Of a DNA stretch of 64,000 bases, positions 1 to 64,000 are shown piece by piece. Every line of letters starts with the position of its first letter. The first letter of the stretch is position 1. The notes beneath the pieces were generated by a model, which was not told the origin of the DNA, did no database searches, and worked only from the letters and a program-made list of their open reading frames with translations. This stretch comes from Catenulispora acidiphila DSM 44928 (lineage in GTDB: Bacteria > Actinomycetota > Actinomycetes > Streptomycetales > Catenulisporaceae). The stretch is from the NCBI RefSeq assembly GCF_000024025.1, contig NC_013131.1, forward strand, positions 5,456,001 to 5,520,000, in the 5' to 3' direction. The position numbers were made by a program, and so were the translations under genes.

Positions 1-335
1 CTCAGGTGGAACTCCGCGCCTCCGACGTCCCCGGGGAACAGGGTCAGCTTGCCGGAGCCGGAGGGCCGCTCCTGCAGCGCCGGGCGCTCGGTGACCTTCC
101 GGACGTCGACCCGGGTCGGCACGGTGGTCTGGCCCAGGATGAAGGAGTGCAGGCCGCCGTCCTGGGTGCCGCGCTCCAGCTTCGGGATCTCGAAGATCGC
201 CCCGGCGGTCGGCGACCCGAAGTCGAAGTCCAGGTAGGCCACGTCCCGACCCAGCAGCGACAGCCGGTAGGCCATGTTGCAACTGGTCACCGACCGTCCT
301 GTGCCGCCCTTGTCGGAGGAGGAGAAGATCAGCAT
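1..335 (-). CDS. SCO2523-family variant P-loop protein, N-terminal part (runs off the window)
   Basis: The reading frame starts with ATG at 335 and runs off the left edge, so only about 111 residues are seen. The protein opens with a ParA/MinD-like strand and loop, MLIFSSSDKGGTGRS, followed by a second hydrophobic strand ending in DFDFGSPTAG. The loop resembles the deviant Walker A motif KGGxGKT, but an Arg stands where the Lys of GK[ST] is expected. This matches my memory of the actinobacterial SCO2523 family of variant P-loop proteins. The start lies directly after the stop codon of the upstream SCO2524-like gene with no gap, so the two are translationally coupled. Cellular role is unknown. 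Confidence 0.8.
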   Translation of the reverse strand, partial: MLIFSSSDKGGTGRSVTSCNMAYRLSLLGRDVAYLDFDFGSPTAGAIFEIPKLERGTQDGGLHSFILGQTTVPTRVDVRKVTERPALQERPSGSGKLTLFPGDVGGAEFHL

Positions 336-2189
336 CTAGCGGCTCCGCCCGGCGTCCAGATCGGCTTCCTCGAGAGCGTCCAGCAGGCGAAGCGCGCGCT
401 CGGACAGCGCGATCGCGGTACTGGTACGACGGTTGCGCAGTTCACGGGCCCGTTTGATGAGCTGCCCGATCTCCTCCAGGCGCTCGCGCAGCGTGGAGCG
501 GTCGTCCACGTTGGAGCGCATCAGTTCCTGGTTGTAGACGTGGTCGGCCTCGTTGAGCAGGCGCAGCAGATGGTCGTACATCCGGGAGCTGCGCGGCGGT
601 TCCTGCTCGAAAGCCGTCGCGGTGGCGACCAACGCCTCGACCACGCGCTCGGTGAGGTACCAGGAGGGCCGCTCGAAGGCGTACGTCTCCAGGCCCGGCA
701 GGTGGCTGAGGTCGTCCCAGAGCTCGACGGACTCCCCGTCGCGGGTCAGGCGGCGATCGTCCAGGTGGTCCATGGCGGCCTCGGCGACCGCCATCAGCGC
801 CTCGCGCGCCTCGACGTTGTCGGTCAGCTGCGCCGCCTGCAGGGACCGCTTGATGATCAGGGGCGAGTAGTCGGCGGTGTACAGCGCCAGGTGCGAGCCC
901 ACCGCCTCCTCGCTGCCGACCAGTCCCTGGCGGACGCCGGGATAGTGCAGCGTCGCGGCCGGGTCGTCCTCGGTCATCCGGCTGGTGATGCGGCCGCGGC
1001 GGGCCAGTTCCTGGATGATGCCGACGGCCTTGATCAGGTCGGCGTCGTTGGCGGTCCTGTTGATCAGGTCCTGGATCAGCACCGAGACGACCAGCAGGGA
1101 GTAGTAGTCGGACTCCTCGCCGTCGCTGGTGCGCCAGGGGATGTCCGCCAGCGGCCACTGCTCGTCGTCGAAGCGCGCGACCGCGGACCAGTACCGCTGG
1201 GTGAGGTCCCAGCGCAGACCGAGGGCTTCGGACAGCGCGCGCTGCTCGGTGGTGAGGATGTTCAGGGCCCTGATGCGGCGGGAGGTGAGGTCGACGATGC
1301 CGTCCAGGGCGGACACCGTGAAATACAGCCAGGGGCGGGCCATGGCGTATCCGGGCCTGGAGGACATGTCGTAGTCCGCCGCGTACTCGACGATCTTCCG
1401 CGCGTCCTTGGCGATGCCCCAGGTCCAGCCGCACTCGAAGAGCTGGTCCTCGTCGGGCTTGCTCTCGTCGGCCACGCCGAGGCGCACGTCGGTCTTGAGC
1501 TGGTTGCGCAGCCGGTCGAACCGGGTCTTCAGACCCTGCTGCAGCTCGGCGTCGGTGGTGTCGCCCTGGCGGAGCATCCCCAGGATCGCCCGGCCCTGGT
1601 CGGAGTCCGAGCCGACAGAGTTCACCACGAAGCTGCGCAGCAGGCCGACCATGGCCGCGGTGAGACGGCGGGACGCCTTCTCGTTCAGGTCGACGAGTTT
1701 CTCGCGCTGCTTGGGCTGCGCTTCCCGCTCCAGGCGGTCGTTCGCGAAGACCATCAGGGTCAGGCACAGCGTGATCGACATCGAGTAGCCGTCGACGACC
1801 TCGAGCTGCAGCAGGATCGCGTCCTCCGGCAGCGGGGTCTCCGGGGACATCGCCCGCAGATAGCTGCCGGCGGCGAAGTTCGGCTCGCCCCGGCCGTCGG
1901 TGTGCTTCTCGAAGTACTCCAGCGCCACGTCCACCAGCACCCGCGGGATCCTGGTGGCCTCCCCGAGCGGTCTGAGCGCGCGGAGCACGTCCTGCTGCGT
2001 CTTGTCCGGGTCGTGGACCGCGAAGGTCTCGATCTGGGTGATCGGATACAGCAGGCAGAGCAGCTGCTCGGCGTCGGAGATCGCGTTGGACTCGACCCGG
2101 CCGCCCCAGGACCACTTCTGGCCGCTGTAGCACTCGGCCAGCATGGAACGCCAGATGTCCAGAATCTGTTTGCGAGGCTGGATTCTCAC
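336..2189 (-). CDS. SCO2524-family protein of unknown function
   Basis: This is a 617-residue, mostly alpha-helical soluble protein beginning VRIQPRKQILDIWRS and continuing with a motif around ISDAEQLLCLLYP, which I recognise as the SCO2524 family of actinobacteria. I chose the GTG at 2189, not the ATG at 2291, because the family homology begins there and an AGGCGG stretch lies just upstream. The gene is followed without a gap by the SCO2523-like P-loop gene, as in the Streptomyces SCO2521-SCO2525 cluster. No catalytic motif is visible and no biochemical function is known. The cluster order supports a joint role for the two products. Confidence 0.8.
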   Translation of the reverse strand: MRIQPRKQILDIWRSMLAECYSGQKWSWGGRVESNAISDAEQLLCLLYPITQIETFAVHDPDKTQQDVLRALRPLGEATRIPRVLVDVALEYFEKHTDGRGEPNFAAGSYLRAMSPETPLPEDAILLQLEVVDGYSMSITLCLTLMVFANDRLEREAQPKQREKLVDLNEKASRRLTAAMVGLLRSFVVNSVGSDSDQGRAILGMLRQGDTTDAELQQGLKTRFDRLRNQLKTDVRLGVADESKPDEDQLFECGWTWGIAKDARKIVEYAADYDMSSRPGYAMARPWLYFTVSALDGIVDLTSRRIRALNILTTEQRALSEALGLRWDLTQRYWSAVARFDDEQWPLADIPWRTSDGEESDYYSLLVVSVLIQDLINRTANDADLIKAVGIIQELARRGRITSRMTEDDPAATLHYPGVRQGLVGSEEAVGSHLALYTADYSPLIIKRSLQAAQLTDNVEAREALMAVAEAAMDHLDDRRLTRDGESVELWDDLSHLPGLETYAFERPSWYLTERVVEALVATATAFEQEPPRSSRMYDHLLRLLNEADHVYNQELMRSNVDDRSTLRERLEEIGQLIKRARELRNRRTSTAIALSERALRLLDALEEADLDAGRSR

Positions 2190-2413
2190 TATTAAGCCGC
2201 CTATTGATGTCGAACCCGGGGACGAGTCGAAGAGGAGCCGACGGCAGAGTTTATCAGTGTTCTTAACCTCAGTATTAACCAGGGTTGCCACGCTCTTGAA
2301 GCGCCCTGTCCGTCACGCGACTGCCCAAGTCACAGCATAACGTGACGGAGCCGATGCCGACAGTATCAGTGTGCACCGAATGGCCGCCGGATTTCGGCGG
2401 CGGATCAGGGTGC
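2190..2413. other. Upstream region of the SCO2524-SCO2523 operon
   Basis: This non-coding stretch is clearly more AT-rich than its surroundings and must hold the promoter of the leftward SCO2524-SCO2523 operon. TTAACC occurs twice at 2263-2268 and 2275-2280, a 12-base period that would put both copies on about the same face of the helix. This could be a regulator site or part of a promoter. I cannot assign a clear -10/-35 pair. Confidence 0.35.
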
Positions 2414-2695
2414 TCACAGCGGACCCGCCGGGCCGGTGGCCGTCATCCGGTCCGCGCTGACCAGCAGCTCGAAGAGCTCTGCTCGGGAAATACCCTCGAA
2501 GCAGCCCTCGATGATCACTGAAGCCTGCGGCATGCGTCCGAAGCCGGCATCCGGCGGCCTGAACGCCGACGCCGGCTCCGCCGCCATCCAGCCCAGCGTC
2601 CAACACAGGCGTAAGCGGTAGGGCTCTTCGCATTTCGCTATATCGATGATGACAGATTCGGCGCCTGGGGATCCCAGGTTTCGGCAAGTCGGCAA
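2414..2695 (-). CDS. Possible small hypothetical protein
   Basis: A weak candidate of up to 93 residues that would need a TTG start at 2695. Codon third positions are rich in G/C over the last two thirds (from about 2600 down to 2414), as expected for coding sequence here, but not in the first third. No ribosome binding site stands out. The terminator of the neighbouring F420 oxidoreductase gene lies just upstream. It may be a short unknown gene or a decayed remnant. I recognise no family. Confidence 0.28.
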   Translation of the reverse strand: MPTCRNLGSPGAESVIIDIAKCEEPYRLRLCWTLGWMAAEPASAFRPPDAGFGRMPQASVIIEGCFEGISRAELFELLVSADRMTATGPAGPL

Positions 2696-2706
2696 TATAA
2701 GAGAAA

Positions 2707-2742
2707 CCCCGGTAGCTCGTCGATGACGATCCGCTACCGGGG
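2707..2742 (-). terminator. Intrinsic terminator of the F420 oxidoreductase gene
   Basis: CCCCGGTAGC at 2707-2716 pairs perfectly with GCTACCGGGG at 2733-2742. Read on the minus strand the hairpin is followed by GTTTCTCTTATA, a T-rich tail. It lies 54 bases past the stop codon of the leftward gene, so it is a convincing factor-independent terminator. Confidence 0.8.
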
Positions 2743-2796
2743 CGGCTTACTCAACGGCGTCCGCAGCGCCCTGCGAACGCCGCGAGCCGAGCGCGG

Positions 2797-3846
2797 TTAC
2801 CCGATCCCCGCCATCTCAGCAGCCTCCACCGCGGCCCGGACGATTCCGATCCGCGTCTCCAGGTCGCCGAATGCGGCGCCGACGCTCAGTGTCGTGACGC
2901 CGGAGTCCTTGTACGCGGCCATGCGCTCGGCGATGCGCTCCTTCGGGCCGATGAGGCTTGTGCGGTCGATGAACTCGAAGGGGACGGCTGCTGCGGCGCC
3001 GGCGTAGTCCTTGGCGAGGTACTTCTGCTGGACTTCGTCGGCTTGCTTCTCGTAGCCCATGCGGCAGGCGAGTTGGTTGTAGAAGTTCTGGTCCTTGCTG
3101 CCCATGCCGCCGATGTAGAGGGCTGCGTACCAGCGGACGAGGTCGGCGCAGAGGTGGACGTCGTCGCCTACGACGGTGGGGACGGTCGGGGCGATGTCGA
3201 AGCCGTCGAGGCTGTTCTTGCCGGCCTTGGCTCGGCCGGTCTTGATGTGCTCCAGGTGCTCGGAGGCGTGTTCGGGGCTGAAGAAGACGGGGAGCCAGCC
3301 GTCGCCGATCTCGCCGGTGAGTTCGAGGTTCTTCGGGCCGATGGCGGCCAGGTAGACGGGGATGTGCTCGCGGACGGGGTGGACGGTCAGCTTGACGGGC
3401 TTGCCGGGGCCGCCGGGCAGGGGGAGGGTGTAGTGCTTGCCGTCGTAGGTGAGGCGTTCGCGGGTCAGGGCCTTGCGGACGATGGCGACGTATTCGCGGG
3501 TGCGGCCGAGGGGGGAGGCGAAGGGGACGCCGTGCCAGCCTTCGGAGACCTGGGGACCGGAGACGCCGAGGCCCAGGCGGAAGCGGCCGTTGGACAGGGT
3601 GTCCAGGGTGGCGGCGGTCATGGCGGTCATCGCCGGGGTGCGGGCCGGGATCTGGAAGACGGCTGAGCCCACGTCCATGTGCTCGGTGTGGGCGGCGATC
3701 CAGGTCAGGACGGTCGCGGCGTCACTGCCGTAGGCTTCGGCGGCCCAGCAGACCGCGTAGCCGAGGCGGTCGGCCTCCTTGGCCACCTGGAGGCTCTCGG
3801 CGTCGTTGCCCGCGCCCCAGTAGCCCATGTTCACGCCGAGCCTCAT
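2797..3846 (-). CDS. LLM-class F420-dependent oxidoreductase
   Basis: This 349-residue protein has the bacterial luciferase-like TIM barrel pattern: a first strand LGVNMGYWG, then AEAYGSDA, and the family stretch TLSNGRFRLGLGVSGPQ. Actinobacterial members transfer hydride with reduced F420 on diverse substrates; the substrate here is not visible. The ATG at 3846 is chosen because AGGAG sits seven bases upstream and the first beta strand follows at once; a start at 3924 would add a non-homologous tail. A divergent aldo/keto reductase begins 157 bases away, so the two probably share a promoter region. Confidence 0.9.
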   Translation of the reverse strand: MRLGVNMGYWGAGNDAESLQVAKEADRLGYAVCWAAEAYGSDAATVLTWIAAHTEHMDVGSAVFQIPARTPAMTAMTAATLDTLSNGRFRLGLGVSGPQVSEGWHGVPFASPLGRTREYVAIVRKALTRERLTYDGKHYTLPLPGGPGKPVKLTVHPVREHIPVYLAAIGPKNLELTGEIGDGWLPVFFSPEHASEHLEHIKTGRAKAGKNSLDGFDIAPTVPTVVGDDVHLCADLVRWYAALYIGGMGSKDQNFYNQLACRMGYEKQADEVQQKYLAKDYAGAAAAVPFEFIDRTSLIGPKERIAERMAAYKDSGVTTLSVGAAFGDLETRIGIVRAAVEAAEMAGIG

Positions 3847-4002
3847 CGCCCACTCCTGTCCGCCGGCCACCCGCCGGTGCATGGAACCGCCGCGCCGCTC
3901 GGTCGCGGCGCCGTCGTGAGCCAATATTACTCGTCAGTAGGAAGCGGCGCGATGGTGACGCCGCCCACGCGGTGTCCCCGGCAACCGATAGCGTCACCTG
4001 TC

Positions 4003-5013
4003 ATGGAGCAGCGACACCTGGGGCGGACGGGCCTGCGCGTGTCCCGGCTGGGGCTGGGCACGATGACCTGGGGGCGGGACACCGACGAACATGAGGCCGC
4101 CGACCAGCTCAAGACCTTCCTGGACGCCGGCGGCACGCTGATCGACACCGCCGACGTGTACGGCGACGGCGACGCGGAGTACATCATCGGCCGGATGGTC
4201 GAGGGCATCCGCTCCGACGTGGTCATCGCCACCAAGGCGGTGAGCGTCCCGTTCGGCCCGCGCCGCTTCGACGCCTCCCGCCGCCACCTGCTCAACGCCC
4301 TGGACGGCTCGCTCAAGCGCCTGGGCACCGACTACATCGACCTGTGGCAGCTGCACGCCTACGACGCCGCGACCCCGCTGGAGGAGACGCTGGCCGCGCT
4401 GGACACCGCGGTGTCCAGCGGCAAGGCACGCTATGTCGGGGTCTGCAACTACACCGGCTGGCAGCTGGCCCGCGCCGCGACCTGGCAGTCCGCGGACTTC
4501 AGCCGGGCGCCGATCGCCTCGGCGCAGATGGAGTATTCGCTGCTCCAGCGCGGCGTGGAGCGCGAGGTGCAGCCGGCCGCCGTCGATCTGGGCATAGGTC
4601 TGCTCCCCTGGTCCCCGCTGGGCCGCGGGGTGCTGACCGGCAAGTACCGCTCCGGGGTGCCCGCGGACTCCCGGGCCGCCTCGCCGGTGTTCGCGCCGTT
4701 CGTCGATCAGTACCTGGACGGCCCGAGCGACGGCATCGTCGACGCGGTGATGATCGCCTCCGACGGCCTCGGCGTGGCGCCGCTGGAGGTGGCCCTGGCC
4801 TGGGTCCGCGACCGGGCCGGCGTCACCGCCCCGATCGTCGGCGCCCGCACGGTGGCGCAGCTGCGCGGCTGTCTGAGCGCCGAGCAGCTGACCCTGCCGC
4901 GCGAGATCCGCGAGGCCCTGGACGACGTCTCCGAGCCCGACATCGGGTACCCGGAGCACACCTGGCAGCCGGCCCGCCCGCGGCTGGTGAACCAGCACTC
5001 GCACAATCAGTGA
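4003..5013 (+). CDS. Aldo/keto reductase
   Basis: A 336-residue NAD(P)H-dependent oxidoreductase with the AKR tetrad visible: Asp in LIDTADVY, the catalytic Tyr in DVYGDG, Lys in IATKAVS and His in WQLHAYD. The C-terminal APIVGARTVAQL stretch is the usual NADP-binding loop. It starts MEQRHLGRTGLRVSRLGLGT, the canonical start of this subgroup. The next gene starts 26 bases downstream, suggesting one transcript with the helicase-like gene. The physiological carbonyl substrate is unknown. Confidence 0.93.
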   Translation: MEQRHLGRTGLRVSRLGLGTMTWGRDTDEHEAADQLKTFLDAGGTLIDTADVYGDGDAEYIIGRMVEGIRSDVVIATKAVSVPFGPRRFDASRRHLLNALDGSLKRLGTDYIDLWQLHAYDAATPLEETLAALDTAVSSGKARYVGVCNYTGWQLARAATWQSADFSRAPIASAQMEYSLLQRGVEREVQPAAVDLGIGLLPWSPLGRGVLTGKYRSGVPADSRAASPVFAPFVDQYLDGPSDGIVDAVMIASDGLGVAPLEVALAWVRDRAGVTAPIVGARTVAQLRGCLSAEQLTLPREIREALDDVSEPDIGYPEHTWQPARPRLVNQHSHNQ

Positions 5014-5039
5014 ACAGGATGGATGGAAAGACAGTGACC

Positions 5040-6911
5040 ATGACCGAACCGGACGCACCGTCCCTGGACCAGCTCCTGGCCTCCGCCGGGGCACCGGGCG
5101 ACCTGGCCCCGCGGGTGGCCGCGACGCTCGGCGAGCAGGCCGCGGCCCGGCTGGCCGCCGACCCGTGGCTGATCCTGGCGGTGCCCGGGGTGCGCCCCGA
5201 GGCCGCCGACGGCTTCGCGCGCAGCGTGCTCGGCGGCACCGCCGGCCCGCAGGACCCCCGGCGCGCGCGGGCGGTCCTGGGCTGGCTGCTGGACCGCGCC
5301 GCCCTGGACGGCCACACCGCGCAGCCGGCCGACGTGCTGTGCTCGGCCCTGGGCAGCCTCGGCTTCGGCGACCCGGCCGGCGCGCTGCAGGCGGCCCTGG
5401 AGGAGGGCGACATGCTCGCCTTCTCCAACGCCGCCGAAGAAGAGGACGAGGACGGCGACGGCTCCGGTCCCGCCGAGGAGTCTGGGTCCGCCGGCACCTC
5501 CGGTCTGATGATCAGCCGGGAGCGCTACGCCTTCGCCGAGGAGGGCGTCGGCGAGGCGGTGCAGCGGCTGCTGGCCACCCCCGAACCCCTCGGCGAGGAC
5601 TGGGAGCGCCTGGACACCTCCGGCGACCGGATCCACGGCGAGCTGCGGGACTCCGTCGGGGCGTACGGGCTGACCCTGGTCGCGACCGCGCCGGGCATCG
5701 CGAAGACGGCGCAGATCGCCGGGTTCGCCGAGGCCGCGGCGGCGGCCGGAGTGCCGGTGGCGATAGTCGGTGGGAACGCCGCGAGTGTGCGGACGCTGAA
5801 CCGGGAGCTCGGCGGGACCGAGCTGACGGTGCTGTCGGTACAGGAGTACCTGGCATCGCTCGGACGGGGCGAGACGGCGGATGCAGACGCGGACGCTGAG
5901 AAGGTTCCGGGCCAGCGCGATGCTGACGGCTCCGCAGCTGATGGCGCAGTGCCCGGCGGCTCGGCCGCAGCCGACTCCGAGGCCTCAGGTGCATCCGCGA
6001 CCGCGAGCGCTGACGCCGACAGCCAGGCCGCTGATTCCGCGGCAGACCAGGACTACGCCCAGGACCAGGACACCTCAGCCGACTCCCCCGAGACCGCGAG
6101 CTCTGACACCGCCGAGCCCGACCCGGCCGGCGAGGCAGAACCCGAACCCCCCGCCCCCAAGTTCGCCGATCCCCAGCCCGGTCTGGTCGTCGTGTCCGCG
6201 GCGCACCAGATCGACGCCGAGGCGCTGGCCGCGCTGCTCGACGCGGTTCCCGAAGGCATGCGCGTGCTGCTGGCCGGCGACCCCGCCGAGCCGGGTCCGG
6301 CAGGTCCGGGCCAGCCGTTCCGGGACCTGGTCGAGACCCGCTCGGACTCGCTGATGGCCTACACCGCCGACGGCCGGGTGCCGCGGGTGCGCGCCGCCGA
6401 CTCCGAGCCGCATCCGCTGACCGACCTGCGGTTCGCGCTGCGGGAGGGCGAGCTGCCGCCGCCGGAGGCGGACCCGGAGAAGCGGCTGGTCATCGTGCCG
6501 GTGCGGGACGCCGGGGAGGCGGTGGCGCGCGCCGTGCAGCTGGCCGCCGACTCCATCCCGCGCACCTTCGGGCTGAGCCCGGAGGACATCCAGGTGGTGA
6601 CCATCCGGGCCGGCGGCGAGGCCGGCGCCGAGACCGTCACCCGGGCGCTGCGCGAGCGGCTGGGGACCGAGCAGGTCAGGGCGCTGACGGCGCGCGAGGC
6701 GCTGGGCGGCACCTGGCCGGCGGCGGTGGTGGTGCTGGACGGGCCTTCCTCCGGCAGTCTGACCCGGGCGCTGGTCTACGGCCTGTGCGGGCTGGCCGAG
6801 CGGCACCTGTCGATCGTGCACGGCGCGGGCTCGGCGCTGCCGCAGGCCGTTGCCAACGTGCCGGACCGGCCGCGGCACACCCGGCTGCCGGCCGTCCTCA
6901 GGGAGCTGTGA
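5040..6911 (+). CDS. Helix-hairpin-helix protein with RecD-like helicase fold
   Basis: The roughly 623-residue protein begins with an HhH region (DPWLILAVPGVRPEAADGFAR), a second small helical domain and a line of acidic residues. It then shows an NTPase-like strand and loop at VATAPGIAKTAQ, where the canonical GxxGxGK[ST] is replaced by a degenerate GIAKT. A long acidic, Ala/Ser/Asp-rich linker (bases about 5870-6150) follows, then a second NTPase-like half with VVVSAAHQID and LLAGDP. This layout recalls RecD2-type helicases, but ATP binding is doubtful. Starts at 5019, 5034 (GTG) or 5040 are possible; GGAAAG at 5025-5030 fits 5040 best. Probably co-transcribed with the aldo/keto reductase. 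Confidence 0.75.
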   Translation: MTEPDAPSLDQLLASAGAPGDLAPRVAATLGEQAAARLAADPWLILAVPGVRPEAADGFARSVLGGTAGPQDPRRARAVLGWLLDRAALDGHTAQPADVLCSALGSLGFGDPAGALQAALEEGDMLAFSNAAEEEDEDGDGSGPAEESGSAGTSGLMISRERYAFAEEGVGEAVQRLLATPEPLGEDWERLDTSGDRIHGELRDSVGAYGLTLVATAPGIAKTAQIAGFAEAAAAAGVPVAIVGGNAASVRTLNRELGGTELTVLSVQEYLASLGRGETADADADAEKVPGQRDADGSAADGAVPGGSAAADSEASGASATASADADSQAADSAADQDYAQDQDTSADSPETASSDTAEPDPAGEAEPEPPAPKFADPQPGLVVVSAAHQIDAEALAALLDAVPEGMRVLLAGDPAEPGPAGPGQPFRDLVETRSDSLMAYTADGRVPRVRAADSEPHPLTDLRFALREGELPPPEADPEKRLVIVPVRDAGEAVARAVQLAADSIPRTFGLSPEDIQVVTIRAGGEAGAETVTRALRERLGTEQVRALTAREALGGTWPAAVVVLDGPSSGSLTRALVYGLCGLAERHLSIVHGAGSALPQAVANVPDRPRHTRLPAVLREL

Positions 6912-6955
6912 AGCTCGCCGCGACACTAGACACATAAGCACATAAGCATGAAAGA

Positions 6956-6987
6956 ACCGCGCCGATCCCCACAAGGGTCGGCGCGGT
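6956..6987. terminator. Bidirectional terminator between convergent genes
   Basis: ACCGCGCCGA at 6956-6965 pairs with TCGGCGCGGT at 6978-6987, extended by CCC/GGG past a single bulged T, with a five-base loop. It lies between the stops of the rightward helicase-like gene and the leftward esterase gene and could serve both. No long T run is present. Confidence 0.65.
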
Positions 6988-7014
6988 CCGCGTTCCAGTG
7001 CTTTCCCGCGCGCC

Positions 7015-7857
7015 TCAGCCGGTGATGGAGTCCATCGCCGGCAGGTAGCCGCCGGACTGGCCGTCGGCGGTCGGGTGGTAGGACTCGGTGACGTCGGTGA
7101 TGTTCACCGAGTGCAGCCACTCGTTGAAGAAGTCGCACAGCTCGTGCCCGGAGAACTTGCTGCGCACGTCGGCGTAGGAGTCGCCGGCGTTCTTGGCCGC
7201 GGTCTGGATGATGCCGTCCAGCGTGTCGGCGGCGTTGTTCAGCGCGGTCCGGTCCGTGGTGGACAGGCCCGGGCAGATCCAGGAGTTGCCCAGGTCGTAG
7301 AACTCGGGGTAGCCCATCACGACGACCCGCGCGCTGGGCGCGGCGCTGCGGATCGCGGAGAAGGTGGTCCCCAGCTTGCCCGGGAGCACCGACTTGGCCT
7401 GCGCGACCGAGGCGTTGATCGCGCTCAGGCAGGTGCTGTCGGAGTCCAGGACGCAGGTCTGCATCACCGAGGAGAAGCCGACGTCGTTGCCGCCGATGGT
7501 GATGCTCACCAGGTTGGTGGACGAGCTCAGCGCCGAGATCTGGCTGTTCAGCACGTCGGTGGTGGTGGCGCCGGAGCAGGCCACCGAGGTGTAGCTCGCC
7601 GGGCTGTGCGCGTTGGCCCACAGCTGGGAGTACGCCAGGGTGCTGCGCAGGCAGTTGCCGGAGGAGGAGATGTAGGAGCCGGAGCCGACGCCGGAGGAGT
7701 AGGAGTCACCGAGCGCGACGTAGTGCACGCTGCTCGCGGCCGAGGCGTCGGTCGCCATCACGGTGGTGAAAGCGGTCGTCACCGCGGCCAGGACGAGCAG
7801 CGCCCGCTTGATCGCGGGACGTCGCGTCCGCGTCCGCTTGTGGGGACGAGGGAGCAC
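7015..7857 (-). CDS. Secreted SGNH/GDSL-type esterase
   Basis: This 280-residue protein carries a signal peptide: a basic N-terminus (HKRTRTRR), a hydrophobic stretch LLVLAAVTTAF and a likely cleavage after ASA. The mature part shows the SGNH blocks: ALGDSYSSG (Ser), the Gly of ACSGATT, IGGNDVGF (Asn) and a C-terminal SYHPTADGQ (His). Several Cys pairs suggest disulfides, as in Streptomyces extracellular esterases and lipases. The GTG at 7857 is preferred because GGAGG lies six bases upstream. The substrate could be a lipid, ester or acetylated polymer. Confidence 0.9.
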   Translation of the reverse strand: MLPRPHKRTRTRRPAIKRALLVLAAVTTAFTTVMATDASAASSVHYVALGDSYSSGVGSGSYISSSGNCLRSTLAYSQLWANAHSPASYTSVACSGATTTDVLNSQISALSSSTNLVSITIGGNDVGFSSVMQTCVLDSDSTCLSAINASVAQAKSVLPGKLGTTFSAIRSAAPSARVVVMGYPEFYDLGNSWICPGLSTTDRTALNNAADTLDGIIQTAAKNAGDSYADVRSKFSGHELCDFFNEWLHSVNITDVTESYHPTADGQSGGYLPAMDSITG

Positions 7858-8003
7858 AGGGAACCTCCATGTGGGGGTGGATGGGGGTGCGCTGGGATGA
7901 GAATGGCACCCCATCAGGACCCTGTGAAGACGAAGTTACCAACGAGTTTTGACGAGCGGGTAACTTCTTGGTTGGCAGGTCAGTACGTTTCAGAACATAC
8001 CCC

Positions 8004-10001
8004 TCATCCCGCCTTGGGAATCAACCCCATGATTCGGGACCGCACTCGGCGTGTCAGACGGTCCACCTCCGCCACGCGCAGCGCCTTGGCCGCCAAAACG
8101 TAGACAACGACCAGAGCCGTGCCCCCGGCCGCGGCGGCGAGCAGCGAGGCGGCGCGCGCCGACCCGGCGAGCGCCCCGACGTCCTGCGCGGCGGCGTAGC
8201 CGACCAGCCCGGCGACGGTCGCGGCCAGCAGCAGCCGGCGGTAGACCCGTGACACGCCCTTGCCGGGTGCGGCCGCGCTGGGCCCGGCGAGGCGCCGCCG
8301 CAGCCGGCGCACGGACCAGGCCAGCCCGATCGCCGAGGACAGCCCGGAGCCGGCGGCCATCACCACGACCGGCCAGCGCGTGCCGCCGAGGAATGCGGTC
8401 GCCGCGATCGCGATCGCGGCGTTCACCGCGCCGGTGATCAGCCCGACGGTGAACGGCGTCCGCGTGTCGCCGAAGGCGTAGAAGCCGCGCAGAATCACGT
8501 ACTGCGCCGAGAACGGGATCAGCCCGAGGCCGGAGGCGGCGAGCATGAAGCCGATCCCGTGCGCCTGCGACAGGCTGGTCTGCCCGTAGCCGAACAAGAC
8601 GGCGGCGAACTGCGGACCGAGGGCGAGGAACGCGAACGCGCACGGCACGATCGCCGCCCCCGAGACCCGCAGCCCGAGCGACAGGTCGCGGCGCACGGCA
8701 GCCGGGTCGTCGTCGGCCGCCGCGCGGCTCATCCGCGGCAGCAGCATCGTCAGCAGCGACACGGTGATGACCGACTGCGGCAGGATCCAGATCTGCTGCG
8801 CCTTGGAGTAGGCGGCATAGCCGACGGCTTGATGCGGATGTGCCTGGTCCACACCGGTGGCCAGGGACATCACCAGGAGGTTCACCGCCTGGCCGACGAG
8901 CATGTAGGCCAGCGTCCACTTCGCCGGCGCGGCAGCCTGGCCGAGCCCCGCACCGCGCCAGTCGAAGCGGGGACGGTAGCGGACGCCCGAACCGGCCAGG
9001 AACCACAGCACGACAGCCGCCTGCACGACGACGCCGGCGGTCGTCCCCATGCCGATGAACATGCTCTGCCCGGCACTGAGCACGGCCTGGCCGTCAGCGC
9101 CCTGCGCCGCTCCCCCGCCGACCGCGACGAACCCGCCGAACACCGCGACCACCACGATGTTGTTCAGCACCGGCGCCCACGCCGCCGGGCCGAACCGCCC
9201 GCGTGCGCCGAGCACCTGCCCGACGACCGCGAAGACTCCGTAGAAGAAGATCTGCGGCATGCAGTAGCGCGCGAAGGACACCGCGAGCGCCCGATGCGCG
9301 GCGTCCAGCTTGCCGGCCGACGCCGCGACGATCCACGGCGCCGCCATCGTCGCCACCGCCGTGATCGCGAGCAGCGCGCAGAACACCAGCGTCAGGAAGC
9401 GGTTGACGTACGCCGCGCCGCCGTCGGCGTCCCGCCGCATGGCCGCGACCAGCTGCGGCATGAAGACCGCGTTCAGCGCGCCGCCGATGATCAGGAAGTA
9501 GATCATGTTCGGCAGGGTGTTGCCGACGGTGAAGGTGGTCGCCAGCACCGAGGATCCGAGCGCCGCCGCCTGCAGAAGCTGGGCGACCATGCCGCCGAGC
9601 CGCGAGACGACGGTCGCGGCGGCCATGCCCGCCGAGGAGCGCGCGCCGGCGGAGGTCTTCTTCGCGGGCGGGACAGCCGGGGCGGCGGTGGCGGAGGCGG
9701 CGGTCGCGGTGGCGGGGGCGGGGGCGGGGGCGGCGGCGGTCGCGGTCGCGGTCGCGGTCGCGGAAGTCTCCGGAGTCGCGGCGGTCGGCCACCACAGGTC
9801 TTCCACCGCCGGACCCTGCACCGGTCCGCGTCGCAGCGGCATCAGCTGGGCGAGCAGGTCCGGGTGCGGATCGGTGATGGCCCGCAGCATCCCGGTGTCC
9901 CAGTCGCCCGCGACCGCCGGGATCTCGAAGCGGCCCGCCTCGACGGACGCGGCGTGCGCGTAGCGGCGCGGGTCTGTCTCGGATTCGCTCACTGCCCCCA
10001 C
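8004..10001 (-). CDS. murJ: MurJ-type lipid II flippase with extended N-terminus
   Basis: The 665-residue protein has the MurJ/MviN core from about residue 125: many hydrophobic helices, family-like stretches such as TFTVGNTLPNMIYFLIIGGALNAVFMP and GFYAFGDTRTPF, and a basic C-terminus. It should flip lipid-linked peptidoglycan precursor across the membrane. Before the core lies a hydrophilic extension of about 125 residues, with an Ala/Thr/Pro low-complexity segment at 78-112. The gene follows the receptor kinase gene by only nine bases, so both are co-expressed and MurJ may be a kinase target. The GTG at 10001 is chosen; a second GTG at 9992 is possible. Confidence 0.9.
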   Translation of the reverse strand: MGAVSESETDPRRYAHAASVEAGRFEIPAVAGDWDTGMLRAITDPHPDLLAQLMPLRRGPVQGPAVEDLWWPTAATPETSATATATATAAAPAPAPATATAASATAAPAVPPAKKTSAGARSSAGMAAATVVSRLGGMVAQLLQAAALGSSVLATTFTVGNTLPNMIYFLIIGGALNAVFMPQLVAAMRRDADGGAAYVNRFLTLVFCALLAITAVATMAAPWIVAASAGKLDAAHRALAVSFARYCMPQIFFYGVFAVVGQVLGARGRFGPAAWAPVLNNIVVVAVFGGFVAVGGGAAQGADGQAVLSAGQSMFIGMGTTAGVVVQAAVVLWFLAGSGVRYRPRFDWRGAGLGQAAAPAKWTLAYMLVGQAVNLLVMSLATGVDQAHPHQAVGYAAYSKAQQIWILPQSVITVSLLTMLLPRMSRAAADDDPAAVRRDLSLGLRVSGAAIVPCAFAFLALGPQFAAVLFGYGQTSLSQAHGIGFMLAASGLGLIPFSAQYVILRGFYAFGDTRTPFTVGLITGAVNAAIAIAATAFLGGTRWPVVVMAAGSGLSSAIGLAWSVRRLRRRLAGPSAAAPGKGVSRVYRRLLLAATVAGLVGYAAAQDVGALAGSARAASLLAAAAGGTALVVVYVLAAKALRVAEVDRLTRRVRSRIMGLIPKAG
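9678..9763. repeat. G-rich simple repeats within murJ
   Basis: On the plus strand this stretch is built of GGCGG, GGGGGC and GCGGTC units, including three GGGGGC copies and four GCGGTC copies in a row. It encodes the Ala/Thr/Pro low-complexity part of the MurJ N-terminal extension. Such a tract is prone to slippage, and its length may vary between strains. Confidence 0.75.
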
Positions 10002-10010
10002 TTGCTCCTG

Positions 10011-11762
10011 CTACTCCTGCGGATACCGCTCCAGGATCTTGCCCTTCAAGTCCGCGGAGAGATAACCGCTGCGGTAGTCGTCGCCGACATAGACCCGCAA
10101 CCCCAGTGTGTGATCGATGATGTCAGAGTCCACGACCACGTAGTGGTAGTTGGGGTTCTTCACGTTCAGCGAGCTGTTGGCGTCCTTCAGCAGCCCCGGC
10201 AGCGCGTCCCAGTTCACCGTGTACGGGTCCAGCGCCGGCTCGCCCTCGTCCAGGGTGCTGCCGGTCATCGAGAAGGCGGCCTTGCCGTTGCTGTAGTCGT
10301 AAGTGTCGTAGACCTTCGGGTCGTCCTTCTTCACCACGTCGAAGCTGGCGTGGTCGTCGTAGACGGTCATCGACACCACGCGGTTGCTTCCGCTGACCGC
10401 GAAGATCTGCTTGATGACGGCGCGGACGCCGGCCGGGGTGAGCAGGTGCTGCGTCGCGGTCGAGGAGCCGCCGCCGGCCGAGGCGGCGGTGGCGGTCGTC
10501 GAGGACTGCGACGGCGGCGAGGAACCGGCGACCGCGACCGGGTCGGAGAAGGAGGGCATGGAGAACGCCGGGGAGCTGTTCGCCGGGTCGGCGCCGCCTG
10601 TCCGGTTGCCGTGGCTCTGCGCGCGCGTCGTGGCCCAGACCGAGATGCCCATCACGGCCAGCACGGCCACCGTGGACATGGTCGTGAGCCGGAACGCCTT
10701 CGACCGGTAGCGCTCGGTGGCTTCGGGGCTCATGCCCGCCGGGTAGGAGGTGGACGTGTTGCCGTAGGGGTTGACCGGCGGATGGCCCGCATAGCCGGCC
10801 ATCTGGTCCGTGACCGGCATCTGCCCGGTGCCGCCATACTGGATGGTCTGCTGCCAGTTGGTGTAGCCAGTGCCACCGGCGAAGTTGCCCGGTACCTGCG
10901 CTTGAAGCCCGGTCACGCTCCGCCCGGCCTCGACCTGCGCCAGCATCGCGTCCAGTTGCTCGGCGGTCGGCCGCCGCGCCGGGTCCGGCACCAGCACCGC
11001 GCTCAGCACCGGTCCCAGCGCGCCGCTGCGCACCGGCGGCGGCACATAGCCGCCGGAGACCGCTGCGATGGTCGCGATGGTGGAGTCGCGGCTGAGCGGA
11101 TTGCGCCCTTCCAGGCCGACGTAGAGCATCAGGCACAGCGACCACAGGTCCGAGCTCGGATCGCCCTCGATGCCGTGCACGCGCTCGGGCGCCATGTACT
11201 CCGGCGAGCCGATCAGCATCCCGGTCGCGGTGAGCCCGGGCGAGGCCTCCAGCGCGGCGATGCCGAAGTCGGTGAGCACCGGCGTGCCGTCCTCGCGCAG
11301 CAGCACGTTGGCCGGCTTCACGTCGCGGTGCTGGATCCCGGCTGCGTGCGCGGCCCGCAGCGCGCCCAGCACGCCGCGTCCGATGCGCACCGCCTCCGGG
11401 ACGGTCAGGTCACGCTCGTCCAGCAGGCTGTCCAGCGACCCGCCGCTCACCAGCTCCATCACCAGCCAGGGGTGCGCCAGGTCCGGGGAATCGACGATGT
11501 GGTAGATCGTCACGACGTTCGGATGCTGCAATCGCGCCAGCGCCTGCGCCTCCCGCAACACCCGCTCGCGCACGATCCGCTGCCCGGCCGGATCGCTGCC
11601 GTGCACCGACGGATCCGGCGAGCGCACCTCCTTCAACGCGACCTCGCGCTGCAGCATCAGGTCGCGGGCCCGCCACACCAGCCCCATGCCGCCGCCGCCC
11701 AGCCGCTGCGACAGCTCGAAACGCCCGTCGATCACGTATCGGCCCTGGTCCCCTCCGGTCAT
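10011..11762 (-). CDS. Membrane Ser/Thr protein kinase
   Basis: A 583-residue receptor-type kinase. The cytoplasmic kinase domain (about residues 10-275) has the Gly-rich loop LGGGGMG, Lys44 in VALKEV, the catalytic HRDVKPAN (Asp146), DFG at 164-166 and APE at 190-192, so it looks active. A juxtamembrane stretch rich in Gly, Tyr and Thr leads to one membrane segment at about 358-378 and an extracellular domain of some 200 residues. That domain is not PASTA and I do not recognise it. It is directly followed by murJ, which points to control of peptidoglycan precursor export. Confidence 0.92.
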   Translation of the reverse strand: MTGGDQGRYVIDGRFELSQRLGGGGMGLVWRARDLMLQREVALKEVRSPDPSVHGSDPAGQRIVRERVLREAQALARLQHPNVVTIYHIVDSPDLAHPWLVMELVSGGSLDSLLDERDLTVPEAVRIGRGVLGALRAAHAAGIQHRDVKPANVLLREDGTPVLTDFGIAALEASPGLTATGMLIGSPEYMAPERVHGIEGDPSSDLWSLCLMLYVGLEGRNPLSRDSTIATIAAVSGGYVPPPVRSGALGPVLSAVLVPDPARRPTAEQLDAMLAQVEAGRSVTGLQAQVPGNFAGGTGYTNWQQTIQYGGTGQMPVTDQMAGYAGHPPVNPYGNTSTSYPAGMSPEATERYRSKAFRLTTMSTVAVLAVMGISVWATTRAQSHGNRTGGADPANSSPAFSMPSFSDPVAVAGSSPPSQSSTTATAASAGGGSSTATQHLLTPAGVRAVIKQIFAVSGSNRVVSMTVYDDHASFDVVKKDDPKVYDTYDYSNGKAAFSMTGSTLDEGEPALDPYTVNWDALPGLLKDANSSLNVKNPNYHYVVVDSDIIDHTLGLRVYVGDDYRSGYLSADLKGKILERYPQE

Positions 11763-11962
11763 GCGGGAAGTCTAGGGTTCAGGACGGACAGCGCTTGCGG
11801 GCCGAAACATCGTCACCAAACCGGAATGTACCGCCTCGAGTCCTGCGATATGGCACGGAAGCGGGCACGCAACAGCCGGCCTCCCGCCGGGACGCAAGGT
11901 GTTGATGGTTTGACGCGTCCGCGGCCGGAGGCCGGCTGCCGTGATCCGGGAGGCCGCGCCGC

Positions 11963-12622
11963 CTAGACGACCTCGATCCCGTCGATCTCGTCCTCCGCGC
12001 CGTCCTCGGCGAAGGTGTCGAAGTACTCGTCGTCCTCCTCGTCGCCGATCACGTCGAAGCGGCAGACGATCCGCTCGGGGTCGGTGTCGGAGAACGGGTC
12101 CTCGAACCACTGCTCGTCGGCGACCGCCTCGGGGTCGGAGGCCAGGACCCAGGTGGTGCCGTCGCCGGGGAGCAGGCCGAGTTCGTCCGAGCGGTTGTGG
12201 ATCTCGTCGGGGTCGAACACGTCGAACAGCGCGGCCAGCGAGCCGGAGACGGTGCTGATGTCCAGTTCCGGGTCGACCGCCCCGGCGGCCAGGCCGCGCG
12301 CCGCGCCGAGCAGCCGGCCCGGGTGCTCGATCTGGTAGTCCCGGCGGATCAGCACGCTGATGGCCTCGGGGTTGTCCGGGTCCGCCGCCGACTCGGGGTA
12401 CTGGCTCGGGATCTCGAACGGGGTGACCTCGTTGTACGTGTCGTACAGGGCGTCGTCGTAGGACTCGGCGGCGGCGGCCATGGCCAGGAAGGCCGTGCGC
12501 ACGGCCGGGTCGCTCTCGTCCGACCGGCCTTCCACCGCGGCCAGATGGGCGTCGATCGCGGCTTTGAGGGCGTCGGCGGCCGAGCGGACGTCGGCGGCGG
12601 TGGGGGCGGTCGGTTCAGACAT
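11963..12622 (-). CDS. Conserved acidic protein of unknown function
   Basis: A 219-residue soluble protein with a helical N-terminal half (AAIDAHLAAVEGR...) and a strongly acidic C-terminus rich in Asp and Glu. The central EVTPFEIPSQYP and ISVLIRRDYQIE stretches look like conserved motifs of an actinobacterial family that I cannot name. The start MSEPTAPTAADV at 12622 is chosen because upstream codons lack coding character. It precedes the kinase-murJ pair on the same strand with a gap of about 200 bases, and may or may not share a transcript. Function unknown. Confidence 0.8.
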   Translation of the reverse strand: MSEPTAPTAADVRSAADALKAAIDAHLAAVEGRSDESDPAVRTAFLAMAAAAESYDDALYDTYNEVTPFEIPSQYPESAADPDNPEAISVLIRRDYQIEHPGRLLGAARGLAAGAVDPELDISTVSGSLAALFDVFDPDEIHNRSDELGLLPGDGTTWVLASDPEAVADEQWFEDPFSDTDPERIVCRFDVIGDEEDDEYFDTFAEDGAEDEIDGIEVV

Positions 12623-12831
12623 GAGGTAGACGGTATCCGGTCTTGGCCGTGTCGGCTCGCAATACCGGCGCGCGCATTCGCAAGAAGGCATGGACTTGTC
12701 AGCCCCATGGACGACGCGCGGCCGAACCGCGTCCGGGGCATGGACGGCACGGCGGCGGCTCGGTAGCGTCGCTGCAGGCGAGGCGGTCAACCCGGCCGCC
12801 GGGAGGAACGGCAGAACGCCAGGGGGCGCAT

Positions 12832-13683
12832 ATGCGCGCGTATCACGTGACCATCGGCGCGTACGAGTTCACCGCGACCGAGGAGGGCCCGCAGGCCGGC
12901 CCGCCCGTGGTGCTGCTGCACGGTTTCCCGCAGACCTCGGCGAGCTGGCAGGCCGCCAGCCGGCTGCTGGCCGCCGACGGTCTGCGCACCATCGCCTTGG
13001 ACCAGCGCGGCTACTCCCCCGGCGCGCGCCCCCTGGAGGTCTCCGAGTACCACGTGAACCGGCTGGTCCAGGACGTCGTCGGCCTGCTGGACGCCCTGCA
13101 CCTGCCCAGCGCGCACCTGGTCGGGCACGACTGGGGCGCGATCGTCGCCTGGCACGCCGCGGTGGCGCACCCGGACCGTTTCAGGACCTTGACGGCGGTG
13201 TCGGTGCCGCACCTGAAGGGCTTCTACGAGGTCCTGGCCGACCCCGGCCCGGAGGGCGAGGACCAGCGGCGGCGCTCGGAGTACGTGCAGCTGTTCCGCA
13301 TGGACGACAAGCCCGAGGACGTCCTACTCGCCAACAGCGCCCGCGCGCTGCACGACCTGTTCTCCCCGCTGCCGGAATCGGCGATCCTGCCGCACTACGG
13401 CGCCCTCGGCCAGCGCCCGGCGCTCACCGCCGCGCTGAACTGGTACCGCGCGATCGACGTGAAGCAGTCGGCGGCGCTGGCGAACGTGCGGATCCCGACG
13501 ACGTTCGTGTGGTCCACCGAGGATGTCGCGATCGGGCGTGCCGTGGCGGAAAACTGCGCACAGTGCGTCGAGGGCCCGTACCGGTTCGTCGAGCTGAACG
13601 GCGTCAGCCACTGGATTCCGGACCAGGCGCCGGTGGAGTTGGCGCGCGCCGTGGTCGATCGCGTGCGCTCTGTGGACAACTGA
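12832..13683 (+). CDS. Alpha/beta hydrolase, epoxide-hydrolase-like
   Basis: A 283-residue alpha/beta-fold enzyme. The oxyanion motif HGFPQTSASW and the nucleophile elbow GHDWGA are typical of soluble epoxide hydrolases and haloalkane dehalogenases, which use an Asp nucleophile to form an ester intermediate. An acid residue in STEDVAIG and the His of GVSHWIP complete the triad. No signal peptide is present, so it is cytoplasmic. AGGGGGCG precedes the ATG. Substrate is unknown; an epoxide or lactone is plausible. Confidence 0.88.
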   Translation: MRAYHVTIGAYEFTATEEGPQAGPPVVLLHGFPQTSASWQAASRLLAADGLRTIALDQRGYSPGARPLEVSEYHVNRLVQDVVGLLDALHLPSAHLVGHDWGAIVAWHAAVAHPDRFRTLTAVSVPHLKGFYEVLADPGPEGEDQRRRSEYVQLFRMDDKPEDVLLANSARALHDLFSPLPESAILPHYGALGQRPALTAALNWYRAIDVKQSAALANVRIPTTFVWSTEDVAIGRAVAENCAQCVEGPYRFVELNGVSHWIPDQAPVELARAVVDRVRSVDN

Positions 13684-13784
13684 GCGGATTCGCGGAGCAA
13701 ACACTCCCCTGCGCGTGAATCCGATCACAATCCCTGTGCGTTGATTCGAGAATCGGTGGTGCTGGTTGGAAAACTGATGACTGT

Positions 13785-14834
13785 ATGACTACGCCGACGC
13801 ATGAGCCCCGAGACCCCGACCGCGCCGTTCCCGAACCGGAGACCCGGCACAGACTCGACCTGTCCGTCACCAAGATCGCCGCCGGTGCGAGCGCGGCCGC
13901 GATCTCCGCCGCCGTCGGCTCGAAGCTGGGCGTGGGCGGCACGATCGCCGGCGCGGCGGTCGCCAGTGTGGTCGCGACGTCGGCCAGCGCGGTCATCGGA
14001 CACTCGCTGGAGCGCGGGAAGACCGCGGCGCGCAAGGCGATGCCGGTACTGGATCCGGAGCAGTTGGAGACGGCGATCCTGTCGCGGGCGCGGACCGTGC
14101 GCTCGGCGCATCGGACGGCGGCGGTCGAGATCGTCGACGAGCCTGCGGCACTCACCCACTTCGACGAGGCGCAGACCCAGCTTTCCCTGACCGACCGGGC
14201 TCTGGCCGACAGCGCCGTGGACGAGACAGCCGTGCTCGACGGCGATACCGATATCCACGCCCCGATGGGCCCGCACGCGCAAACCATGCTGCTGGCGAAC
14301 ATCGCCGCCGACACGCCGCGCACCTGGAAAGACCGCATCCCCGGCCGCAAGCCGCTCCTGGCCGCGGCCATAGCGAGCTTCATGCTCGGCACCGGCGCCG
14401 TCACCGCGCTGGAGGTCGCCCGCAAGGGCGAGTTCCCCGGCTATCACAGCAACGTCTTCAGCAACGACCCCGGCCAGAGCGGCGGCTCGCACGACCAGCC
14501 CGCCCCGGAGAACCCCGGCGGCAACGGCTCGCACGAGGGCTCCACACCGTCGCAGAAGCCGGACTCGCCGTCCCCGACGCCGTCCGGCTCCAGCGACTCG
14601 CCGAGCACCACGCCCTCCACGCCGCCGTCCTCCGGCTCCACCCCGGTCACGCCGAGCACGCCCTCGACGAGCCCTTCGACCGGTCCCACCGGAGCTTCCA
14701 CGACCCCGACGACCTCGCCGAACAGCAGCACGAGTCCGTCCTCCGTGCCGAGTACGCCCGGCGCCCCGACGCAGAGTTCCACCGCCGGCGCACCGGGCAA
14801 GGCCACCCCGACCGGCGGCGCCCCGACGGGCTGA
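13785..14834 (+). CDS. Membrane-anchored Ser/Thr/Pro-rich protein of unknown function
   Basis: The 349-residue protein has a Gly/Ala-rich amphipathic or hydrophobic segment at about 30-75, a soluble middle part, one clear membrane helix at about 190-210 and a long low-complexity tail of Ser, Thr, Pro and Gly from about residue 225. The tail is probably extracellular, may cross the peptidoglycan and could be O-glycosylated. No catalytic motif is visible. It stands between the hydrolase gene and the DUF695 gene on the same strand. Confidence 0.75.
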   Translation: MTTPTHEPRDPDRAVPEPETRHRLDLSVTKIAAGASAAAISAAVGSKLGVGGTIAGAAVASVVATSASAVIGHSLERGKTAARKAMPVLDPEQLETAILSRARTVRSAHRTAAVEIVDEPAALTHFDEAQTQLSLTDRALADSAVDETAVLDGDTDIHAPMGPHAQTMLLANIAADTPRTWKDRIPGRKPLLAAAIASFMLGTGAVTALEVARKGEFPGYHSNVFSNDPGQSGGSHDQPAPENPGGNGSHEGSTPSQKPDSPSPTPSGSSDSPSTTPSTPPSSGSTPVTPSTPSTSPSTGPTGASTTPTTSPNSSTSPSSVPSTPGAPTQSSTAGAPGKATPTGGAPTG

Positions 14835-14928
14835 CCGACCAGATCCGGCGAGAACGCCCTCCGCGGCCGCCGATCATGCAAAAATCAGTCGCCGCCGGGG
14901 ACACGCCGGCCACCTGAAGGGGATACTC

Positions 14929-15663
14929 GTGAGTCTGGGCTGGGATGTCTACTCGTGCCGGGTCGACGGCAAGCCGGCGGTGATCACCCTGGACCTGGAC
15001 CTGCAGGATGTCGCCGACAGCGGCACGCACCCCCAGCGCCTGCACGTGCGCCACGCCCTGCGCTCGCCCCGGGAGAACGGCCTGCCCGACGGCACCGAGA
15101 ACGACCAGATGTACGCCCTGCAGGACGCGCTGGTGGAAAGCCTCGGCGCCGAGGTGCGCGCGATCTACCTGGCCTGCCTGACCAACGACGGCCACCGCGA
15201 GCACTTCTTCCACCTGCCGCCGCGCGCCGACGGCCGCGCCGTCGTGGCGAAGGTGGAAAGCGCCCTGGGCGACTACGAACTGGCGACCTTCACCGAGGAC
15301 GACCCGGAGTGGCGGTACTACCACGAGTTCTTGTGGCCGGACACGCGCAGCATGCAGTACCTGATGGACCGCCGCGTCGTGCAGTCGCTGGCCGAGAACG
15401 GCGACAAGCACAGCGTCCCGCGTCCCGTGGACCACGTTGTGGGCCTCCCGGATGAGGCTCGCGCGCGGACGATGCTCGTCGATGCGCAGGCCGCGGGCTT
15501 CACCGGCAGGGTCGAGAAGCGCAACGGGCAGTGGATGGTGCATCTGGAGCGCACCGACGCCGTCGAGCTGGACTACATCCACGGGGTCGTGTGGGAGCTG
15601 CACGAGATGGCCGAGCGGCTCGGCGGCTACTACGACGGCTGGGGCTGCGTCATCAGCAGCTGA
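14929..15663 (+). CDS. DUF695 and RraB-like domain protein
   Basis: A 244-residue cytoplasmic protein. Its first half (LGWDVYSCRVDGKPAVITLDL, later EWRYYHEFLWPD) resembles DUF695. The second half, from about residue 150 (LPDEARARTMLVDAQAAGFTG... to GGYYDGWGC), resembles RraB, a protein that binds and inhibits RNase E in enterobacteria. Whether it modulates RNase E/G here is an inference. The GTG at 14929 is supported by AAGGGG upstream. Confidence 0.8.
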   Translation: MSLGWDVYSCRVDGKPAVITLDLDLQDVADSGTHPQRLHVRHALRSPRENGLPDGTENDQMYALQDALVESLGAEVRAIYLACLTNDGHREHFFHLPPRADGRAVVAKVESALGDYELATFTEDDPEWRYYHEFLWPDTRSMQYLMDRRVVQSLAENGDKHSVPRPVDHVVGLPDEARARTMLVDAQAAGFTGRVEKRNGQWMVHLERTDAVELDYIHGVVWELHEMAERLGGYYDGWGCVISS

Positions 15664-15700
15664 AGTTGGAGCTGCGGTATGCGGTGTTGCGGAGTGCGGT

Positions 15701-15752
15701 GCTGCGGTGTACGGCGCTGCGGTGTACGGCGCTGCGGTGTACGGCGCTGCGG
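15701..15752. repeat. 15-base tandem repeat
   Basis: The 15-base unit GCTGCGGTGTACGGC occurs three times without interruption (15701-15715, 15716-15730, 15731-15745), followed by a seven-base partial copy. Looser versions of the unit precede it from about 15672. It fills the gap between two convergent genes. Confidence 0.9.
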
Positions 15753-15753
15753 C

Positions 15754-18684
15754 TCAAACATCATCGAGTGTCGGCAGACCGGCCGCCAGCACCTCGGCGA
15801 CATGCCAGACCCGGCGCTCGGCCACAGCCTGCTCCACCTGGGTCCGACAGCTGAATCCGTCAGCGATGAGCAACGTGTCCGCGGACGCGGCGCGGATGGC
15901 CGGGAGCAGGTTCAGCTCCGCGACGGCCATCGAGACCTCGTAGTGCCCGGCGGTGACCCCGAAGTCGCCGGCCAACCCGCAGCATCCGGACACGATGCGC
16001 GCGTCCACCCCGGCGCGCGCCAGCAACTCCACCTCCGCCTCGCCGGTGGCGCCGGTGGCGTACTGGTGGCAGTGGATCTGGATCAGGGCCTTGTGACCGC
16101 TCCACGGCGAGGCCGGCGGACGCCAGTCGGGCGCGTACCGGGCCAGGAACTGCGCGGGCCCGGTCACCAGCTCTGCGGCGCGTGCCGCGAGCGGATGCGT
16201 GGGCAGCAGTTCAGTCAGCTCCTCGCGCAGGGCGGCGGCGCAGCTGGGTTCGGGCACGATGATCGGCAGTCCCGCCTCGACCGCCGGAGCCATCGCCTCC
16301 AGCGTGCGGGCGACGACGCGCCGCGCGGTACCGAGCTGTCCGGTCGAGATCCAGGTGAGCCCGCAGCATCCGGTGCGCGGCGGCAGCAGGACACGGAAGC
16401 CCGCAGCGCGCAGGACGGCGATCAGCGCGTCGCCGACAGCCGGCGTGAAGTTCTCGGTGAAGGTGTCGGCCCACAGGACAACGGTGCGCGTGCCCGCCAG
16501 CTCCCACAGGGCGGAAGTGGACCAGCTTCCTGCTTCAGCGTCCTTCGTCGGGACGCCCGGCTGTGTCCTGGCACTATCTGCTCGCCGCCGCGAGAAGGAT
16601 CGCACCGCGAACCGCGGCAGCGCCCGCTCCTCGGCGATCCCCCCGAGCCGCTTCAGCAGCGGCGCCAACGGCGAGGCCAACACCCGGTTCACCACGCGCG
16701 GCGCGAACCCGGCCAGCCGCGCCCACACCGGCAGCCATCCCAGCGAGTAGTGCGCCGCCGGGCGCACGCGTCCGCGATAGTGCTGCGCCAGCACCTCTGT
16801 CTTGTACGAGGCCATGTCCACGCCGACCGGGCAGTCCGTCTTGCAGCCCTTGCAGCCCAGGCACAGGTCGAGCGCGTCCAGGACCTCCGGTGCGCGGTAG
16901 CCGTCGCTGACCGTGCGTCCGTCGAGCATCTCTTGCAGCACCCTGGCACGCCCGCGCGTGGAGTCCTTCTCATCGCCAGTGGCCCGGAACGACGGGCACA
17001 TCACGCCGCCGACCGCACTGCGGCACTTCCCCACTCCCACGCAGCGCCGCACCGCGCGCCCGAAGTCCCCGCCGTCGCTCGCCAGTGCCAGCTCCGGCGG
17101 CGCCATCTGCACGACGTGCGGCGCGCGCAGGTCGGCGGCGAAGTCGCGGGGCGCGACCAGGATCGCGGGGTTCAGCACGCCGTCGGGGTCGAACGCGGTC
17201 TTGCATTCCTCGAACGCCCGCAGTAGCTCAGGGCTGTACATAGCGGCCAGCAGCGCCGAGCGTGCCTGGCCGTCGCCGTGCTCGCCGGACACCGATCCGC
17301 CGTGCGTGACCACCAGTTCGGTCGCGGCGGCGGTGAACTCCGCGAACTGCTGGCGTCCGGAGACGGTCTGCAGGTCGTGGTCGATGCGGACGTGCAGGCA
17401 GCCCTCACCGAAGTGCCCGAACACCGTGCCCTTGCGGCCGGCGCTCAGCATGAGCGCCTCGAACCCGCGCAGGTAGTCCGCCAGCCGCTCCGGCGGTACC
17501 GCCGCGTCCTCGAAGCCCGGCCACGCCTCGGCGCCCTCGGCCGTCCGGGTCGCCAGCCCGGCGCCGTCCTCTCGGATCCGCCACAGCTGGCGCTGCTCGG
17601 CCTCGGCGCGGACCACCCGGGTCGCGTGCGCGCCGGCCAGGTCCGCGACGATCGCCGCCGCCTGCCGCGCGGTCGTCTCGATGAACAGCCATCCGCCGCC
17701 GGCCGGCAGCGAGGAGGGCAGCGGACGCTTGCGGCGTGCCGCCCACACGTCGGCCAGCTCCGAGCCCAGCCCTTCGATCGCCGAGGGCTGATGCGGCAGC
17801 ACGCGCGGCACGTCGGCGGCGGCCGTCACCATGTCCGGGTACGCAGCGACCACCAGCACCCGGTCCCGCAGCACCGGCACCAGCCGCACCTCGGCGCCGA
17901 GCACCGCGGCGAGCGTGCCCTCGGAGCCGACGAGCGCCTTGGCGACGTCGAACCCGTTCTCCGGCAGCAGATGCTGCAACGCGTAGCCGGAGACCTGGCG
18001 CGGGAAGCGCCCGAGCTCCCGGCGGATGGCCTCGCCATGGCGTTCGACCAGGGCGCGCAGCCGCTCGTCGAGCGCTGCGACGCCGGACGTGCCGCGCCGC
18101 GCTGTGGTCCGCGTGCCGTCCGCGAGCAGCAGGTCCAGGCTCAGCACGTTCTCCGACGTGGTCCCGAACGCCAGCGAGCGCGCGCCGCAGGCGTTGTTGC
18201 CGATCATGCCGCCGACGGTGCAGCGGGAGGCGGTGGAGGGGTCGGGCCCGAAGCGCAGTCCGTGCGGAGCCGCTGCCGCTTGGAGCGCGTCGAGCACGAC
18301 GCCCGGCTCCACCCGCGCGGTCCGGGCCTCGGCGTCCAGCTCCAGGACCCGCCCGAAGTACCGCGAACAGTCCAGCACCAGTCCTTCGCCGATGGCGTTC
18401 CCGGCGACCGAGGTGCCGCCGCCGCGCAGCGTCACCGGCACACCGTGCGCCCGGCTGACGCGCACCGCCGCGGCGACCTGCTCGGCGTCGCGCGGGAAGG
18501 CCACGCCGCGCGGCACGTGCCGGTAGTTGGAGGCGTCGGCGCTGTACTCGGCGCGCCGCCGGGCGCCGGAGCCGACGTCCAGCCCGGCCTCGGCCAACGC
18601 CGCGCGCCACGCCCGATCGGGCAGGTCAGAGGCATGGTTCGGGCCGGGCGCGGAGGACTTCGCAAGGGAAGATCGGTCGGGCAC
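15754..18684 (-). CDS. FAD- and FeS-containing dehydrogenase, YdiJ/D-lactate dehydrogenase type
   Basis: A 976-residue two-part flavoprotein. The N-terminal half has the PCMH-type FAD-binding pattern (VTLRGGGTSVAGNAIGEG, GMIGNNACGARS) and an FAD-oxidase C-terminal region with HFGEGCLHVRID and GSVSGEHGDG. The C-terminal half has a ferredoxin-like cluster site LCLGCKGCKTDCPVGVD and two CCG motifs, GCCGLTW and GCCGLAGD. Such fusions oxidise D-2-hydroxy acids such as D-lactate or D-2-hydroxyglutarate and pass electrons to the respiratory chain. The GTG start at 18684 is preceded by GGGAG. Confidence 0.92.
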   Translation of the reverse strand: MPDRSSLAKSSAPGPNHASDLPDRAWRAALAEAGLDVGSGARRRAEYSADASNYRHVPRGVAFPRDAEQVAAAVRVSRAHGVPVTLRGGGTSVAGNAIGEGLVLDCSRYFGRVLELDAEARTARVEPGVVLDALQAAAAPHGLRFGPDPSTASRCTVGGMIGNNACGARSLAFGTTSENVLSLDLLLADGTRTTARRGTSGVAALDERLRALVERHGEAIRRELGRFPRQVSGYALQHLLPENGFDVAKALVGSEGTLAAVLGAEVRLVPVLRDRVLVVAAYPDMVTAAADVPRVLPHQPSAIEGLGSELADVWAARRKRPLPSSLPAGGGWLFIETTARQAAAIVADLAGAHATRVVRAEAEQRQLWRIREDGAGLATRTAEGAEAWPGFEDAAVPPERLADYLRGFEALMLSAGRKGTVFGHFGEGCLHVRIDHDLQTVSGRQQFAEFTAAATELVVTHGGSVSGEHGDGQARSALLAAMYSPELLRAFEECKTAFDPDGVLNPAILVAPRDFAADLRAPHVVQMAPPELALASDGGDFGRAVRRCVGVGKCRSAVGGVMCPSFRATGDEKDSTRGRARVLQEMLDGRTVSDGYRAPEVLDALDLCLGCKGCKTDCPVGVDMASYKTEVLAQHYRGRVRPAAHYSLGWLPVWARLAGFAPRVVNRVLASPLAPLLKRLGGIAEERALPRFAVRSFSRRRADSARTQPGVPTKDAEAGSWSTSALWELAGTRTVVLWADTFTENFTPAVGDALIAVLRAAGFRVLLPPRTGCCGLTWISTGQLGTARRVVARTLEAMAPAVEAGLPIIVPEPSCAAALREELTELLPTHPLAARAAELVTGPAQFLARYAPDWRPPASPWSGHKALIQIHCHQYATGATGEAEVELLARAGVDARIVSGCCGLAGDFGVTAGHYEVSMAVAELNLLPAIRAASADTLLIADGFSCRTQVEQAVAERRVWHVAEVLAAGLPTLDDV

Positions 18685-18782
18685 GCTCCCAAACTAGCGC
18701 CCCGCCGAGCCGCCGGGCGCGGCGTGCCGCATTCCGGGGGCGGAACGGGTGCGGGGCGGGTACGTTCGGAGGGCAAACCCCT

Positions 18783-18814
18783 GCAAAACCCCGTCAGGTG
18801 CAAACCCCGTCAGG
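18783..18814. repeat. Short direct repeat upstream of the VOC gene
   Basis: GCAAAACCCCGTCAGG at 18783-18798 is followed one base later by GCAAACCCCGTCAGG at 18800-18814. A partial third copy, GCAAACCCC, lies just before. The repeat lies in the 5' leader of the VOC gene, 35 bases before its start, and could be a regulator site or simple slippage. Confidence 0.75.
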
Positions 18815-18848
18815 CCGATCATGGCCGGGCTCAAGGAGGCCCCGCGCG

Positions 18849-19631
18849 ATGAAGATGACAGAGTACGTCCCCGGCACCCCGTGCTGGGTCGACCTGGGCA
18901 CCACCGATCTGGAGGGCGCCAAGGCCTTCTACGGAGGCCTGTTCGGCTGGAGCGCGCAGGTCGCCGAGGACCCCGCGGCCGGCGGCTACACCACGTTCCT
19001 GCTCAACGGCGAGCAGGTGGCCGGCGCGATGACGACCATGTCGCCGGAGCAGCCGGTGGCCTGGAGCACCTACGTGGCGGTGTCCGACGCCGACGCCGCG
19101 ATGACCCGGGCCGAGGGCGCCGGCGCCAAGGCGATCGTGCCCCCGATGGACGTCATGGACATCGGCCGGATGGCCATGTTCGCCGACCCCACCGGCGCGG
19201 CCCTGGGTCTGTGGCAGCCCAAGACGATGAAGGGCGCCGGCCTGGTCAACGAGCCCGGCGCGCTGGCCTGGGACGAGCTGAACACCCGCGACGCCGAGGC
19301 GGCCAAGGCCTTCTACGCCGCGGTCTTCGGCTGGGACGCCAAGACCACCCCGATGGGCGAGGGGATGGAGTACACCGAGCTCAAGCTCAACACCCGCACC
19401 GTGGCCGGACTGATGGTGATGGACGACGAGCACTTCCCGAAGGAGACGCCCCCGCACTGGGCCGTGTACTTCGGCGTGGCCGACTGCGAAGCCTCGGTGG
19501 CCAAGGTGGGCGAGCTCGGCGGCACGATCGTGGTGCCCACGACGCCGATCCCGATGGGCCGCTTCGCGGTGTGCCAGGACCCGCAGGGCGGGTTCTTCTC
19601 GATGTTCGAGTCGTCCGGCGCGTCGGAGTAG
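18849..19631 (+). CDS. Two-domain VOC (glyoxalase-fold) protein
   Basis: A 260-residue protein made of two similar VOC modules. Each starts with a strand of the type CWVDLGTTDLEGAKAFYGGLFGW (first) or AWDELNTRDAEAAKAFYAAVFGW (second), and each ends with DPTGA or DPQGG. This is the glyoxalase/bleomycin-resistance fold; two-domain actinobacterial members resemble the 27-kDa antigen type. Metal ligands and substrate cannot be assigned. AAGGAGG lies before the ATG at 18849, which decides the start. Confidence 0.9.
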   Translation: MKMTEYVPGTPCWVDLGTTDLEGAKAFYGGLFGWSAQVAEDPAAGGYTTFLLNGEQVAGAMTTMSPEQPVAWSTYVAVSDADAAMTRAEGAGAKAIVPPMDVMDIGRMAMFADPTGAALGLWQPKTMKGAGLVNEPGALAWDELNTRDAEAAKAFYAAVFGWDAKTTPMGEGMEYTELKLNTRTVAGLMVMDDEHFPKETPPHWAVYFGVADCEASVAKVGELGGTIVVPTTPIPMGRFAVCQDPQGGFFSMFESSGASE

Positions 19632-19712
19632 TCGTCGCTGAGCGCGGACCTGCCGAGTTGCTTCGAACACTGATCGCCGCCGGTCGTCACGAGTCGTCCT
19701 GACCGGCGGCGA

Positions 19713-20450
19713 TCACGCGTCCGATGCCAGCAGGTCCTCGGCGCGCTGGGAGGGTGCGGATTCGTCGACGATGAGGCCGTCGCGGATGAAGACGATGCGG
19801 TCGGCCCAGGCGGCGTGGCGGGCTTCGTGGGTGACCAGGACGCCTGCGGCGCCTTCGTCGCAACGCTTTCGCAGCAGACGCAGGACCGCTTCGCCGGTCT
19901 CGGTGTCCAGCGCGCCGGTGGGCTCGTCCGTGAGGATCAGGCGACGATCACCGATGAGGGCCCTGGCGATCGCGACGCGCTGCTGCTGACCGCCGGACAT
20001 CTCATCGGGAAAACGGTCGCCTTCGGCGCGCAGGTTCACCTCTTCGAGGGCTGCCAGCGCCTCCTGCCGGGCTTTGCGGGCCGACATGCCGTCCAACTCG
20101 CGCGGCAGGGCGACGTTCTCGGCGGCGGTGAGCGCCGGGATGAGGTTGTAGTCCTGGAAGACGTAGCCGACCGAGCGGCGCCGGATCGCCGCGAGCTGCG
20201 CCTTGCTCTGGGAGGCCAGGGTGGTGCCCTCGATGACCACCTCGCCGGTCGTCGGCATGTCCAGCCCGCCGGCGAGCGAGAGCAGCGTGGACTTCCCCGA
20301 CCCCGACGGACCCATCACCGCCACCAGCTCGCCCGGCGCCACGGCCAGGTCGACACCGCGCAGCGCGTGCACCTCGGCGGCACCCTTGCCGTGCACGCGG
20401 GTGACGGCGCGCAGCTCCAGCACCGGGTCGGTTCTCGGATCCCCGCTCAT
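19713..20450 (-). CDS. ABC transporter ATP-binding protein (MacB/LolD type)
   Basis: A 245-residue ATPase with Walker A GPSGSGKST, the signature SGGQQQRVAIARAL and Walker B LILTDEPTGALD. The sequence type is that which pairs with FtsX-like permeases in peptide or lipid export and antibiotic resistance. Its ATG overlaps the stop of the PadR gene by four bases, so it is translationally coupled to this regulator. No permease gene follows; the nearest FtsX-type permease is about 5 kb away on the other strand. Confidence 0.93.
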   Translation of the reverse strand: MSGDPRTDPVLELRAVTRVHGKGAAEVHALRGVDLAVAPGELVAVMGPSGSGKSTLLSLAGGLDMPTTGEVVIEGTTLASQSKAQLAAIRRRSVGYVFQDYNLIPALTAAENVALPRELDGMSARKARQEALAALEEVNLRAEGDRFPDEMSGGQQQRVAIARALIGDRRLILTDEPTGALDTETGEAVLRLLRKRCDEGAAGVLVTHEARHAAWADRIVFIRDGLIVDESAPSQRAEDLLASDA

Positions 20451-21049
20451 CGTGCAGTGCCCTCCCTGGCGGCAGCGGTGGGTGGTTCTGTAGGTACTGA
20501 CGCCGCAGAGCCCGCACGGGTTGCCGCCGGCAGCGTCCGCGCGTGCCGCATCACCCGCGCCTCAACGTGATCCAGCCACCGAATCTCCGCCTCGCACTGG
20601 AAGACCATCGACTCCAGCACCAGGCCCGCGGCCAGTTCCTCAGGCGCCAGCCGCGTCTTGACCCGCGTGTAATCCTGCAGCGCACCGAGCGCGTGCTTGC
20701 GCTGAGCGTGCACGATCGCCGGAACGTCGACCCCGTCCACAGTGACGGCGAGCGCCAACTTCACCGCCAGCTCATCGCGCGGCCGCTCCGCCCGCGTCAC
20801 CGGCCGCGCGAACCAGCCGAGCAACTCCTCCCGCCCGGCATCAGTGATCCGGTAGAAGACATGCCCCTGCACATCCTCCCCAGCCGCCTCCACGAACCCA
20901 TCCCGCTCCAACCGAGCAAGCGTGGTGTACACCTGCCCGATATTGAGCGGCCACGTCGCCCCAGTCCGCTCCTCGAACTCGGCCCGCAGCTGGTACCCAT
21001 AGCGCTCGCCGCCGGCCAGGCCGGCTAGGAGGGAGTGTTTGACGGACAT
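20447..21049 (-). CDS. PadR-family transcriptional regulator
   Basis: A 200-residue regulator. The N-terminal winged helix (MSVKHSLLAGLAGGERYGYQL, later GQVYTTLARLERDGFV) is typical of PadR, and the C-terminal helical part (residues about 95-180) matches the Vir_act_alpha_C type dimerisation region. It overlaps the ABC ATPase gene by four bases. Regulators of this kind usually repress their own operon and lose DNA binding on meeting the exported compound. The start at 21049 is chosen because homology begins there. Confidence 0.9.
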   Translation of the reverse strand: MSVKHSLLAGLAGGERYGYQLRAEFEERTGATWPLNIGQVYTTLARLERDGFVEAAGEDVQGHVFYRITDAGREELLGWFARPVTRAERPRDELAVKLALAVTVDGVDVPAIVHAQRKHALGALQDYTRVKTRLAPEELAAGLVLESMVFQCEAEIRWLDHVEARVMRHARTLPAATRAGSAASVPTEPPTAAAREGTAR

Positions 21050-21054
21050 GACAT

Positions 21055-21069
21055 ATACGTACCCGGTAT
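21055..21069. promoter_or_regulatory. Possible PadR operator
   Basis: ATAC at 21055-21058 and GTAT at 21066-21069 form a short inverted repeat with a seven-base spacer directly upstream of the PadR start. PadR sites are often such AT-containing dyads, but the arms here are only four bases, so the call is weak. Confidence 0.3.
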
Positions 21070-21100
21070 GCAGGGCGCGGAGCAAGGCGGGACCGGGCGG

Positions 21101-21726
21101 TCACGCCTCCATACCGCGCGGCGTGAATCGCCAACCGTTGAAGAAGTCATCGTTCAGGCGGACGGCAAGAAGCGCTGCGACGGATTCGGTCGCATCGAGG
21201 TGGAAGGCCACAAAGGGCGCCTGGCGGTCGTCGGTGGCGTAAGCCAGGGTCTTCGCGGATCGCGCGTGCGGGTCGCCGAACGTTATCGAGGCAGGTCCGT
21301 ATTCGGCGATGACGTCGTCGAGGTTGTGATCGGCAGCCGACCAGGACACCACGCTGTCAACCAGGCGGCTGAACTCCGGGCCGTCCAGTGTCCGGTCCAG
21401 GCACAGCCACCCCGACGGAAGGCGTCCTCGCCGTGTTGCGAAGCGACTACATGGATCTCCGGATCGCCGAAGAACTCCCGGAAGAAGCCCGAGGGGTTCA
21501 ATCGCGCGTTGGTGTCCGGTATCCACATCTTCGGCTCGCCCCGGTCCTCGGCTGCCGCCAGCTGGTCGAGCAGCCGTCCCAGCTCCGCCACGCCCCCGAA
21601 CCGTGCCGGCTGGCGCACTGCCTGGTTGAACCGATCCAGCAGCTGGTCCCGCGTCAGATGCGGCGCTGTCGCGGGCGGCGTCGGCGGCATGGTGCGGTGT
21701 GCGGGCGGCGCGACATCGAGGGACAC
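21101..21726 (-). pseudogene. Hypothetical protein gene interrupted by a frameshift
   Basis: Two adjacent frames carry coding sequence that fits together. The GTG at 21726, with GGAG nine bases upstream, opens a frame reading sensibly to about HVVASQHGEDAFR. From about 21415 the coding character moves to the other frame, continuing PSGWLCLDRTLDG and ending at 21101. The shift equals one missing base near CGTCGGGG. The joined product would be about 208 residues with no family that I recognise. It may be a real frameshift mutation, a sequencing error or, less likely, programmed frameshifting. Confidence 0.65.
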
Positions 21727-21814
21727 GCTGCCATTCTCCGGCTTGGCGGGCGGCTGGGCCAGGAGCTCGAAGAAGGCAGCAGCGCCTCGCGCTGCGCTCG
21801 CTAATCGAGATGTG

Positions 21815-21820
21815 TAGTAT
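21815..21820 (+). promoter_or_regulatory. -10 element of a leaderless Rrf2 gene
   Basis: TAGTAT at 21815-21820 lies seven bases before the ATG at 21828, so transcription would begin at or next to the A of the start codon. No ribosome binding site precedes the ATG. The transcript is therefore probably leaderless. No clear -35 is seen. Confidence 0.5.
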
Positions 21821-21827
21821 CCCGGTT

Positions 21828-22307
21828 ATGCAGATGGGCGAGGGCGTCGAATGGGGGTTGCACTGCCTGCTGGCGCTGGCTTGGTTGGAGGAGCACACGC
21901 CGGTGGCGACGGGGCGGTTGGCGGAGATCTTCGAGCTGCCGCCGGAGTACCTGAAGAAGCGGTTGCAGCCGTTGGTGCGGGCTGGGATTCTCGCCTCCTC
22001 TCCCGGTGCTCGGGGTGGGTATGCGCTGGCGCGGCGGCCGGAGGAGATCACGCTGATGGATGTCGTGGCTGCGGTTGAGGGGCGGGAGGAGGCGTTCCGG
22101 TGCACCGAGATCCGGAAGCAGGGGGCGGGGGCGTTGGCTGAGGCTGACGAGTTCGGTGAGCCCTGCGGTATCGCGAAGGCCATGCGGCGCGCTGAGATGG
22201 CGTGGCGGCGGGAGTTGGCTGCGCAGACCGTCGCCGATGTCATGGGGCTCGCCTCTGGTGGCGCGCCGGCTCGGGTGCGGCGCTTCTATCAGGACATCAC
22301 GCTCTAG
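21828..22307 (+). CDS. Rrf2-family transcriptional regulator
   Basis: A 159-residue regulator with the Rrf2 winged-helix pattern: VEWGLHCLLALAWL, the recognition part PPEYLKKRLQPLVRAGIL, and the wing SSPGARGGYALAR. Cys92 and Cys113 lie in the loop region that carries the FeS or redox Cys in IscR and NsrR, but the classical three-Cys spacing is not visible. It may sense redox state or a small molecule. It is followed on the same strand by an MFS exporter after 97 bases, its probable target. Confidence 0.9.
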   Translation: MQMGEGVEWGLHCLLALAWLEEHTPVATGRLAEIFELPPEYLKKRLQPLVRAGILASSPGARGGYALARRPEEITLMDVVAAVEGREEAFRCTEIRKQGAGALAEADEFGEPCGIAKAMRRAEMAWRRELAAQTVADVMGLASGGAPARVRRFYQDITL

Positions 22308-22404
22308 CCGACAGGCATCTGTCAGGCATCAGTCAGGCATCACTAGCCACTGAACGCGCCCGGTCGGTCGTCGCCGGCCGGGCTCTTGCGAAAGGTAATT
22401 CAGG

Positions 22405-23661
22405 ATGTCTAGTGTCTCGATACGATCGGCCGAGGACTCCAGTGCCTCTATCGCTTCCTCGGGAGGAGGCGGTGACGGCGGGCTTGGTCGCACGCTCGTC
22501 CTCGCGCTCGGCACGTTCGCGGTGGGCACCGATGCCTTCGTCCTGGCCGGTTTCCTTCCTGACGTCGCAGCCTCCTTGCACACCTCCACCGCGAGCGCGG
22601 GGCAGGCGGTGACCGTCTTCGCCGCCGCCTACGCGGTCGCCTCGCCGGTGGTCGCGACGCTCACCGCGCGCTTCCCGCGCCGTCTGCTGCTGGTCGCGGC
22701 GCTGATCGTGCTGGCCGCTGCCAATGCGGCGTCCGCGCTCGCGCCGAACCTGCCGCTGCTGCTCGCCGCTCGGGTTCTCGCGGCGGCGGGAGCGGCGGGG
22801 TACACGCCGACCGCCGGGGCGGTGACGGCTGCGCTCGTGCGGCCCGAGATGCGCGGGCGGGCGCTGGCGGTCGTGGTCGGCGGGTTGACGGTGGCGACGG
22901 CGCTCGGCGTGCCGCTCGGGGATGCGGCCGGCGCGGTGATGGGCTGGCGCGCGGCGCTCGGGCTCGTCGCAGCGCTCTGTCTGCTCACTGCGATCGCCGC
23001 GGCCGTCCTGATGCCGACGCTGCCCGGCTCGGCGCCGGTTCCGCTCGCGGCGCGGTTGGCTGCGCTGCGGCGGCCCGGGGTCGCGAGCGTGCTGCCGTTG
23101 ACCGTTCTGGGCATGGCGGCTGCGTACACCGTCTACGCCTATGCCATTCCGGCGCTGCACGCGCTGGGCATCGCCGATGGCGCGACGGCATGGATCCTTG
23201 CGGCGTACGGCGCGGGGGCGATCCTCGGCAACCTGGCTGCCGGTATCGCTGCGGATCGTCTCGGGCCGACGCGGGTCCTCGTGGTCGGATACGCGCTGAT
23301 GGCGATGACGTTGGCGACTTTCGCGGTGCTCGCGGTGGCCAAGGTGCACGCTCCGGCGCTCGTCGCGGTGCTCGCGATCACATGGGGCGCCTCTACGTGG
23401 TGTCAGACTCCGCCGCAGCAGCATCGGTTGTTCAGCGCCGCGCCGAGCGAAGCCCCGCTGCTTATGGCGCTGAACGCCTCGGCGATCTATGTCGGCATCG
23501 GTATCGGGACTGCTGCGGGCGGGCTGCTGGTCGCCTCCGGTGCCGCGTGGATGTTCACGATCGCTGCGATCGTGGCGTGCCTCGCGCTCGGATGGCTCGC
23601 CGCGACCGCAACCGCAACCGGTCACAAGGCAACCCGCCGGTGGTCTACCCTCGCCAGGTGA
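22405..23661 (+). CDS. MFS transporter (DHA1 type)
   Basis: A 418-residue integral membrane protein with about twelve hydrophobic helices. It begins with a Ser/Gly-rich cytoplasmic tail, then GTFAVGTDAFVLAGFLPDVA in helix 1, a sequence type seen in Cmx/arabinose-efflux-like exporters. The substrate is unknown; drug or sugar efflux is typical. AAAGG lies upstream of the ATG. Its stop codon overlaps the GTG of the secreted hexosaminidase gene by four bases (GTGA), so the two are translationally coupled. Confidence 0.9.
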   Translation: MSSVSIRSAEDSSASIASSGGGGDGGLGRTLVLALGTFAVGTDAFVLAGFLPDVAASLHTSTASAGQAVTVFAAAYAVASPVVATLTARFPRRLLLVAALIVLAAANAASALAPNLPLLLAARVLAAAGAAGYTPTAGAVTAALVRPEMRGRALAVVVGGLTVATALGVPLGDAAGAVMGWRAALGLVAALCLLTAIAAAVLMPTLPGSAPVPLAARLAALRRPGVASVLPLTVLGMAAAYTVYAYAIPALHALGIADGATAWILAAYGAGAILGNLAAGIAADRLGPTRVLVVGYALMAMTLATFAVLAVAKVHAPALVAVLAITWGASTWCQTPPQQHRLFSAAPSEAPLLMALNASAIYVGIGIGTAAGGLLVASGAAWMFTIAAIVACLALGWLAATATATGHKATRRWSTLAR

Positions 23662-25277
23662 CCGGCCGACCCCCCATGCCGCGGACCGCAGCGGCTCTCA
23701 GCACCTGCGCCGCCCTCCTTGCTCTGGCCGCGTGCGGCGGCGGGAGCAGCGGGACGAAGAGTTCCGTCCCGCCTGCCAGCACGAACGGCAGTAGTTCCGC
23801 GCCGTCAGTCCCCTTGTCGCCGGCAGATCCGGCCGCGCTGGAGCGGGTCGTTCCCGAGCCGGCCGGCATCACGGCGGCTGCCGGGACGTTCACCCTGACG
23901 AGTGCCACCGCGATCCACGCCTCGTCCGGCGCCGAGCCGGTCGCCGCCGACCTCGCCGCGTATCTCAAGCAGCAGACCGGGCTGGCGCCGGCTGTATCGC
24001 AAAGCCCTGATGCGGCGATCCAGCTTGTGCTGCAGCCCAGCGGCGGCGATCCGTCGCTGGGCACCGAGGGCTACACGCTGGTGATCGGTCCGAGCTCGGT
24101 CAAGCTCACGGCGGCTACTGACGCAGGGCTCTTCCATGGTGTGCAGACCGTGCGGCAGCTGCTTGTCGGCGCCAAGCTCCAGGACGGGACGATCACCGAC
24201 CACCCGCGATTCGCTTATCGCGGCGTGATGTTGGATGTGGCGCGGCACTTCTACAGCGTCGCGGACGTGAAGGCTTATATCGACGCCGCCGCGTTGTACA
24301 AGGTCAACGAGTTCCACCTGCACCTGACCGACGACCAGGGCTGGCGGTTCGCCGTGCCGGGGTGGCCGAAGCTGACGTCGGTGGGCGCGGCGACGCAGGT
24401 CGGCGGCGGCGTCGGCGGGTCGTATTCGGCGGCTGATCTGAAGGAGATCGTCGATTACGCGGCGTCGCGCTACATGACCGTGATTCCGGAGATCGACATG
24501 CCGGGGCACGTCGGCGCTGCGGTGTACGCCTACCCTTCGCTGGCGTGCGACGGTCGGCACCACGGTCCGGTGACGAGCGTATCGCCGGCGTACGACTCGC
24601 TGTGCACGTCGAGCGAATCAACATACAGATTTGTCGATACAGCGACCAAAGCCGCCGCCGACGCCACCCCCGGCGCGACCTACCTGCACATGGGCGGCGA
24701 CGAGGCGCAGGCACTGAGCCTGACGCAGTACAACGCCTTCGTCGCGAAGACACAGAATCTCGTGGCAGGGCACGATCGCACGCCGATCGCCTGGGCCGAA
24801 GCCGGTACCGCAACCCTGCTGCCGCAGACGGTGCTGGAGTACTGGAACACCGCGCAGCCGCAGCCCTACGTCCTCCAGGCCGCCGCCAAGGGCACCAAGC
24901 TCATCATGGCGCCGGGCAACCACGCCTACCTGGACCAGCAGCCGGTCGCCGGATTCCGCGTCGGCCTGCACTGGGCCGGCTACGTGCCGGTGTCGAAGGC
25001 CTACGACTGGGATCCGGTGACCGTCCTGCCCGGCATCGCGCCCTCGGCGGTACTCGGCGTCGAGGCACCGCTGTGGAGCGAGACCGTGAAGAACCTCGCC
25101 GACGCCGAAACCCTCGCCTACCCCCGCCTCCCCGCCATCGCCGAAATCGGTTGGTCGGCACCGAACACCCACGACTGGCAGCGATTCTCGAAGAGGCTGG
25201 CAGCGCAGGCTCCCCTGTGGGACAAGCTGGGGATCGCTTACTACAAGTCGCCGGAAGTGCCTTGGGGGTCGGGGTAG
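23658..25277 (+). CDS. GH20 beta-N-acetylhexosaminidase lipoprotein
   Basis: A 539-residue secreted enzyme. The signal peptide ends in a lipobox, LALAAC, at about residues 20-26, so it is a lipoprotein. A Ser/Pro linker precedes the GH20 N-terminal domain, then the TIM barrel with FHLHLTDDQGW and the catalytic pair HMGGDE, where Asp orients the acetamido group and Glu is the acid. It removes terminal GlcNAc or GalNAc from chitin-type or glycan substrates. The GTG at 23658 overlaps the MFS stop; an internal ATG at 23676 has no ribosome binding site. Confidence 0.92.
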   Translation: MTGRPPMPRTAAALSTCAALLALAACGGGSSGTKSSVPPASTNGSSSAPSVPLSPADPAALERVVPEPAGITAAAGTFTLTSATAIHASSGAEPVAADLAAYLKQQTGLAPAVSQSPDAAIQLVLQPSGGDPSLGTEGYTLVIGPSSVKLTAATDAGLFHGVQTVRQLLVGAKLQDGTITDHPRFAYRGVMLDVARHFYSVADVKAYIDAAALYKVNEFHLHLTDDQGWRFAVPGWPKLTSVGAATQVGGGVGGSYSAADLKEIVDYAASRYMTVIPEIDMPGHVGAAVYAYPSLACDGRHHGPVTSVSPAYDSLCTSSESTYRFVDTATKAAADATPGATYLHMGGDEAQALSLTQYNAFVAKTQNLVAGHDRTPIAWAEAGTATLLPQTVLEYWNTAQPQPYVLQAAAKGTKLIMAPGNHAYLDQQPVAGFRVGLHWAGYVPVSKAYDWDPVTVLPGIAPSAVLGVEAPLWSETVKNLADAETLAYPRLPAIAEIGWSAPNTHDWQRFSKRLAAQAPLWDKLGIAYYKSPEVPWGSG

Positions 25278-25356
25278 CCAGCTGCCGCTTTCGGGTGGCG
25301 GACCCAAACGATCTACGCATTCCGCACGATGCAGGCCTCGAACATAGCCGGTAGTC

Positions 25357-28353
<2,997 letters not shown>

Positions 28354-28384
28354 GCAGGGTCCGGCGCGGGCATTTGGAGAGCGG

Positions 28385-28419
28385 CCGGATGGCGCGCGCC
28401 TGGCGGGCGCGCCATCCGG
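28385..28419 (+). terminator. Terminator after the FtsX-like permease
   Basis: CCGGATGGCGCGC at 28385-28397 pairs perfectly over 13 bases with GCGCGCCATCCGG at 28407-28419, with a nine-base loop. The sequence after it, TTTAAT, is AT-rich. It lies 32 bases after the permease stop codon. Confidence 0.8.
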
Positions 28420-28641
28420 TTTAATAGATCAAGAATAACAGGGCGCTTCCGCGAAGACACAAGGCGTGACGGGCAGCCGAGTCTGCCCGCCCTCGCAACC
28501 GAGGGATATGTACCGGTTGCGAATTCTTACGGCCCTGTAAACGGATCCTCACGACCCGCAACCACTCCGATCATGGAACGTGGACCGCGGCTGCTTGAAG
28601 CCACGACGAACGCCGCCCCAGATCTCATCTGTCGAAACAAG

Positions 28642-28688
28642 TTCACCTAGCTGTAACACGCCACCGCGAACTGTCATCTGTCGGAAAC
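28642..28688 (+). promoter_or_regulatory. Possible GlnR operator upstream of amt
   Basis: Two half-site pairs resemble the actinobacterial GlnR box GTnAC-N6-GAAAC. The first is TTCAC (28642-28646), six bases, GTAAC (28653-28657); the second is GTCAT (28673-28677), six bases, GAAAC (28684-28688). The pairs are 31 bases apart, about three helical turns. GlnR activates amt-glnK in Streptomyces under nitrogen limitation, so the position fits. The match is imperfect. Confidence 0.5.
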
Positions 28689-28787
28689 ACGCGATGGCGC
28701 CGCCGGAAACGGCGCGCCGCGAATCTCCTGAGCGACATCTCTTCGCCGGGGCGCTCGGACCGGCGGCGAGCCCGGTTCGAGGCGGGG

Positions 28788-30526
<1,739 letters not shown>

Positions 30527-30546
30527 GCCTCGGCCATGCCGGAGCA

Positions 30547-30586
30547 CGCGGGTTCGGGCCGTCCCCCCGGCAGTCCCGAACCCGCG
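30547..30586 (+). terminator. Terminator after glnK
   Basis: CGCGGGTTCGGG at 30547-30558 pairs over 12 bases with CCCGAACCCGCG at 30575-30586. The hairpin is followed by CTTTC. It ends the amt-glnK transcript and may also serve the convergent lectin gene. Confidence 0.75.
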
Positions 30587-30627
30587 CTTTCAACCGGTGA
30601 TCACTTGCGCGGCTGTGCCGGCACTCC

Positions 30628-31179
30628 TCACGCGAAGCCGATGACCCAGCGCTGCGCGAGGGTCCCGTTGCAGCCCCACAGCTGTATCTGCAGGCCGGCC
30701 TGCTTGGAGGCTCCCGGCACGTCCATGCAGTACCCGGTGTTGCGCCAGCCGATCTTCGACTCCACGGACGTCACGTTGGGCAGCGAGGCGGTGTTGAACA
30801 GCTCGTTGCTGACCGAGCGGCAGGAGCTCAGCCCGAACGGGGCGCCGTTCTCCGCCGTGATGAAGGCGTTCAGGCACGCGCCGCTCGCCTGGTTGAGGAA
30901 GTCGTAGCCACCGTGGCTGTCGCTGATGTACTGCCAGCCCTGCATGGCGCTGCCGTCGCAGGGCTCCTGCACGACCGGGGAGTTCACCACCGGGTTCACC
31001 GGCTGCAGGCACATGCTGTTGCCGACGTTCTGGATCGGGTTGAAGACGCCCGCGAAGGGCTTGATGTGGCCGGCGGAGGCCGAGGAGGCCTGAGCCACCG
31101 CTCCGCCGCCGGAGACCACGGCGGCGGCCAGGGTCGCCACCGACGCCACCAGGCCGAGCTTGCGGCGAGACACGTTCAT
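30628..31179 (-). CDS. Secreted ricin-type lectin-domain protein
   Basis: A 183-residue secreted protein. A signal peptide (MNVSRRKLGLVASVATLAAAV) is followed by a ricin B-type beta-trefoil with several Cys and QxW-type repeats: AMQGWQYIS and LAQRWVIGF. Such domains bind galactose, xylan or other glycans. No catalytic domain is attached, so it may be a free lectin or a subunit. The ATG at 31179 is chosen because the signal peptide starts there. It is divergent from the large LuxR-type regulator. Confidence 0.85.
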   Translation of the reverse strand: MNVSRRKLGLVASVATLAAAVVSGGGAVAQASSASAGHIKPFAGVFNPIQNVGNSMCLQPVNPVVNSPVVQEPCDGSAMQGWQYISDSHGGYDFLNQASGACLNAFITAENGAPFGLSSCRSVSNELFNTASLPNVTSVESKIGWRNTGYCMDVPGASKQAGLQIQLWGCNGTLAQRWVIGFA

Positions 31180-31433
31180 GTCGTCGTTCCTCTCTGTCAG
31201 GGATCTGAGAACGGTCGGCCGGAGGGCTTCGCACAGCCATCGCCCCGCCCGCTCGCCGTTCACGTTATGGCTGGTCAGGGCTGCTCCAGATCGGGAACGG
31301 CTCCCTATATTCGGCCCGAGCACTCCCTATAGACCGCGCCCGGCGACGTCAGGGACTTCCCGGGTCGGCGAATCAGACCTCGATATCAGGGCTCTTGGTA
31401 CCGTGAGAGGTCCACACGACAAGGGGGAGACGC

Positions 31434-34034
31434 GTGGGCGAGGTTTCTGCGGGCGTGCCACTGGTGGAGCGGGACTCCCAGTTAGCTGAACTGGTCCGGT
31501 ACGTACAGGAGGCGGCACAGGGCGCCGGGCGTCTGATCCTGGTCTCGGGCGAGGCCGGGGTGGGGAAATCGGCGCTGCTGGCGGCGGCACGGCGGGAGGT
31601 GACCGCCGCGCGGTGGTCGTGGAGCTCTTGCGACGGGTTGTTCATCCCGCAGCCGCTGGGTCCGTTGTTCGACGTGGCCGGGCAGCTTGGCGGCGCGCTG
31701 GCGGAGCGCTGCGCGGCCGGCGGCGAGCGCGAGGACCTCTTCCGCGCGCTGGTGCGGGAGCTGGGATCGGCCGGGGTCCCCGACGTGGTGGTGGTCGAGG
31801 ACGTGCACTGGGCCGACGAGGCCACCCTGGACCTGCTGCGGTTCCTGGGCCGCCGCCTGCGGGACGCGGCGGCGGCGGTGATCGTCACCTACCGCGACGA
31901 CGAGGCCGGCGGCGACGCGCTCCGGGTCGCGCTGGGCGATCTGGCCGCGCAGCCCTCGACGCGCCGGATCGGCCTCACGCCCCTGTCTGCGGACGCGGTC
32001 CGGATCCTCGCCGAGGGCAGCGGATTCGCGCCGGACGCCGTGTTCCGGCTGACCGCGGGCAACCCGTTCTATGTCACGGAACTGCTGCAGGCGCAGACCC
32101 AAGGCGTGCCGGCGTCGGCGCGCGACGTGGCCCTGGCCCGGGCCGCCCGCCTGGACGCCTCCGCCCGCGGCGCCCTGGAGACCGCGGCACTGCTCGGCGC
32201 CAAAGTCGAGCTGCCGCTGCTGGCAGCGCTGAGCGACACCGCCGGGCTCGACGGGCTGCTGGCGTCCGGACTGCTGGTCGCCGACGGGATGTGGCTGTGC
32301 TTCCGCCATGAGATCGCGCGGCTCGCCGTCGCCGAGGCGGTGCCCGCGCATCGCTGTCTGCTAACCCACCGGCGGGCGCTGGAGGCGCTGTCCACGCAGG
32401 GCTGCGACGACCAGGCCCGGCTGGCCTACCACGCCGAGGGGGCGGGCGATGCCGTCGCGGTGCTGCGCCACGCCCCGGCGGCGGCCCGGCACGCCAGCCG
32501 GCTCGGTGCGCGGCCCGAAGCGGCCGCTCAGTTCGCCCGCGCGCTCCGGTTCGCCGACCGCGCCGAACCTGCCGAACGCGCGGACCTGAACGAAAAGCTC
32601 GCCGACGAACTCGTGCTGCTCGACCGCTGCCCGGAAGCCGAGGCTGCCGCACGGCAAGCTCTGGCGCTACGGCGCGAGATCGGCGACCGGCTCGGCGAGG
32701 GCGAGGCGCTGGCCCGGCTGTCGGGCATCACATGGAGTCTGAGCCGCAGCCAGGAAGCCGCCGCCTGGATGCGGGCCGCGCTCGTCGTCCTCGAACCGCT
32801 CGGGCCCACCGTCGAGCTCGCCGGAGCCTATGCGGCGCTGGCACAGCAGCGCCTTCTGTGCGCGGACTACGAGAACACGATCGTCCTGGCCCGTCGGGCG
32901 CGGGACCTGGCCGCCCACTTCGACGCCACCGCCGAGCTGAGCCTGGCGTTGAGCACCGAGGCGGCCGCCAGCGCCAAGCTGGGACGGGAGTGGTCGGACC
33001 TGATGCACCACGCCCTGAAGATCGCCCTGGCCGGCCGGCACCACGACCAGACGGCCCGCGCCTTCATCGCCCTGGGCAACATCAGCGAGAACCGGCTCCG
33101 GTTCGCCGACGCCGAGCGTTTCCTGGCCGAGGGAATCGCGTACTGCGACGAGCACGACATGACGTACCACAACATCTCGCTGCACAGCAGCCAGATGCAC
33201 GTGTACGAACGCACCGGCCGCTGGGAGGAGGCCGTGGCCCTGGCCGAGCAGGTCCTCAGGGAGGCCGGCCCGTGGCCGATGGACCGCCACTGCGCCCTGG
33301 TCCGGCTCGGCACGATCATGGCCCGGCGCGGCACCGCGGGCTTCTGGCCGTATCTGGACGAGGCCGCCGCGACCTCCGACGCCGAGGGCAAACCGCCCTA
33401 CCTGATCAAGTCCCGCCTGGCACGGGCCGAGGCCCACTGGCTCGCCGGCGATGCCGCCCAGGCCCGCAAGGCGGCGGAATCAGCGATCGGCCCGGGTACG
33501 GTGTGCAGCGCCACCGAACGCGGAGCGGTCGCGGTCTGGCTGCGGCGCACCGGTTCGCAGCGCTCGGTCCCGGGCGTGATCGCCGAGCCCTATCAGCACA
33601 TGCTCGACGGCGATGCGGAGAAGGCGGCGGCGATGTGGGCCGAGCTGGGCTGCCCGTACGACGCCGGCCTGGCGCTGCTCGACTCGGGAGAGGAGCGGCT
33701 GCTGCACCAGGCCTACCGCATCTTCACCGACCTCGGCGCCACCGCCACCGCGCAGCTGCCGCGCCGCACGCTGCGCAGCCTGGGCGTCCGCGCCGTCCCC
33801 ACCGGCCCGCGCGCCGCCACCCGCGAGCATCCCCTGGGCCTGACCCGCCGCCAGCACGACGTCCTCGGCCTCATCGCCGACGGGCACACCAACGCGCGGA
33901 TCGCCGAGCAGCTGTTCATCTCGGCGAAGACCGTCGACCACCATGTATCGGCGATCCTCGCCAAGCTCCAGGCGCCGGACCGGGCCGCTGCCGGGCGGAT
34001 CGCGCGGTCGGGGGTGCGGGCGACGGCGATGTGA
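31434..34034 (+). CDS. Large LuxR-type ATPase transcriptional regulator
   Basis: An 866-residue regulator of the LAL/MalT-like type. An N-terminal AAA-like ATPase has Walker A GEAGVGKSALL at residues 39-49 and Walker B VVVVEDVHWADEATLDLLRF. A central region of helical TPR-like repeats spans about 380-780, and the C-terminal LuxR HTH (LTRRQHDVLGLIADGHTNARIAEQLF...KTVDHHVSAILAKL) binds DNA. These proteins often control secondary metabolism or sugar use; the target here could be the divergent lectin gene. GTG at 31434. Confidence 0.93.
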   Translation: MGEVSAGVPLVERDSQLAELVRYVQEAAQGAGRLILVSGEAGVGKSALLAAARREVTAARWSWSSCDGLFIPQPLGPLFDVAGQLGGALAERCAAGGEREDLFRALVRELGSAGVPDVVVVEDVHWADEATLDLLRFLGRRLRDAAAAVIVTYRDDEAGGDALRVALGDLAAQPSTRRIGLTPLSADAVRILAEGSGFAPDAVFRLTAGNPFYVTELLQAQTQGVPASARDVALARAARLDASARGALETAALLGAKVELPLLAALSDTAGLDGLLASGLLVADGMWLCFRHEIARLAVAEAVPAHRCLLTHRRALEALSTQGCDDQARLAYHAEGAGDAVAVLRHAPAAARHASRLGARPEAAAQFARALRFADRAEPAERADLNEKLADELVLLDRCPEAEAAARQALALRREIGDRLGEGEALARLSGITWSLSRSQEAAAWMRAALVVLEPLGPTVELAGAYAALAQQRLLCADYENTIVLARRARDLAAHFDATAELSLALSTEAAASAKLGREWSDLMHHALKIALAGRHHDQTARAFIALGNISENRLRFADAERFLAEGIAYCDEHDMTYHNISLHSSQMHVYERTGRWEEAVALAEQVLREAGPWPMDRHCALVRLGTIMARRGTAGFWPYLDEAAATSDAEGKPPYLIKSRLARAEAHWLAGDAAQARKAAESAIGPGTVCSATERGAVAVWLRRTGSQRSVPGVIAEPYQHMLDGDAEKAAAMWAELGCPYDAGLALLDSGEERLLHQAYRIFTDLGATATAQLPRRTLRSLGVRAVPTGPRAATREHPLGLTRRQHDVLGLIADGHTNARIAEQLFISAKTVDHHVSAILAKLQAPDRAAAGRIARSGVRATAM

Positions 34035-34040
34035 GCTGTC

Positions 34041-34065
34041 ACCGCACCGCACCGCACCGCACCGG
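34041..34065. repeat. ACCGC pentamer repeat
   Basis: ACCGC is repeated four times in tandem from 34041 to 34060 and followed by ACCGG. It lies in the 66-base gap between the convergent LuxR-type gene and the acyl-CoA synthetase gene. It is a plain slippage product and I see no hairpin in it. Confidence 0.85.
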
Positions 34066-34100
34066 GCCGATCGCCGATCCGAGGCGGTCGACTGTATCCG

Positions 34101-35789
34101 TCAGTCTCCAGCCAGCGACGGCGGCAGGTCGCGCACGACGACCTTTCCCGTCGCGTTGCGGGGCAGCGCGTCGACGAACACGACGTCGCGCGGCACCGCG
34201 TTGCCGGGCAGGTAGCGGGCCACGACGCCGCGCACCTGCGGCGCGGTCATCTCCGCGCCGGGGCGCACCACGACGTAGGCGGCGAAGCGCTGGCCCTCGT
34301 CGGCGTCGGGCACGCCGACCACCGCGGCCTCGCGGATGTCCTTCACCGAGGCCAGCAGGTCCTCCACGTCGCGCGGGAACAGCTGCTCGCCGGCGCACAC
34401 GATCATGTCGGCGTCGCGGCCGTGGACGAACAGCCGGCCGGAGGAGTCCAGGTGGCCGCGGTCGTTGGTGGCCATGTAGCCCGAGCGGTGCTCCTTGGTG
34501 CCGCCGCTGGTGTAGCCCTCGAACAGCAGGGTGTTCCAGACGAAGATCCGGCCGGTGACGCCGCGGGGCACCACCTCGCCGCGCTCGTCGAGCACCTTCA
34601 GCCGGGAGTCCATCGGCGGGCGGCCGGCGGTGTTCGGGGCGATGCGCAGGTCCGCCGGTTCGGCGATCGCGGCCCAGGAGACCTCGGTGGAGCCGTAGAA
34701 GTTGTAGAGGACGTCACCGAAGACGTCCATGAACGCGGTGACCACCGGCGTCGGGATCGCCGAGCCGGAGGTCGCCACGACCCGCAGCGACGAGGCGTCG
34801 TAGGAGTCGCGCAACTCCGGCGGCAGCTCCATGATCCGCTGCAGGACCACCGGGACGCCGAACACGACCGCGCAGCGCCTCTCCTCAATCGCCTGCAGCG
34901 CGGCCTTGGGCTCGAAGCGGCGTTGCAGAACCAGGGTGTTGCGAAGCGCCATGCTGATCTGCAACCCGGCCAGACCCCACATGTGGAACAGCGGGGTGGC
35001 GACGAGCACTGATTCGCAGGCGCGCAGCGGTATTCGGGAGATCAGGCTCGCCGCCGCGGACAACCCCGGCGGGTTGGCGCGGTAGGCGCCTTTGGGCGCG
35101 CTGGTGGTGCCGGACGTCAGGACGATGAGACGGCCCGCGCGCTCCGGCGGGCGGCGCTTGGCGTCCGGGGCGGTGGCGATGACGTCGTCCACCGTGGCGG
35201 TCGCCACCCTGCGGTGCGCGGCCGGCTCGAAGGGGCGGCCGCTGCCCGGACCGGTGGACTCCGGCCAGGCGACCAGGAACGGCACGCCGAGCCGGGCGGC
35301 GGCGACGTGGTCGGCGAACTCGGCGTCGGCGATGATCGCGGCCGGTTCGTGCGCGCGCAGCACCTCGGCGGTGGCGCGCACGGTCAGGCCGGTGTTGACC
35401 AGGACCACGTCCGCGCCGAGTTCGGCGGCGGCGACCACGGCCTCGACGAACCAGGCGTGGTTCCGGCACAGCACCGCCACCCGGCTGCCCGGCGCGGCGC
35501 CGAGCTTCTCCAGGCCGTTGGCCAGCCGGACGGCGCGGCGGTGCACCTCGCGGTAGGTCACCGAGCGCCGTTCGTCGACCACTGCGACGCGGTGCGGCGA
35601 GCGGGCGGCGGCGGCGCGGTAGCCGCCGGCGACGGTGGCTCCCCAGCGCGCCAGGCTCAGCAGTTGGCGCAGGTTGCGGTCCGGGCGTGCCGGGCGCAGG
35701 ACCCCGGAGCGGGTCAGGATGCGCATGACGCGCAGCTGGGTGCCCTTCGGGCCGGTGATCTCGCTGGGCTCGGCGCGGTTGGCGGACAT
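34101..35789 (-). CDS. Acyl-CoA synthetase (AMP-forming), copy 1
   Basis: A 562-residue ANL-superfamily ligase. Visible motifs are the phosphate-binding loop LIVLTSGTTSAPKG, the adenine-binding NFYGSTEVSW, and the C-terminal GRDADMIVCAGEQLFPRDVE and PRNATGKVVVR with the catalytic Lys. It activates a carboxylic acid, probably a fatty acid, to the acyl-AMP and then acyl-CoA. It starts at the ATG at 35789, after a leader of about 200 bases. It is a tandem paralogue of the next gene. Confidence 0.92.
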   Translation of the reverse strand: MSANRAEPSEITGPKGTQLRVMRILTRSGVLRPARPDRNLRQLLSLARWGATVAGGYRAAAARSPHRVAVVDERRSVTYREVHRRAVRLANGLEKLGAAPGSRVAVLCRNHAWFVEAVVAAAELGADVVLVNTGLTVRATAEVLRAHEPAAIIADAEFADHVAAARLGVPFLVAWPESTGPGSGRPFEPAAHRRVATATVDDVIATAPDAKRRPPERAGRLIVLTSGTTSAPKGAYRANPPGLSAAASLISRIPLRACESVLVATPLFHMWGLAGLQISMALRNTLVLQRRFEPKAALQAIEERRCAVVFGVPVVLQRIMELPPELRDSYDASSLRVVATSGSAIPTPVVTAFMDVFGDVLYNFYGSTEVSWAAIAEPADLRIAPNTAGRPPMDSRLKVLDERGEVVPRGVTGRIFVWNTLLFEGYTSGGTKEHRSGYMATNDRGHLDSSGRLFVHGRDADMIVCAGEQLFPRDVEDLLASVKDIREAAVVGVPDADEGQRFAAYVVVRPGAEMTAPQVRGVVARYLPGNAVPRDVVFVDALPRNATGKVVVRDLPPSLAGD

Positions 35790-35989
35790 GGCGGCGGTGC
35801 CCTCCTGTCGGGGTGACGGATGGCTGTGCGTGTGGGCGTGCAGTTTTCCGGTTCCGTTCAGGTGTCGGCCGGCCTGGGCGGTGGCCGGCGGCGCGGGCCT
35901 GTGCCGTGGTGGGGTGACGGCACGGGCCCGCGGACGGTGAAGAGCTCGGCAGCCGTTATCCCACTGCAGTGCCTTCATTCACCACTTGA

Positions 35990-36007
35990 TTCACTCTTTA
36001 GTGTGAA
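35990..36007. promoter_or_regulatory. Inverted repeat between the acyl-CoA synthetase genes
   Basis: TTCACT at 35990-35995 and AGTGTGAA at 36000-36007 form an imperfect dyad with a short CTTT centre. It lies between the stop of the second synthetase and the leader of the first, in an AT-richer stretch, and could be an operator or promoter site for the downstream copy. Confidence 0.4.
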
Positions 36008-36009
36008 GA

Positions 36010-37635
36010 TCAGTCCGGGAGCAACCGGTTCACGACCTTGCCGGTGGCGTTGCGCGGCAACTCCTGAACGAAGTGCACGTCCCGGGGCACCGAGAAGCGC
36101 GCCAAACCCGCCTTCACCAGGGCCTTGACCTGGTCCTCGGTCATCGCCGCGCCGGGCAGCAGCGCGACGTAGGCGGCGAAGCGCTGTCCCCACTCGGGGT
36201 CCGGGACGCCGACCACCGCGCACTCGCGCACCCCGGGCTGCGCCGCGATCAGTTCCTCGACCTCGCGCGGGAAGACGTTCTCGCCGCCGGAGACGATCAT
36301 GTCGTCGTCGCGGCCGGAGACGAACAGCAGGCCGTGGGTGTCCACGTAGCCGCGGTCGCCGGTGGCCATGTAGCCGTCGGCGGTCTCCTTGTTGGCGCCG
36401 TTGGTGTAGCCCTCGAAGAGCATGTCGTTCCAGACGAAGATGCGCCCGACGGTGCCGGTGGGGACCGGCTTGCCGGTGGCCACGTCGCGGATCACGATCT
36501 TGGAGCCCAGCGGCGGGCGGCCCGCCGTGGTCGGCGCCTGGCGCAGGTCCTTGGGGTCGGCGATGGAGGCCCAGGAGACCTCGGTGGAGCCGTAGAAGTT
36601 GTACAGGACCGGTCCGAAGGTATCGAGGAACCTGGTCACCGCCGCGGCCGGGATCGCCGAGCCGGACAGCGCCACGATGCGCAGCGTCGAGGTGTCGTAC
36701 TTCTTGATCACGTCCTCGCCGAGGTCCAGCATCCGCTGCACCATCACCGGGACCGCGAACATCGCCGTGGCGCGCTTGGTCTGGATCGCCTTGAGCGTGG
36801 CCTCCGGATCGAACCGGCGCTGCATGATCAGTGTGGCCCGCAGCGGCATGCTGATCTGGAGCGCGGCCAGTCCCCAGGAGTGGAACATCGGCGCCGGTAC
36901 CAGGATGCGCTCCCCGGCGTGCAGCGGGATGCGGCTCAGGATCGAGGCCGCGGCGCCGATGCCCGGCGGGTTGGGGCGGCGCGCGCCCTTCGGGGCGCCG
37001 GTGGTCCCTGAGGTCAGGACGATGATGCGGCCGGGCTTGGCCGGCGGCTTGCGGTGGGTGGCCGGGGCGGCGTCGATGACGTCGTCCAGGCTCAGCGCGA
37101 CGGCCGCGCCGGGCTCGGGCCAGGCGTTGATCCGCAGCACGCCGTCCGGGCAGGCGGTGAGCACGCCGTCGAACTCCGAGTCGGCGATCACCGCCTTGGG
37201 CTGCTGCTCGGCGACGACCTGGGTCATCTGGCCGGCGGACAGGCCGGTGTTCAGCAGGACGGCGTCGACGCCGAGTTCGGCGCAGGCGATGAAGCAGATC
37301 ACCATGCCGGCGTGGTTGCGGCACAGCAGCGCGACCTTGTCGCCGGGGGCGACGCCGCGCTCCTGCAGCCCGTTGGCCAGCCGGGTGGCCCGGGTGACGA
37401 GCTGCTTGTAGGTGAGGACCACGCGCTCGTCGATCACCGCCTCGGCGTTCGGGGTGCGCGCGGCGGCGGCGCGGAAGCCGCCGGCGATCGTCGCGCCCCA
37501 GGAGGCCAGCGCGCGCAGCTGCCCGACGCTGCGGTGCGGGGGTCCGGGGCGGATCACGCCGGCCCGTACCAGGGTCGCGGCCACCGCCAGGTGGGAGCCG
37601 CCGCCGTCGATGGTCGCGCCTGCCGGGCCGGGCAT
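36010..37635 (-). CDS. Acyl-CoA synthetase (AMP-forming), copy 2
   Basis: A 541-residue ANL ligase, closely similar to its downstream neighbour. The motifs are IIVLTSGTTGAPKG, NFYGSTEVSW, GRDDDMIVSGGENVFPREVE and the Lys in RNATGKVVNR. It should make acyl-CoA from a fatty acid or a related acid, feeding beta-oxidation or lipid synthesis. The ATG at 37635 is the first after the promoter region. A perfect short dyad lies just upstream, and the divergent gene is a secreted lipase, so both may act in one lipid-uptake route. Confidence 0.92.
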   Translation of the reverse strand: MPGPAGATIDGGGSHLAVAATLVRAGVIRPGPPHRSVGQLRALASWGATIAGGFRAAAARTPNAEAVIDERVVLTYKQLVTRATRLANGLQERGVAPGDKVALLCRNHAGMVICFIACAELGVDAVLLNTGLSAGQMTQVVAEQQPKAVIADSEFDGVLTACPDGVLRINAWPEPGAAVALSLDDVIDAAPATHRKPPAKPGRIIVLTSGTTGAPKGARRPNPPGIGAAASILSRIPLHAGERILVPAPMFHSWGLAALQISMPLRATLIMQRRFDPEATLKAIQTKRATAMFAVPVMVQRMLDLGEDVIKKYDTSTLRIVALSGSAIPAAAVTRFLDTFGPVLYNFYGSTEVSWASIADPKDLRQAPTTAGRPPLGSKIVIRDVATGKPVPTGTVGRIFVWNDMLFEGYTNGANKETADGYMATGDRGYVDTHGLLFVSGRDDDMIVSGGENVFPREVEELIAAQPGVRECAVVGVPDPEWGQRFAAYVALLPGAAMTEDQVKALVKAGLARFSVPRDVHFVQELPRNATGKVVNRLLPD

Positions 37636-37679
37636 GGTCGGTACCTGCTTTCGTCCGTGGAACCAGGTCTTCTGGGAAG

Positions 37680-37693
37680 TTACCCTCCGGTAA
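37680..37693. promoter_or_regulatory. TTACC-N4-GGTAA operator-like dyad
   Basis: TTACC at 37680-37684 and GGTAA at 37689-37693 form a perfect inverted repeat with a four-base centre. It lies 45 bases upstream of the second acyl-CoA synthetase and about 110 bases before the divergent lipase gene. Dyads of this length are typical TetR-family operators, and fatty-acid regulators of this family are common in actinobacteria. Confidence 0.5.
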
Positions 37694-37805
37694 ATTGGAG
37701 CCGACGTCAATACCCGCCCCGCGGTGCGGCAGCCCCGGGGCCAGACGGGTGAATATCACGGTATTGAGAATGTACGGAAGCGCGCCGCGGGCCTAGAAAG
37801 GAGTC

Positions 37806-38717
37806 ATGCGACCGCTTTTCCCTCGTCCTCGAACCCTGCGACGCCGAACCGCCCGACTGCTGGCCGCGGCCCTGCTCGCCAGCCCCGCGGCGGCGGCTTC
37901 GGCACCGGCGGACGCCGACACCGCCCCGGCCTTCTCCTCCGGTGTCAACGACTTCGGATGCCGGCCGAGCGTCGAGCATCCGCGCCCCCTGGTGTTGCTG
38001 CACGGGACTTTCGTGAACCCGGCCGAACAATGGCTGATCGGCGGTCCCTACTTCGCGAACCTCGGATACTGCGTGTTCGAGCTTGATTACGGCCAGTACG
38101 AAGGAATCCCGCTGGTACACGGGATCGCGCCGATCGAGCAGTCGGGCCGGCAGCTGGCCGCGTACGTGAATCGCGTCCTGGCGGCGACCGGCACGAGCCA
38201 GGTGGACATCCTCGGGCACTCCCAGGGCGGCGGGGCGCTGCCGCGCTACTACCTGAAGTTCCTCGGCGGCGCGCCGAAGGTGCACACGCTGGTCGGGATC
38301 GCGCCGACCAACCACGGCGGGACCGCCTCGGGCCTGTTCACGGTCGCGCAGCAGATCCCGGGGGCGACGCGGGTGATCGGGACGGCGTGCCCGGCGTGCG
38401 TGGAGCAGTTCGTCGGATCGGCGTTCAACCGGCGGCTCGACGCCGGCGGGGACACCGTGCCGGGGGTGCGGTACACGACGATCGTGACGCGCGACGACGA
38501 GCTGGTGACGCCGTACACGAACCAGTTCCTGACCGGTCCGGACGTGCACAACGTCGTGGTGCAGGACCTGTGTCCGCTGGACGTCTCGGACCACGTGCTG
38601 GTCGGTACCGTCGACGGCGTCGCCTTCCACGAGGCGGCGAACGCGCTGGACCCGGCGCACGCGACGCCGACGACGTGCGCGGATCTGCTCACCGGCGTGG
38701 TGGGGGCTGTGCTTTAA
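37806..38717 (+). CDS. Secreted triacylglycerol lipase-like alpha/beta hydrolase
   Basis: A 303-residue secreted enzyme. An Arg-rich N-terminus and a hydrophobic stretch (LLAAALLASPAAAASA) form the signal peptide. The mature part has the oxyanion loop VLLHGTFVNP, the nucleophile elbow GHSQGG, an acid at VTRDDELVTP and a His in VSDHVLVG. Several Cys suggest disulfides. This matches Streptomyces-type extracellular lipases. AGGAG lies just before the ATG. It stands divergent to the acyl-CoA synthetase pair. Confidence 0.92.
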   Translation: MRPLFPRPRTLRRRTARLLAAALLASPAAAASAPADADTAPAFSSGVNDFGCRPSVEHPRPLVLLHGTFVNPAEQWLIGGPYFANLGYCVFELDYGQYEGIPLVHGIAPIEQSGRQLAAYVNRVLAATGTSQVDILGHSQGGGALPRYYLKFLGGAPKVHTLVGIAPTNHGGTASGLFTVAQQIPGATRVIGTACPACVEQFVGSAFNRRLDAGGDTVPGVRYTTIVTRDDELVTPYTNQFLTGPDVHNVVVQDLCPLDVSDHVLVGTVDGVAFHEAANALDPAHATPTTCADLLTGVVGAVL

Positions 38718-38738
38718 GCTCGGCGCTTTAAGCTCGGC
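38711..38738. repeat. 14-base tandem duplication at the lipase stop
   Basis: GCTTTAAGCTCGGC occurs twice in tandem, 38711-38724 and 38725-38738. The first copy contains the TAA stop codon of the lipase gene. A second short tandem repeat, GGCTGACAT twice, follows at the start of the kinase gene (38743-38760). Confidence 0.9.
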
Positions 38739-38740
38739 GC

Positions 38741-39358
38741 GTGGCTGACATGGCTGACATGTGGGTGGTCGCCGGGGCTCCGGGCACCGGGAAGTCGACG
38801 GTGGCCGCGCTGCTCGCCGCGCGTCTGACGCCGGTTCCGGCCGTCTTGGACAAGGACACGATGTACCGCGGCTTCGCCTCGGAAGTGCTGGCCGCCGCCG
38901 GTCGCCCGTACGGCGAGCGCGAAGGCGCCTGGTACGACGAGCACGTGAAAGCCCACGAATACGGCGGGATGACCGCGACCGCCCGGGAGATCCGGGCGCT
39001 GGGCTGCCCGGTGATGCTGGTCGCGCCGTTCACCTCGCAGATCCGCGATCCGGCGCGCTGGGCGCGGTGGTGCGCCGAACTCGGTGGCGGGACGGTGCAC
39101 CTGGTGTGGGTTCGCTGCCAGGTTTCGGCGCTGCGGTCGCGGATCGTGGCGCGCGGGCGGAATGAGGACTCTGCGAAGCTCGCAGACTTCGACGCCTGGG
39201 CCGCCGCGATCCGTGCTGACACTCCCCCGCCGGTGCCGCACCACGCGATCGACAACTCCGCGGACTCCACGGACTTTGCGAAAGCTGCCGACTCCGCAGG
39301 TCGGCATGATCACCTGCTCGCGGAGATTTCGGCGCTCGCCGAAGCCTTCGCCGCGTAG
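38741..39358 (+). CDS. P-loop kinase-like AAA protein
   Basis: A 205-residue small P-loop protein. Walker [10 protein letters not shown] follows the first strand WVVAGAPG, and the later [11 protein letters not shown] and [15 protein letters not shown] stretches recall zeta-toxin or shikimate-kinase-like small-molecule kinases. The substrate is unknown. The start is ambiguous because a tandem repeat offers GTG at 38741 and ATG at 38750 and 38759. No antitoxin gene is visible next to it, so a toxin role is not supported. Confidence 0.8.
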
Positions 39359-39367
39359 GGTTCCGGT

Positions 39368-40195
39368 ATGAGCCTGCTGACCGCCGAAGACCAGTACCGC
39401 CGCGCCGAGACCTTCGCCTCCCTGCACGCCGGACCCGATGTGTTCGTGATCGCCAACGCCTGGGACGCGGGCACCGCGAAGATCTTCACCGCGCTCGGAT
39501 TCCAAGCCCTGGCGACCACCAGCGCCGGCATCGCACACTCCCTCGGCCAGGGCGACGGCAGCATCACCCGCGACGTGAGCTTGGCCAACGCCGGCGCCCT
39601 GGTCGCCGCCACCCACCTGCCGGTCGCCGCCGACCTGGAGAACGGTTACGGCGCCACCCCGGACCACGTCGCCGAGACCATCCGCCTGGCTGCCGACGCG
39701 GGCCTGGTCGGCGGCTCGATCGAGGACGCGCTCGGCGAGGAGATCATCCCGCTGCCGGCGGCGCTGGAACGCCTCACCGCCGCCATCGAGGCCGCCCGCG
39801 CGCTCCCCTTCACCTTCACCGTGACGGCGCGCGCCGAGAACTTCCTCTACGGCCGCGACGATCTGAAGGACACCGTCGCGCGCCTGCAAGCCTTCGAAGC
39901 CGCCGGCGCCGACGTCCTGTTCGCCCCCGGGCTCACCACCGAGGAGCAGATCCGCACCGTCACCTCCGAGGTCGGCAAGCCGGTCAACGTCCTCGCCGGC
40001 GGAGCACGGCTGAACGCGACCGTCGAGCAGCTCGGCGCATGGGGCGTACGCCGCATCAGCCTCGGCTCGAACCTCTCGCGCGCCGCGATGAGCGCCGCCA
40101 TCGGCGCGGCGAAGGAGATCGCGGAGCACGGGACATTCGGATTCGCCCAGAGCGGGGTGCTGCCGCACGCAGACATCGAGCGGTACTTCGGCTGA
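39368..40195 (+). CDS. Isocitrate lyase/PEP mutase family protein
   Basis: A 275-residue TIM-barrel protein. FVIANAWDAGTAKIF, the metal-binding LPVAADLENGYG and VTARAENFLYGRDDL match the PEP mutase/isocitrate lyase superfamily, near the carboxyphosphonoenolpyruvate mutase and oxaloacetate decarboxylase-like subgroup. The exact C-C or C-P bond reaction cannot be read from sequence. It follows the P-loop kinase gene by nine bases, so it probably shares its transcript. Confidence 0.9.
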   Translation: MSLLTAEDQYRRAETFASLHAGPDVFVIANAWDAGTAKIFTALGFQALATTSAGIAHSLGQGDGSITRDVSLANAGALVAATHLPVAADLENGYGATPDHVAETIRLAADAGLVGGSIEDALGEEIIPLPAALERLTAAIEAARALPFTFTVTARAENFLYGRDDLKDTVARLQAFEAAGADVLFAPGLTTEEQIRTVTSEVGKPVNVLAGGARLNATVEQLGAWGVRRISLGSNLSRAAMSAAIGAAKEIAEHGTFGFAQSGVLPHADIERYFG

Positions 40196-40199
40196 CAGG

Positions 40200-40769
40200 A
40201 TGGCGGCCATGGAGACGAACCCGACCGTCATCACTGCCGACGGCCTGATATTGCGCGAGTGGACCGAGGACGACGTCTCGGTGATGCATGAGCTCTTCGA
40301 CGACTCCGAGGTCGCCTATTGGACGCCGCTGGAGTCGCCCTTCGACGAAGCTGCGGCTTTGCGGTACTTGCGCAGCGCGCAGTTGGCGAAGCGGGAGAAC
40401 AAGCGCCTGCATCTGGCGATCACGGTCGACGGCCGGCAGGCGCTCGGAGAGATCCTGCTCGGATTGACCACGCACAGCATCGGCTACGCCGTGGGCACAG
40501 CCCATCGCGGGCAGCGGCTGGCCACGCGGGCGCTGCGCGCGGTGACCGAGTACGCCCACAGCACCCTGGACTGGCCGGAGGTGGTCCTGGAGATCGAGCC
40601 GGACAACGCCGCCAGCGTCGCGGTCGCGCGTGCCGTCGGTTTCCAGCGCTCCGAGGCGAAGCCGGAAACCGTGACGGACAAAGGCCGGACGTTCGACCTG
40701 TTCAGGTGGGAGCACCGGCGGTCCGCGAACAGCTCCAGCTCCAGCTCCGAGGCGTCCGCCGCTTCGTGA
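40200..40769 (+). CDS. GNAT-family N-acetyltransferase
   Basis: A 189-residue acetyltransferase of the RimJ/RimL-like type. It has LILREWTEDD at the N-terminus, the acetyl-CoA-binding region GYAVGTAHRGQRLATRAL and EIEPDNAASVAVARAVGF. A protein N-terminus or a small amine may be the acceptor. It ends in a Ser-rich tail. It follows the previous gene by four bases, and the ATG at 40200 could be replaced by 40209, which has better spacing to the AGG stretch. Confidence 0.88.
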   Translation: MAAMETNPTVITADGLILREWTEDDVSVMHELFDDSEVAYWTPLESPFDEAAALRYLRSAQLAKRENKRLHLAITVDGRQALGEILLGLTTHSIGYAVGTAHRGQRLATRALRAVTEYAHSTLDWPEVVLEIEPDNAASVAVARAVGFQRSEAKPETVTDKGRTFDLFRWEHRRSANSSSSSSEASAAS

Positions 40770-40779
40770 CGAGCGGCTC

Positions 40780-41760
40780 TTAGAACAGCGTCGGCGTGTC
40801 GTAGAGCAGCGGCCGCCGGCGCTCGACCGTCCGCACGCCGACAGCGTTGGCGCCCGCGGTCGCGTCCGGCGTCGGGACCGTGTGCCGTCCGGCGAGGAGC
40901 TGGGTGTTCAGGAGCAGCGGCGTACTGACACCAACACCGACATCGGCATCGCCATCGACGAACACGTGCTTGCCGATCACCGCGCGCACCTCGCCGGCCA
41001 GGCTTCCGCTGTCGTCCAGCGCCTCGACCTCGCGGTAGGTCGCCGGGGCGCCGTCGCCGAGCCCGAAGAAGGCGGTGTTGTCCACGAGCGGGCCGTCGGG
41101 GAACGCCTCGAGGGTGTGGTCGGCGAGCATCCGCAGCGCCTTGGCGCGCCCCTCGGTGAGGGCTGAGCGGAGCCCGTCGGTCTCGGGCAGACCCCACCAC
41201 GCCTCGACCTTCGCGCGGCTGCGATAGCGCTCCTTGGCCAGACCGGAGGCGGAGACCGTGATTTCGGCGCGTCGGGCGGCCGGGAGGGTCCCGGTGGCGA
41301 TGACCGTGTAACCGATCGCGCCCTGCTCCAGAAGCCGGGCCACGCCGCGCTGCACGCCGGTGATGCCGACCTTCAGCATGCCGGGCGCGAACCACGCCAG
41401 ATACAGCTGGTAGCTGCGGCCGTCGTCGGTGATCCGGTCGCGGGCGATCGCCAGGCCGTGGTCGCGGTTCTGACACGCAGGGCACTGCGCCAGTGTTGCC
41501 GCGCCGTCGATTTCGGCGTTGTCGGCACACGGTGTGCGACCGGTGCCCGGCGCGGTCCAGCCGATGCAGCGGCGGCGTCCGGACCAGGACAGCGCCAGGC
41601 GCGCGCCGGGACTCAGTGCTTTGAGACGCAGGTCGCCGCCCTCGACGGAGGTGAGGGCTGGCTTTTCCTCGAACCAGCTCAAGCCGATGCACAGCCGGTC
41701 GGGTGCCGGAGACGGTGCGGGGACTGAGACAGAGTTCGGATTCGCTTCCACGCCTACCAT
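40780..41760 (-). CDS. DUF2797 family protein
   Basis: A protein of about 326 residues. The central pattern RRCIGW, later CPACQNRDHGLAIARD and YQLYLAWFAPGMLKVGITG, matches DUF2797, an actinobacterial and proteobacterial family of unknown role. Cys residues in the first half could bind zinc. The start is uncertain: ATG at 41760, ATG at 41790 or a GTG at 41862 all lack a strong ribosome binding site. It follows the TetR gene on the same strand. Confidence 0.78.
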   Translation of the reverse strand: MVGVEANPNSVSVPAPSPAPDRLCIGLSWFEEKPALTSVEGGDLRLKALSPGARLALSWSGRRRCIGWTAPGTGRTPCADNAEIDGAATLAQCPACQNRDHGLAIARDRITDDGRSYQLYLAWFAPGMLKVGITGVQRGVARLLEQGAIGYTVIATGTLPAARRAEITVSASGLAKERYRSRAKVEAWWGLPETDGLRSALTEGRAKALRMLADHTLEAFPDGPLVDNTAFFGLGDGAPATYREVEALDDSGSLAGEVRAVIGKHVFVDGDADVGVGVSTPLLLNTQLLAGRHTVPTPDATAGANAVGVRTVERRRPLLYDTPTLF

Positions 41761-41883
41761 TGTGACCGAGGCGTGCTGTCCCAGCGCCATCCGGTGCTGC
41801 GCCACAGTTCCTCGGACACATGGTTCGCCATGGTCCGCGACTGTAGGCGATGCCTCTGACACTCCGGTCGGCGGCTGCGCCCG

Positions 41884-42543
41884 CTACTCCCCCGCCGAGA
41901 ACGCTCCGCGCGCGCCGGCCATGTCTGCCGCGCCGGCAGCCGCCGCGACGTCCGCGGCGTCCACGCGGGGCACGTGCATCCCCTCCAGCAGCACGTCGGC
42001 GACCAGCACGGGGTTCCCGCCGGCCAGGATCGCCTGCCCCATGCCGCACATCAGGGCGTCGAAGTCCTCCAGCGCCAGGTCGCCGCGCACCACGCCGGCG
42101 TCCTGAGCCCGCCGGACCAGCGCCATCTTGCGCTCGTGCAGGTCCTGCCGGAAGTACACGCACGCGTCGAGCTGGTTGTCGGCCAGCACCTGCACCTGGA
42201 AGGACTCGCGCAGCCCGACGTCGTCGCTCATCATCGCCGCCATGTCCAGGATGAACCGGCGCAGGGCGGTGGCCGGGTCGCAGGCGTCCATGGTCCGCTC
42301 GGCGCGGCCGATGACCGTGTCGGTGCGGCACTGGACCAGCTCGACGGTCAGCGCCTCCTTGGTCGGGAAGTGCCGGTAGACGGTGCCGACGCCCAGGCCC
42401 GCGCGCTGCGCGACCTCTTCCATCTGCAACGCCATCCCGTCGCTGCGGAACAAGTCGTCGGCGGCGGCGACGATCGCCTCGCGGTTGCGCCGGGCATCGG
42501 CGCGCAGGGGACGGCTCGTGGGCGGCGTCTGCGACAGGACCAT
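41884..42543 (-). CDS. TetR-family transcriptional regulator
   Basis: A 219-residue regulator. The N-terminal HTH (RRNREAIVAAADDLFRSDG, then MEEVAQRAGLGVGTVYRHFPTKEAL) is typical of TetR proteins, and the ligand-binding domain is all-helical. It is transcribed divergently from an EmrB/QacA exporter and most likely represses it. The 137-base gap holds three AACCGGAA repeats and dyads around the exporter promoter. The ATG at 42543 is chosen. Confidence 0.93.
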   Translation of the reverse strand: MVLSQTPPTSRPLRADARRNREAIVAAADDLFRSDGMALQMEEVAQRAGLGVGTVYRHFPTKEALTVELVQCRTDTVIGRAERTMDACDPATALRRFILDMAAMMSDDVGLRESFQVQVLADNQLDACVYFRQDLHERKMALVRRAQDAGVVRGDLALEDFDALMCGMGQAILAGGNPVLVADVLLEGMHVPRVDAADVAAAAGAADMAGARGAFSAGE

Positions 42544-42570
42544 GGTTGAACGGTACACCGCTCTTCAGGT

Positions 42571-42644
42571 AACCGGAAGATGACCTCCGCTTCCACTTGA
42601 CAACCGGAAGGCCGGTTCCGGTACTGTCTCGGTGGTAACCGGAA
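42571..42644. promoter_or_regulatory. TetR operator array
   Basis: AACCGGAA occurs at 42571-42578, 42602-42609 and 42637-42644, spaced 31 and 35 bases. The middle copy is part of two overlapping dyads, AACCGG-AAGG-CCGGTT (42602-42617) and CCGGAA-N6-TTCCGG (42604-42621). This lies between -35 and -10 of the exporter promoter, the classic position for repression by the divergent TetR protein. Confidence 0.72.
42597..42627 (+). promoter_or_regulatory. Promoter of the MFS exporter
   Basis: TTGACA at 42597-42602 is followed after 19 bases by TACTGT at 42622-42627, matching a vegetative actinobacterial promoter. The spacer contains the operator dyads. The transcript would start near 42634, giving a leader of about 47 bases with AGGGG before the ATG. 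Confidence 0.6.
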
Positions 42645-42680
42645 CCGTAATTCACCTTCCGCTTTTAGGGGATGTCCTCC

Positions 42681-44240
42681 ATGTCAGCTGCTGCTCCGAA
42701 CGCAGCCGCGGCCCCGCTCGGCGGCCGCGCCACCATCAACCGCAGCGCGGCGCTGGCGCTGCTCGCGGTCACCCAGTTCGTCTTGGTCCTGGACGCCGGC
42801 ATCGTCGGCGTCGCGCTTCCCTCACTGGTCAAGGGCCTGGGCTTCCAGCAGGCCGACCTGTCCTGGGTCACCAACGCCTACACCCTGATGTTCGGCGGCT
42901 TCCTGCTCCTGGGCGGGCGGCTGGCCGACTACCTCGGCCGCCGCCGGATGTTCATGGGCGGTCTGATCCTGTTCTCCGTCGCCTCGCTGGCCGGCTCGCT
43001 GTCGCCGGACCCGGGCTTCCTGATCGGCGCGCGGGCCGTCCAAGGCTTCGCCGCCGCCGTGGTCTCCCCCGCCGCGCTGTCTCTGCTGCTGATCTCCTTC
43101 CCGGACAACACCGACGCCGAGAAGGCCCAGCGCAACAAGGCGCTGGGCGTGTGGGGCGCGGTCGCCGGAGCCGGCGGCGCCGTCGGTCTGATCCTGGGCG
43201 GCATGCTGACCGACTGGTTCGGCTGGCAGGCCTGCTTCTGGGTCAACGTGCCGATCGGCGTGCTCGCCGCGCTGCTCGCGCCGCGCATCCTGCCCGAAGG
43301 CGCGCCGAGCGGTGAGCGCAACGGGTTCGACCTGGCCGGCGCCTTCACGGTGACCGCGGGTCTGGCCGGAATCGTGTTCGTCCTGGTCAACGCGCAGAAG
43401 GTCGGCTGGGGCTCGCCGGAGACGCTGGGTCTGGGCGCCGCCGGGGTGGCGCTGCTGATCGCCTTCGTGGTGATCGAGGGCCGGACCAAGCAGCCGCTGG
43501 TGCCGCTGTCGATCTTCCGGCGCCCGGTGCTGCGCGGAGCGAACGTCGCCTCGCTGCTGCAGGTCATGGGCCTGATGCCGGCGTTCTTCTTCATGACCCT
43601 GTACACCCAGCAGGTCTTGGGCTACTCGCCGCTGAAGTCGGGCATGTCCCTGGTGCCCATCGCGGTGGCGATCATGGTGGCCGCCACGGCCGCCGGGCAG
43701 CTGGTGGCGAAGGTCGGCATCAAGCTGACCACCGTGGGCGGGATGGTCGTGATGGCCGCCGGACTGCTGTGGGTCAGCGGGATGCCGGCGGACGGCAGCT
43801 ACGTCACCGACCTGCTCCTGCCGCAGATCGTCATCGGCCTGGGCGGCGGCATGGCCTGGGTGGCGCTGACCGTGGCCGGCACCGCCGGCGCCTCGGAGGC
43901 GGAGTCCGGGCTGGCCTCGGGCCTGCTGAACACCGCGCAGCAGATCGGCGGCGCGCTGGGCCTGGCGATCCTGGCCGCGGTGGCCTCGGCCCGCACCTCG
44001 CACCTGTTCGGCACCGGCGACAACGCCGCGCAGGCGCTCTCCGGCGGCTTCGGCACGGCGCTGCTGGCCGGCGCGGGGCTGGGCGTGCTGGGCGCGGTGG
44101 CGACCGTGTTCCTGCTCCCCGGCAAGAACGCGATGCCCGCGGTCGACGAGCACGCGATCGAGCTGGCCGAGGAGACCGACCACGTCGCGATCCTGCCGGT
44201 GCACGAGGGACGCGCGCCGGAGACGGTGTCGGCGAACTAG
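42681..44240 (+). CDS. EmrB/QacA-type MFS drug exporter (DHA2)
   Basis: A 519-residue transporter with about fourteen membrane helices. The motif-A-like loop GGRLADYLGRRR, VLDAGIVGVALPSLV in helix 1 and VNVPIGVLAALLAPRIL in a later helix are typical of DHA2 exporters. It probably expels a hydrophobic drug or pigment using the proton gradient. I chose ATG 42681 because AGGGG sits nine bases upstream; the ATG at 42672 touches AGGGG and could not use it. It is controlled by the divergent TetR gene. Confidence 0.92.
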   Translation: MSAAAPNAAAAPLGGRATINRSAALALLAVTQFVLVLDAGIVGVALPSLVKGLGFQQADLSWVTNAYTLMFGGFLLLGGRLADYLGRRRMFMGGLILFSVASLAGSLSPDPGFLIGARAVQGFAAAVVSPAALSLLLISFPDNTDAEKAQRNKALGVWGAVAGAGGAVGLILGGMLTDWFGWQACFWVNVPIGVLAALLAPRILPEGAPSGERNGFDLAGAFTVTAGLAGIVFVLVNAQKVGWGSPETLGLGAAGVALLIAFVVIEGRTKQPLVPLSIFRRPVLRGANVASLLQVMGLMPAFFFMTLYTQQVLGYSPLKSGMSLVPIAVAIMVAATAAGQLVAKVGIKLTTVGGMVVMAAGLLWVSGMPADGSYVTDLLLPQIVIGLGGGMAWVALTVAGTAGASEAESGLASGLLNTAQQIGGALGLAILAAVASARTSHLFGTGDNAAQALSGGFGTALLAGAGLGVLGAVATVFLLPGKNAMPAVDEHAIELAEETDHVAILPVHEGRAPETVSAN

Positions 44241-44259
44241 CCGGACGGCTGTGATCAGC

Positions 44260-44296
44260 AGGGCCCGGCGTCGGGGACGACCTGACGCCGGGCCCT
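44260..44296 (+). terminator. Terminator after the MFS exporter
   Basis: AGGGCCCGGCGTC at 44260-44272 pairs over 13 bases with GACGCCGGGCCCT at 44284-44296, with an 11-base loop. It follows the exporter stop by 19 bases. No T run is present, as is usual in high-GC actinobacteria. Confidence 0.75.
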
Positions 44297-44347
44297 CATG
44301 GCGTCCGCCGACGAGCACCAGTCGGTGGCGGCGGGTACGGTCGCATC

Positions 44348-44713
44348 ATGTTCGAAAACACGAAGGCGTTCAGCGGCTTCTCAGTGGACGACATCCCGGC
44401 CGCGAAGCAGTTCTACAGCGAGGTCCTCGGCATCCCGGTCACCGAGGCGAACGACATGCTCCGCCTGCACGTCGGCGGCGACACCGAGATCCTGATCTAT
44501 CCCAAGGGCACCGACCACGTCCCGGCGACCTTCACGATCTTGAACTTCCCCGTCGACGACATCGAGGGCGCGGTGAAGAGCCTGGGCGACCGCGGCGTGC
44601 GCTTCGAGATGCTGCCCGGCGTCGACGAGGACGGGATCAGCCGGCGCGGCGGGCCGTTGATCGCCTGGTTCAAGGACCCGGCGGGAAACTGGCTGTCGGT
44701 GCTGGAGGCCTAG
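44348..44713 (+). CDS. Single-domain VOC (glyoxalase-fold) protein
   Basis: A 121-residue VOC protein with one module of the two that form a full unit: [22 protein letters not shown], then [18 protein letters not shown] and a [11 protein letters not shown] end. It probably works as a dimer; enzyme or resistance function is not deducible. It has its own leader downstream of the exporter terminator. Confidence 0.88.
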
Positions 44714-44762
44714 CCAGCGGCACAGCTTGCGGCATAGCCGACGGCACTCGAGGGATATCGCA

Positions 44763-44804
44763 GACGGCGCGCGGACGGCCCCCCGAGGCCGTCCGCGCGC
44801 CGTC
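44763..44804. terminator. Strong terminator between convergent genes
   Basis: GACGGCGCGCGGACGGCC at 44763-44780 pairs perfectly over 18 bases with 44787-44804, with the six-base loop CCCCGA. It lies between the stop of the rightward VOC gene and the stop of the leftward SCP2 gene and probably works for both. Confidence 0.85.
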
Positions 44805-44822
44805 GCGCATCTCCATGATCGA

Positions 44823-45296
44823 CTACTTGCCGCCCGGAATGGCGAACCACCCCGCCACGGACGCGGCGAACATCATGTCGCCGCCGACCTTCAGCTTGCC
44901 CTTCAAGAACAGCTCCACGCCGCCGGCACCCCCGGTGACCAGGCGCAGGAACGGCACGCCGTCGGCGGTGATGGTGGCGCGCGGGTGCTCGGTGAGCTCC
45001 TTGGACGTGGTGCACACGCCGTCCTTGATGGACGCCTGATAGGTGTTCTTGGCGCCGTCCGGGCCGCCGGTGATCACGAAGTGCACCGCGACGGTCTGGC
45101 CCTTGGCCTTGTCGGCGCGGAAGTGGTCGCCCATGCGGCGGAAGATCTCGTCGAGCACCTGGTCGCGCAGCGCGCCGTCGGCCAGCACCTCGCGCAGTTC
45201 GGCGTCGGAGAGCTGGCCGACCATGCCGGCCAGCTGGTTCGGATCGGCGCCGGCCAGCTCGACGGGCAGTCCGGAAGTCTGCGAGGACTCGGTCAT
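44823..45296 (-). CDS. SCP2 sterol-binding domain protein
   Basis: A 157-residue SCP2-type protein. A helical N-terminal part (QLAGMVGQLSDAELREVLADG) is followed by the SCP2 fold with VAVHFVITGG, TITADGVPFLRLVTGG and FLKGKLKVGGDMMFA. The fold forms a lipid-binding pocket for fatty acyl or sterol ligands. It is divergent from the MaoC hydratase gene, and the three genes SCP2, MaoC and SDR match the three domains of peroxisomal multifunctional enzyme type 2. Confidence 0.88.
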   Translation of the reverse strand: MTESSQTSGLPVELAGADPNQLAGMVGQLSDAELREVLADGALRDQVLDEIFRRMGDHFRADKAKGQTVAVHFVITGGPDGAKNTYQASIKDGVCTTSKELTEHPRATITADGVPFLRLVTGGAGGVELFLKGKLKVGGDMMFAASVAGWFAIPGGK

Positions 45297-45397
45297 GGCG
45301 GGTGGGTTCCCCTCTGGATCGTTACATCATTCTACGGTACGTTCAGTTGCGTCACAGTGTTCACCGGCAGCGCGGCGTCCGCAAGGGGGCAACGGCA

Positions 45398-46237
45398 ATG
45401 AGCTTCAACCTGGAGGCGCTCGGCGTCTGGACCGAGCCGAAGCACTTCACCGTCGAGCGGGAGCGGGTCGCCGCCTACGCCGCGGCGACCAACGACCCGA
45501 TCGCCGAGCACCGCTCCGGAGAGCTGGCGCCGCCGGTCTTCGCGGTGGTCCCGGCCTTCGAGTCCAGCGCGGAGGCGGTCCTGGCGGTCGCGCCGCCGGA
45601 GCTGCTGATGATGCTGGTCCACGGCGAGCAGGACTTCTTCTACCACCGCCCGATCACCCCCGGCCTGGAGCTGGTCACGCGCTCGGCGCCGCTGGGGGTC
45701 CGGCAGACGTCGGCCGGCGTGGTGCTCGCGGTGAAGTCCGAGACCCGCACCCCCGACGGCGCGCTCGTCAACGAGCAGTGGATGTCCACCTTCTTCCGCG
45801 GCGCGCAGGACGAGCCCGGCGGCGGCGAGCAGGCGCCGGGCCACGCGCTGGCGCAGGAGGTGCGCGCCACCGAACCGGTCGGCGAGGCCAAGCAGCACGT
45901 GGACGCCGACCAGACGGTCCGCTACGCCGAGCCCTCCGGCGACCACAACCCGATCCATCTGGACCCTGACTTCGCCCGCGCGGTCGGCCTGCCCGGCATC
46001 ATCAACCACGGGCTGTGCACGATGGCGTTCGCCTCGCACGCCGTGCTCGGCATCGCCGAAACCGACCCTCGCGCCCTGGAGCGGCTGGCCGTACGCTTCG
46101 CCAAACCGGTGCTGCCCGGCCAGGACATCAGCACCCGGGCCTGGGCCGCGGGCGCGGGCGCGGTCGCGTTCGAGACCACCTCGGACGCCGGCGTCGTGGT
46201 CGTCAAGGACGGCCTGGCACGCTTCCGCCGGCCCTGA
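45398..46237 (+). CDS. MaoC-type (R)-hydratase, two hot-dog domains
   Basis: A 279-residue protein of two hot-dog folds. The second has the hydratase-2 motif YAEPSGDHNPIHLD with the catalytic Asp and His; the first lacks it and is the MaoC_dehydratas_N type. It hydrates trans-2-enoyl-CoA to the (R)-3-hydroxyacyl-CoA. It is followed after 89 bases by an SDR that could oxidise the product. The ATG at 45398 is chosen, with AAGGGGG about nine bases upstream. Confidence 0.93.
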   Translation: MSFNLEALGVWTEPKHFTVERERVAAYAAATNDPIAEHRSGELAPPVFAVVPAFESSAEAVLAVAPPELLMMLVHGEQDFFYHRPITPGLELVTRSAPLGVRQTSAGVVLAVKSETRTPDGALVNEQWMSTFFRGAQDEPGGGEQAPGHALAQEVRATEPVGEAKQHVDADQTVRYAEPSGDHNPIHLDPDFARAVGLPGIINHGLCTMAFASHAVLGIAETDPRALERLAVRFAKPVLPGQDISTRAWAAGAGAVAFETTSDAGVVVVKDGLARFRRP

Positions 46238-46326
46238 CCGGGGCGCCGGACCAAAGCGCGGACAAGGCGCCTGACCGAGCAGTAGTGAACCACCCGCACA
46301 GCCACCTCATCTATCAAGGAGCGTAC

Positions 46327-47166
46327 ATGGGAGTCCTGGACGGCAAGGTCGCGATCGTCACCGGCTCGGCCCGCGGCATCGGCCGCGCCACCGCCGACCT
46401 GCTGGCCGCGCAGGGTGCCAGCGTCCTGATCAACGACCTGGACGGCGACGTCGCCGCCGAAACCGCCGCCGAGATCGCCAAGACCCACGGCACCGACACC
46501 GCCGTCTTCGCCGGCGACCTCACCGCCGAGGGCACCCCCGAAGCCCTGGTGGCCAAGGCCGCCGACACCTTCGGCAAGATCGACATCCTGGTCAACAACG
46601 CCGGCTACACCCTCGACAAGCCGATCCACACCATGACCGACGACTGGTTCCAGCGCATGCTCGACATCCACACGGTCGTCCCCTTCCGCACCATCCGAGC
46701 AGCCGCCCCCTACTTCCGCGACCCGGCGAAAAAGGAACGCGAACAGGGCATCGAGGTCTTCCGCAAGATCGTGAACGTCTCCTCCGTCAGCGGCACCATG
46801 GGCAACGCCGGCCAAGCGAACTACTCCGCGGCCAAGTCAGCGGTAGTCGGCCTGACCAAAACCCTCGCCAAGGAATGGGGCCAGTTCAAGGTCAACGTCA
46901 ACGCCGTGGCCTTCGGCCACATAGAAACCCGCCTCACCGCCGCCAAGAGCGAAGACAACACCATGACCATCGGCGGCGAGACAGTCCACCTCGGCATCCC
47001 CGAAGCCATGGTCGGCGCCACCAGCTTCCTGATCCCCCTCGGCCGTCCCGGCACCCCCGAAGAAGCCGCGGGCGGCGTCTTCTACCTGTGCTCCCCCTGG
47101 TCCAACTACGTGTCGGGCCAGGTGCTGAACGTCACCGGCGGGCAATGGATCGGGATGATGTCCTGA
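46327..47166 (+). CDS. Short-chain dehydrogenase, FabG/MFE-2-like
   Basis: A 279-residue SDR with the cofactor motif TGSARGIG, NNAG, the catalytic Ser in NVSSVSG and Tyr-x-x-x-Lys in YSAAKSA. An acidic residue after the second strand (INDLDGD) prefers NAD. It should oxidise a 3-hydroxyacyl-CoA or similar alcohol, following the MaoC hydratase encoded just upstream. AAGGAG lies six bases before the ATG at 46327. The family assignment is firm but the substrate is not. Confidence 0.93.
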   Translation: MGVLDGKVAIVTGSARGIGRATADLLAAQGASVLINDLDGDVAAETAAEIAKTHGTDTAVFAGDLTAEGTPEALVAKAADTFGKIDILVNNAGYTLDKPIHTMTDDWFQRMLDIHTVVPFRTIRAAAPYFRDPAKKEREQGIEVFRKIVNVSSVSGTMGNAGQANYSAAKSAVVGLTKTLAKEWGQFKVNVNAVAFGHIETRLTAAKSEDNTMTIGGETVHLGIPEAMVGATSFLIPLGRPGTPEEAAGGVFYLCSPWSNYVSGQVLNVTGGQWIGMMS

Positions 47167-47216
47167 CGGTGGCGTAGCGAGCTGGTGCCGGTTGTGAGCG
47201 CGTCGAGGAGAGTTGA

Positions 47217-48277
<1,061 letters not shown>

Positions 48278-48304
48278 TCACCGGGTTCGGCACCGCGAAA
48301 ACCG

Positions 48305-48342
48305 CACCGGCCGGGACGCATGCGGGGAGGTCCCGGCCGGTG
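48305..48342 (+). terminator. Terminator after the aldo/keto reductase
   Basis: CACCGGCCGGGA at 48305-48316 pairs over 12 bases with TCCCGGCCGGTG at 48331-48342. It follows the reductase stop by 71 bases. Confidence 0.7.
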
Positions 48343-48607
48343 AAGGGCGCGACGCTGCGCCGCCGGGTCCGGGTGCCCGGCCAGGCGGGGGGCAAACAAG
48401 CTGGTCGCGGGTTGCGGCGGTTCGGATCGGGTGTGCGGATCAGGTGGTCGGATCGGGTGCGCGGCCTGCGGGGAGGTTCGGCTACTGAGTGTCGGGGCGC
48501 AGCTCAAGGCAGCCGGATTGAGTTTGGCTGCTGCGGATCGGGTTATAGGCGGTTGTTATCCGCAGCGTCCGCGCCCGGTGCGCACGGCCCGAAAGGTCTC
48601 ACAGGTA
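48343..48607. other. Non-coding region
   Basis: No gene is visible here. The stretch contains several GGTTCGGATCGGGTG-like near-repeats (about 48415-48465) and an AT-richer stretch with GGTTATAGG near 48541. It must carry the promoter of the hypothetical gene downstream, but I cannot place one with confidence. Confidence 0.5.
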
Positions 48608-48937
48608 GTGGATCGACAGCTTCTTCCGAATGTGTATGACGTGCTGGATCATGCCGGTTTCTTGATCGACGAAGAGCGGGGGCTGACGATCGAATCGTTG
48701 TCTGAGACGGTGCGGGTCCGCTGCCGCTCGGACTACAGCCTGCTGCGTCCGGCCATCGACCTTGCGACCGTCAGGCAACGCGAGACTTCGCACGGTTACG
48801 GCAACGGCATCCAGGCCGCGGTGACCACTGCCATAGCAGCCGTGCTGGAACAAGCCGGCTACAGCGTCCAGGCCCGCGACTGCGAGATCTTTGTCACCGC
48901 GAGCGCCGCCGTGCGGCAAAGGCCATCGAACTCATAG
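48608..48937 (+). CDS. Small hypothetical protein
   Basis: A probable gene of 109 residues from the GTG at 48608. Coding character begins there; the same frame upstream is poor. The sequence (VDRQLLPNVYDVLDHAGF, then an alpha-helix AAVTTAIAAVLEQAGY) looks like a small mixed fold protein with no family that I recognise. It precedes the soluble kinase gene by 57 bases on the same strand and could be its target or partner. That is an inference only. Confidence 0.5.
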   Translation: MDRQLLPNVYDVLDHAGFLIDEERGLTIESLSETVRVRCRSDYSLLRPAIDLATVRQRETSHGYGNGIQAAVTTAIAAVLEQAGYSVQARDCEIFVTASAAVRQRPSNS

Positions 48938-48994
48938 ACAGCCGGCAGGCCGACTGCCGTTTCAGCTGCTGGATCCCGGACAAATGCTGACGCT

Positions 48995-49942
48995 ATGAAT
49001 CTCCGTGATGGCGGAGACCGTTCTAGTACGCCGCCTTCGGCGCCGTCTCGGTCCGCCTCTCATGCGGCGCCGGTGTTGGCGGGGCGGTACCAGCTCGGGC
49101 GGACGTTGGGCGTCGGGGGTTCTGCGGCGGTGTACCAGGCCACCGATCTGGTGCTGAATCGCGTTGTCGCGGTGAAGCTCTATCGGGCCTTGGACATGGA
49201 CGAGGCGCAGGCGGCACGGGCCGCCGAGGAAGCGCGCCTGCTGGCGACGCTCAACCATCCGAGCATCCCTCCGCTGTATGACGCGGGGATCGCCGAGGGG
49301 CGGAACTACCTGGTCACCCCGCTGATCAGCGGACCGACGCTGGCGCAGCGGATCCGTCAGGGACCGGTCACGCCAGCCGAGGCCCACCACCTGGCCATGG
49401 CGCTGACCGACGCGTTGTGCCACGTCCACGCCCGCGGGATCGTCCATCGCGACGTGAAGCCCGGCAATGTCCTCCTGCCGCCGGGAGGCGGTATCTGCCT
49501 GGTCGACTTCGGCATCGCCCGCGCCTTGGGCAGCCAGGAGGTGACCGCGAAAAGCCTCGTGGTCGGGACCGCCGGCTACCTGGCACCGGAGCGCATCCGC
49601 GGCGCCACGGCGACCACCCAGACCGACGTCTACGCTGTCGGCCTGACGCTGCTGGAGGCGCTCCTGGGCCGCCGCACCTATGAGGGCACGGCGCTCCAGC
49701 AAGTCATGGCCGCGATCGACCGACCGCCGACGGTCCCCGTCACCCTGGGCCCGCAGTGGCACCCGCTGCTGTCCGCGCTGACGGACTCCGACCCCCACCG
49801 GCGTCCGACCATGAGCGACGTCTTCGACGACCTGGCCGGCTGGGATCAGAGCCCTGGCCAGCCTTCGCCGGAACAGCAGGTGCGCGCGGAGATCTCCTCA
49901 GTCCAGCCGCCGGCGACCCAGCCGATGCGATCGATCTTCTAA
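48995..49942 (+). CDS. Soluble Ser/Thr protein kinase
   Basis: A 315-residue kinase with Lys61 in AVKLYR, HRDVKPGN (Asp153), DFG at 171-173 and APE at 197-199, so it should be active. The Gly loop LGVGGSA is complete. No membrane helix follows; the C-terminus is a Pro/Gln-rich tail. It is thus a cytoplasmic kinase with no sensing domain visible. Its stop lies one base before the convergent transketolase stop, with no terminator between them. Confidence 0.93.
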   Translation: MNLRDGGDRSSTPPSAPSRSASHAAPVLAGRYQLGRTLGVGGSAAVYQATDLVLNRVVAVKLYRALDMDEAQAARAAEEARLLATLNHPSIPPLYDAGIAEGRNYLVTPLISGPTLAQRIRQGPVTPAEAHHLAMALTDALCHVHARGIVHRDVKPGNVLLPPGGGICLVDFGIARALGSQEVTAKSLVVGTAGYLAPERIRGATATTQTDVYAVGLTLLEALLGRRTYEGTALQQVMAAIDRPPTVPVTLGPQWHPLLSALTDSDPHRRPTMSDVFDDLAGWDQSPGQPSPEQQVRAEISSVQPPATQPMRSIF

Positions 49943-49943
49943 C

Positions 49944-51863
49944 TCAAGCCTGAGCATCCGCCGGCCTCAGATCGGACAGCAGCCGCTGTGCCGCGCGAAC
50001 GATGTGACGAGCGGAAATCCCTGCCGCGTCGAGTTGTTCTGCCGCGCTGCGGGAGTCGGGCATGTGGCGGACGGCCAGGTGGACGAGAGGAGCCTGGTTC
50101 CGGTGGTCGGCAAGCGTGGCCATCACGGCTTCGCCGAGTCCGCCCTCGGGGTGGTGGTCCTCGACGATGACGACGGCCTTGGTCCGCGCCGCCTGGGCGA
50201 CGGTCTGGTGGTCCAAGGGCTTGACCGAATAAAGGTCGACCACGCGGGCCCGGACTCCCAAGCCTTGAAGTTCCTCCTGGGCCTTCAGCGCCTCGTGAAC
50301 GGTGACGCCGGCGGCGAAGACGGTGACGTCGTCCTCCTCGCTGTGGCGCAGGACCTTGGAGCCGCCGACCGGGAACTCCTCGCCGTGCGGATACAGCACC
50401 GGGTACGCGCCACGCGTCAGACGCAGGTAGCTGATACCCGGCAGGTCGGCGACCGTCGCGGTGAGCGCCGCGGCGGCTGTGGCGTCAGCGGGATACAGCA
50501 CAGTGGAGCCGTGTACCGAGCGCATCATCGCCAAATCCTCCAGCGCCATCTGTGACGGGCCGTCCTCGCCGATCTCGACGCCGCAGTGCGTCCCGGCCAC
50601 GGCGAGGTTCGTCCGAGAGATCGCCCCCATCCGGATGAAGTCGTGAGCCCGGGTCAGGAAAGCGGCGAAGGTAGCGGCGATCGGCTTGTAGCCGACCGCA
50701 GACAAGCCCACGGCGGTGGCGATCATCTGCTGCTCGGCGATGTAGCTCTCGAAGAAGCGGTCCGGACAGACCTTCGCGAACTCGTTGGTGTAGGTCGAGT
50801 TCCCCACTTCGGCATCGAGCACCACCAGGTCGGGGCGGTCGGCCAGAGCAGCCAGAGTCGCGCCGAACGCCTTGCGCGGGGCGACTTCGCCGCCTTCCTC
50901 GAAGCTCGGCAGCGTCACATCAGCGCCCTGATGAGAGATCGGCTTGCCCTTCTCACTGTCCGGCAGCGGGCCGACCACCCGCAGCCGGCGCACCCCGCCG
51001 AGTTCGGCGATCGCCCGCTCGGCCATCTCGGCCGGCAGCGGCTTGCCGTGCCAGTCCGGGCTGTTCTCGATCTCGGAGAAGCCGCGGCCCTTGCGGGTCT
51101 TGGCCAAGATCACCGTCGGCCGCGTGGTGGTAGCGGAGCTGTGCAGGGCGGCGTCGATCTGCGCGAGGTCGTGGCCGTCGATCGGGATCGCCTGCGCCCC
51201 GAACGCCTCGACCCGCCGGGCGTAGGCGTCCAGATCCCATTCCAGCTCGGTCGGACCGCGCTGGCCCAGCCGGTTCACGTCCACGATCACGGTGTAGTTC
51301 GCCAACTCGTGACGGCGCGCCGCGTCCAGCGCCTCCCACACCGAGCCCTCCGCCATCTCCGAATCGCCGCACAGCACCCACACCCGGTACGGCGTGTGCT
51401 CGGCCTCCCGCATGCGAGCAGCCAGCGCGACCCCGACCCCGATGCCGATCCCCTGGCCGAGCGAGCCGGTCGCGGCGTCCACCCACGGCAGCTGCGGGGT
51501 GGGGTGGCCCTCCAACGCGCTGCCGGCACGGCGGTAGGTGGTGACCAGCACGTCCTCGGAAATCGCCCCAGCGGCCGCGTACATCGCGTACAGCAGCGGG
51601 GAGGCGTGCCCCTTGGAGAAGATCAGGTGGTCGTTGCCGGGGTTGTCCGGCAAGTCCCAGTCGTAGGTCAGATGCCGAGCCATCAGCACCGCCATCACGT
51701 CGGCGGCGGACATGCCGGAGGTGGGATGCCCGGAGCCGGCGGCGGTGGAGCAGCGGATCGCGTCGACCCGCAGCTGCTGGGCGAGGTTGAAGACATCGGC
51801 CAGATCGGTGTTCTGATCGATGGTCTTGTCGATGGGGCTGCCGTGCTCAACGCGCTCAGTCAT
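49944..51863 (-). CDS. tkt: Transketolase
   Basis: A 639-residue single-chain transketolase. Visible motifs are GSGHPTSGMSAADVMAVL, the TPP motif GDSEMAEGSVWEAL (here GDSE in place of the usual GDG-type), GIGIGVGVALAAR, and in the Pyr half FESYIAEQQMIATAVGLSA. It transfers two-carbon ketol units in the pentose phosphate pathway. Its short length and sequence resemble the human-like transketolase group more than the long bacterial TktA. It follows the HhH-GPD gene by about 80 bases. Confidence 0.93.
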   Translation of the reverse strand: MTERVEHGSPIDKTIDQNTDLADVFNLAQQLRVDAIRCSTAAGSGHPTSGMSAADVMAVLMARHLTYDWDLPDNPGNDHLIFSKGHASPLLYAMYAAAGAISEDVLVTTYRRAGSALEGHPTPQLPWVDAATGSLGQGIGIGVGVALAARMREAEHTPYRVWVLCGDSEMAEGSVWEALDAARRHELANYTVIVDVNRLGQRGPTELEWDLDAYARRVEAFGAQAIPIDGHDLAQIDAALHSSATTTRPTVILAKTRKGRGFSEIENSPDWHGKPLPAEMAERAIAELGGVRRLRVVGPLPDSEKGKPISHQGADVTLPSFEEGGEVAPRKAFGATLAALADRPDLVVLDAEVGNSTYTNEFAKVCPDRFFESYIAEQQMIATAVGLSAVGYKPIAATFAAFLTRAHDFIRMGAISRTNLAVAGTHCGVEIGEDGPSQMALEDLAMMRSVHGSTVLYPADATAAAALTATVADLPGISYLRLTRGAYPVLYPHGEEFPVGGSKVLRHSEEDDVTVFAAGVTVHEALKAQEELQGLGVRARVVDLYSVKPLDHQTVAQAARTKAVVIVEDHHPEGGLGEAVMATLADHRNQAPLVHLAVRHMPDSRSAAEQLDAAGISARHIVRAAQRLLSDLRPADAQA

Positions 51864-51945
51864 CAGGACTCCTCTGGAGTTGCGGAAAAACCCTCCGTGC
51901 CCAATTCGCCCGGATCGAACCGGGCTTCCGGTGCGCCCGGAGCCT

Positions 51946-52569
51946 TCACAGCGTGCTGCGTACCAACGCCGCCGCCAGCCGCGGCACGTCTTGCGGCGCC
52001 ACCGACGCGGCCAACCGGTCGGGGTCCTTGGGAAGTCCGTTCTTCTCCGCGCCGTCGAGGGCCCGCCGATCGAACGCGGGGCACAGTTCCTCCCACTCCC
52101 CCTGCGCCTCCCGGCAGAAGATCTCCGCGCCGACCGGCCCGATCCGGGGAAACTCCTGCAGGAGCTGCCGGATCCGTGCCGGGTCGCCGCCGGCTTCCTT
52201 GCGCAAGCGCCGCAGGTCGCCGTGCCATCGATCGATGAGCAGTTCCGCGCCTTCGTGCAACGCCGTCGCGGTGCTCTCGTCATAGCGGCGATAGTGCGCG
52301 CGCCCGAGGGCGTCGACCAGTTCCTGCCACGAGGCGTCGGCGACTGCCCGCGGGGTACGCCAGCCCGCTGTGAAGATCTCGCGTGCGGCGTCGACGGCGA
52401 TGTGCGCGGTGATGCGTGCGGACAGCAGGGTACTGAGAACCAGCAGTTGGTAGAGCGGGCTCGGCTTGTCCCTCAGGCGGATGCCCGCCTCGTGGGCGTA
52501 CGTCTCGCCGCCGGCGGCAAGCAGCCGCTCGGCGCGGTCTCGTACTGTCTTCGACGGTCCTTCAGCCAT
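51946..52569 (-). CDS. HhH-GPD DNA glycosylase/endonuclease III-like protein
   Basis: A 207-residue protein of the Nth fold. The helical YQLLVLSTLLSARI and the HhH hairpin FPRIGPVGAEIF are visible, and an Asp in CPAFDRRA stands at the expected catalytic site. The Lys of bifunctional Nth enzymes (GxGxKTA) is not seen and no C-terminal FeS Cys cluster is present. It may be a monofunctional base-excision enzyme or have lost activity. It follows the antiporter operon by nine bases. Confidence 0.85.
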   Translation of the reverse strand: MAEGPSKTVRDRAERLLAAGGETYAHEAGIRLRDKPSPLYQLLVLSTLLSARITAHIAVDAAREIFTAGWRTPRAVADASWQELVDALGRAHYRRYDESTATALHEGAELLIDRWHGDLRRLRKEAGGDPARIRQLLQEFPRIGPVGAEIFCREAQGEWEELCPAFDRRALDGAEKNGLPKDPDRLAASVAPQDVPRLAAALVRSTL

Positions 52570-52578
52570 ACGATGGAT

Positions 52579-54336
52579 TCACCTCTCGATGAGCATGAGC
52601 GCCGCGAGCAGGACGATCGCCCCGCCGACGGCATATGCGGTGTAGTCGTTGACCGATCCGGTGTGCAGCGCGCGCAGCAGATCCAGCACACGCGGACGGC
52701 GCCGGCGAAGAACCTGCCACGCGAGCAGGATGCCGAGCCCGACGCTGAGCAGAGCGATCGTCAGCTCCTGGGGATCGATGTAGGCGAAGCCCGGATGCAG
52801 CTGCGTGATGCGTCCGGCCTGGTTCAGCACGGCGGCGGCGTATTGGCCGGGGTTCAGCAGTGCCGAGACCGCCGGATCGACGATGGTGTCCAGCACGTAG
52901 GCGGGCAGAACGCCGAACAGCACGCAGCACCCCGCCAGGGTCCCCAGGCTGAAGCGCATGCCCGGGCGCAGGAACTCGCGGCGTTCGTAGTCTTCGCGGC
53001 GCGGCTTCAGGAACGCCAGCCACATCGCGCGCGCCAGCGCCGCGATCGTGATCAGCTGCGCGACCAGAAGCAGGACGTAGGGCAGGTACTGATCGCTGTC
53101 GCGCAGTCCGGTGTGGATCAAGCCCACGGACACGTAGCCGTTGAAGGGAGGTACGCCGGCGATCGAGGCGACGCCGATCCCGAACGCGACCGTCAGCCCG
53201 GGCCAGCTGCGCATCAGGCCGCCCATGCGCGACAGCTCCGTCTCGCCGGTACGGTGCACGATCGCGCCCGCGCACAGGAACAGCAGTGTCTTGAACAACG
53301 CGTGGTTGATCAGGTGGTAGACACCCCCGGCCACCCCGGCCGGGTCGGCGGTGGCCAATCCGGCGACGATCACCCCGACCTGCGAGACGGTGTCGTAGGC
53401 CAGCAACCGCTTCAGGTCGTCCTGGACCAGGGCGAGGCACGCGCCGACCAGCGCCGAGGCCACCCCCAGCACCATCAGCGCGCCGAGCACCGGGGTGTGC
53501 GCGGCGGGATAGATCTGCAGGGCGATCCGGGTGATCCCCACGATGCCCAGGTTGACCATCAGCCCGGAGAACAAGGCCGAGACCGGTCCCGGTGCCGCGG
53601 TATGGGCGTCGGCGAGCCATCCGTGGAACGGCACCAGACCCGCCTTGGTGGCGAAGCCCGCGATGAACAAGCCCAGGGCGAGCAGATCGGCTGCCTGAAG
53701 CGGTCCGGTGAGAGCAGTGGCGAGCTGGCCGTAGTTCAGCGCGCCGTGCGTGTTGTAGAGCAGACCGGCCGCGATGAAGACGCAGAACCCTGCGATGGTG
53801 GTCAGCACCAGGATCTTGAAGGCGGCTTCCAGGGCGGGCGGACGCTCCAGGAAGAAGCCGGTCAGACCGTAGCTGGCCAGCGCCGCGACCTCGAACCAGA
53901 CGAACAGGTCGACGGTGTCTGCGGTGAGCGCCGCCCCGATCAGCCCGGCGAGCAGCAGCTGGACCAGCGCGGCGAAGCCGCCCAGTTCCCGGGCGCCCAG
54001 ACCGCCGAGCTCGGACAGGGTGTACAGGACCAGAAGCGCGCCGATGCCGGCGCTCAGCAGCGCGAACGTGAGCCCGAACGGGTCCGCCGCGAAGGCGACG
54101 CCCAGCGCGAAGCCGCGCACCGGTACCCAGCCGCCGAGATAGTGCACCAGCACCCGTCCGCCGAACACCGCGGGCGAGACCACGACGAGCAGCGCGAGGG
54201 TCCCGAGCAAGAAAGTCAGAGAGCTGACCAGCGCCAGACGCGGGGAGAGCCGGGCGACCAGCGGTGCGACACACGCGCCGGTCAGCGGGATCGCGACCGC
54301 CAGCGGCAGCAGGGAGGCCAGAGCCGCGTCGCTCAC
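52579..54336 (-). CDS. mnhD: Mrp antiporter subunit D (NuoN/L-like)
   Basis: A 585-residue membrane protein with some fourteen helices of the proton-pumping antiporter family: FVWFEVAALASYGLTG, the Lys in FATKAGLVPFHGWLADAHTAAPGPVSALFSG and LVQDDLKRLLAYDTVSQVG. Together with the B, C, E, F and G subunits it exchanges Na+ (or K+) for H+ across the membrane. Its ATG overlaps the mnhC stop by four bases. It is the only large NuoL/M/N-like subunit in this operon. Confidence 0.92.
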   Translation of the reverse strand: MSDAALASLLPLAVAIPLTGACVAPLVARLSPRLALVSSLTFLLGTLALLVVVSPAVFGGRVLVHYLGGWVPVRGFALGVAFAADPFGLTFALLSAGIGALLVLYTLSELGGLGARELGGFAALVQLLLAGLIGAALTADTVDLFVWFEVAALASYGLTGFFLERPPALEAAFKILVLTTIAGFCVFIAAGLLYNTHGALNYGQLATALTGPLQAADLLALGLFIAGFATKAGLVPFHGWLADAHTAAPGPVSALFSGLMVNLGIVGITRIALQIYPAAHTPVLGALMVLGVASALVGACLALVQDDLKRLLAYDTVSQVGVIVAGLATADPAGVAGGVYHLINHALFKTLLFLCAGAIVHRTGETELSRMGGLMRSWPGLTVAFGIGVASIAGVPPFNGYVSVGLIHTGLRDSDQYLPYVLLLVAQLITIAALARAMWLAFLKPRREDYERREFLRPGMRFSLGTLAGCCVLFGVLPAYVLDTIVDPAVSALLNPGQYAAAVLNQAGRITQLHPGFAYIDPQELTIALLSVGLGILLAWQVLRRRRPRVLDLLRALHTGSVNDYTAYAVGGAIVLLAALMLIER

Positions 54337-54701
54337 CCCCGCAGCTCCCTGACGCGGTCGGCGTCCAGGGTGCGGCGGTGCTGCGCGATACGCACCACGA
54401 CCGACAGGAACACCGCGGTGACCGCCACTCCGATGACGATCGCGGTCAGGCAGAAGTTCTGCAGGACCGGATCGGCGACGTTCCCCGCCGCCAACTGCTC
54501 CGGGCTTCGGCCCTTCGGCGGGTCGACCAGGACCGGCGCGGTCGAGCCGGAGCGGTAGGCCATGGAGATGAACAGCACGTAGGTGGAGCTCTCCATCAAG
54601 GACAGCCCCATCACCATCTTGATCATGTTGCGGCGCGTCAGGACCGTGTACAGGCCCAGGCAGAACAGCGCCGCGGAGGCGAGGTAGTTGACGACGATCA
54701 T
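54333..54701 (-). CDS. mnhC: Mrp antiporter subunit C (NuoK-like)
   Basis: A 122-residue protein with three helices, matching MnhC/NuoK: LFCLGLYTVLTRRNMIKMVMGLSLMESSTYVLF and a later LTAIVIGVAVTAVFLSVVVRI. It forms part of the membrane proton/cation path next to subunit D. It overlaps both neighbours by four bases, so translation is coupled. Confidence 0.93.
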   Translation of the reverse strand: MIVVNYLASAALFCLGLYTVLTRRNMIKMVMGLSLMESSTYVLFISMAYRSGSTAPVLVDPPKGRSPEQLAAGNVADPVLQNFCLTAIVIGVAVTAVFLSVVVRIAQHRRTLDADRVRELRG

Positions 54702-55702
54702 CGGCGGCTTCCTCCGCTCTGATCAGGACCCTGATTGTCTTCGCCGTCGCTGTCGCCGTCCTCGTCCGGCGTCCAGTCGTGCGTCATGCCCAGCACCGCG
54801 AAGACCGCGATCATCAGGCCGGTACCGACCTCGATCAGCTCTCCGACGCTGAACAGCTGCGCGACACCGCCGGAGCGGATCGTCCCGACCGGCGCGAGCG
54901 GCAGCCAGTTCGCCGAGAACGAGCCCTTGAGCAGCAGGCCGAGGGTCTCGGCGCCGATGATCAGCGCGGCGCCTGCCATCTCGATACCTTCCAGCAGCCC
55001 GGGACGGATCACGCCGGCGATGCGTTTGCGCCCGAAGCCGGCGTAGACCAGCAGCGCCACCCCGAGCATGACGGCGCCGCCCGGGAACCCGCCGCCGGGC
55101 GAGTATCCCCAAGCGACCAAGTAGAGGCCGGTGACCGCCAGCACGGGAGCGGCGGTACGGATGGCGGTGCGGATCACGACGCTCATCGCGTGGGCGCGTT
55201 CCGGCGCCGGGGAGCCGACGGGCTCGGCGTCAGGGGTCTCGGGACGGCGCAGCCCGGCCGCGCCGCCCACCGCGTCGTCGGGCTCGCCCGCCTCCTCCTT
55301 CTCCGCGGCGCGCGCCTGCTCTTCTTCTTGATCGCGCCGCTCGTGCGGGTCCACCTCCGCCTGTTCCCGGCGCCCGGCGGTCTCCTCCCCGAAGTACCCG
55401 CGGCGCGGCTCGCGCGGCCGGGAGATCACGATGACGCTGATGACGGCGGCCAGCAGCAGGAACGTCTCCCCGAACGTGTCGAAACCCCGCGTGCCGTAGA
55501 CGACCTCGTTGACCGGCTCGGACAGCTTCCACCGCGGCAGCGCCACCTCCAGGGCGTAGCGTGCGACCGGCGGCAAGGCGGCATGGTCCCGCTGCAACCG
55601 GAGGAAGCCGACCGCCAGGACCGCCGCCATCCCGGCGGTGAGCAGCGCCCCGGCGGCGACCCGGTGGTGCGGCTCGTGGTCGGCGCCGGCCCGCCGGCTC
55701 AT
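54698..55702 (-). CDS. mnhB: MnhB-domain protein with MbhE-like N-terminus
   Basis: A 334-residue protein in two parts. The N-terminal part (residues about 1-100) has one or two helices and GTRGFDTFGETFLLLAAVISVIV, like MbhE or the end of MrpA. A charged linker of about 75 residues rich in Glu and Arg follows. The C-terminal part (from about 170) has the MnhB pattern PGGGFPGGAVMLGVALLVYAGFG with three to four helices. The fusion probably replaces the C-terminal domain of MrpA. It overlaps its neighbours on both sides. Confidence 0.87.
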   Translation of the reverse strand: MSRRAGADHEPHHRVAAGALLTAGMAAVLAVGFLRLQRDHAALPPVARYALEVALPRWKLSEPVNEVVYGTRGFDTFGETFLLLAAVISVIVISRPREPRRGYFGEETAGRREQAEVDPHERRDQEEEQARAAEKEEAGEPDDAVGGAAGLRRPETPDAEPVGSPAPERAHAMSVVIRTAIRTAAPVLAVTGLYLVAWGYSPGGGFPGGAVMLGVALLVYAGFGRKRIAGVIRPGLLEGIEMAGAALIIGAETLGLLLKGSFSANWLPLAPVGTIRSGGVAQLFSVGELIEVGTGLMIAVFAVLGMTHDWTPDEDGDSDGEDNQGPDQSGGSRR

Positions 55703-55980
55703 CGCCGCTCCCGCTCCGCGAGATCGCCGGTGTCGCGGACTTCGGCGCGCGCCTTCCCGATGGCGACCAGATACAGCACCGGCAACGCGATCGACCCGAC
55801 CACGATCTCCGAGTGCGCGTCGTCCGGGGCGCCGAGGACCACGAACAGCAGGGACAGGAACGCGCCGACCGCCGACAGCGCCATGACCGCGCCGCTGAGG
55901 TTCCGCAGGCGCACCACGAGCACGGCGCAGCCCAGAGTCAGCGCGAGCAACAGGTAGTCCATCAGCCAGAACACGGTCAT
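55699..55980 (-). CDS. DUF4040 (MbhD-like) antiporter subunit
   Basis: A 93-residue membrane protein with three helices; RNLSGAVMALSAVGAFLSLLFVVLGAPDDAHSEIVVGSIALPVLYLVAIG matches DUF4040/MbhD, which also forms the penultimate domain of MrpA. It is encoded as a separate gene between mnhG and mnhB, overlapping the latter by four bases. It works as part of the multi-subunit antiporter. Confidence 0.9.
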   Translation of the reverse strand: MTVFWLMDYLLLALTLGCAVLVVRLRNLSGAVMALSAVGAFLSLLFVVLGAPDDAHSEIVVGSIALPVLYLVAIGKARAEVRDTGDLAERERR

Positions 55981-55986
55981 GGAGCC

Positions 55987-56379
55987 TCAGTCCTCTTCCT
56001 GGTCCTGGTTCTGGTTCTCGTCCTGGTCCGCGCGGCGCTCGCGGTCGCGCCGTTCCCGGGCCTCGGCCGCCTCATCGCGCACGGCGCCGTTCCACATGGG
56101 CACGCCTGTTTTATAGGCGGCGCGTGCCAGCGCGTGCGAGGCGGCGGGGTTCAGGAGCAGGAGCACGAACGCGGTCAGCAGAGCCCGGCTGGAGTAGGAG
56201 CTGAGCACGCCCTCCCCGACGACCAGCGCGATCAGCGCGGGCAAGGCGCCCATGGTGATGGTTTTGGAGGAGCACTGGATACGGCAGTACAGGTCGGGCA
56301 TACGCAGGATGCCGACGGCGCCGGACAGGGAGAAGCCGAGGCCGACGCAGGCCAGCACGAGGACGATCGCGGTCTTCAC
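55987..56379 (-). CDS. mnhG: Mrp antiporter subunit G
   Basis: A 130-residue protein with three helices and the MnhG pattern GAVGILRMPDLYCRIQCSSKTITMG. A charged C-terminal tail rich in Arg, Glu, Gln and Asp extends into the cytoplasm. It overlaps mnhF by four bases and precedes the DUF4040 gene by six. Confidence 0.92.
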   Translation of the reverse strand: MKTAIVLVLACVGLGFSLSGAVGILRMPDLYCRIQCSSKTITMGALPALIALVVGEGVLSSYSSRALLTAFVLLLLNPAASHALARAAYKTGVPMWNGAVRDEAAEARERRDRERRADQDENQNQDQEED

Positions 56380-56636
56380 AGCAGCTCCCGTTCCAGGTAG
56401 CGGGCGAACACGATGGCTCCCAGGTAGCTGAACGAGGCGAACCAGATGGCGACGTCGAGATAGATCGACCGGTCGGTGTAGGCGGCGTAGAAGAACACCG
56501 ACAGCGCGGCCTGGGTGCAGACGGTGTTCAGCGCCACGATCCGGTCGGCGACCGTCGGTCCCAGCGCCAGCCGGAGGACCACCAGAGCGCCGATGGCGAT
56601 CTCGGCCAAAGCGAGCGCCCCGTACACCGTGTGCAT
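56376..56636 (-). CDS. mnhF: Mrp antiporter subunit F
   Basis: An 86-residue protein with three helices; VLRLALGPTVADRIVALNTV is the family motif. The start MHTVYGALALAE at 56636 shares one base with the mnhE stop codon (TGATG). It is part of the antiporter complex in the membrane. Confidence 0.93.
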   Translation of the reverse strand: MHTVYGALALAEIAIGALVVLRLALGPTVADRIVALNTVCTQAALSVFFYAAYTDRSIYLDVAIWFASFSYLGAIVFARYLERELL

Positions 56637-57154
56637 CAGCCGCGTTCCTCCGGCAGGAAGCGCTCCAGCGGCCCGTTGATGCGCTCGCGCGCCTGCGCGG
56701 CGTCGCGCGGCGGGACGTCCACGGCGTGATAGAGCAGCCGTCCGCGGGCGGCGTCGACGTCGACGAGCTGGTTGTCCACGATCAGGGAACTGACGACCCC
56801 GACGACCGTGAGCCCGAGCGCACCGCGCTGCGTGGTCGGCACGATGACCATCCCGGACCGCAGCGGCAGCGACGGCGACCAGACGCGCCGGGCCAGGAGC
56901 ACGTTCGCCCAGACCACCCGCCCCAGGGCGACGACCACGATCCCCGCCACCCGCGCGGCCACGCGGGGATCCAGCAGCCGCCACGGACCCGCCACCGCGC
57001 CGAGCGGCGCGAGCGCCACCGCGACGGCCACGCTGACCACCGCTCCCACCGCGATCTGCTCCGCGGTCCGGGTCCACGTCAGCAGCACCCAGACACCCAT
57101 GCACCAACAGGCCAGCGCGAAGACACGCACCAGGGCGTTGCTGCGCTTGCTCAT
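56636..57154 (-). CDS. mnhE: Mrp antiporter subunit E
   Basis: A 172-residue protein with two or three helices, then the soluble MnhE domain with LPLRSGMVIVPTTQRGALGLTVVGVVSSL and YHAVDVPP. It is the first gene of the E-F-G-DUF4040-B-C-D operon. GGAGGAG lies six bases before the ATG at 57154, which decides the start. A GGGTAT -10-like element lies about 50 bases upstream. Confidence 0.92.
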   Translation of the reverse strand: MSKRSNALVRVFALACWCMGVWVLLTWTRTAEQIAVGAVVSVAVAVALAPLGAVAGPWRLLDPRVAARVAGIVVVALGRVVWANVLLARRVWSPSLPLRSGMVIVPTTQRGALGLTVVGVVSSLIVDNQLVDVDAARGRLLYHAVDVPPRDAAQARERINGPLERFLPEERG

Positions 57155-57201
57155 CGGACTCCTCCGGGCGCCGCCCGCGGACGGCGGCTCGCTCAGGCGC
57201 C

Positions 57202-57228
57202 ATACCCGCAGGTGGTCGGCTTGTACTC
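57202..57228 (-). promoter_or_regulatory. Possible SigF/SigB-type promoter of the mnh operon
   Basis: On the minus strand GAGT (57228-57225) is followed after 17 bases by GGGTAT (57207-57202). The stress sigma consensus in Streptomyces is GnnT, 14-16 bases, GGGTA[CT]. The -10 is perfect, but the spacer is one base too long. Support is therefore moderate to weak. Confidence 0.4.
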
Positions 57229-57362
57229 CGGCACTGCTCCGATCGTGGATGCGCGTGGGAAACCGGCGCCGTCCAAGTCCTGGGCACAGCGAGCGCCCAC
57301 CGTCGCTCATCTGTAGCATTAAGCATGAAAAAAGGATCAGGTATCCCTCGCAGGAGAACGCC

Positions 57363-57689
57363 GTGTTTGACAGTTCGCGGGACTGCACGTCCGTCGAGAA
57401 GGGCGTCCTGACCCGACTCATCGCCGCCGCCCTGGTCAACGAGACAGTCGCCTGGCTCGACGCCGAAACCCAGGCCGAAAACGAGGTGGCCTCCCTGTGG
57501 GGACGCCGCACCCCCGACGAGCACCGGCTGCCCGTCAAGGTCACCACCCGGATGCTGGTGCAGCTCGCCGCGGCCGCCGACACCGCAGTCAGCACCCGGC
57601 ACGGCTACGGCGCCGGGTCCGGCTGGACCGTGCAGGTGGGACGCGATCTGGCCGAGATCCGCAAACTCATCGGAGCGGTAGAGCCCTGA
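57363..57689 (+). CDS. Small hypothetical protein
   Basis: A 108-residue protein from GTG 57363 with GGAG six bases upstream. It has a helical N-terminal half (VLTRLIAAALVNETVAWLDAETQ) and ends with a Leu-rich helix; no family is recognised. It is divergent from the mnh operon, sharing its promoter region, and convergent to the DUF3618 gene. Confidence 0.7.
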   Translation: MFDSSRDCTSVEKGVLTRLIAAALVNETVAWLDAETQAENEVASLWGRRTPDEHRLPVKVTTRMLVQLAAAADTAVSTRHGYGAGSGWTVQVGRDLAEIRKLIGAVEP

Positions 57690-57716
57690 ATCCACTCTCT
57701 ACATGCCGGTACGCCC

Positions 57717-58124
57717 CTAACGGCTGCGCCACCGACGGATGCGCATGAACGCCAGAATCGCCGTCACTATCGCGAAGTAAATACGGAGTCGGTCACGCAG
57801 GGACAGTGTCGGGCGCTCGCTCGAACTCCCAGCGGGCGGCGCGGACTTGTGGACCTGCCCGGACGCGGTGGCGGCGGCCCAGCGGATCAGGCGGGGCACT
57901 GAGCCGGCTGCCCGGCCCGCGCGGGTCGCGATCGCGGCGGCGGCGATCTCCGCGCCGGCGGTCTTCTCTCGGACGCGGCCCTTGACGTCGGTCTTGGCGT
58001 GCAGAGCGGTGACGGTCTCGGCCAGCTCGTCGCGGTCGTGGGCGACCTGCTCGCGCAGCTTCTCGACGGTCGCCGGGCGGCGCGCGCCGTTCGCGGTGGG
58101 ATTCGCAGTGGGATCAGTGCTCAT
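57717..58124 (-). CDS. DUF3618 family protein
   Basis: A 135-residue protein. The EKLREQVAHDRDELAETVTALHAKTDVKGRVREKTA pattern, a long charged helix, is typical of DUF3618; a membrane helix (YFAIVTAILAFMRI) lies near the C-terminus. Such proteins are common next to YtxH-like and holin-like stress proteins. The start ATG shares one base with the stop TAA of the holin-like gene (TAATG). Confidence 0.85.
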   Translation of the reverse strand: MSTDPTANPTANGARRPATVEKLREQVAHDRDELAETVTALHAKTDVKGRVREKTAGAEIAAAAIATRAGRAAGSVPRLIRWAAATASGQVHKSAPPAGSSSERPTLSLRDRLRIYFAIVTAILAFMRIRRWRSR

Positions 58125-58531
58125 TACCGACCGCCTTCCTTGATCACGGCCACGTCGGCCTTCACGCTGTCCACGGTCTCCTCCACTACGGGTACGACGC
58201 GTCCCACCTGCTTCTTGCCGACCAGTGCCAGGACCGCCGCTGTCAGTCCCGCGGCCACGCCGACGATCAGCGCCGCCAGCCACACCGGCATCGCCAGGGC
58301 GAGCGCGGCGATCACCGCGGCGGCGACGGCCTGTACCGCGACGAACGCCAGCACGCCCGCGCCGCCGATCAGGCCGCCGCCGAAGCCCAGGGTGCGGCGG
58401 TTGCGGGCGAACTCGGCCCGGGCGGTCTGGAGTTCGTCGCGCGCCAGCTGTCCGAATTGGTGCGCGGCTTGCGTCAGCAGCGTCGCCAGGTGCTCGTCGG
58501 CGTGCGTCTCGCGCCGGTCGTCGATGCTCAT
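58124..58531 (-). CDS. Phage-holin-superfamily-III-like membrane protein
   Basis: A 135-residue protein. A charged helix (LLTQAAHQFGQLARDELQTARAEF) leads to two strong membrane helices, as in the actinobacterial holin-X/phage holin family. It is not phage-linked here; such proteins are chromosomal stress-associated membrane proteins. AAGGAG precedes the ATG at 58531. A SigF-like promoter lies about 35 bases upstream. Confidence 0.87.
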   Translation of the reverse strand: MSIDDRRETHADEHLATLLTQAAHQFGQLARDELQTARAEFARNRRTLGFGGGLIGGAGVLAFVAVQAVAAAVIAALALAMPVWLAALIVGVAAGLTAAVLALVGKKQVGRVVPVVEETVDSVKADVAVIKEGGR

Positions 58532-58563
58532 CGTCGTCTCCTTCTTCGGCCGTGGTCCCCCGC

Positions 58564-58616
58564 GTAACCGGCGTACCGGGCGTCAAACGTCGTTTGACCG
58601 CATGGGATGCGGGCAG
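58564..58616. promoter_or_regulatory. Divergent SigF/SigB-type promoters sharing a palindrome
   Basis: The perfect palindrome GTCAAACGTCGTTTGAC at 58582-58598 holds a GTTT -35 element on each strand. On the plus strand GTTT (58592-58595), 15 bases, GGGCAG (58611-58616) points to the SRPBCC gene. On the minus strand GTTT (58588-58585), 15 bases, GGTTAC (58569-58564) points to the holin-like gene. The reference is GTTT-N14-16-GGGTAC; the minus -10 has one mismatch and the plus has two. Confidence 0.6.
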
Positions 58617-58668
58617 CAGAGACCCTTCTGGCGTCGACCGGCGCCGGAGGAGGAGACGAGGTGAAGCA

Positions 58669-59655
58669 ATGAGCGACGTGACCAAGTCCGTGGACGTCGA
58701 AGTCCCGCTGCGGACCGCGTACAACCAGTGGACGCAGTTCGAGTCCTTCCCGGAGTTCATGTCCGGTGTCATCGCCATCCGGCAGCTGGACGACCGGCAC
58801 ACGCACTGGGTGACCGAGGTCGCCGGCGCGCGGCGGGAGTTCGACGCCGAGATCGTCGAGCAGCTTCCCGACGAGCGCATCGCCTGGCGCAGCGTCGACG
58901 GCGACGTGCGGCACAGCGGGATCGTGACGTTCCGGCCGCTCGGGGACCACACCACGCGCGTCACGGTGGACCTGGAGTGGGAGCCGGAGGGACTGCTGGA
59001 GAAGGCCGGCGGCGCCATGGGCGTGGACCGCCTTCAGGTCAAGGCGGACCTGGAACGCTTCCGCCAGTTCATCGAGGAGCGCGGCAACGAGACCGGCCAG
59101 TGGCGCGGCCAGGTCCCCGAAACGCAGGTCGCCGCCGTGCCGACCGGGAACGCCGAACCGCTGGCCGGCACGGCGGCGCCGCTGGCTGACGCGCAGCAGG
59201 CAGCCGGCCCGGACCCGTCGGCCAACGACGTCGTCGACGTCCTCGTCGCGCAGCACGCGCAAGTCAAGGACCTGATGGCGCGGACCGCCGCCTCCGAAGG
59301 CGCGGACAAGCAGCGGCTGTTCACCGCGCTCGTGGATCTGATCAAGACCCACGAGAAGGGCGAGCAGCGCGTGGTGCACCCGGTGACCCGCTCCAGCGTC
59401 GAAGGCGGCGCCGCGACGGCGAACGCCCGGCTCGGCGAGGAAGAGCGCGCCGACCAGCTGATCGCCGAGGTGAAGACCATGACCGCGGACTCCCCCGAGT
59501 TCGACGCCTGGTTCGAGCAGCTGCGGCAGGCCGTGCTGGACCACGCCGAGCACGAGGAGCGCGAGGAGTTCCCCAAGCTGCGCAGGGAACTGACTGCCGC
59601 CCGCCTGCACACGATGGCTGAGGAGCTCGTCGCGGTGCAGACCGCGCACAACTGA
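58669..59655 (+). CDS. SRPBCC-hemerythrin fusion protein
   Basis: A 328-residue fusion. Residues 1-145 form an SRPBCC/polyketide-cyclase-like domain (VDVEVPLRTAYNQWTQFESFPEFM...), and residues 185-325 form a hemerythrin-type HHE four-helix domain with His196, His229, His237, His292 and His295 as likely di-iron ligands. A Pro/Ala linker joins them. It may bind a hydrophobic ligand and sense or bind oxygen, NO or iron. GAGGTGAAGCA lies before the ATG. It is divergent from the holin-like gene and next to the sigma factor genes. Confidence 0.87.
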   Translation: MSDVTKSVDVEVPLRTAYNQWTQFESFPEFMSGVIAIRQLDDRHTHWVTEVAGARREFDAEIVEQLPDERIAWRSVDGDVRHSGIVTFRPLGDHTTRVTVDLEWEPEGLLEKAGGAMGVDRLQVKADLERFRQFIEERGNETGQWRGQVPETQVAAVPTGNAEPLAGTAAPLADAQQAAGPDPSANDVVDVLVAQHAQVKDLMARTAASEGADKQRLFTALVDLIKTHEKGEQRVVHPVTRSSVEGGAATANARLGEEERADQLIAEVKTMTADSPEFDAWFEQLRQAVLDHAEHEEREEFPKLRRELTAARLHTMAEELVAVQTAHN

Positions 59656-59736
59656 GGCGCATGGCTGAGCGCAAATGAGTACAGAGCACGACTGAACACT
59701 GAGAACTGAACACACTGAGCGCAACTGAGCACTGAA
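59651..59736. repeat. ACTGA-rich imperfect repeats
   Basis: The gap after the SRPBCC-hemerythrin gene contains repeated short words of the type ACTGAGC, ACTGAAC and GAGCGCAA, at least seven copies at irregular spacing. No open reading frame covers it. It is most likely a degenerate slippage repeat. No protein-binding pattern is clear. Confidence 0.55.
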
Positions 59737-59756
59737 GCGGGCGGCCCGCCGCCCGC
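59737..59756. terminator. Bidirectional terminator before the sigma factor stop
   Basis: GCGGGCGG at 59737-59744 pairs with CCGCCCGC at 59749-59756 around a CCCG loop. An outer pair, CTGAGC (59725-59730) with GCTCAG (59757-59762), extends it and reaches into the sigma factor stop codon. It can end both convergent transcripts. Confidence 0.65.
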
Positions 59757-59758
59757 GC

Positions 59759-60556
59759 TCAGTTCTTCCCGACCTCCAGTCGGTCCCGCAAGCTGCCGAT
59801 GATCTGCGACAGCAGGCGGGAGACCTGCATCTGCGAGACTCCGATCTCGGCGCCGATCTGTGCCTGGGACATGTTGCGGAAGAACTTCATCAGCAGGATC
59901 CGCTTGTCGCGCGGGCTGAGTTCGGCCAGCAGCGGCTTGAGGGCTTCCCGGTCGACGACCGAGTCGAAGCCGGGGTCCTCGTCGCCGAGGAGGTCCCCCA
60001 GGCTGGCGCCGTCGCCGTCGGCCATGGCCACCGGCACGTCCAGCGAGGCGGTGTGGTGCGCGGCGCTGGCTTCGTAGGCCTCGGCGACCTCGTCGGCCGA
60101 CAGATCCAGCCGGCGGCCGATCTCCGCCGCACTCGGCGCGCGACCCAGCTGCTGGGTCAGCTCCCGCTCGACAGCCCGCACCGCCAACGCGTTCTCCTGA
60201 GCGCGGCGGGGAACGTGCACATGCCAGGTGGTGTCCCGGAAATGGCGCCGCACCTCGCCGGCGATCATCGGCGTGGCGTAGGTGAGGAACGTCGCGCCGT
60301 AGTCGGGGTCGAAGTTGTCGACGGCTTTGACCAGGCCCAGATAGGCGACCTGCTCCAGATCCGCCTGCGTTTCACCGCGCAGGCGGAACCTGGCCGCCAC
60401 GAAGCGGGCATAGGACATGTACTCGCCGATGACGTACTCGCGCAGTGCCTCGTACTCGCTGTCGTCGGGCGACATCTTCCTCAGACGCGCCAGCGCAGCC
60501 CGGGCCGCAGCCCGTTCACGGGCCAGTTCCTCCGGGGCGACAGGGATGGGCGCCAC
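59759..60556 (-). CDS. SigB/SigF-type alternative sigma factor
   Basis: A 265-residue sigma-70 group 3 factor. Region 2 (YARFVAARFRLRGETQADLEQVAYLGLVKAVDNFDP, then TYATPMIAGEVRRHFRD), region 3 and region 4 (LSPRDKRILLMKFFRNMSQAQIGAEIGVSQMQVSRLL) are all present. It is the general-stress/sporulation type of Streptomyces SigB/SigF/SigG. The GTG at 60556 follows the stop of the anti-sigma gene by one base, the usual rsbW-sigF order. It should read the GTTT-N15-GGG-type promoters in its neighbourhood. Confidence 0.95.
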   Translation of the reverse strand: MAPIPVAPEELARERAAARAALARLRKMSPDDSEYEALREYVIGEYMSYARFVAARFRLRGETQADLEQVAYLGLVKAVDNFDPDYGATFLTYATPMIAGEVRRHFRDTTWHVHVPRRAQENALAVRAVERELTQQLGRAPSAAEIGRRLDLSADEVAEAYEASAAHHTASLDVPVAMADGDGASLGDLLGDEDPGFDSVVDREALKPLLAELSPRDKRILLMKFFRNMSQAQIGAEIGVSQMQVSRLLSQIIGSLRDRLEVGKN

Positions 60557-60557
60557 G

Positions 60558-61049
60558 TCAACCGCCGCCCGCGCGGCGCTTCAGGATCTCCACCCGCACC
60601 GCCGTACCCTCGACGCGCCAGACGATGTCGTCCACCAGCGCGGACAGGATGGTCCAGCCGAAGTCGTCCTTCCGCGGCGCGACGACGTCGCGGGCCTGGC
60701 GGCTGAGCACCACCTGGAGCGCCGAACCGTCGAGGACGAAGCGGCACTCCAGGTCTCCGTCGGGGGCATCGGTGGCCGCTGCATCGGTGGCGCCGTCGGC
60801 GGCTGCGGCTCCATCGGCGGTCCGCAGCTCCCGGACCGTGTGGCGCAGCAACAGGCCACCTGCCTCGTCCACCGCCAGACGCACGTCGGCGACCTCCGGC
60901 AGGGTGCAGCCGAGTCTGGTCGCCAGGTGCGCGCTGGCCGACCGGATCACGGGCAGGTAGTCGGGATCGGCCGGCACCTGGATCATCACCGTCTCGGCCA
61001 GGGCCCCGACCTGCGGGGATACCTGTTCAGATCGCCCTTGAGGATCCAT
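60558..61049 (-). CDS. RsbW/UsfX-like anti-sigma factor
   Basis: A 163-residue ATPase-fold anti-sigma factor. The helix DVRLAVDEAGGLLLRHTV corresponds to the GHKL N-box, but the usual Asn (EAxxNAxxH) is replaced by Leu. The later DDFGWTILSALVDDIVW fits the degenerate G-box of mycobacterial UsfX. It should bind the sigma factor encoded next, and its kinase activity is doubtful. Start at 61049 with GGAGAG upstream. An Ala/Asp-rich insert lies at about 80-100. Confidence 0.88.
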   Translation of the reverse strand: MDPQGRSEQVSPQVGALAETVMIQVPADPDYLPVIRSASAHLATRLGCTLPEVADVRLAVDEAGGLLLRHTVRELRTADGAAAADGATDAAATDAPDGDLECRFVLDGSALQVVLSRQARDVVAPRKDDFGWTILSALVDDIVWRVEGTAVRVEILKRRAGGG

Positions 61050-61267
61050 GCCAGCCCACTCTCCGACCCGTCGTGTCCCAGCGGTGCGCCTGCCTTCGCC
61101 ACCGGCCGGCCAGGCCAGCTTACTCACGAAACTAATAACAGGAGAACTTTTTCATGTATAGATTGACAGAGGTGTCGTGGGCGTCGAAGACTGGTGGCAG
61201 CGGCCGTCGCCGGCTCCGCGTGGTCAGCGCGGAGGACGTGGAGAACGTGGAGTACTAGGAGAAGACC

Positions 61268-61624
61268 ATGGAGTTCTCTTACGCTGCGAAGCAGGCCGCG
61301 GGCCGCGTGGTCGTGACCCTCGCCGGCGATGTGGACCTCGCCGCCTTCCGGCGCTTCGAGGCGGGTCTGGCCCAGTCCTGGGACGGCTCGACGAACCTGA
61401 CCATCGACTGCTCCGCGGTCACTTTCCTGGACTCGATGGGCCTGCGCGTCCTCGTGCGCGCCCGCCAGCGCGCGGCCGACCACGACCGCGACGTCACCCT
61501 GGCCGCGCCCTCGCGACCGGTGCTCAGGGTGCTGCAACTCGCCGAGGTCACCAGCCTGTTCCCGATCGACGACCGCACCGCCGATGTCGTCGCCGGGGAA
61601 GCACCGTCCGGCAGCCCGACCTGA
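61268..61624 (+). CDS. STAS-domain anti-sigma factor antagonist
   Basis: A 118-residue STAS protein. The core strand pattern VVVTLAGDVDLAAFRRFE and the phosphorylation site TFLDSMGLRVL with Ser56 are typical of RsbV/SpoIIAA. In its unphosphorylated form it should pull the anti-sigma factor away from the sigma factor. It is divergent from the rsbW-like gene. AGGAGAAG lies six bases before the ATG at 61268. Confidence 0.93.
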   Translation: MEFSYAAKQAAGRVVVTLAGDVDLAAFRRFEAGLAQSWDGSTNLTIDCSAVTFLDSMGLRVLVRARQRAADHDRDVTLAAPSRPVLRVLQLAEVTSLFPIDDRTADVVAGEAPSGSPT

Positions 61625-61652
61625 CAGGTCGGGGACAAAAGCGGCGACCTTC

Positions 61653-61916
61653 TCAGATGCCCTCGTGCCGGTCCGCGGCGTCGGCCGGCATGTAGTGGCG
61701 GAACACGGCCAACGCGGTCGGGTGGCCCTCGACCGACTCGGTGGTCTCCGGCGCCGGGTGGTACTCCTGCCACACCCCGGCGTCGTCCTTGATGCGCACC
61801 GGCTCGGTGAGCACCGAGGCGCTGATCGTGCGTCCCGCCAACGGTCCGCCGACGAGAACGGCGTTGACCGCGCTCTCGATCGGCACTGCTTCTCCTGCGG
61901 TCTGTGAACCGTCCAT
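61653..61916 (-). CDS. Small hypothetical protein
   Basis: An 87-residue protein with a beta-rich look (VNAVLVGGPLAGRTISASV, then VFRHYMPAD). AGGAGAG lies seven bases before the ATG, so the gene is likely real. The family is unknown to me. It follows a gene for a 24-residue membrane peptide by 27 bases. Confidence 0.72.
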   Translation of the reverse strand: MDGSQTAGEAVPIESAVNAVLVGGPLAGRTISASVLTEPVRIKDDAGVWQEYHPAPETTESVEGHPTALAVFRHYMPADAADRHEGI

Positions 61917-61943
61917 TATCGTCTCTCCTTTTCAGGACAAGGG

Positions 61944-62018
61944 TTATCGACGGCGCAGCGCCATGATGAGCAGCACGATAATCAGGATGAGCACGACTGT
62001 TCCGATACCGATATACAT
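61944..62018 (-). CDS. 24-residue membrane peptide
   Basis: The ATG at 62018 opens a 24-codon frame ending with TAA at 61944. AGGAAG sits six bases upstream. The peptide has a short neutral N-terminus (MYIGIGTV), an unbroken Leu/Ile/Val core long enough to span a membrane, and an Arg-Arg-Arg end, so its topology is probably N-out, C-in. It resembles the small hydrophobic proteins of actinobacterial stress regions. It is likely co-transcribed with the 87-residue gene. Confidence 0.72.
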   Translation of the reverse strand: MYIGIGTVVLILIIVLLIMALRRR

Positions 62019-62088
62019 CAGAAGCTTCCTTTTCTCTGGGGTTGGTCGCCTCATGGCCACTTCGAGGAAAACCAAACACTATGAATGC

Positions 62089-62778
62089 TCATTCGCGTGC
62101 TGGCGCGGCCTCAGCCAGCGGCGTCTGGTCGAGGCCGTCGAGCAGGTCGCCGATGGAGGCGAACACCGCCTCGGCGCCGGCGTCTCGCAGCTCCTGCTCG
62201 GAGAATCCGCCGGTCAGCAGTGCCACCGACGCGACGCCGGCGCGGCGCGCGGCCTCGCAGTCCCAGGTCGAGTCGCCGATCATCACCGCCCGTCCGGCGT
62301 CCGGGACCTTCTCGAGCGCCGCGCAGATGATGTCCGGTTCGGGTTTGGCGGCCTCGACGTCGCTGCTCGAGGTCGCCCCGGCCAGCAGGTCGTCCACGTC
62401 CAGCATCGAGCGGAAGTACTTCAAGTCCTTCTCGCCGGCGGAGCTGGCCAGGACCACTGGTGTGCCCCGGCCGTGCAGCTCCTGGATCAGGCGGCGCGCG
62501 TCCGGCATCAGCTCGACCTCGCCGATGAGCTCGTGGAAGTGGCGGCTGTGGTCGCGGCGTACCTGCTCGCCGAGCTCGCGCTCGGTCTGCTCCCCCGCCA
62601 CGGCCGCGACGAGCTGCTCCCCGCCCATGCCGATGTGCCGGTGCAGACGCCAGATCGGCAGCACGATGCCGTGGTCGCGGAACGCCCGGAACCAGGCGAT
62701 AGCGTGCTGGTAGTTGGTGTCGACGAGCGTGCCGTCGAGGTCGAGGAGCGCGGCGGTGTCAGTCTTCGAAGACGTCAT
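62089..62778 (-). CDS. HAD-superfamily phosphatase, phosphoglycolate-phosphatase-like
   Basis: A 229-residue HAD hydrolase. Motif I LLDLDGTLVDTN, motif II VLASSAG, Lys in AAKPEPD and motif IV MIGDSTWDCEAA are all present, with an alpha-helical cap between I and II. It removes phosphate from a small sugar or phosphoglycolate; the substrate is not certain. It starts eight bases after the stop of the F420 enzyme gene, in one operon. Confidence 0.92.
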   Translation of the reverse strand: MTSSKTDTAALLDLDGTLVDTNYQHAIAWFRAFRDHGIVLPIWRLHRHIGMGGEQLVAAVAGEQTERELGEQVRRDHSRHFHELIGEVELMPDARRLIQELHGRGTPVVLASSAGEKDLKYFRSMLDVDDLLAGATSSSDVEAAKPEPDIICAALEKVPDAGRAVMIGDSTWDCEAARRAGVASVALLTGGFSEQELRDAGAEAVFASIGDLLDGLDQTPLAEAAPARE

Positions 62779-62785
62779 GGCGCTC

Positions 62786-63751
62786 TCACAGCTCCCGCAG
62801 TGCCGGGATCAGGGTCTTGCCGGCCCAGTCCAGGAACGGTTGCTGGGTATCGCCGCCGACCTGGATCAGCGCCACCTCGGTGAAGCCGGCCTCGGCATAG
62901 GGCCGCACCGCCTCGACGAAGTCCTCGACGGCGTCCCCGCACGGGATGGATTCGGCGACGTCCTCGGGCCGGACGAACTTCGACGCCGCGTCGAACCCCG
63001 CCGTCCCCGGCAGGTCGGCGTTCACCTTCCAGCCGCCGCCGAACCAGCGGAACTGCTCGTGCGCGCGGGCGACGGCGCGGTCGCGATCCGGGTCGTAGCA
63101 CACCGGGATCTGCCCGACCTTCGGCTTCCCCCGGCCTCCGGCGTCCTCGAACATCGACACCAGGTCCGGCTCCGGCTGGACCGCGATCATGACGTCGGCC
63201 AGGCGCCCGGCGAACTCACACGACCGGCGCCCGGACACCGCCAGACCGATCGGCGGCGGGTCGTCCGGCCGGTCCCACAGCTTGGCGGCCTCGACCTGGA
63301 AGTGCTCGCCGTGATGGGTCACATAGCCGCCGTCGAACAGCGCCCGGATGATCTCCACCGCCTCGACGAGCATCTCCTGCCGCACCGAAGCCGCCGGCCA
63401 GCCGCGCCCGACCACGTGCTCGTTCAGGTTCTCCCCCGAGCCCAGCCCGAGGCGGAACCGCCCCTCGGACAACAGCTGCATCGTCGCCGCCTTCTGCGCC
63501 ACCACCACCGGGTGGTACCGGAAGGTCGGGCACGTCACGTACGTCATCAGCGGGATGCGCGAGGTGGCCTGCGCCGCCGCGCCCAACACGCTCCACACGT
63601 ACGGGGCGTGCCCCTGCTCGTCCAGCCACGGGAAGTAGTGGTCGGAGGCGACGGAGAAGTCGAACCCGGCCTCTTCGGCCGCGACCACGTCCCGCACCAG
63701 CTGCCGCGGGCCGGCCTGCTCGGTCATCATCGTGTAGCCGATCTTGATCAT
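62786..63751 (-). CDS. G6PDH-family F420-dependent oxidoreductase (TIGR03557 type)
   Basis: A 321-residue luciferase-like enzyme. KIGYTMMTEQAGPRQLVRD, SDHYFPWLDEQGHAPYVWSVL and LLSEGRFRLGLGSGENLNEHVVG match the F420-dependent glucose-6-phosphate dehydrogenase-like family, but substrate specificity cannot be read. The ATG at 63751 is chosen as the family start. It is the first gene of an operon with the HAD phosphatase. Confidence 0.92.
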   Translation of the reverse strand: MIKIGYTMMTEQAGPRQLVRDVVAAEEAGFDFSVASDHYFPWLDEQGHAPYVWSVLGAAAQATSRIPLMTYVTCPTFRYHPVVVAQKAATMQLLSEGRFRLGLGSGENLNEHVVGRGWPAASVRQEMLVEAVEIIRALFDGGYVTHHGEHFQVEAAKLWDRPDDPPPIGLAVSGRRSCEFAGRLADVMIAVQPEPDLVSMFEDAGGRGKPKVGQIPVCYDPDRDRAVARAHEQFRWFGGGWKVNADLPGTAGFDAASKFVRPEDVAESIPCGDAVEDFVEAVRPYAEAGFTEVALIQVGGDTQQPFLDWAGKTLIPALREL

Positions 63752-63834
63752 GCGCTTGCTCGTGCCCCGAAACCCTGCGGGGAAACGGGGCTTTGGCCGG
63801 TTCATCCCAGCAAGGCTGGGTATCCGACAGCGCC

Positions 63835-64000
63835 ATGAGGCCTTCGGAGATCCTTCATCTTTTACGAGTGGCCAGGCCGCCGGCACCCCACGGCGCGTAC
63901 CGCCTGGCCCGGTGCGCCACGATCGAGGACGTCGCCCGCGTCGCGCGCCGCCGCCTGCCGCTGGGTGCGCGGGCCTACCTGGAGAACGGCGGCGAGGGTC
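63835..64000 (+). CDS. FMN-dependent alpha-hydroxy-acid dehydrogenase, N-terminal part
   Basis: The frame from ATG 63835 runs off the right edge; 55 residues are seen. The beginning MRPSEILHLLRV and the later ATIEDVARVARRRLPLGARAYLENGGEG match the N-terminus of FMN-dependent L-lactate dehydrogenase/mandelate dehydrogenase-like proteins. Such enzymes oxidise L-2-hydroxy acids. A GTG at 63868 is possible, but homology starts before it. It is divergent from the F420 enzyme gene. Confidence 0.75.
   Translation, partial: MRPSEILHLLRVARPPAPHGAYRLARCATIEDVARVARRRLPLGARAYLENGGEG

Follow-up and report, generated by a model that had tools for sequence, protein, structure and literature searches.

Predicted outward-facing SigB/SigF-type promoters form a compact pair between two divergent gene units of Catenulispora acidiphila

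The window is the whole stretch of DNA analysed here, 64,000 nucleotides of Catenulispora acidiphila DSM 44928, corresponding to positions 5456001-5520000 of a genome that forms a single contig of 10,467,782 bases. Positions below are those of the window unless a genome coordinate is given. The genes around the region of interest are as follows.

57717..58124, minus strand: DUF3618 protein (PF12277), the second gene of the left unit, its ATG overlapping the left-gene stop (TAATG)
58124..58531, minus strand: left gene, actinobacterial Holin-X family (PF07332, Pfam), with its start codon 33 nt beyond GGTTA
58669..59655, plus strand: right gene, an SRPBCC (PF03364) and hemerythrin (PF01814) fusion of 328 aa, starting 53 nt beyond GGGCA
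59759..60556, minus strand: SigB/SigF/SigG-family sigma factor (TIGR02980, 266.6 bits against a curated cut-off of 234.35)
60558..61127, minus strand: probable RsbW-like anti-sigma factor (HATPase_c_2), start codon uncertain, its RsbW matches weak and far below cut-off
61268..61624, plus strand: STAS-domain anti-anti-sigma factor (TIGR00377, above cut-off)

A sequence-only reading of this DNA had described the left gene as holin-like and the right gene as an SRPBCC-hemerythrin fusion, and had placed a SigB/SigF-type sigma gene about 1.2 kb away; the Pfam and TIGR02980 matches bear this out. The hemerythrin part of the right gene (59230-59640) has a weak similarity to the PA2171 family of ribosome-binding persister proteins, at 36.1 bits against 190 and so below cut-off. 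Farther to the left, on the minus strand (52579-57150), a run of membrane-protein genes resembles a multi-subunit (Mrp-type) cation/proton antiporter operon when the translations are compared by eye.

Between the two divergent genes we find two sets of promoter elements facing outward from a palindrome.

58564..58569, minus strand: leftward -10, GGTTAC, then GCG
58585..58588, minus strand: leftward -35, GTTT
58582..58598, no strand: perfect 17-bp palindrome with 8-bp arms and a 1-bp centre, made up of the two abutting -35 regions
58592..58595, plus strand: rightward -35, GTTT
58611..58616, plus strand: rightward -10, GGGCAG, then CAG

The two GTTT boxes are 3 bp apart. Direct reading of the letters confirms a perfect palindrome with eight-base arms, GTCAAACG-T-CGTTTGAC, and a GTTT on each strand with a -10 exactly 15 bases outward on both sides, as had been claimed. 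A GGG-type -10 had been proposed for both promoters; this stands for the right one, which has GGG at positions 1-3 and A at position 5, and does not strictly hold for the left one, where GGTTAC has T at position 3.

The elements can be compared with SigB-family promoters of Streptomyces coelicolor, as given in the available part of PMC8346170. These too have a GTTT-type -35 and a -10 with G at positions 1 and 2 and A at position 5, and the GTTT (or GNNT) -35 is present on both sides here and conserved in relatives. GGG at positions 1-3 with A at position 5 is there called "almost invariant". C is tolerated at position 4 (GGGCAC, GGGCAT, GGGCAA), as in our right promoter, and GGT-type -10s occur (GGTAAA, GGTATA, GGTAAG in Table 2), several followed by NCG, as in our left promoter. 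T at position 3 is common in the present material, occurring in 21 of 36 distinct motifs collected with a pattern that allowed only G or T at that position. The S. coelicolor spacer after GTTT is 16 in six of 11 GTTT promoters, 14 in two, 15 in one and 17 in two (Table 2), against 15 here. The Bacillus subtilis SigB consensus quoted in the same source, GTTTAA-N12-14-GGG[A/T]A[A/T], shares the GTTT -35, the G-rich -10 and a spacing of 14-16 from GTTT to the -10, and differs in having A or T at position 4 of the -10, where GG[GT][CT]A has C or T.

We have asked how often such motifs occur and at which spacing. The extended rightward motif GTTTN14-16GGGCAGCA is found eight times in the genome, each time at N15, and never as the reversed pattern; over 14 family genomes there are 37 matches against seven reversed, with 32 of the 37 at N15. 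Many of the genes shortly after these matches appear from their translations, judged by eye, to be of stress type, including hemerythrin-like, SRPBCC, isochorismatase-like, trehalose-phosphate-synthase-like and anti-sigma-like proteins. In another 85 genomes, the remainder of the order, the extended motif shows hardly any enrichment: 81 matches stand against 63 in the control, and many of the 81 are one GTTTCGGGGG... sequence that recurs.

Spacing was compared directly in a 1.2-Mb sample of the genome that includes blocks at 3.0-3.4 Mb and 4.9-5.7 Mb, picked in the knowledge that GGGCAG matches lie inside them, so that the GGGCA counts from this sample lean upward. GTTT-N15-GG[GT][CT]A occurs 18 times there, and the average over 21 other spacings is 5.81. 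Broken down by -10, GGGCA peaks at N15 with 12 occurrences and GGTTA has four against a mean of 0.38, while GGGTA has one against 0.57 and no peak (three at N14). The whole-genome and family counts of GTTTN14-16GGGCAGCA are free of this choice of blocks, as are the sigma-locus counts given below. Over the whole genome GTTTN14-16GGTTA is not over-represented in total, at 19 matches against 17 in the reversed control; 13 of the 19 lie at N15, the leftward site among them, with three each at N14 and N16. The genome-wide motif suggested by the sequence-only reading, GTTT-N14-16-GGGTA[CT], turned out not to be the most fitting. GTTT-N14-16-GGGTA gives 30 matches against 15 reversed, distributed as 11 at N14, five at N15 and 14 at N16, where three share one identical sequence that we take to be 16S rRNA. 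It is GGGCA and GGTTA that peak at N15, and we reject GTTT-N14-16-GGGTA as a description of the two promoters, since it does not fit the sites here.

A less biased comparison of spacings uses the surroundings of SigB-type sigma genes of the family, a set of 30 loci (109 kb) chosen by sigma-factor similarity. GTTT-N15-GG[GT][CT]A is present there as 23 distinct sequences, with both promoters of the window counted, where other spacings average 0.52; if the three C. acidiphila loci are dropped, the figures become 20 and 0.43. The 23 divide into seven GGGCA, seven GGTTA, seven GGTCA and two GGGTA. GGTTA at N15 thus has seven occurrences against 0.10, or six against 0.10 without the own genome. In 12 of the 30 loci the sigma gene has the N15 motif on its own strand and no more than 1.5 kb upstream, where N10 gives three, N16 two and eight other spacings none; two loci at contig edges (L208 and L211, in which about 550 and 20 bases precede the gene) are scored as misses in that count. 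A third contig-edge locus, L200, has a site about 1.1 kb upstream.

Across 36 distinct motifs, taken from loci chosen by protein similarity and again including the window's own two, GTTT is followed by G in 26, the base before the -10 is C in 23, and G stands four bases after the A in 31. Position 3 of the -10 is T or G (21 and 15) and position 4 is C or T (26 and 10). As the search itself demanded GG[GT][CT]A, what is learned is limited to the flanking preferences and to the proportions of the bracketed bases. Together these data provide a testable general-stress promoter consensus for the Catenulisporaceae, GTTTG-N14-GG[GT][CT]A, with 15 bp from GTTT to GG. Judged by titles and abstract openings, we found no published general-stress or SigB promoter consensus for Catenulispora or its family.

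Each promoter is conserved with its own gene. Ten family loci encode SRPBCC proteins, of which one (L018) is cut by a contig end. Seven of the nine with full upstream sequence have GTTT-N15/16-GGGCA on the same strand, in six cases 38-64 nt before the start codon and in one 350 nt, before another gene; the motif is absent upstream at the remaining two (L024 and L036). Among 80 SRPBCC loci of actinomycetes at large, GTTT-N14/15-GGGCA occurs within 300 nt in 11, where every other spacing gives 0 or 1. The carriers are Microbispora (four), Planotetraspora (one), Paractinoplanes (three), Dactylosporangium (one), an Actinospica and a Catenulispora MAG; the last two also belong to the family set, and leaving out the two loci shared with that set gives nine of 78. 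Streptomyces-like SRPBCC loci have the motif in one of 20.

Only two others of the 14 family genomes, designated G027 and G025, have an orthologue of the Holin-X gene above 60% identity. GTTTG-CG...CGGTTA[C/A]GCG precedes the gene in all three, own included, with the -35, the GGTTA and the GCG extension invariant and spacers of 15, 16 and 15. Among more distant Holin-X homologues, three have GTTT-N15-GGTCA and six others lack the motif. The spacer is thus narrowly fixed: N15 on both sides in the window, N15 at the peak in the family, and N16 on both sides in G027. The computational analysis establishes which elements are present, how they are spaced and that each promoter is conserved as a unit of its own. 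It supports the proposed divergent promoters, two of SigB/SigF type whose -35 boxes abut and which have a SigB/F-type sigma gene nearby.

The palindrome behaves differently from the promoters. The window contains 29 perfect inverted repeats with 8-bp arms and spacers of 0-7, and three shuffles give 22, 17 and 25, so a palindrome of this size is a chance expectation here and unremarkable. Only the one at 58582-58598 has at least four A/T per arm (shuffles 0, 0 and 1), and it is the sole match to its own sequence in the window at up to three mismatches. The whole genome has no further copy with up to two mismatches and six further places with three; all strand-matches together number 14, fewer than the 30 of the reversed-pattern control. 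In G027 the same two genes diverge, and their GTTT boxes are 10 bp apart, against 3 here, and non-palindromic. In G025, where another gene adjoins the left gene, the left promoter is kept alone, with no rightward partner opposite. The earlier view of the palindrome as the element on which both promoters are built is therefore not supported, given its absence from these two relatives; its lack of conservation in relatives had been named beforehand as one of the outcomes that would count against the proposal. Because it is lost in G027 and G025 we regard the palindrome as incidental: two -35 regions of similar sequence (GTTTGAC) happen to adjoin, and the symmetry is best seen as a result of this. 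The conserved part is the promoters, and not the conspicuous palindrome.

Closely apposed promoter pairs are not confined to this locus. The pattern AAACN0-20GTTTN15/16GGKYA is matched 95 times in the 14 family genomes and the reversed pattern 11 times, part of the 95 being a repeated element in G027. Nine places are back-to-back pairs with a match on both strands, at gaps of 3, 3, 7, 8, 10, 14, 14, 15 and 16 bp; one is in the own genome, two are in G025, four in G027 and one each in G021 and G015, and the G015 pair, whose left gene starts at a doubtful GTG, may be a chance match. Three more pairs have gaps of 21-41 bp, including one before an SRPBCC paralogue of the own genome (4104222). Left out of these counts are a tenth pair (L221, in G013), which has a gap of 8 and one spacer of 17 bp, and three pairs whose boxes stand 70-87 bp apart. 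The flanking genes include Holin-X/SRPBCC twice (the orthologous pair), hypothetical/SRPBCC twice, SRPBCC/DJ-1-PfpI, and luciferase-like and AI-2E-transporter-like genes. In four of the nine pairs, GGTTA faces one way and a GGGCA leading to an SRPBCC gene the other. The 3-bp gap is also seen in one of the G025 pairs, where the genes on either side are entirely different. A recount in the own-genome block found one pair (the 58582 region) against none in 12 wrong-spacing controls; only for that block is the recount independent, as the nine pairs re-read were chosen because they had already been found.

The neighbouring sigma factor is a fair candidate as the reader of the predicted promoters, because a close relative also lies near in G027 and G025; in G027 the sigma gene near the same divergent pair has 78% identity. 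Two paralogues coexist with it in the genome, at G000:C1:3751774-3752550 (86% identical) and G000:C1:8357455-8358231 (85%), the former with GTTT-N15-GGGTAC about 580 nt upstream, and there are also more distant SigB/F-type sigma genes. In S. coelicolor, according to the part of PMC8346170 available, nine SigB homologues recognise overlapping sets of promoters, and the promoters of the different groups are without specific common features. The window's own anti-sigma/sigma operon (60558-61400, minus strand) has no GTTT-N14-16-GG[GT][CT]A in front of it. We therefore set aside autoregulation of this operon through the motif, for which the window offers no site, though 12 of the 30 family sigma loci do have one upstream at N15.

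Taken together, the locus is very probably a compact pair of outward-facing SigB/SigF-type promoters that would co-induce two divergent stress units. By analogy with the biology of the SigB family, stress would free a SigB/F-type sigma factor from its anti-sigma factor. The holoenzyme would then start leftward at GTTT-N15-GGTTAC, to express the Holin-X membrane protein and the DUF3618 protein, and rightward at GTTT-N15-GGGCAG, to express the SRPBCC-hemerythrin protein. Since it could open either promoter, both units would be expected to rise together. Sigma dependence and co-induction are what we infer from the nature of the predicted promoters.

The closeness of the GTTT boxes, only 3 bp apart, suggests that two holoenzymes would collide, and mutual exclusion of polymerases is plausible from this geometry. 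At high induction the two directions would then be likely to compete, as two holoenzymes could not fit together. Bidirectional promoters of Escherichia coli, in the part of PMC12825309 available, offer a comparison: a short DNA segment gives two divergent RNAs, pseudo-symmetrical sequences engage RNA polymerase in two orientations, and the polymerases may compete. Competition appeared there once one direction was substantially activated and was not seen at basal activity, so by analogy interference here may matter at full induction only. The arrangement differs from that of E. coli in that the two promoters have no common element and differing -10s and are of alternative-sigma type; the -35 regions are symmetrical in the window and not so in G027. 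Judged by titles and abstract openings, the literature gave no close parallel for overlapping divergent sigma promoters.

Two other readings would deny that there is a promoter pair at all. The palindrome might be the operator of a dimeric, for example TetR-like, transcription factor that represses both genes, with the promoter-like boxes coincidental or secondary. A perfect dyad between divergent genes is where an operator usually lies, and with at least four A/T in each arm it stands alone among the window's 8-bp-arm palindromes. A regulon operator would recur, and this dyad is unique in the genome with loose matches below control, which argues against one; its geometry is missing in G025 and in G027, where the half-sites have moved by 7 bp, so that it is neither conserved across orthologous regions nor repeated. 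In addition, the half-site GTTTGAC is already accounted for as the -35 region, and a scan of seven neighbouring proteins gave no match to a DNA-binding regulator family besides the sigma factor. We reject the operator as the main reading and consider it very improbable. Alternatively, only the rightward promoter is real, and the leftward boxes are a chance match arising from its -35 region. This would explain why GGTTAC deviates from the GGG rule and why the genome total for GTTT-N14-16-GGTTA does no more than match its control. It is difficult to reconcile with G025, which has the leftward boxes before the left gene where there is no rightward promoter to generate them, with the invariance of the left promoter in all three orthologues, or with the N15 peak of GGTTA in the sigma loci, and we regard it as highly unlikely.

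Two further readings accept both promoters and differ over what the pairing does. Different SigB/F-type paralogues might read the left (GGTTA) and the right (GGGCA) promoter, making the locus a sigma choice point in place of a co-induced pair. Near-identical sigma genes (85-86% identity) number at least three in the genome, beside others that are more distant, the -10 type is kept on each side (GGTTA in 3/3 left promoters, GGGCA in 7/7 right promoters that have the motif), and the same combination recurs before SRPBCC genes in the four pairs noted above. In S. coelicolor the sporulation-type SigF, SigH and SigN promoters keep GTTT better than the osmotic-stress ones (PMC8346170, available part), so some sorting of promoters exists. 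The nine homologues of that organism nevertheless have overlapping sets, and the sigma loci of the sister genera have GGTTA in place of the GGGCA, GGTCA or GGGTA of Catenulispora loci, which suggests that the -10 types are interchangeable; a choice point is unlikely. Selection of the abutting geometry for mutual polymerase exclusion, as a flip-flop or a noise-limiting device, is a further possibility that we think rather unlikely. Across the 14 genomes nine pairs have gaps in the 0-20 bp range (3-16 as observed) and three have gaps of 21-41 bp, G025 has another 3-bp gap at a locus with different genes, and the E. coli promoters compete when one side is strongly activated. This 9-to-3 preference is weak, however, with few genomes and four of the nine pairs from one of them, and short intergenic regions alone would favour close promoters. 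Moreover, the gap drifts between orthologues (3 and 10 bp), and basal activity in E. coli gave no competition.

A co-inducing promoter pair thus remains our preferred reading. It indicates that divergent stress genes can use one very short promoter region, and it offers a test case for competition between alternative-sigma polymerases. A broader speculation, which we think improbable as a whole, is that apposed outward SigB/F-type promoters, often GGTTA/GGGCA, are a recurrent design of Catenulispora and its sister genera: through competition, or by letting near-identical SigB paralogues choose, the pair would set how much of a membrane-protein unit is made relative to an SRPBCC-type unit in stress.

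Two repeated sequences were met in the search for apposed boxes. The element repeated in G027 reads AAACC...GGGTTTTCGGTTCGGTCCCCTCGGTCA and has eight occurrences among the matches listed, on contigs C28, C60, C147, C327, C402, C461, C633 and C701. A second sequence, AAACGTTTGATCCG...GGTCA, has a gap of 0, is shared by four relatives (G003:C228, G009:C220, G023:C61 and G011:C16), and is perhaps a conserved SigB-type promoter that starts inside a AAACGTTT palindrome.
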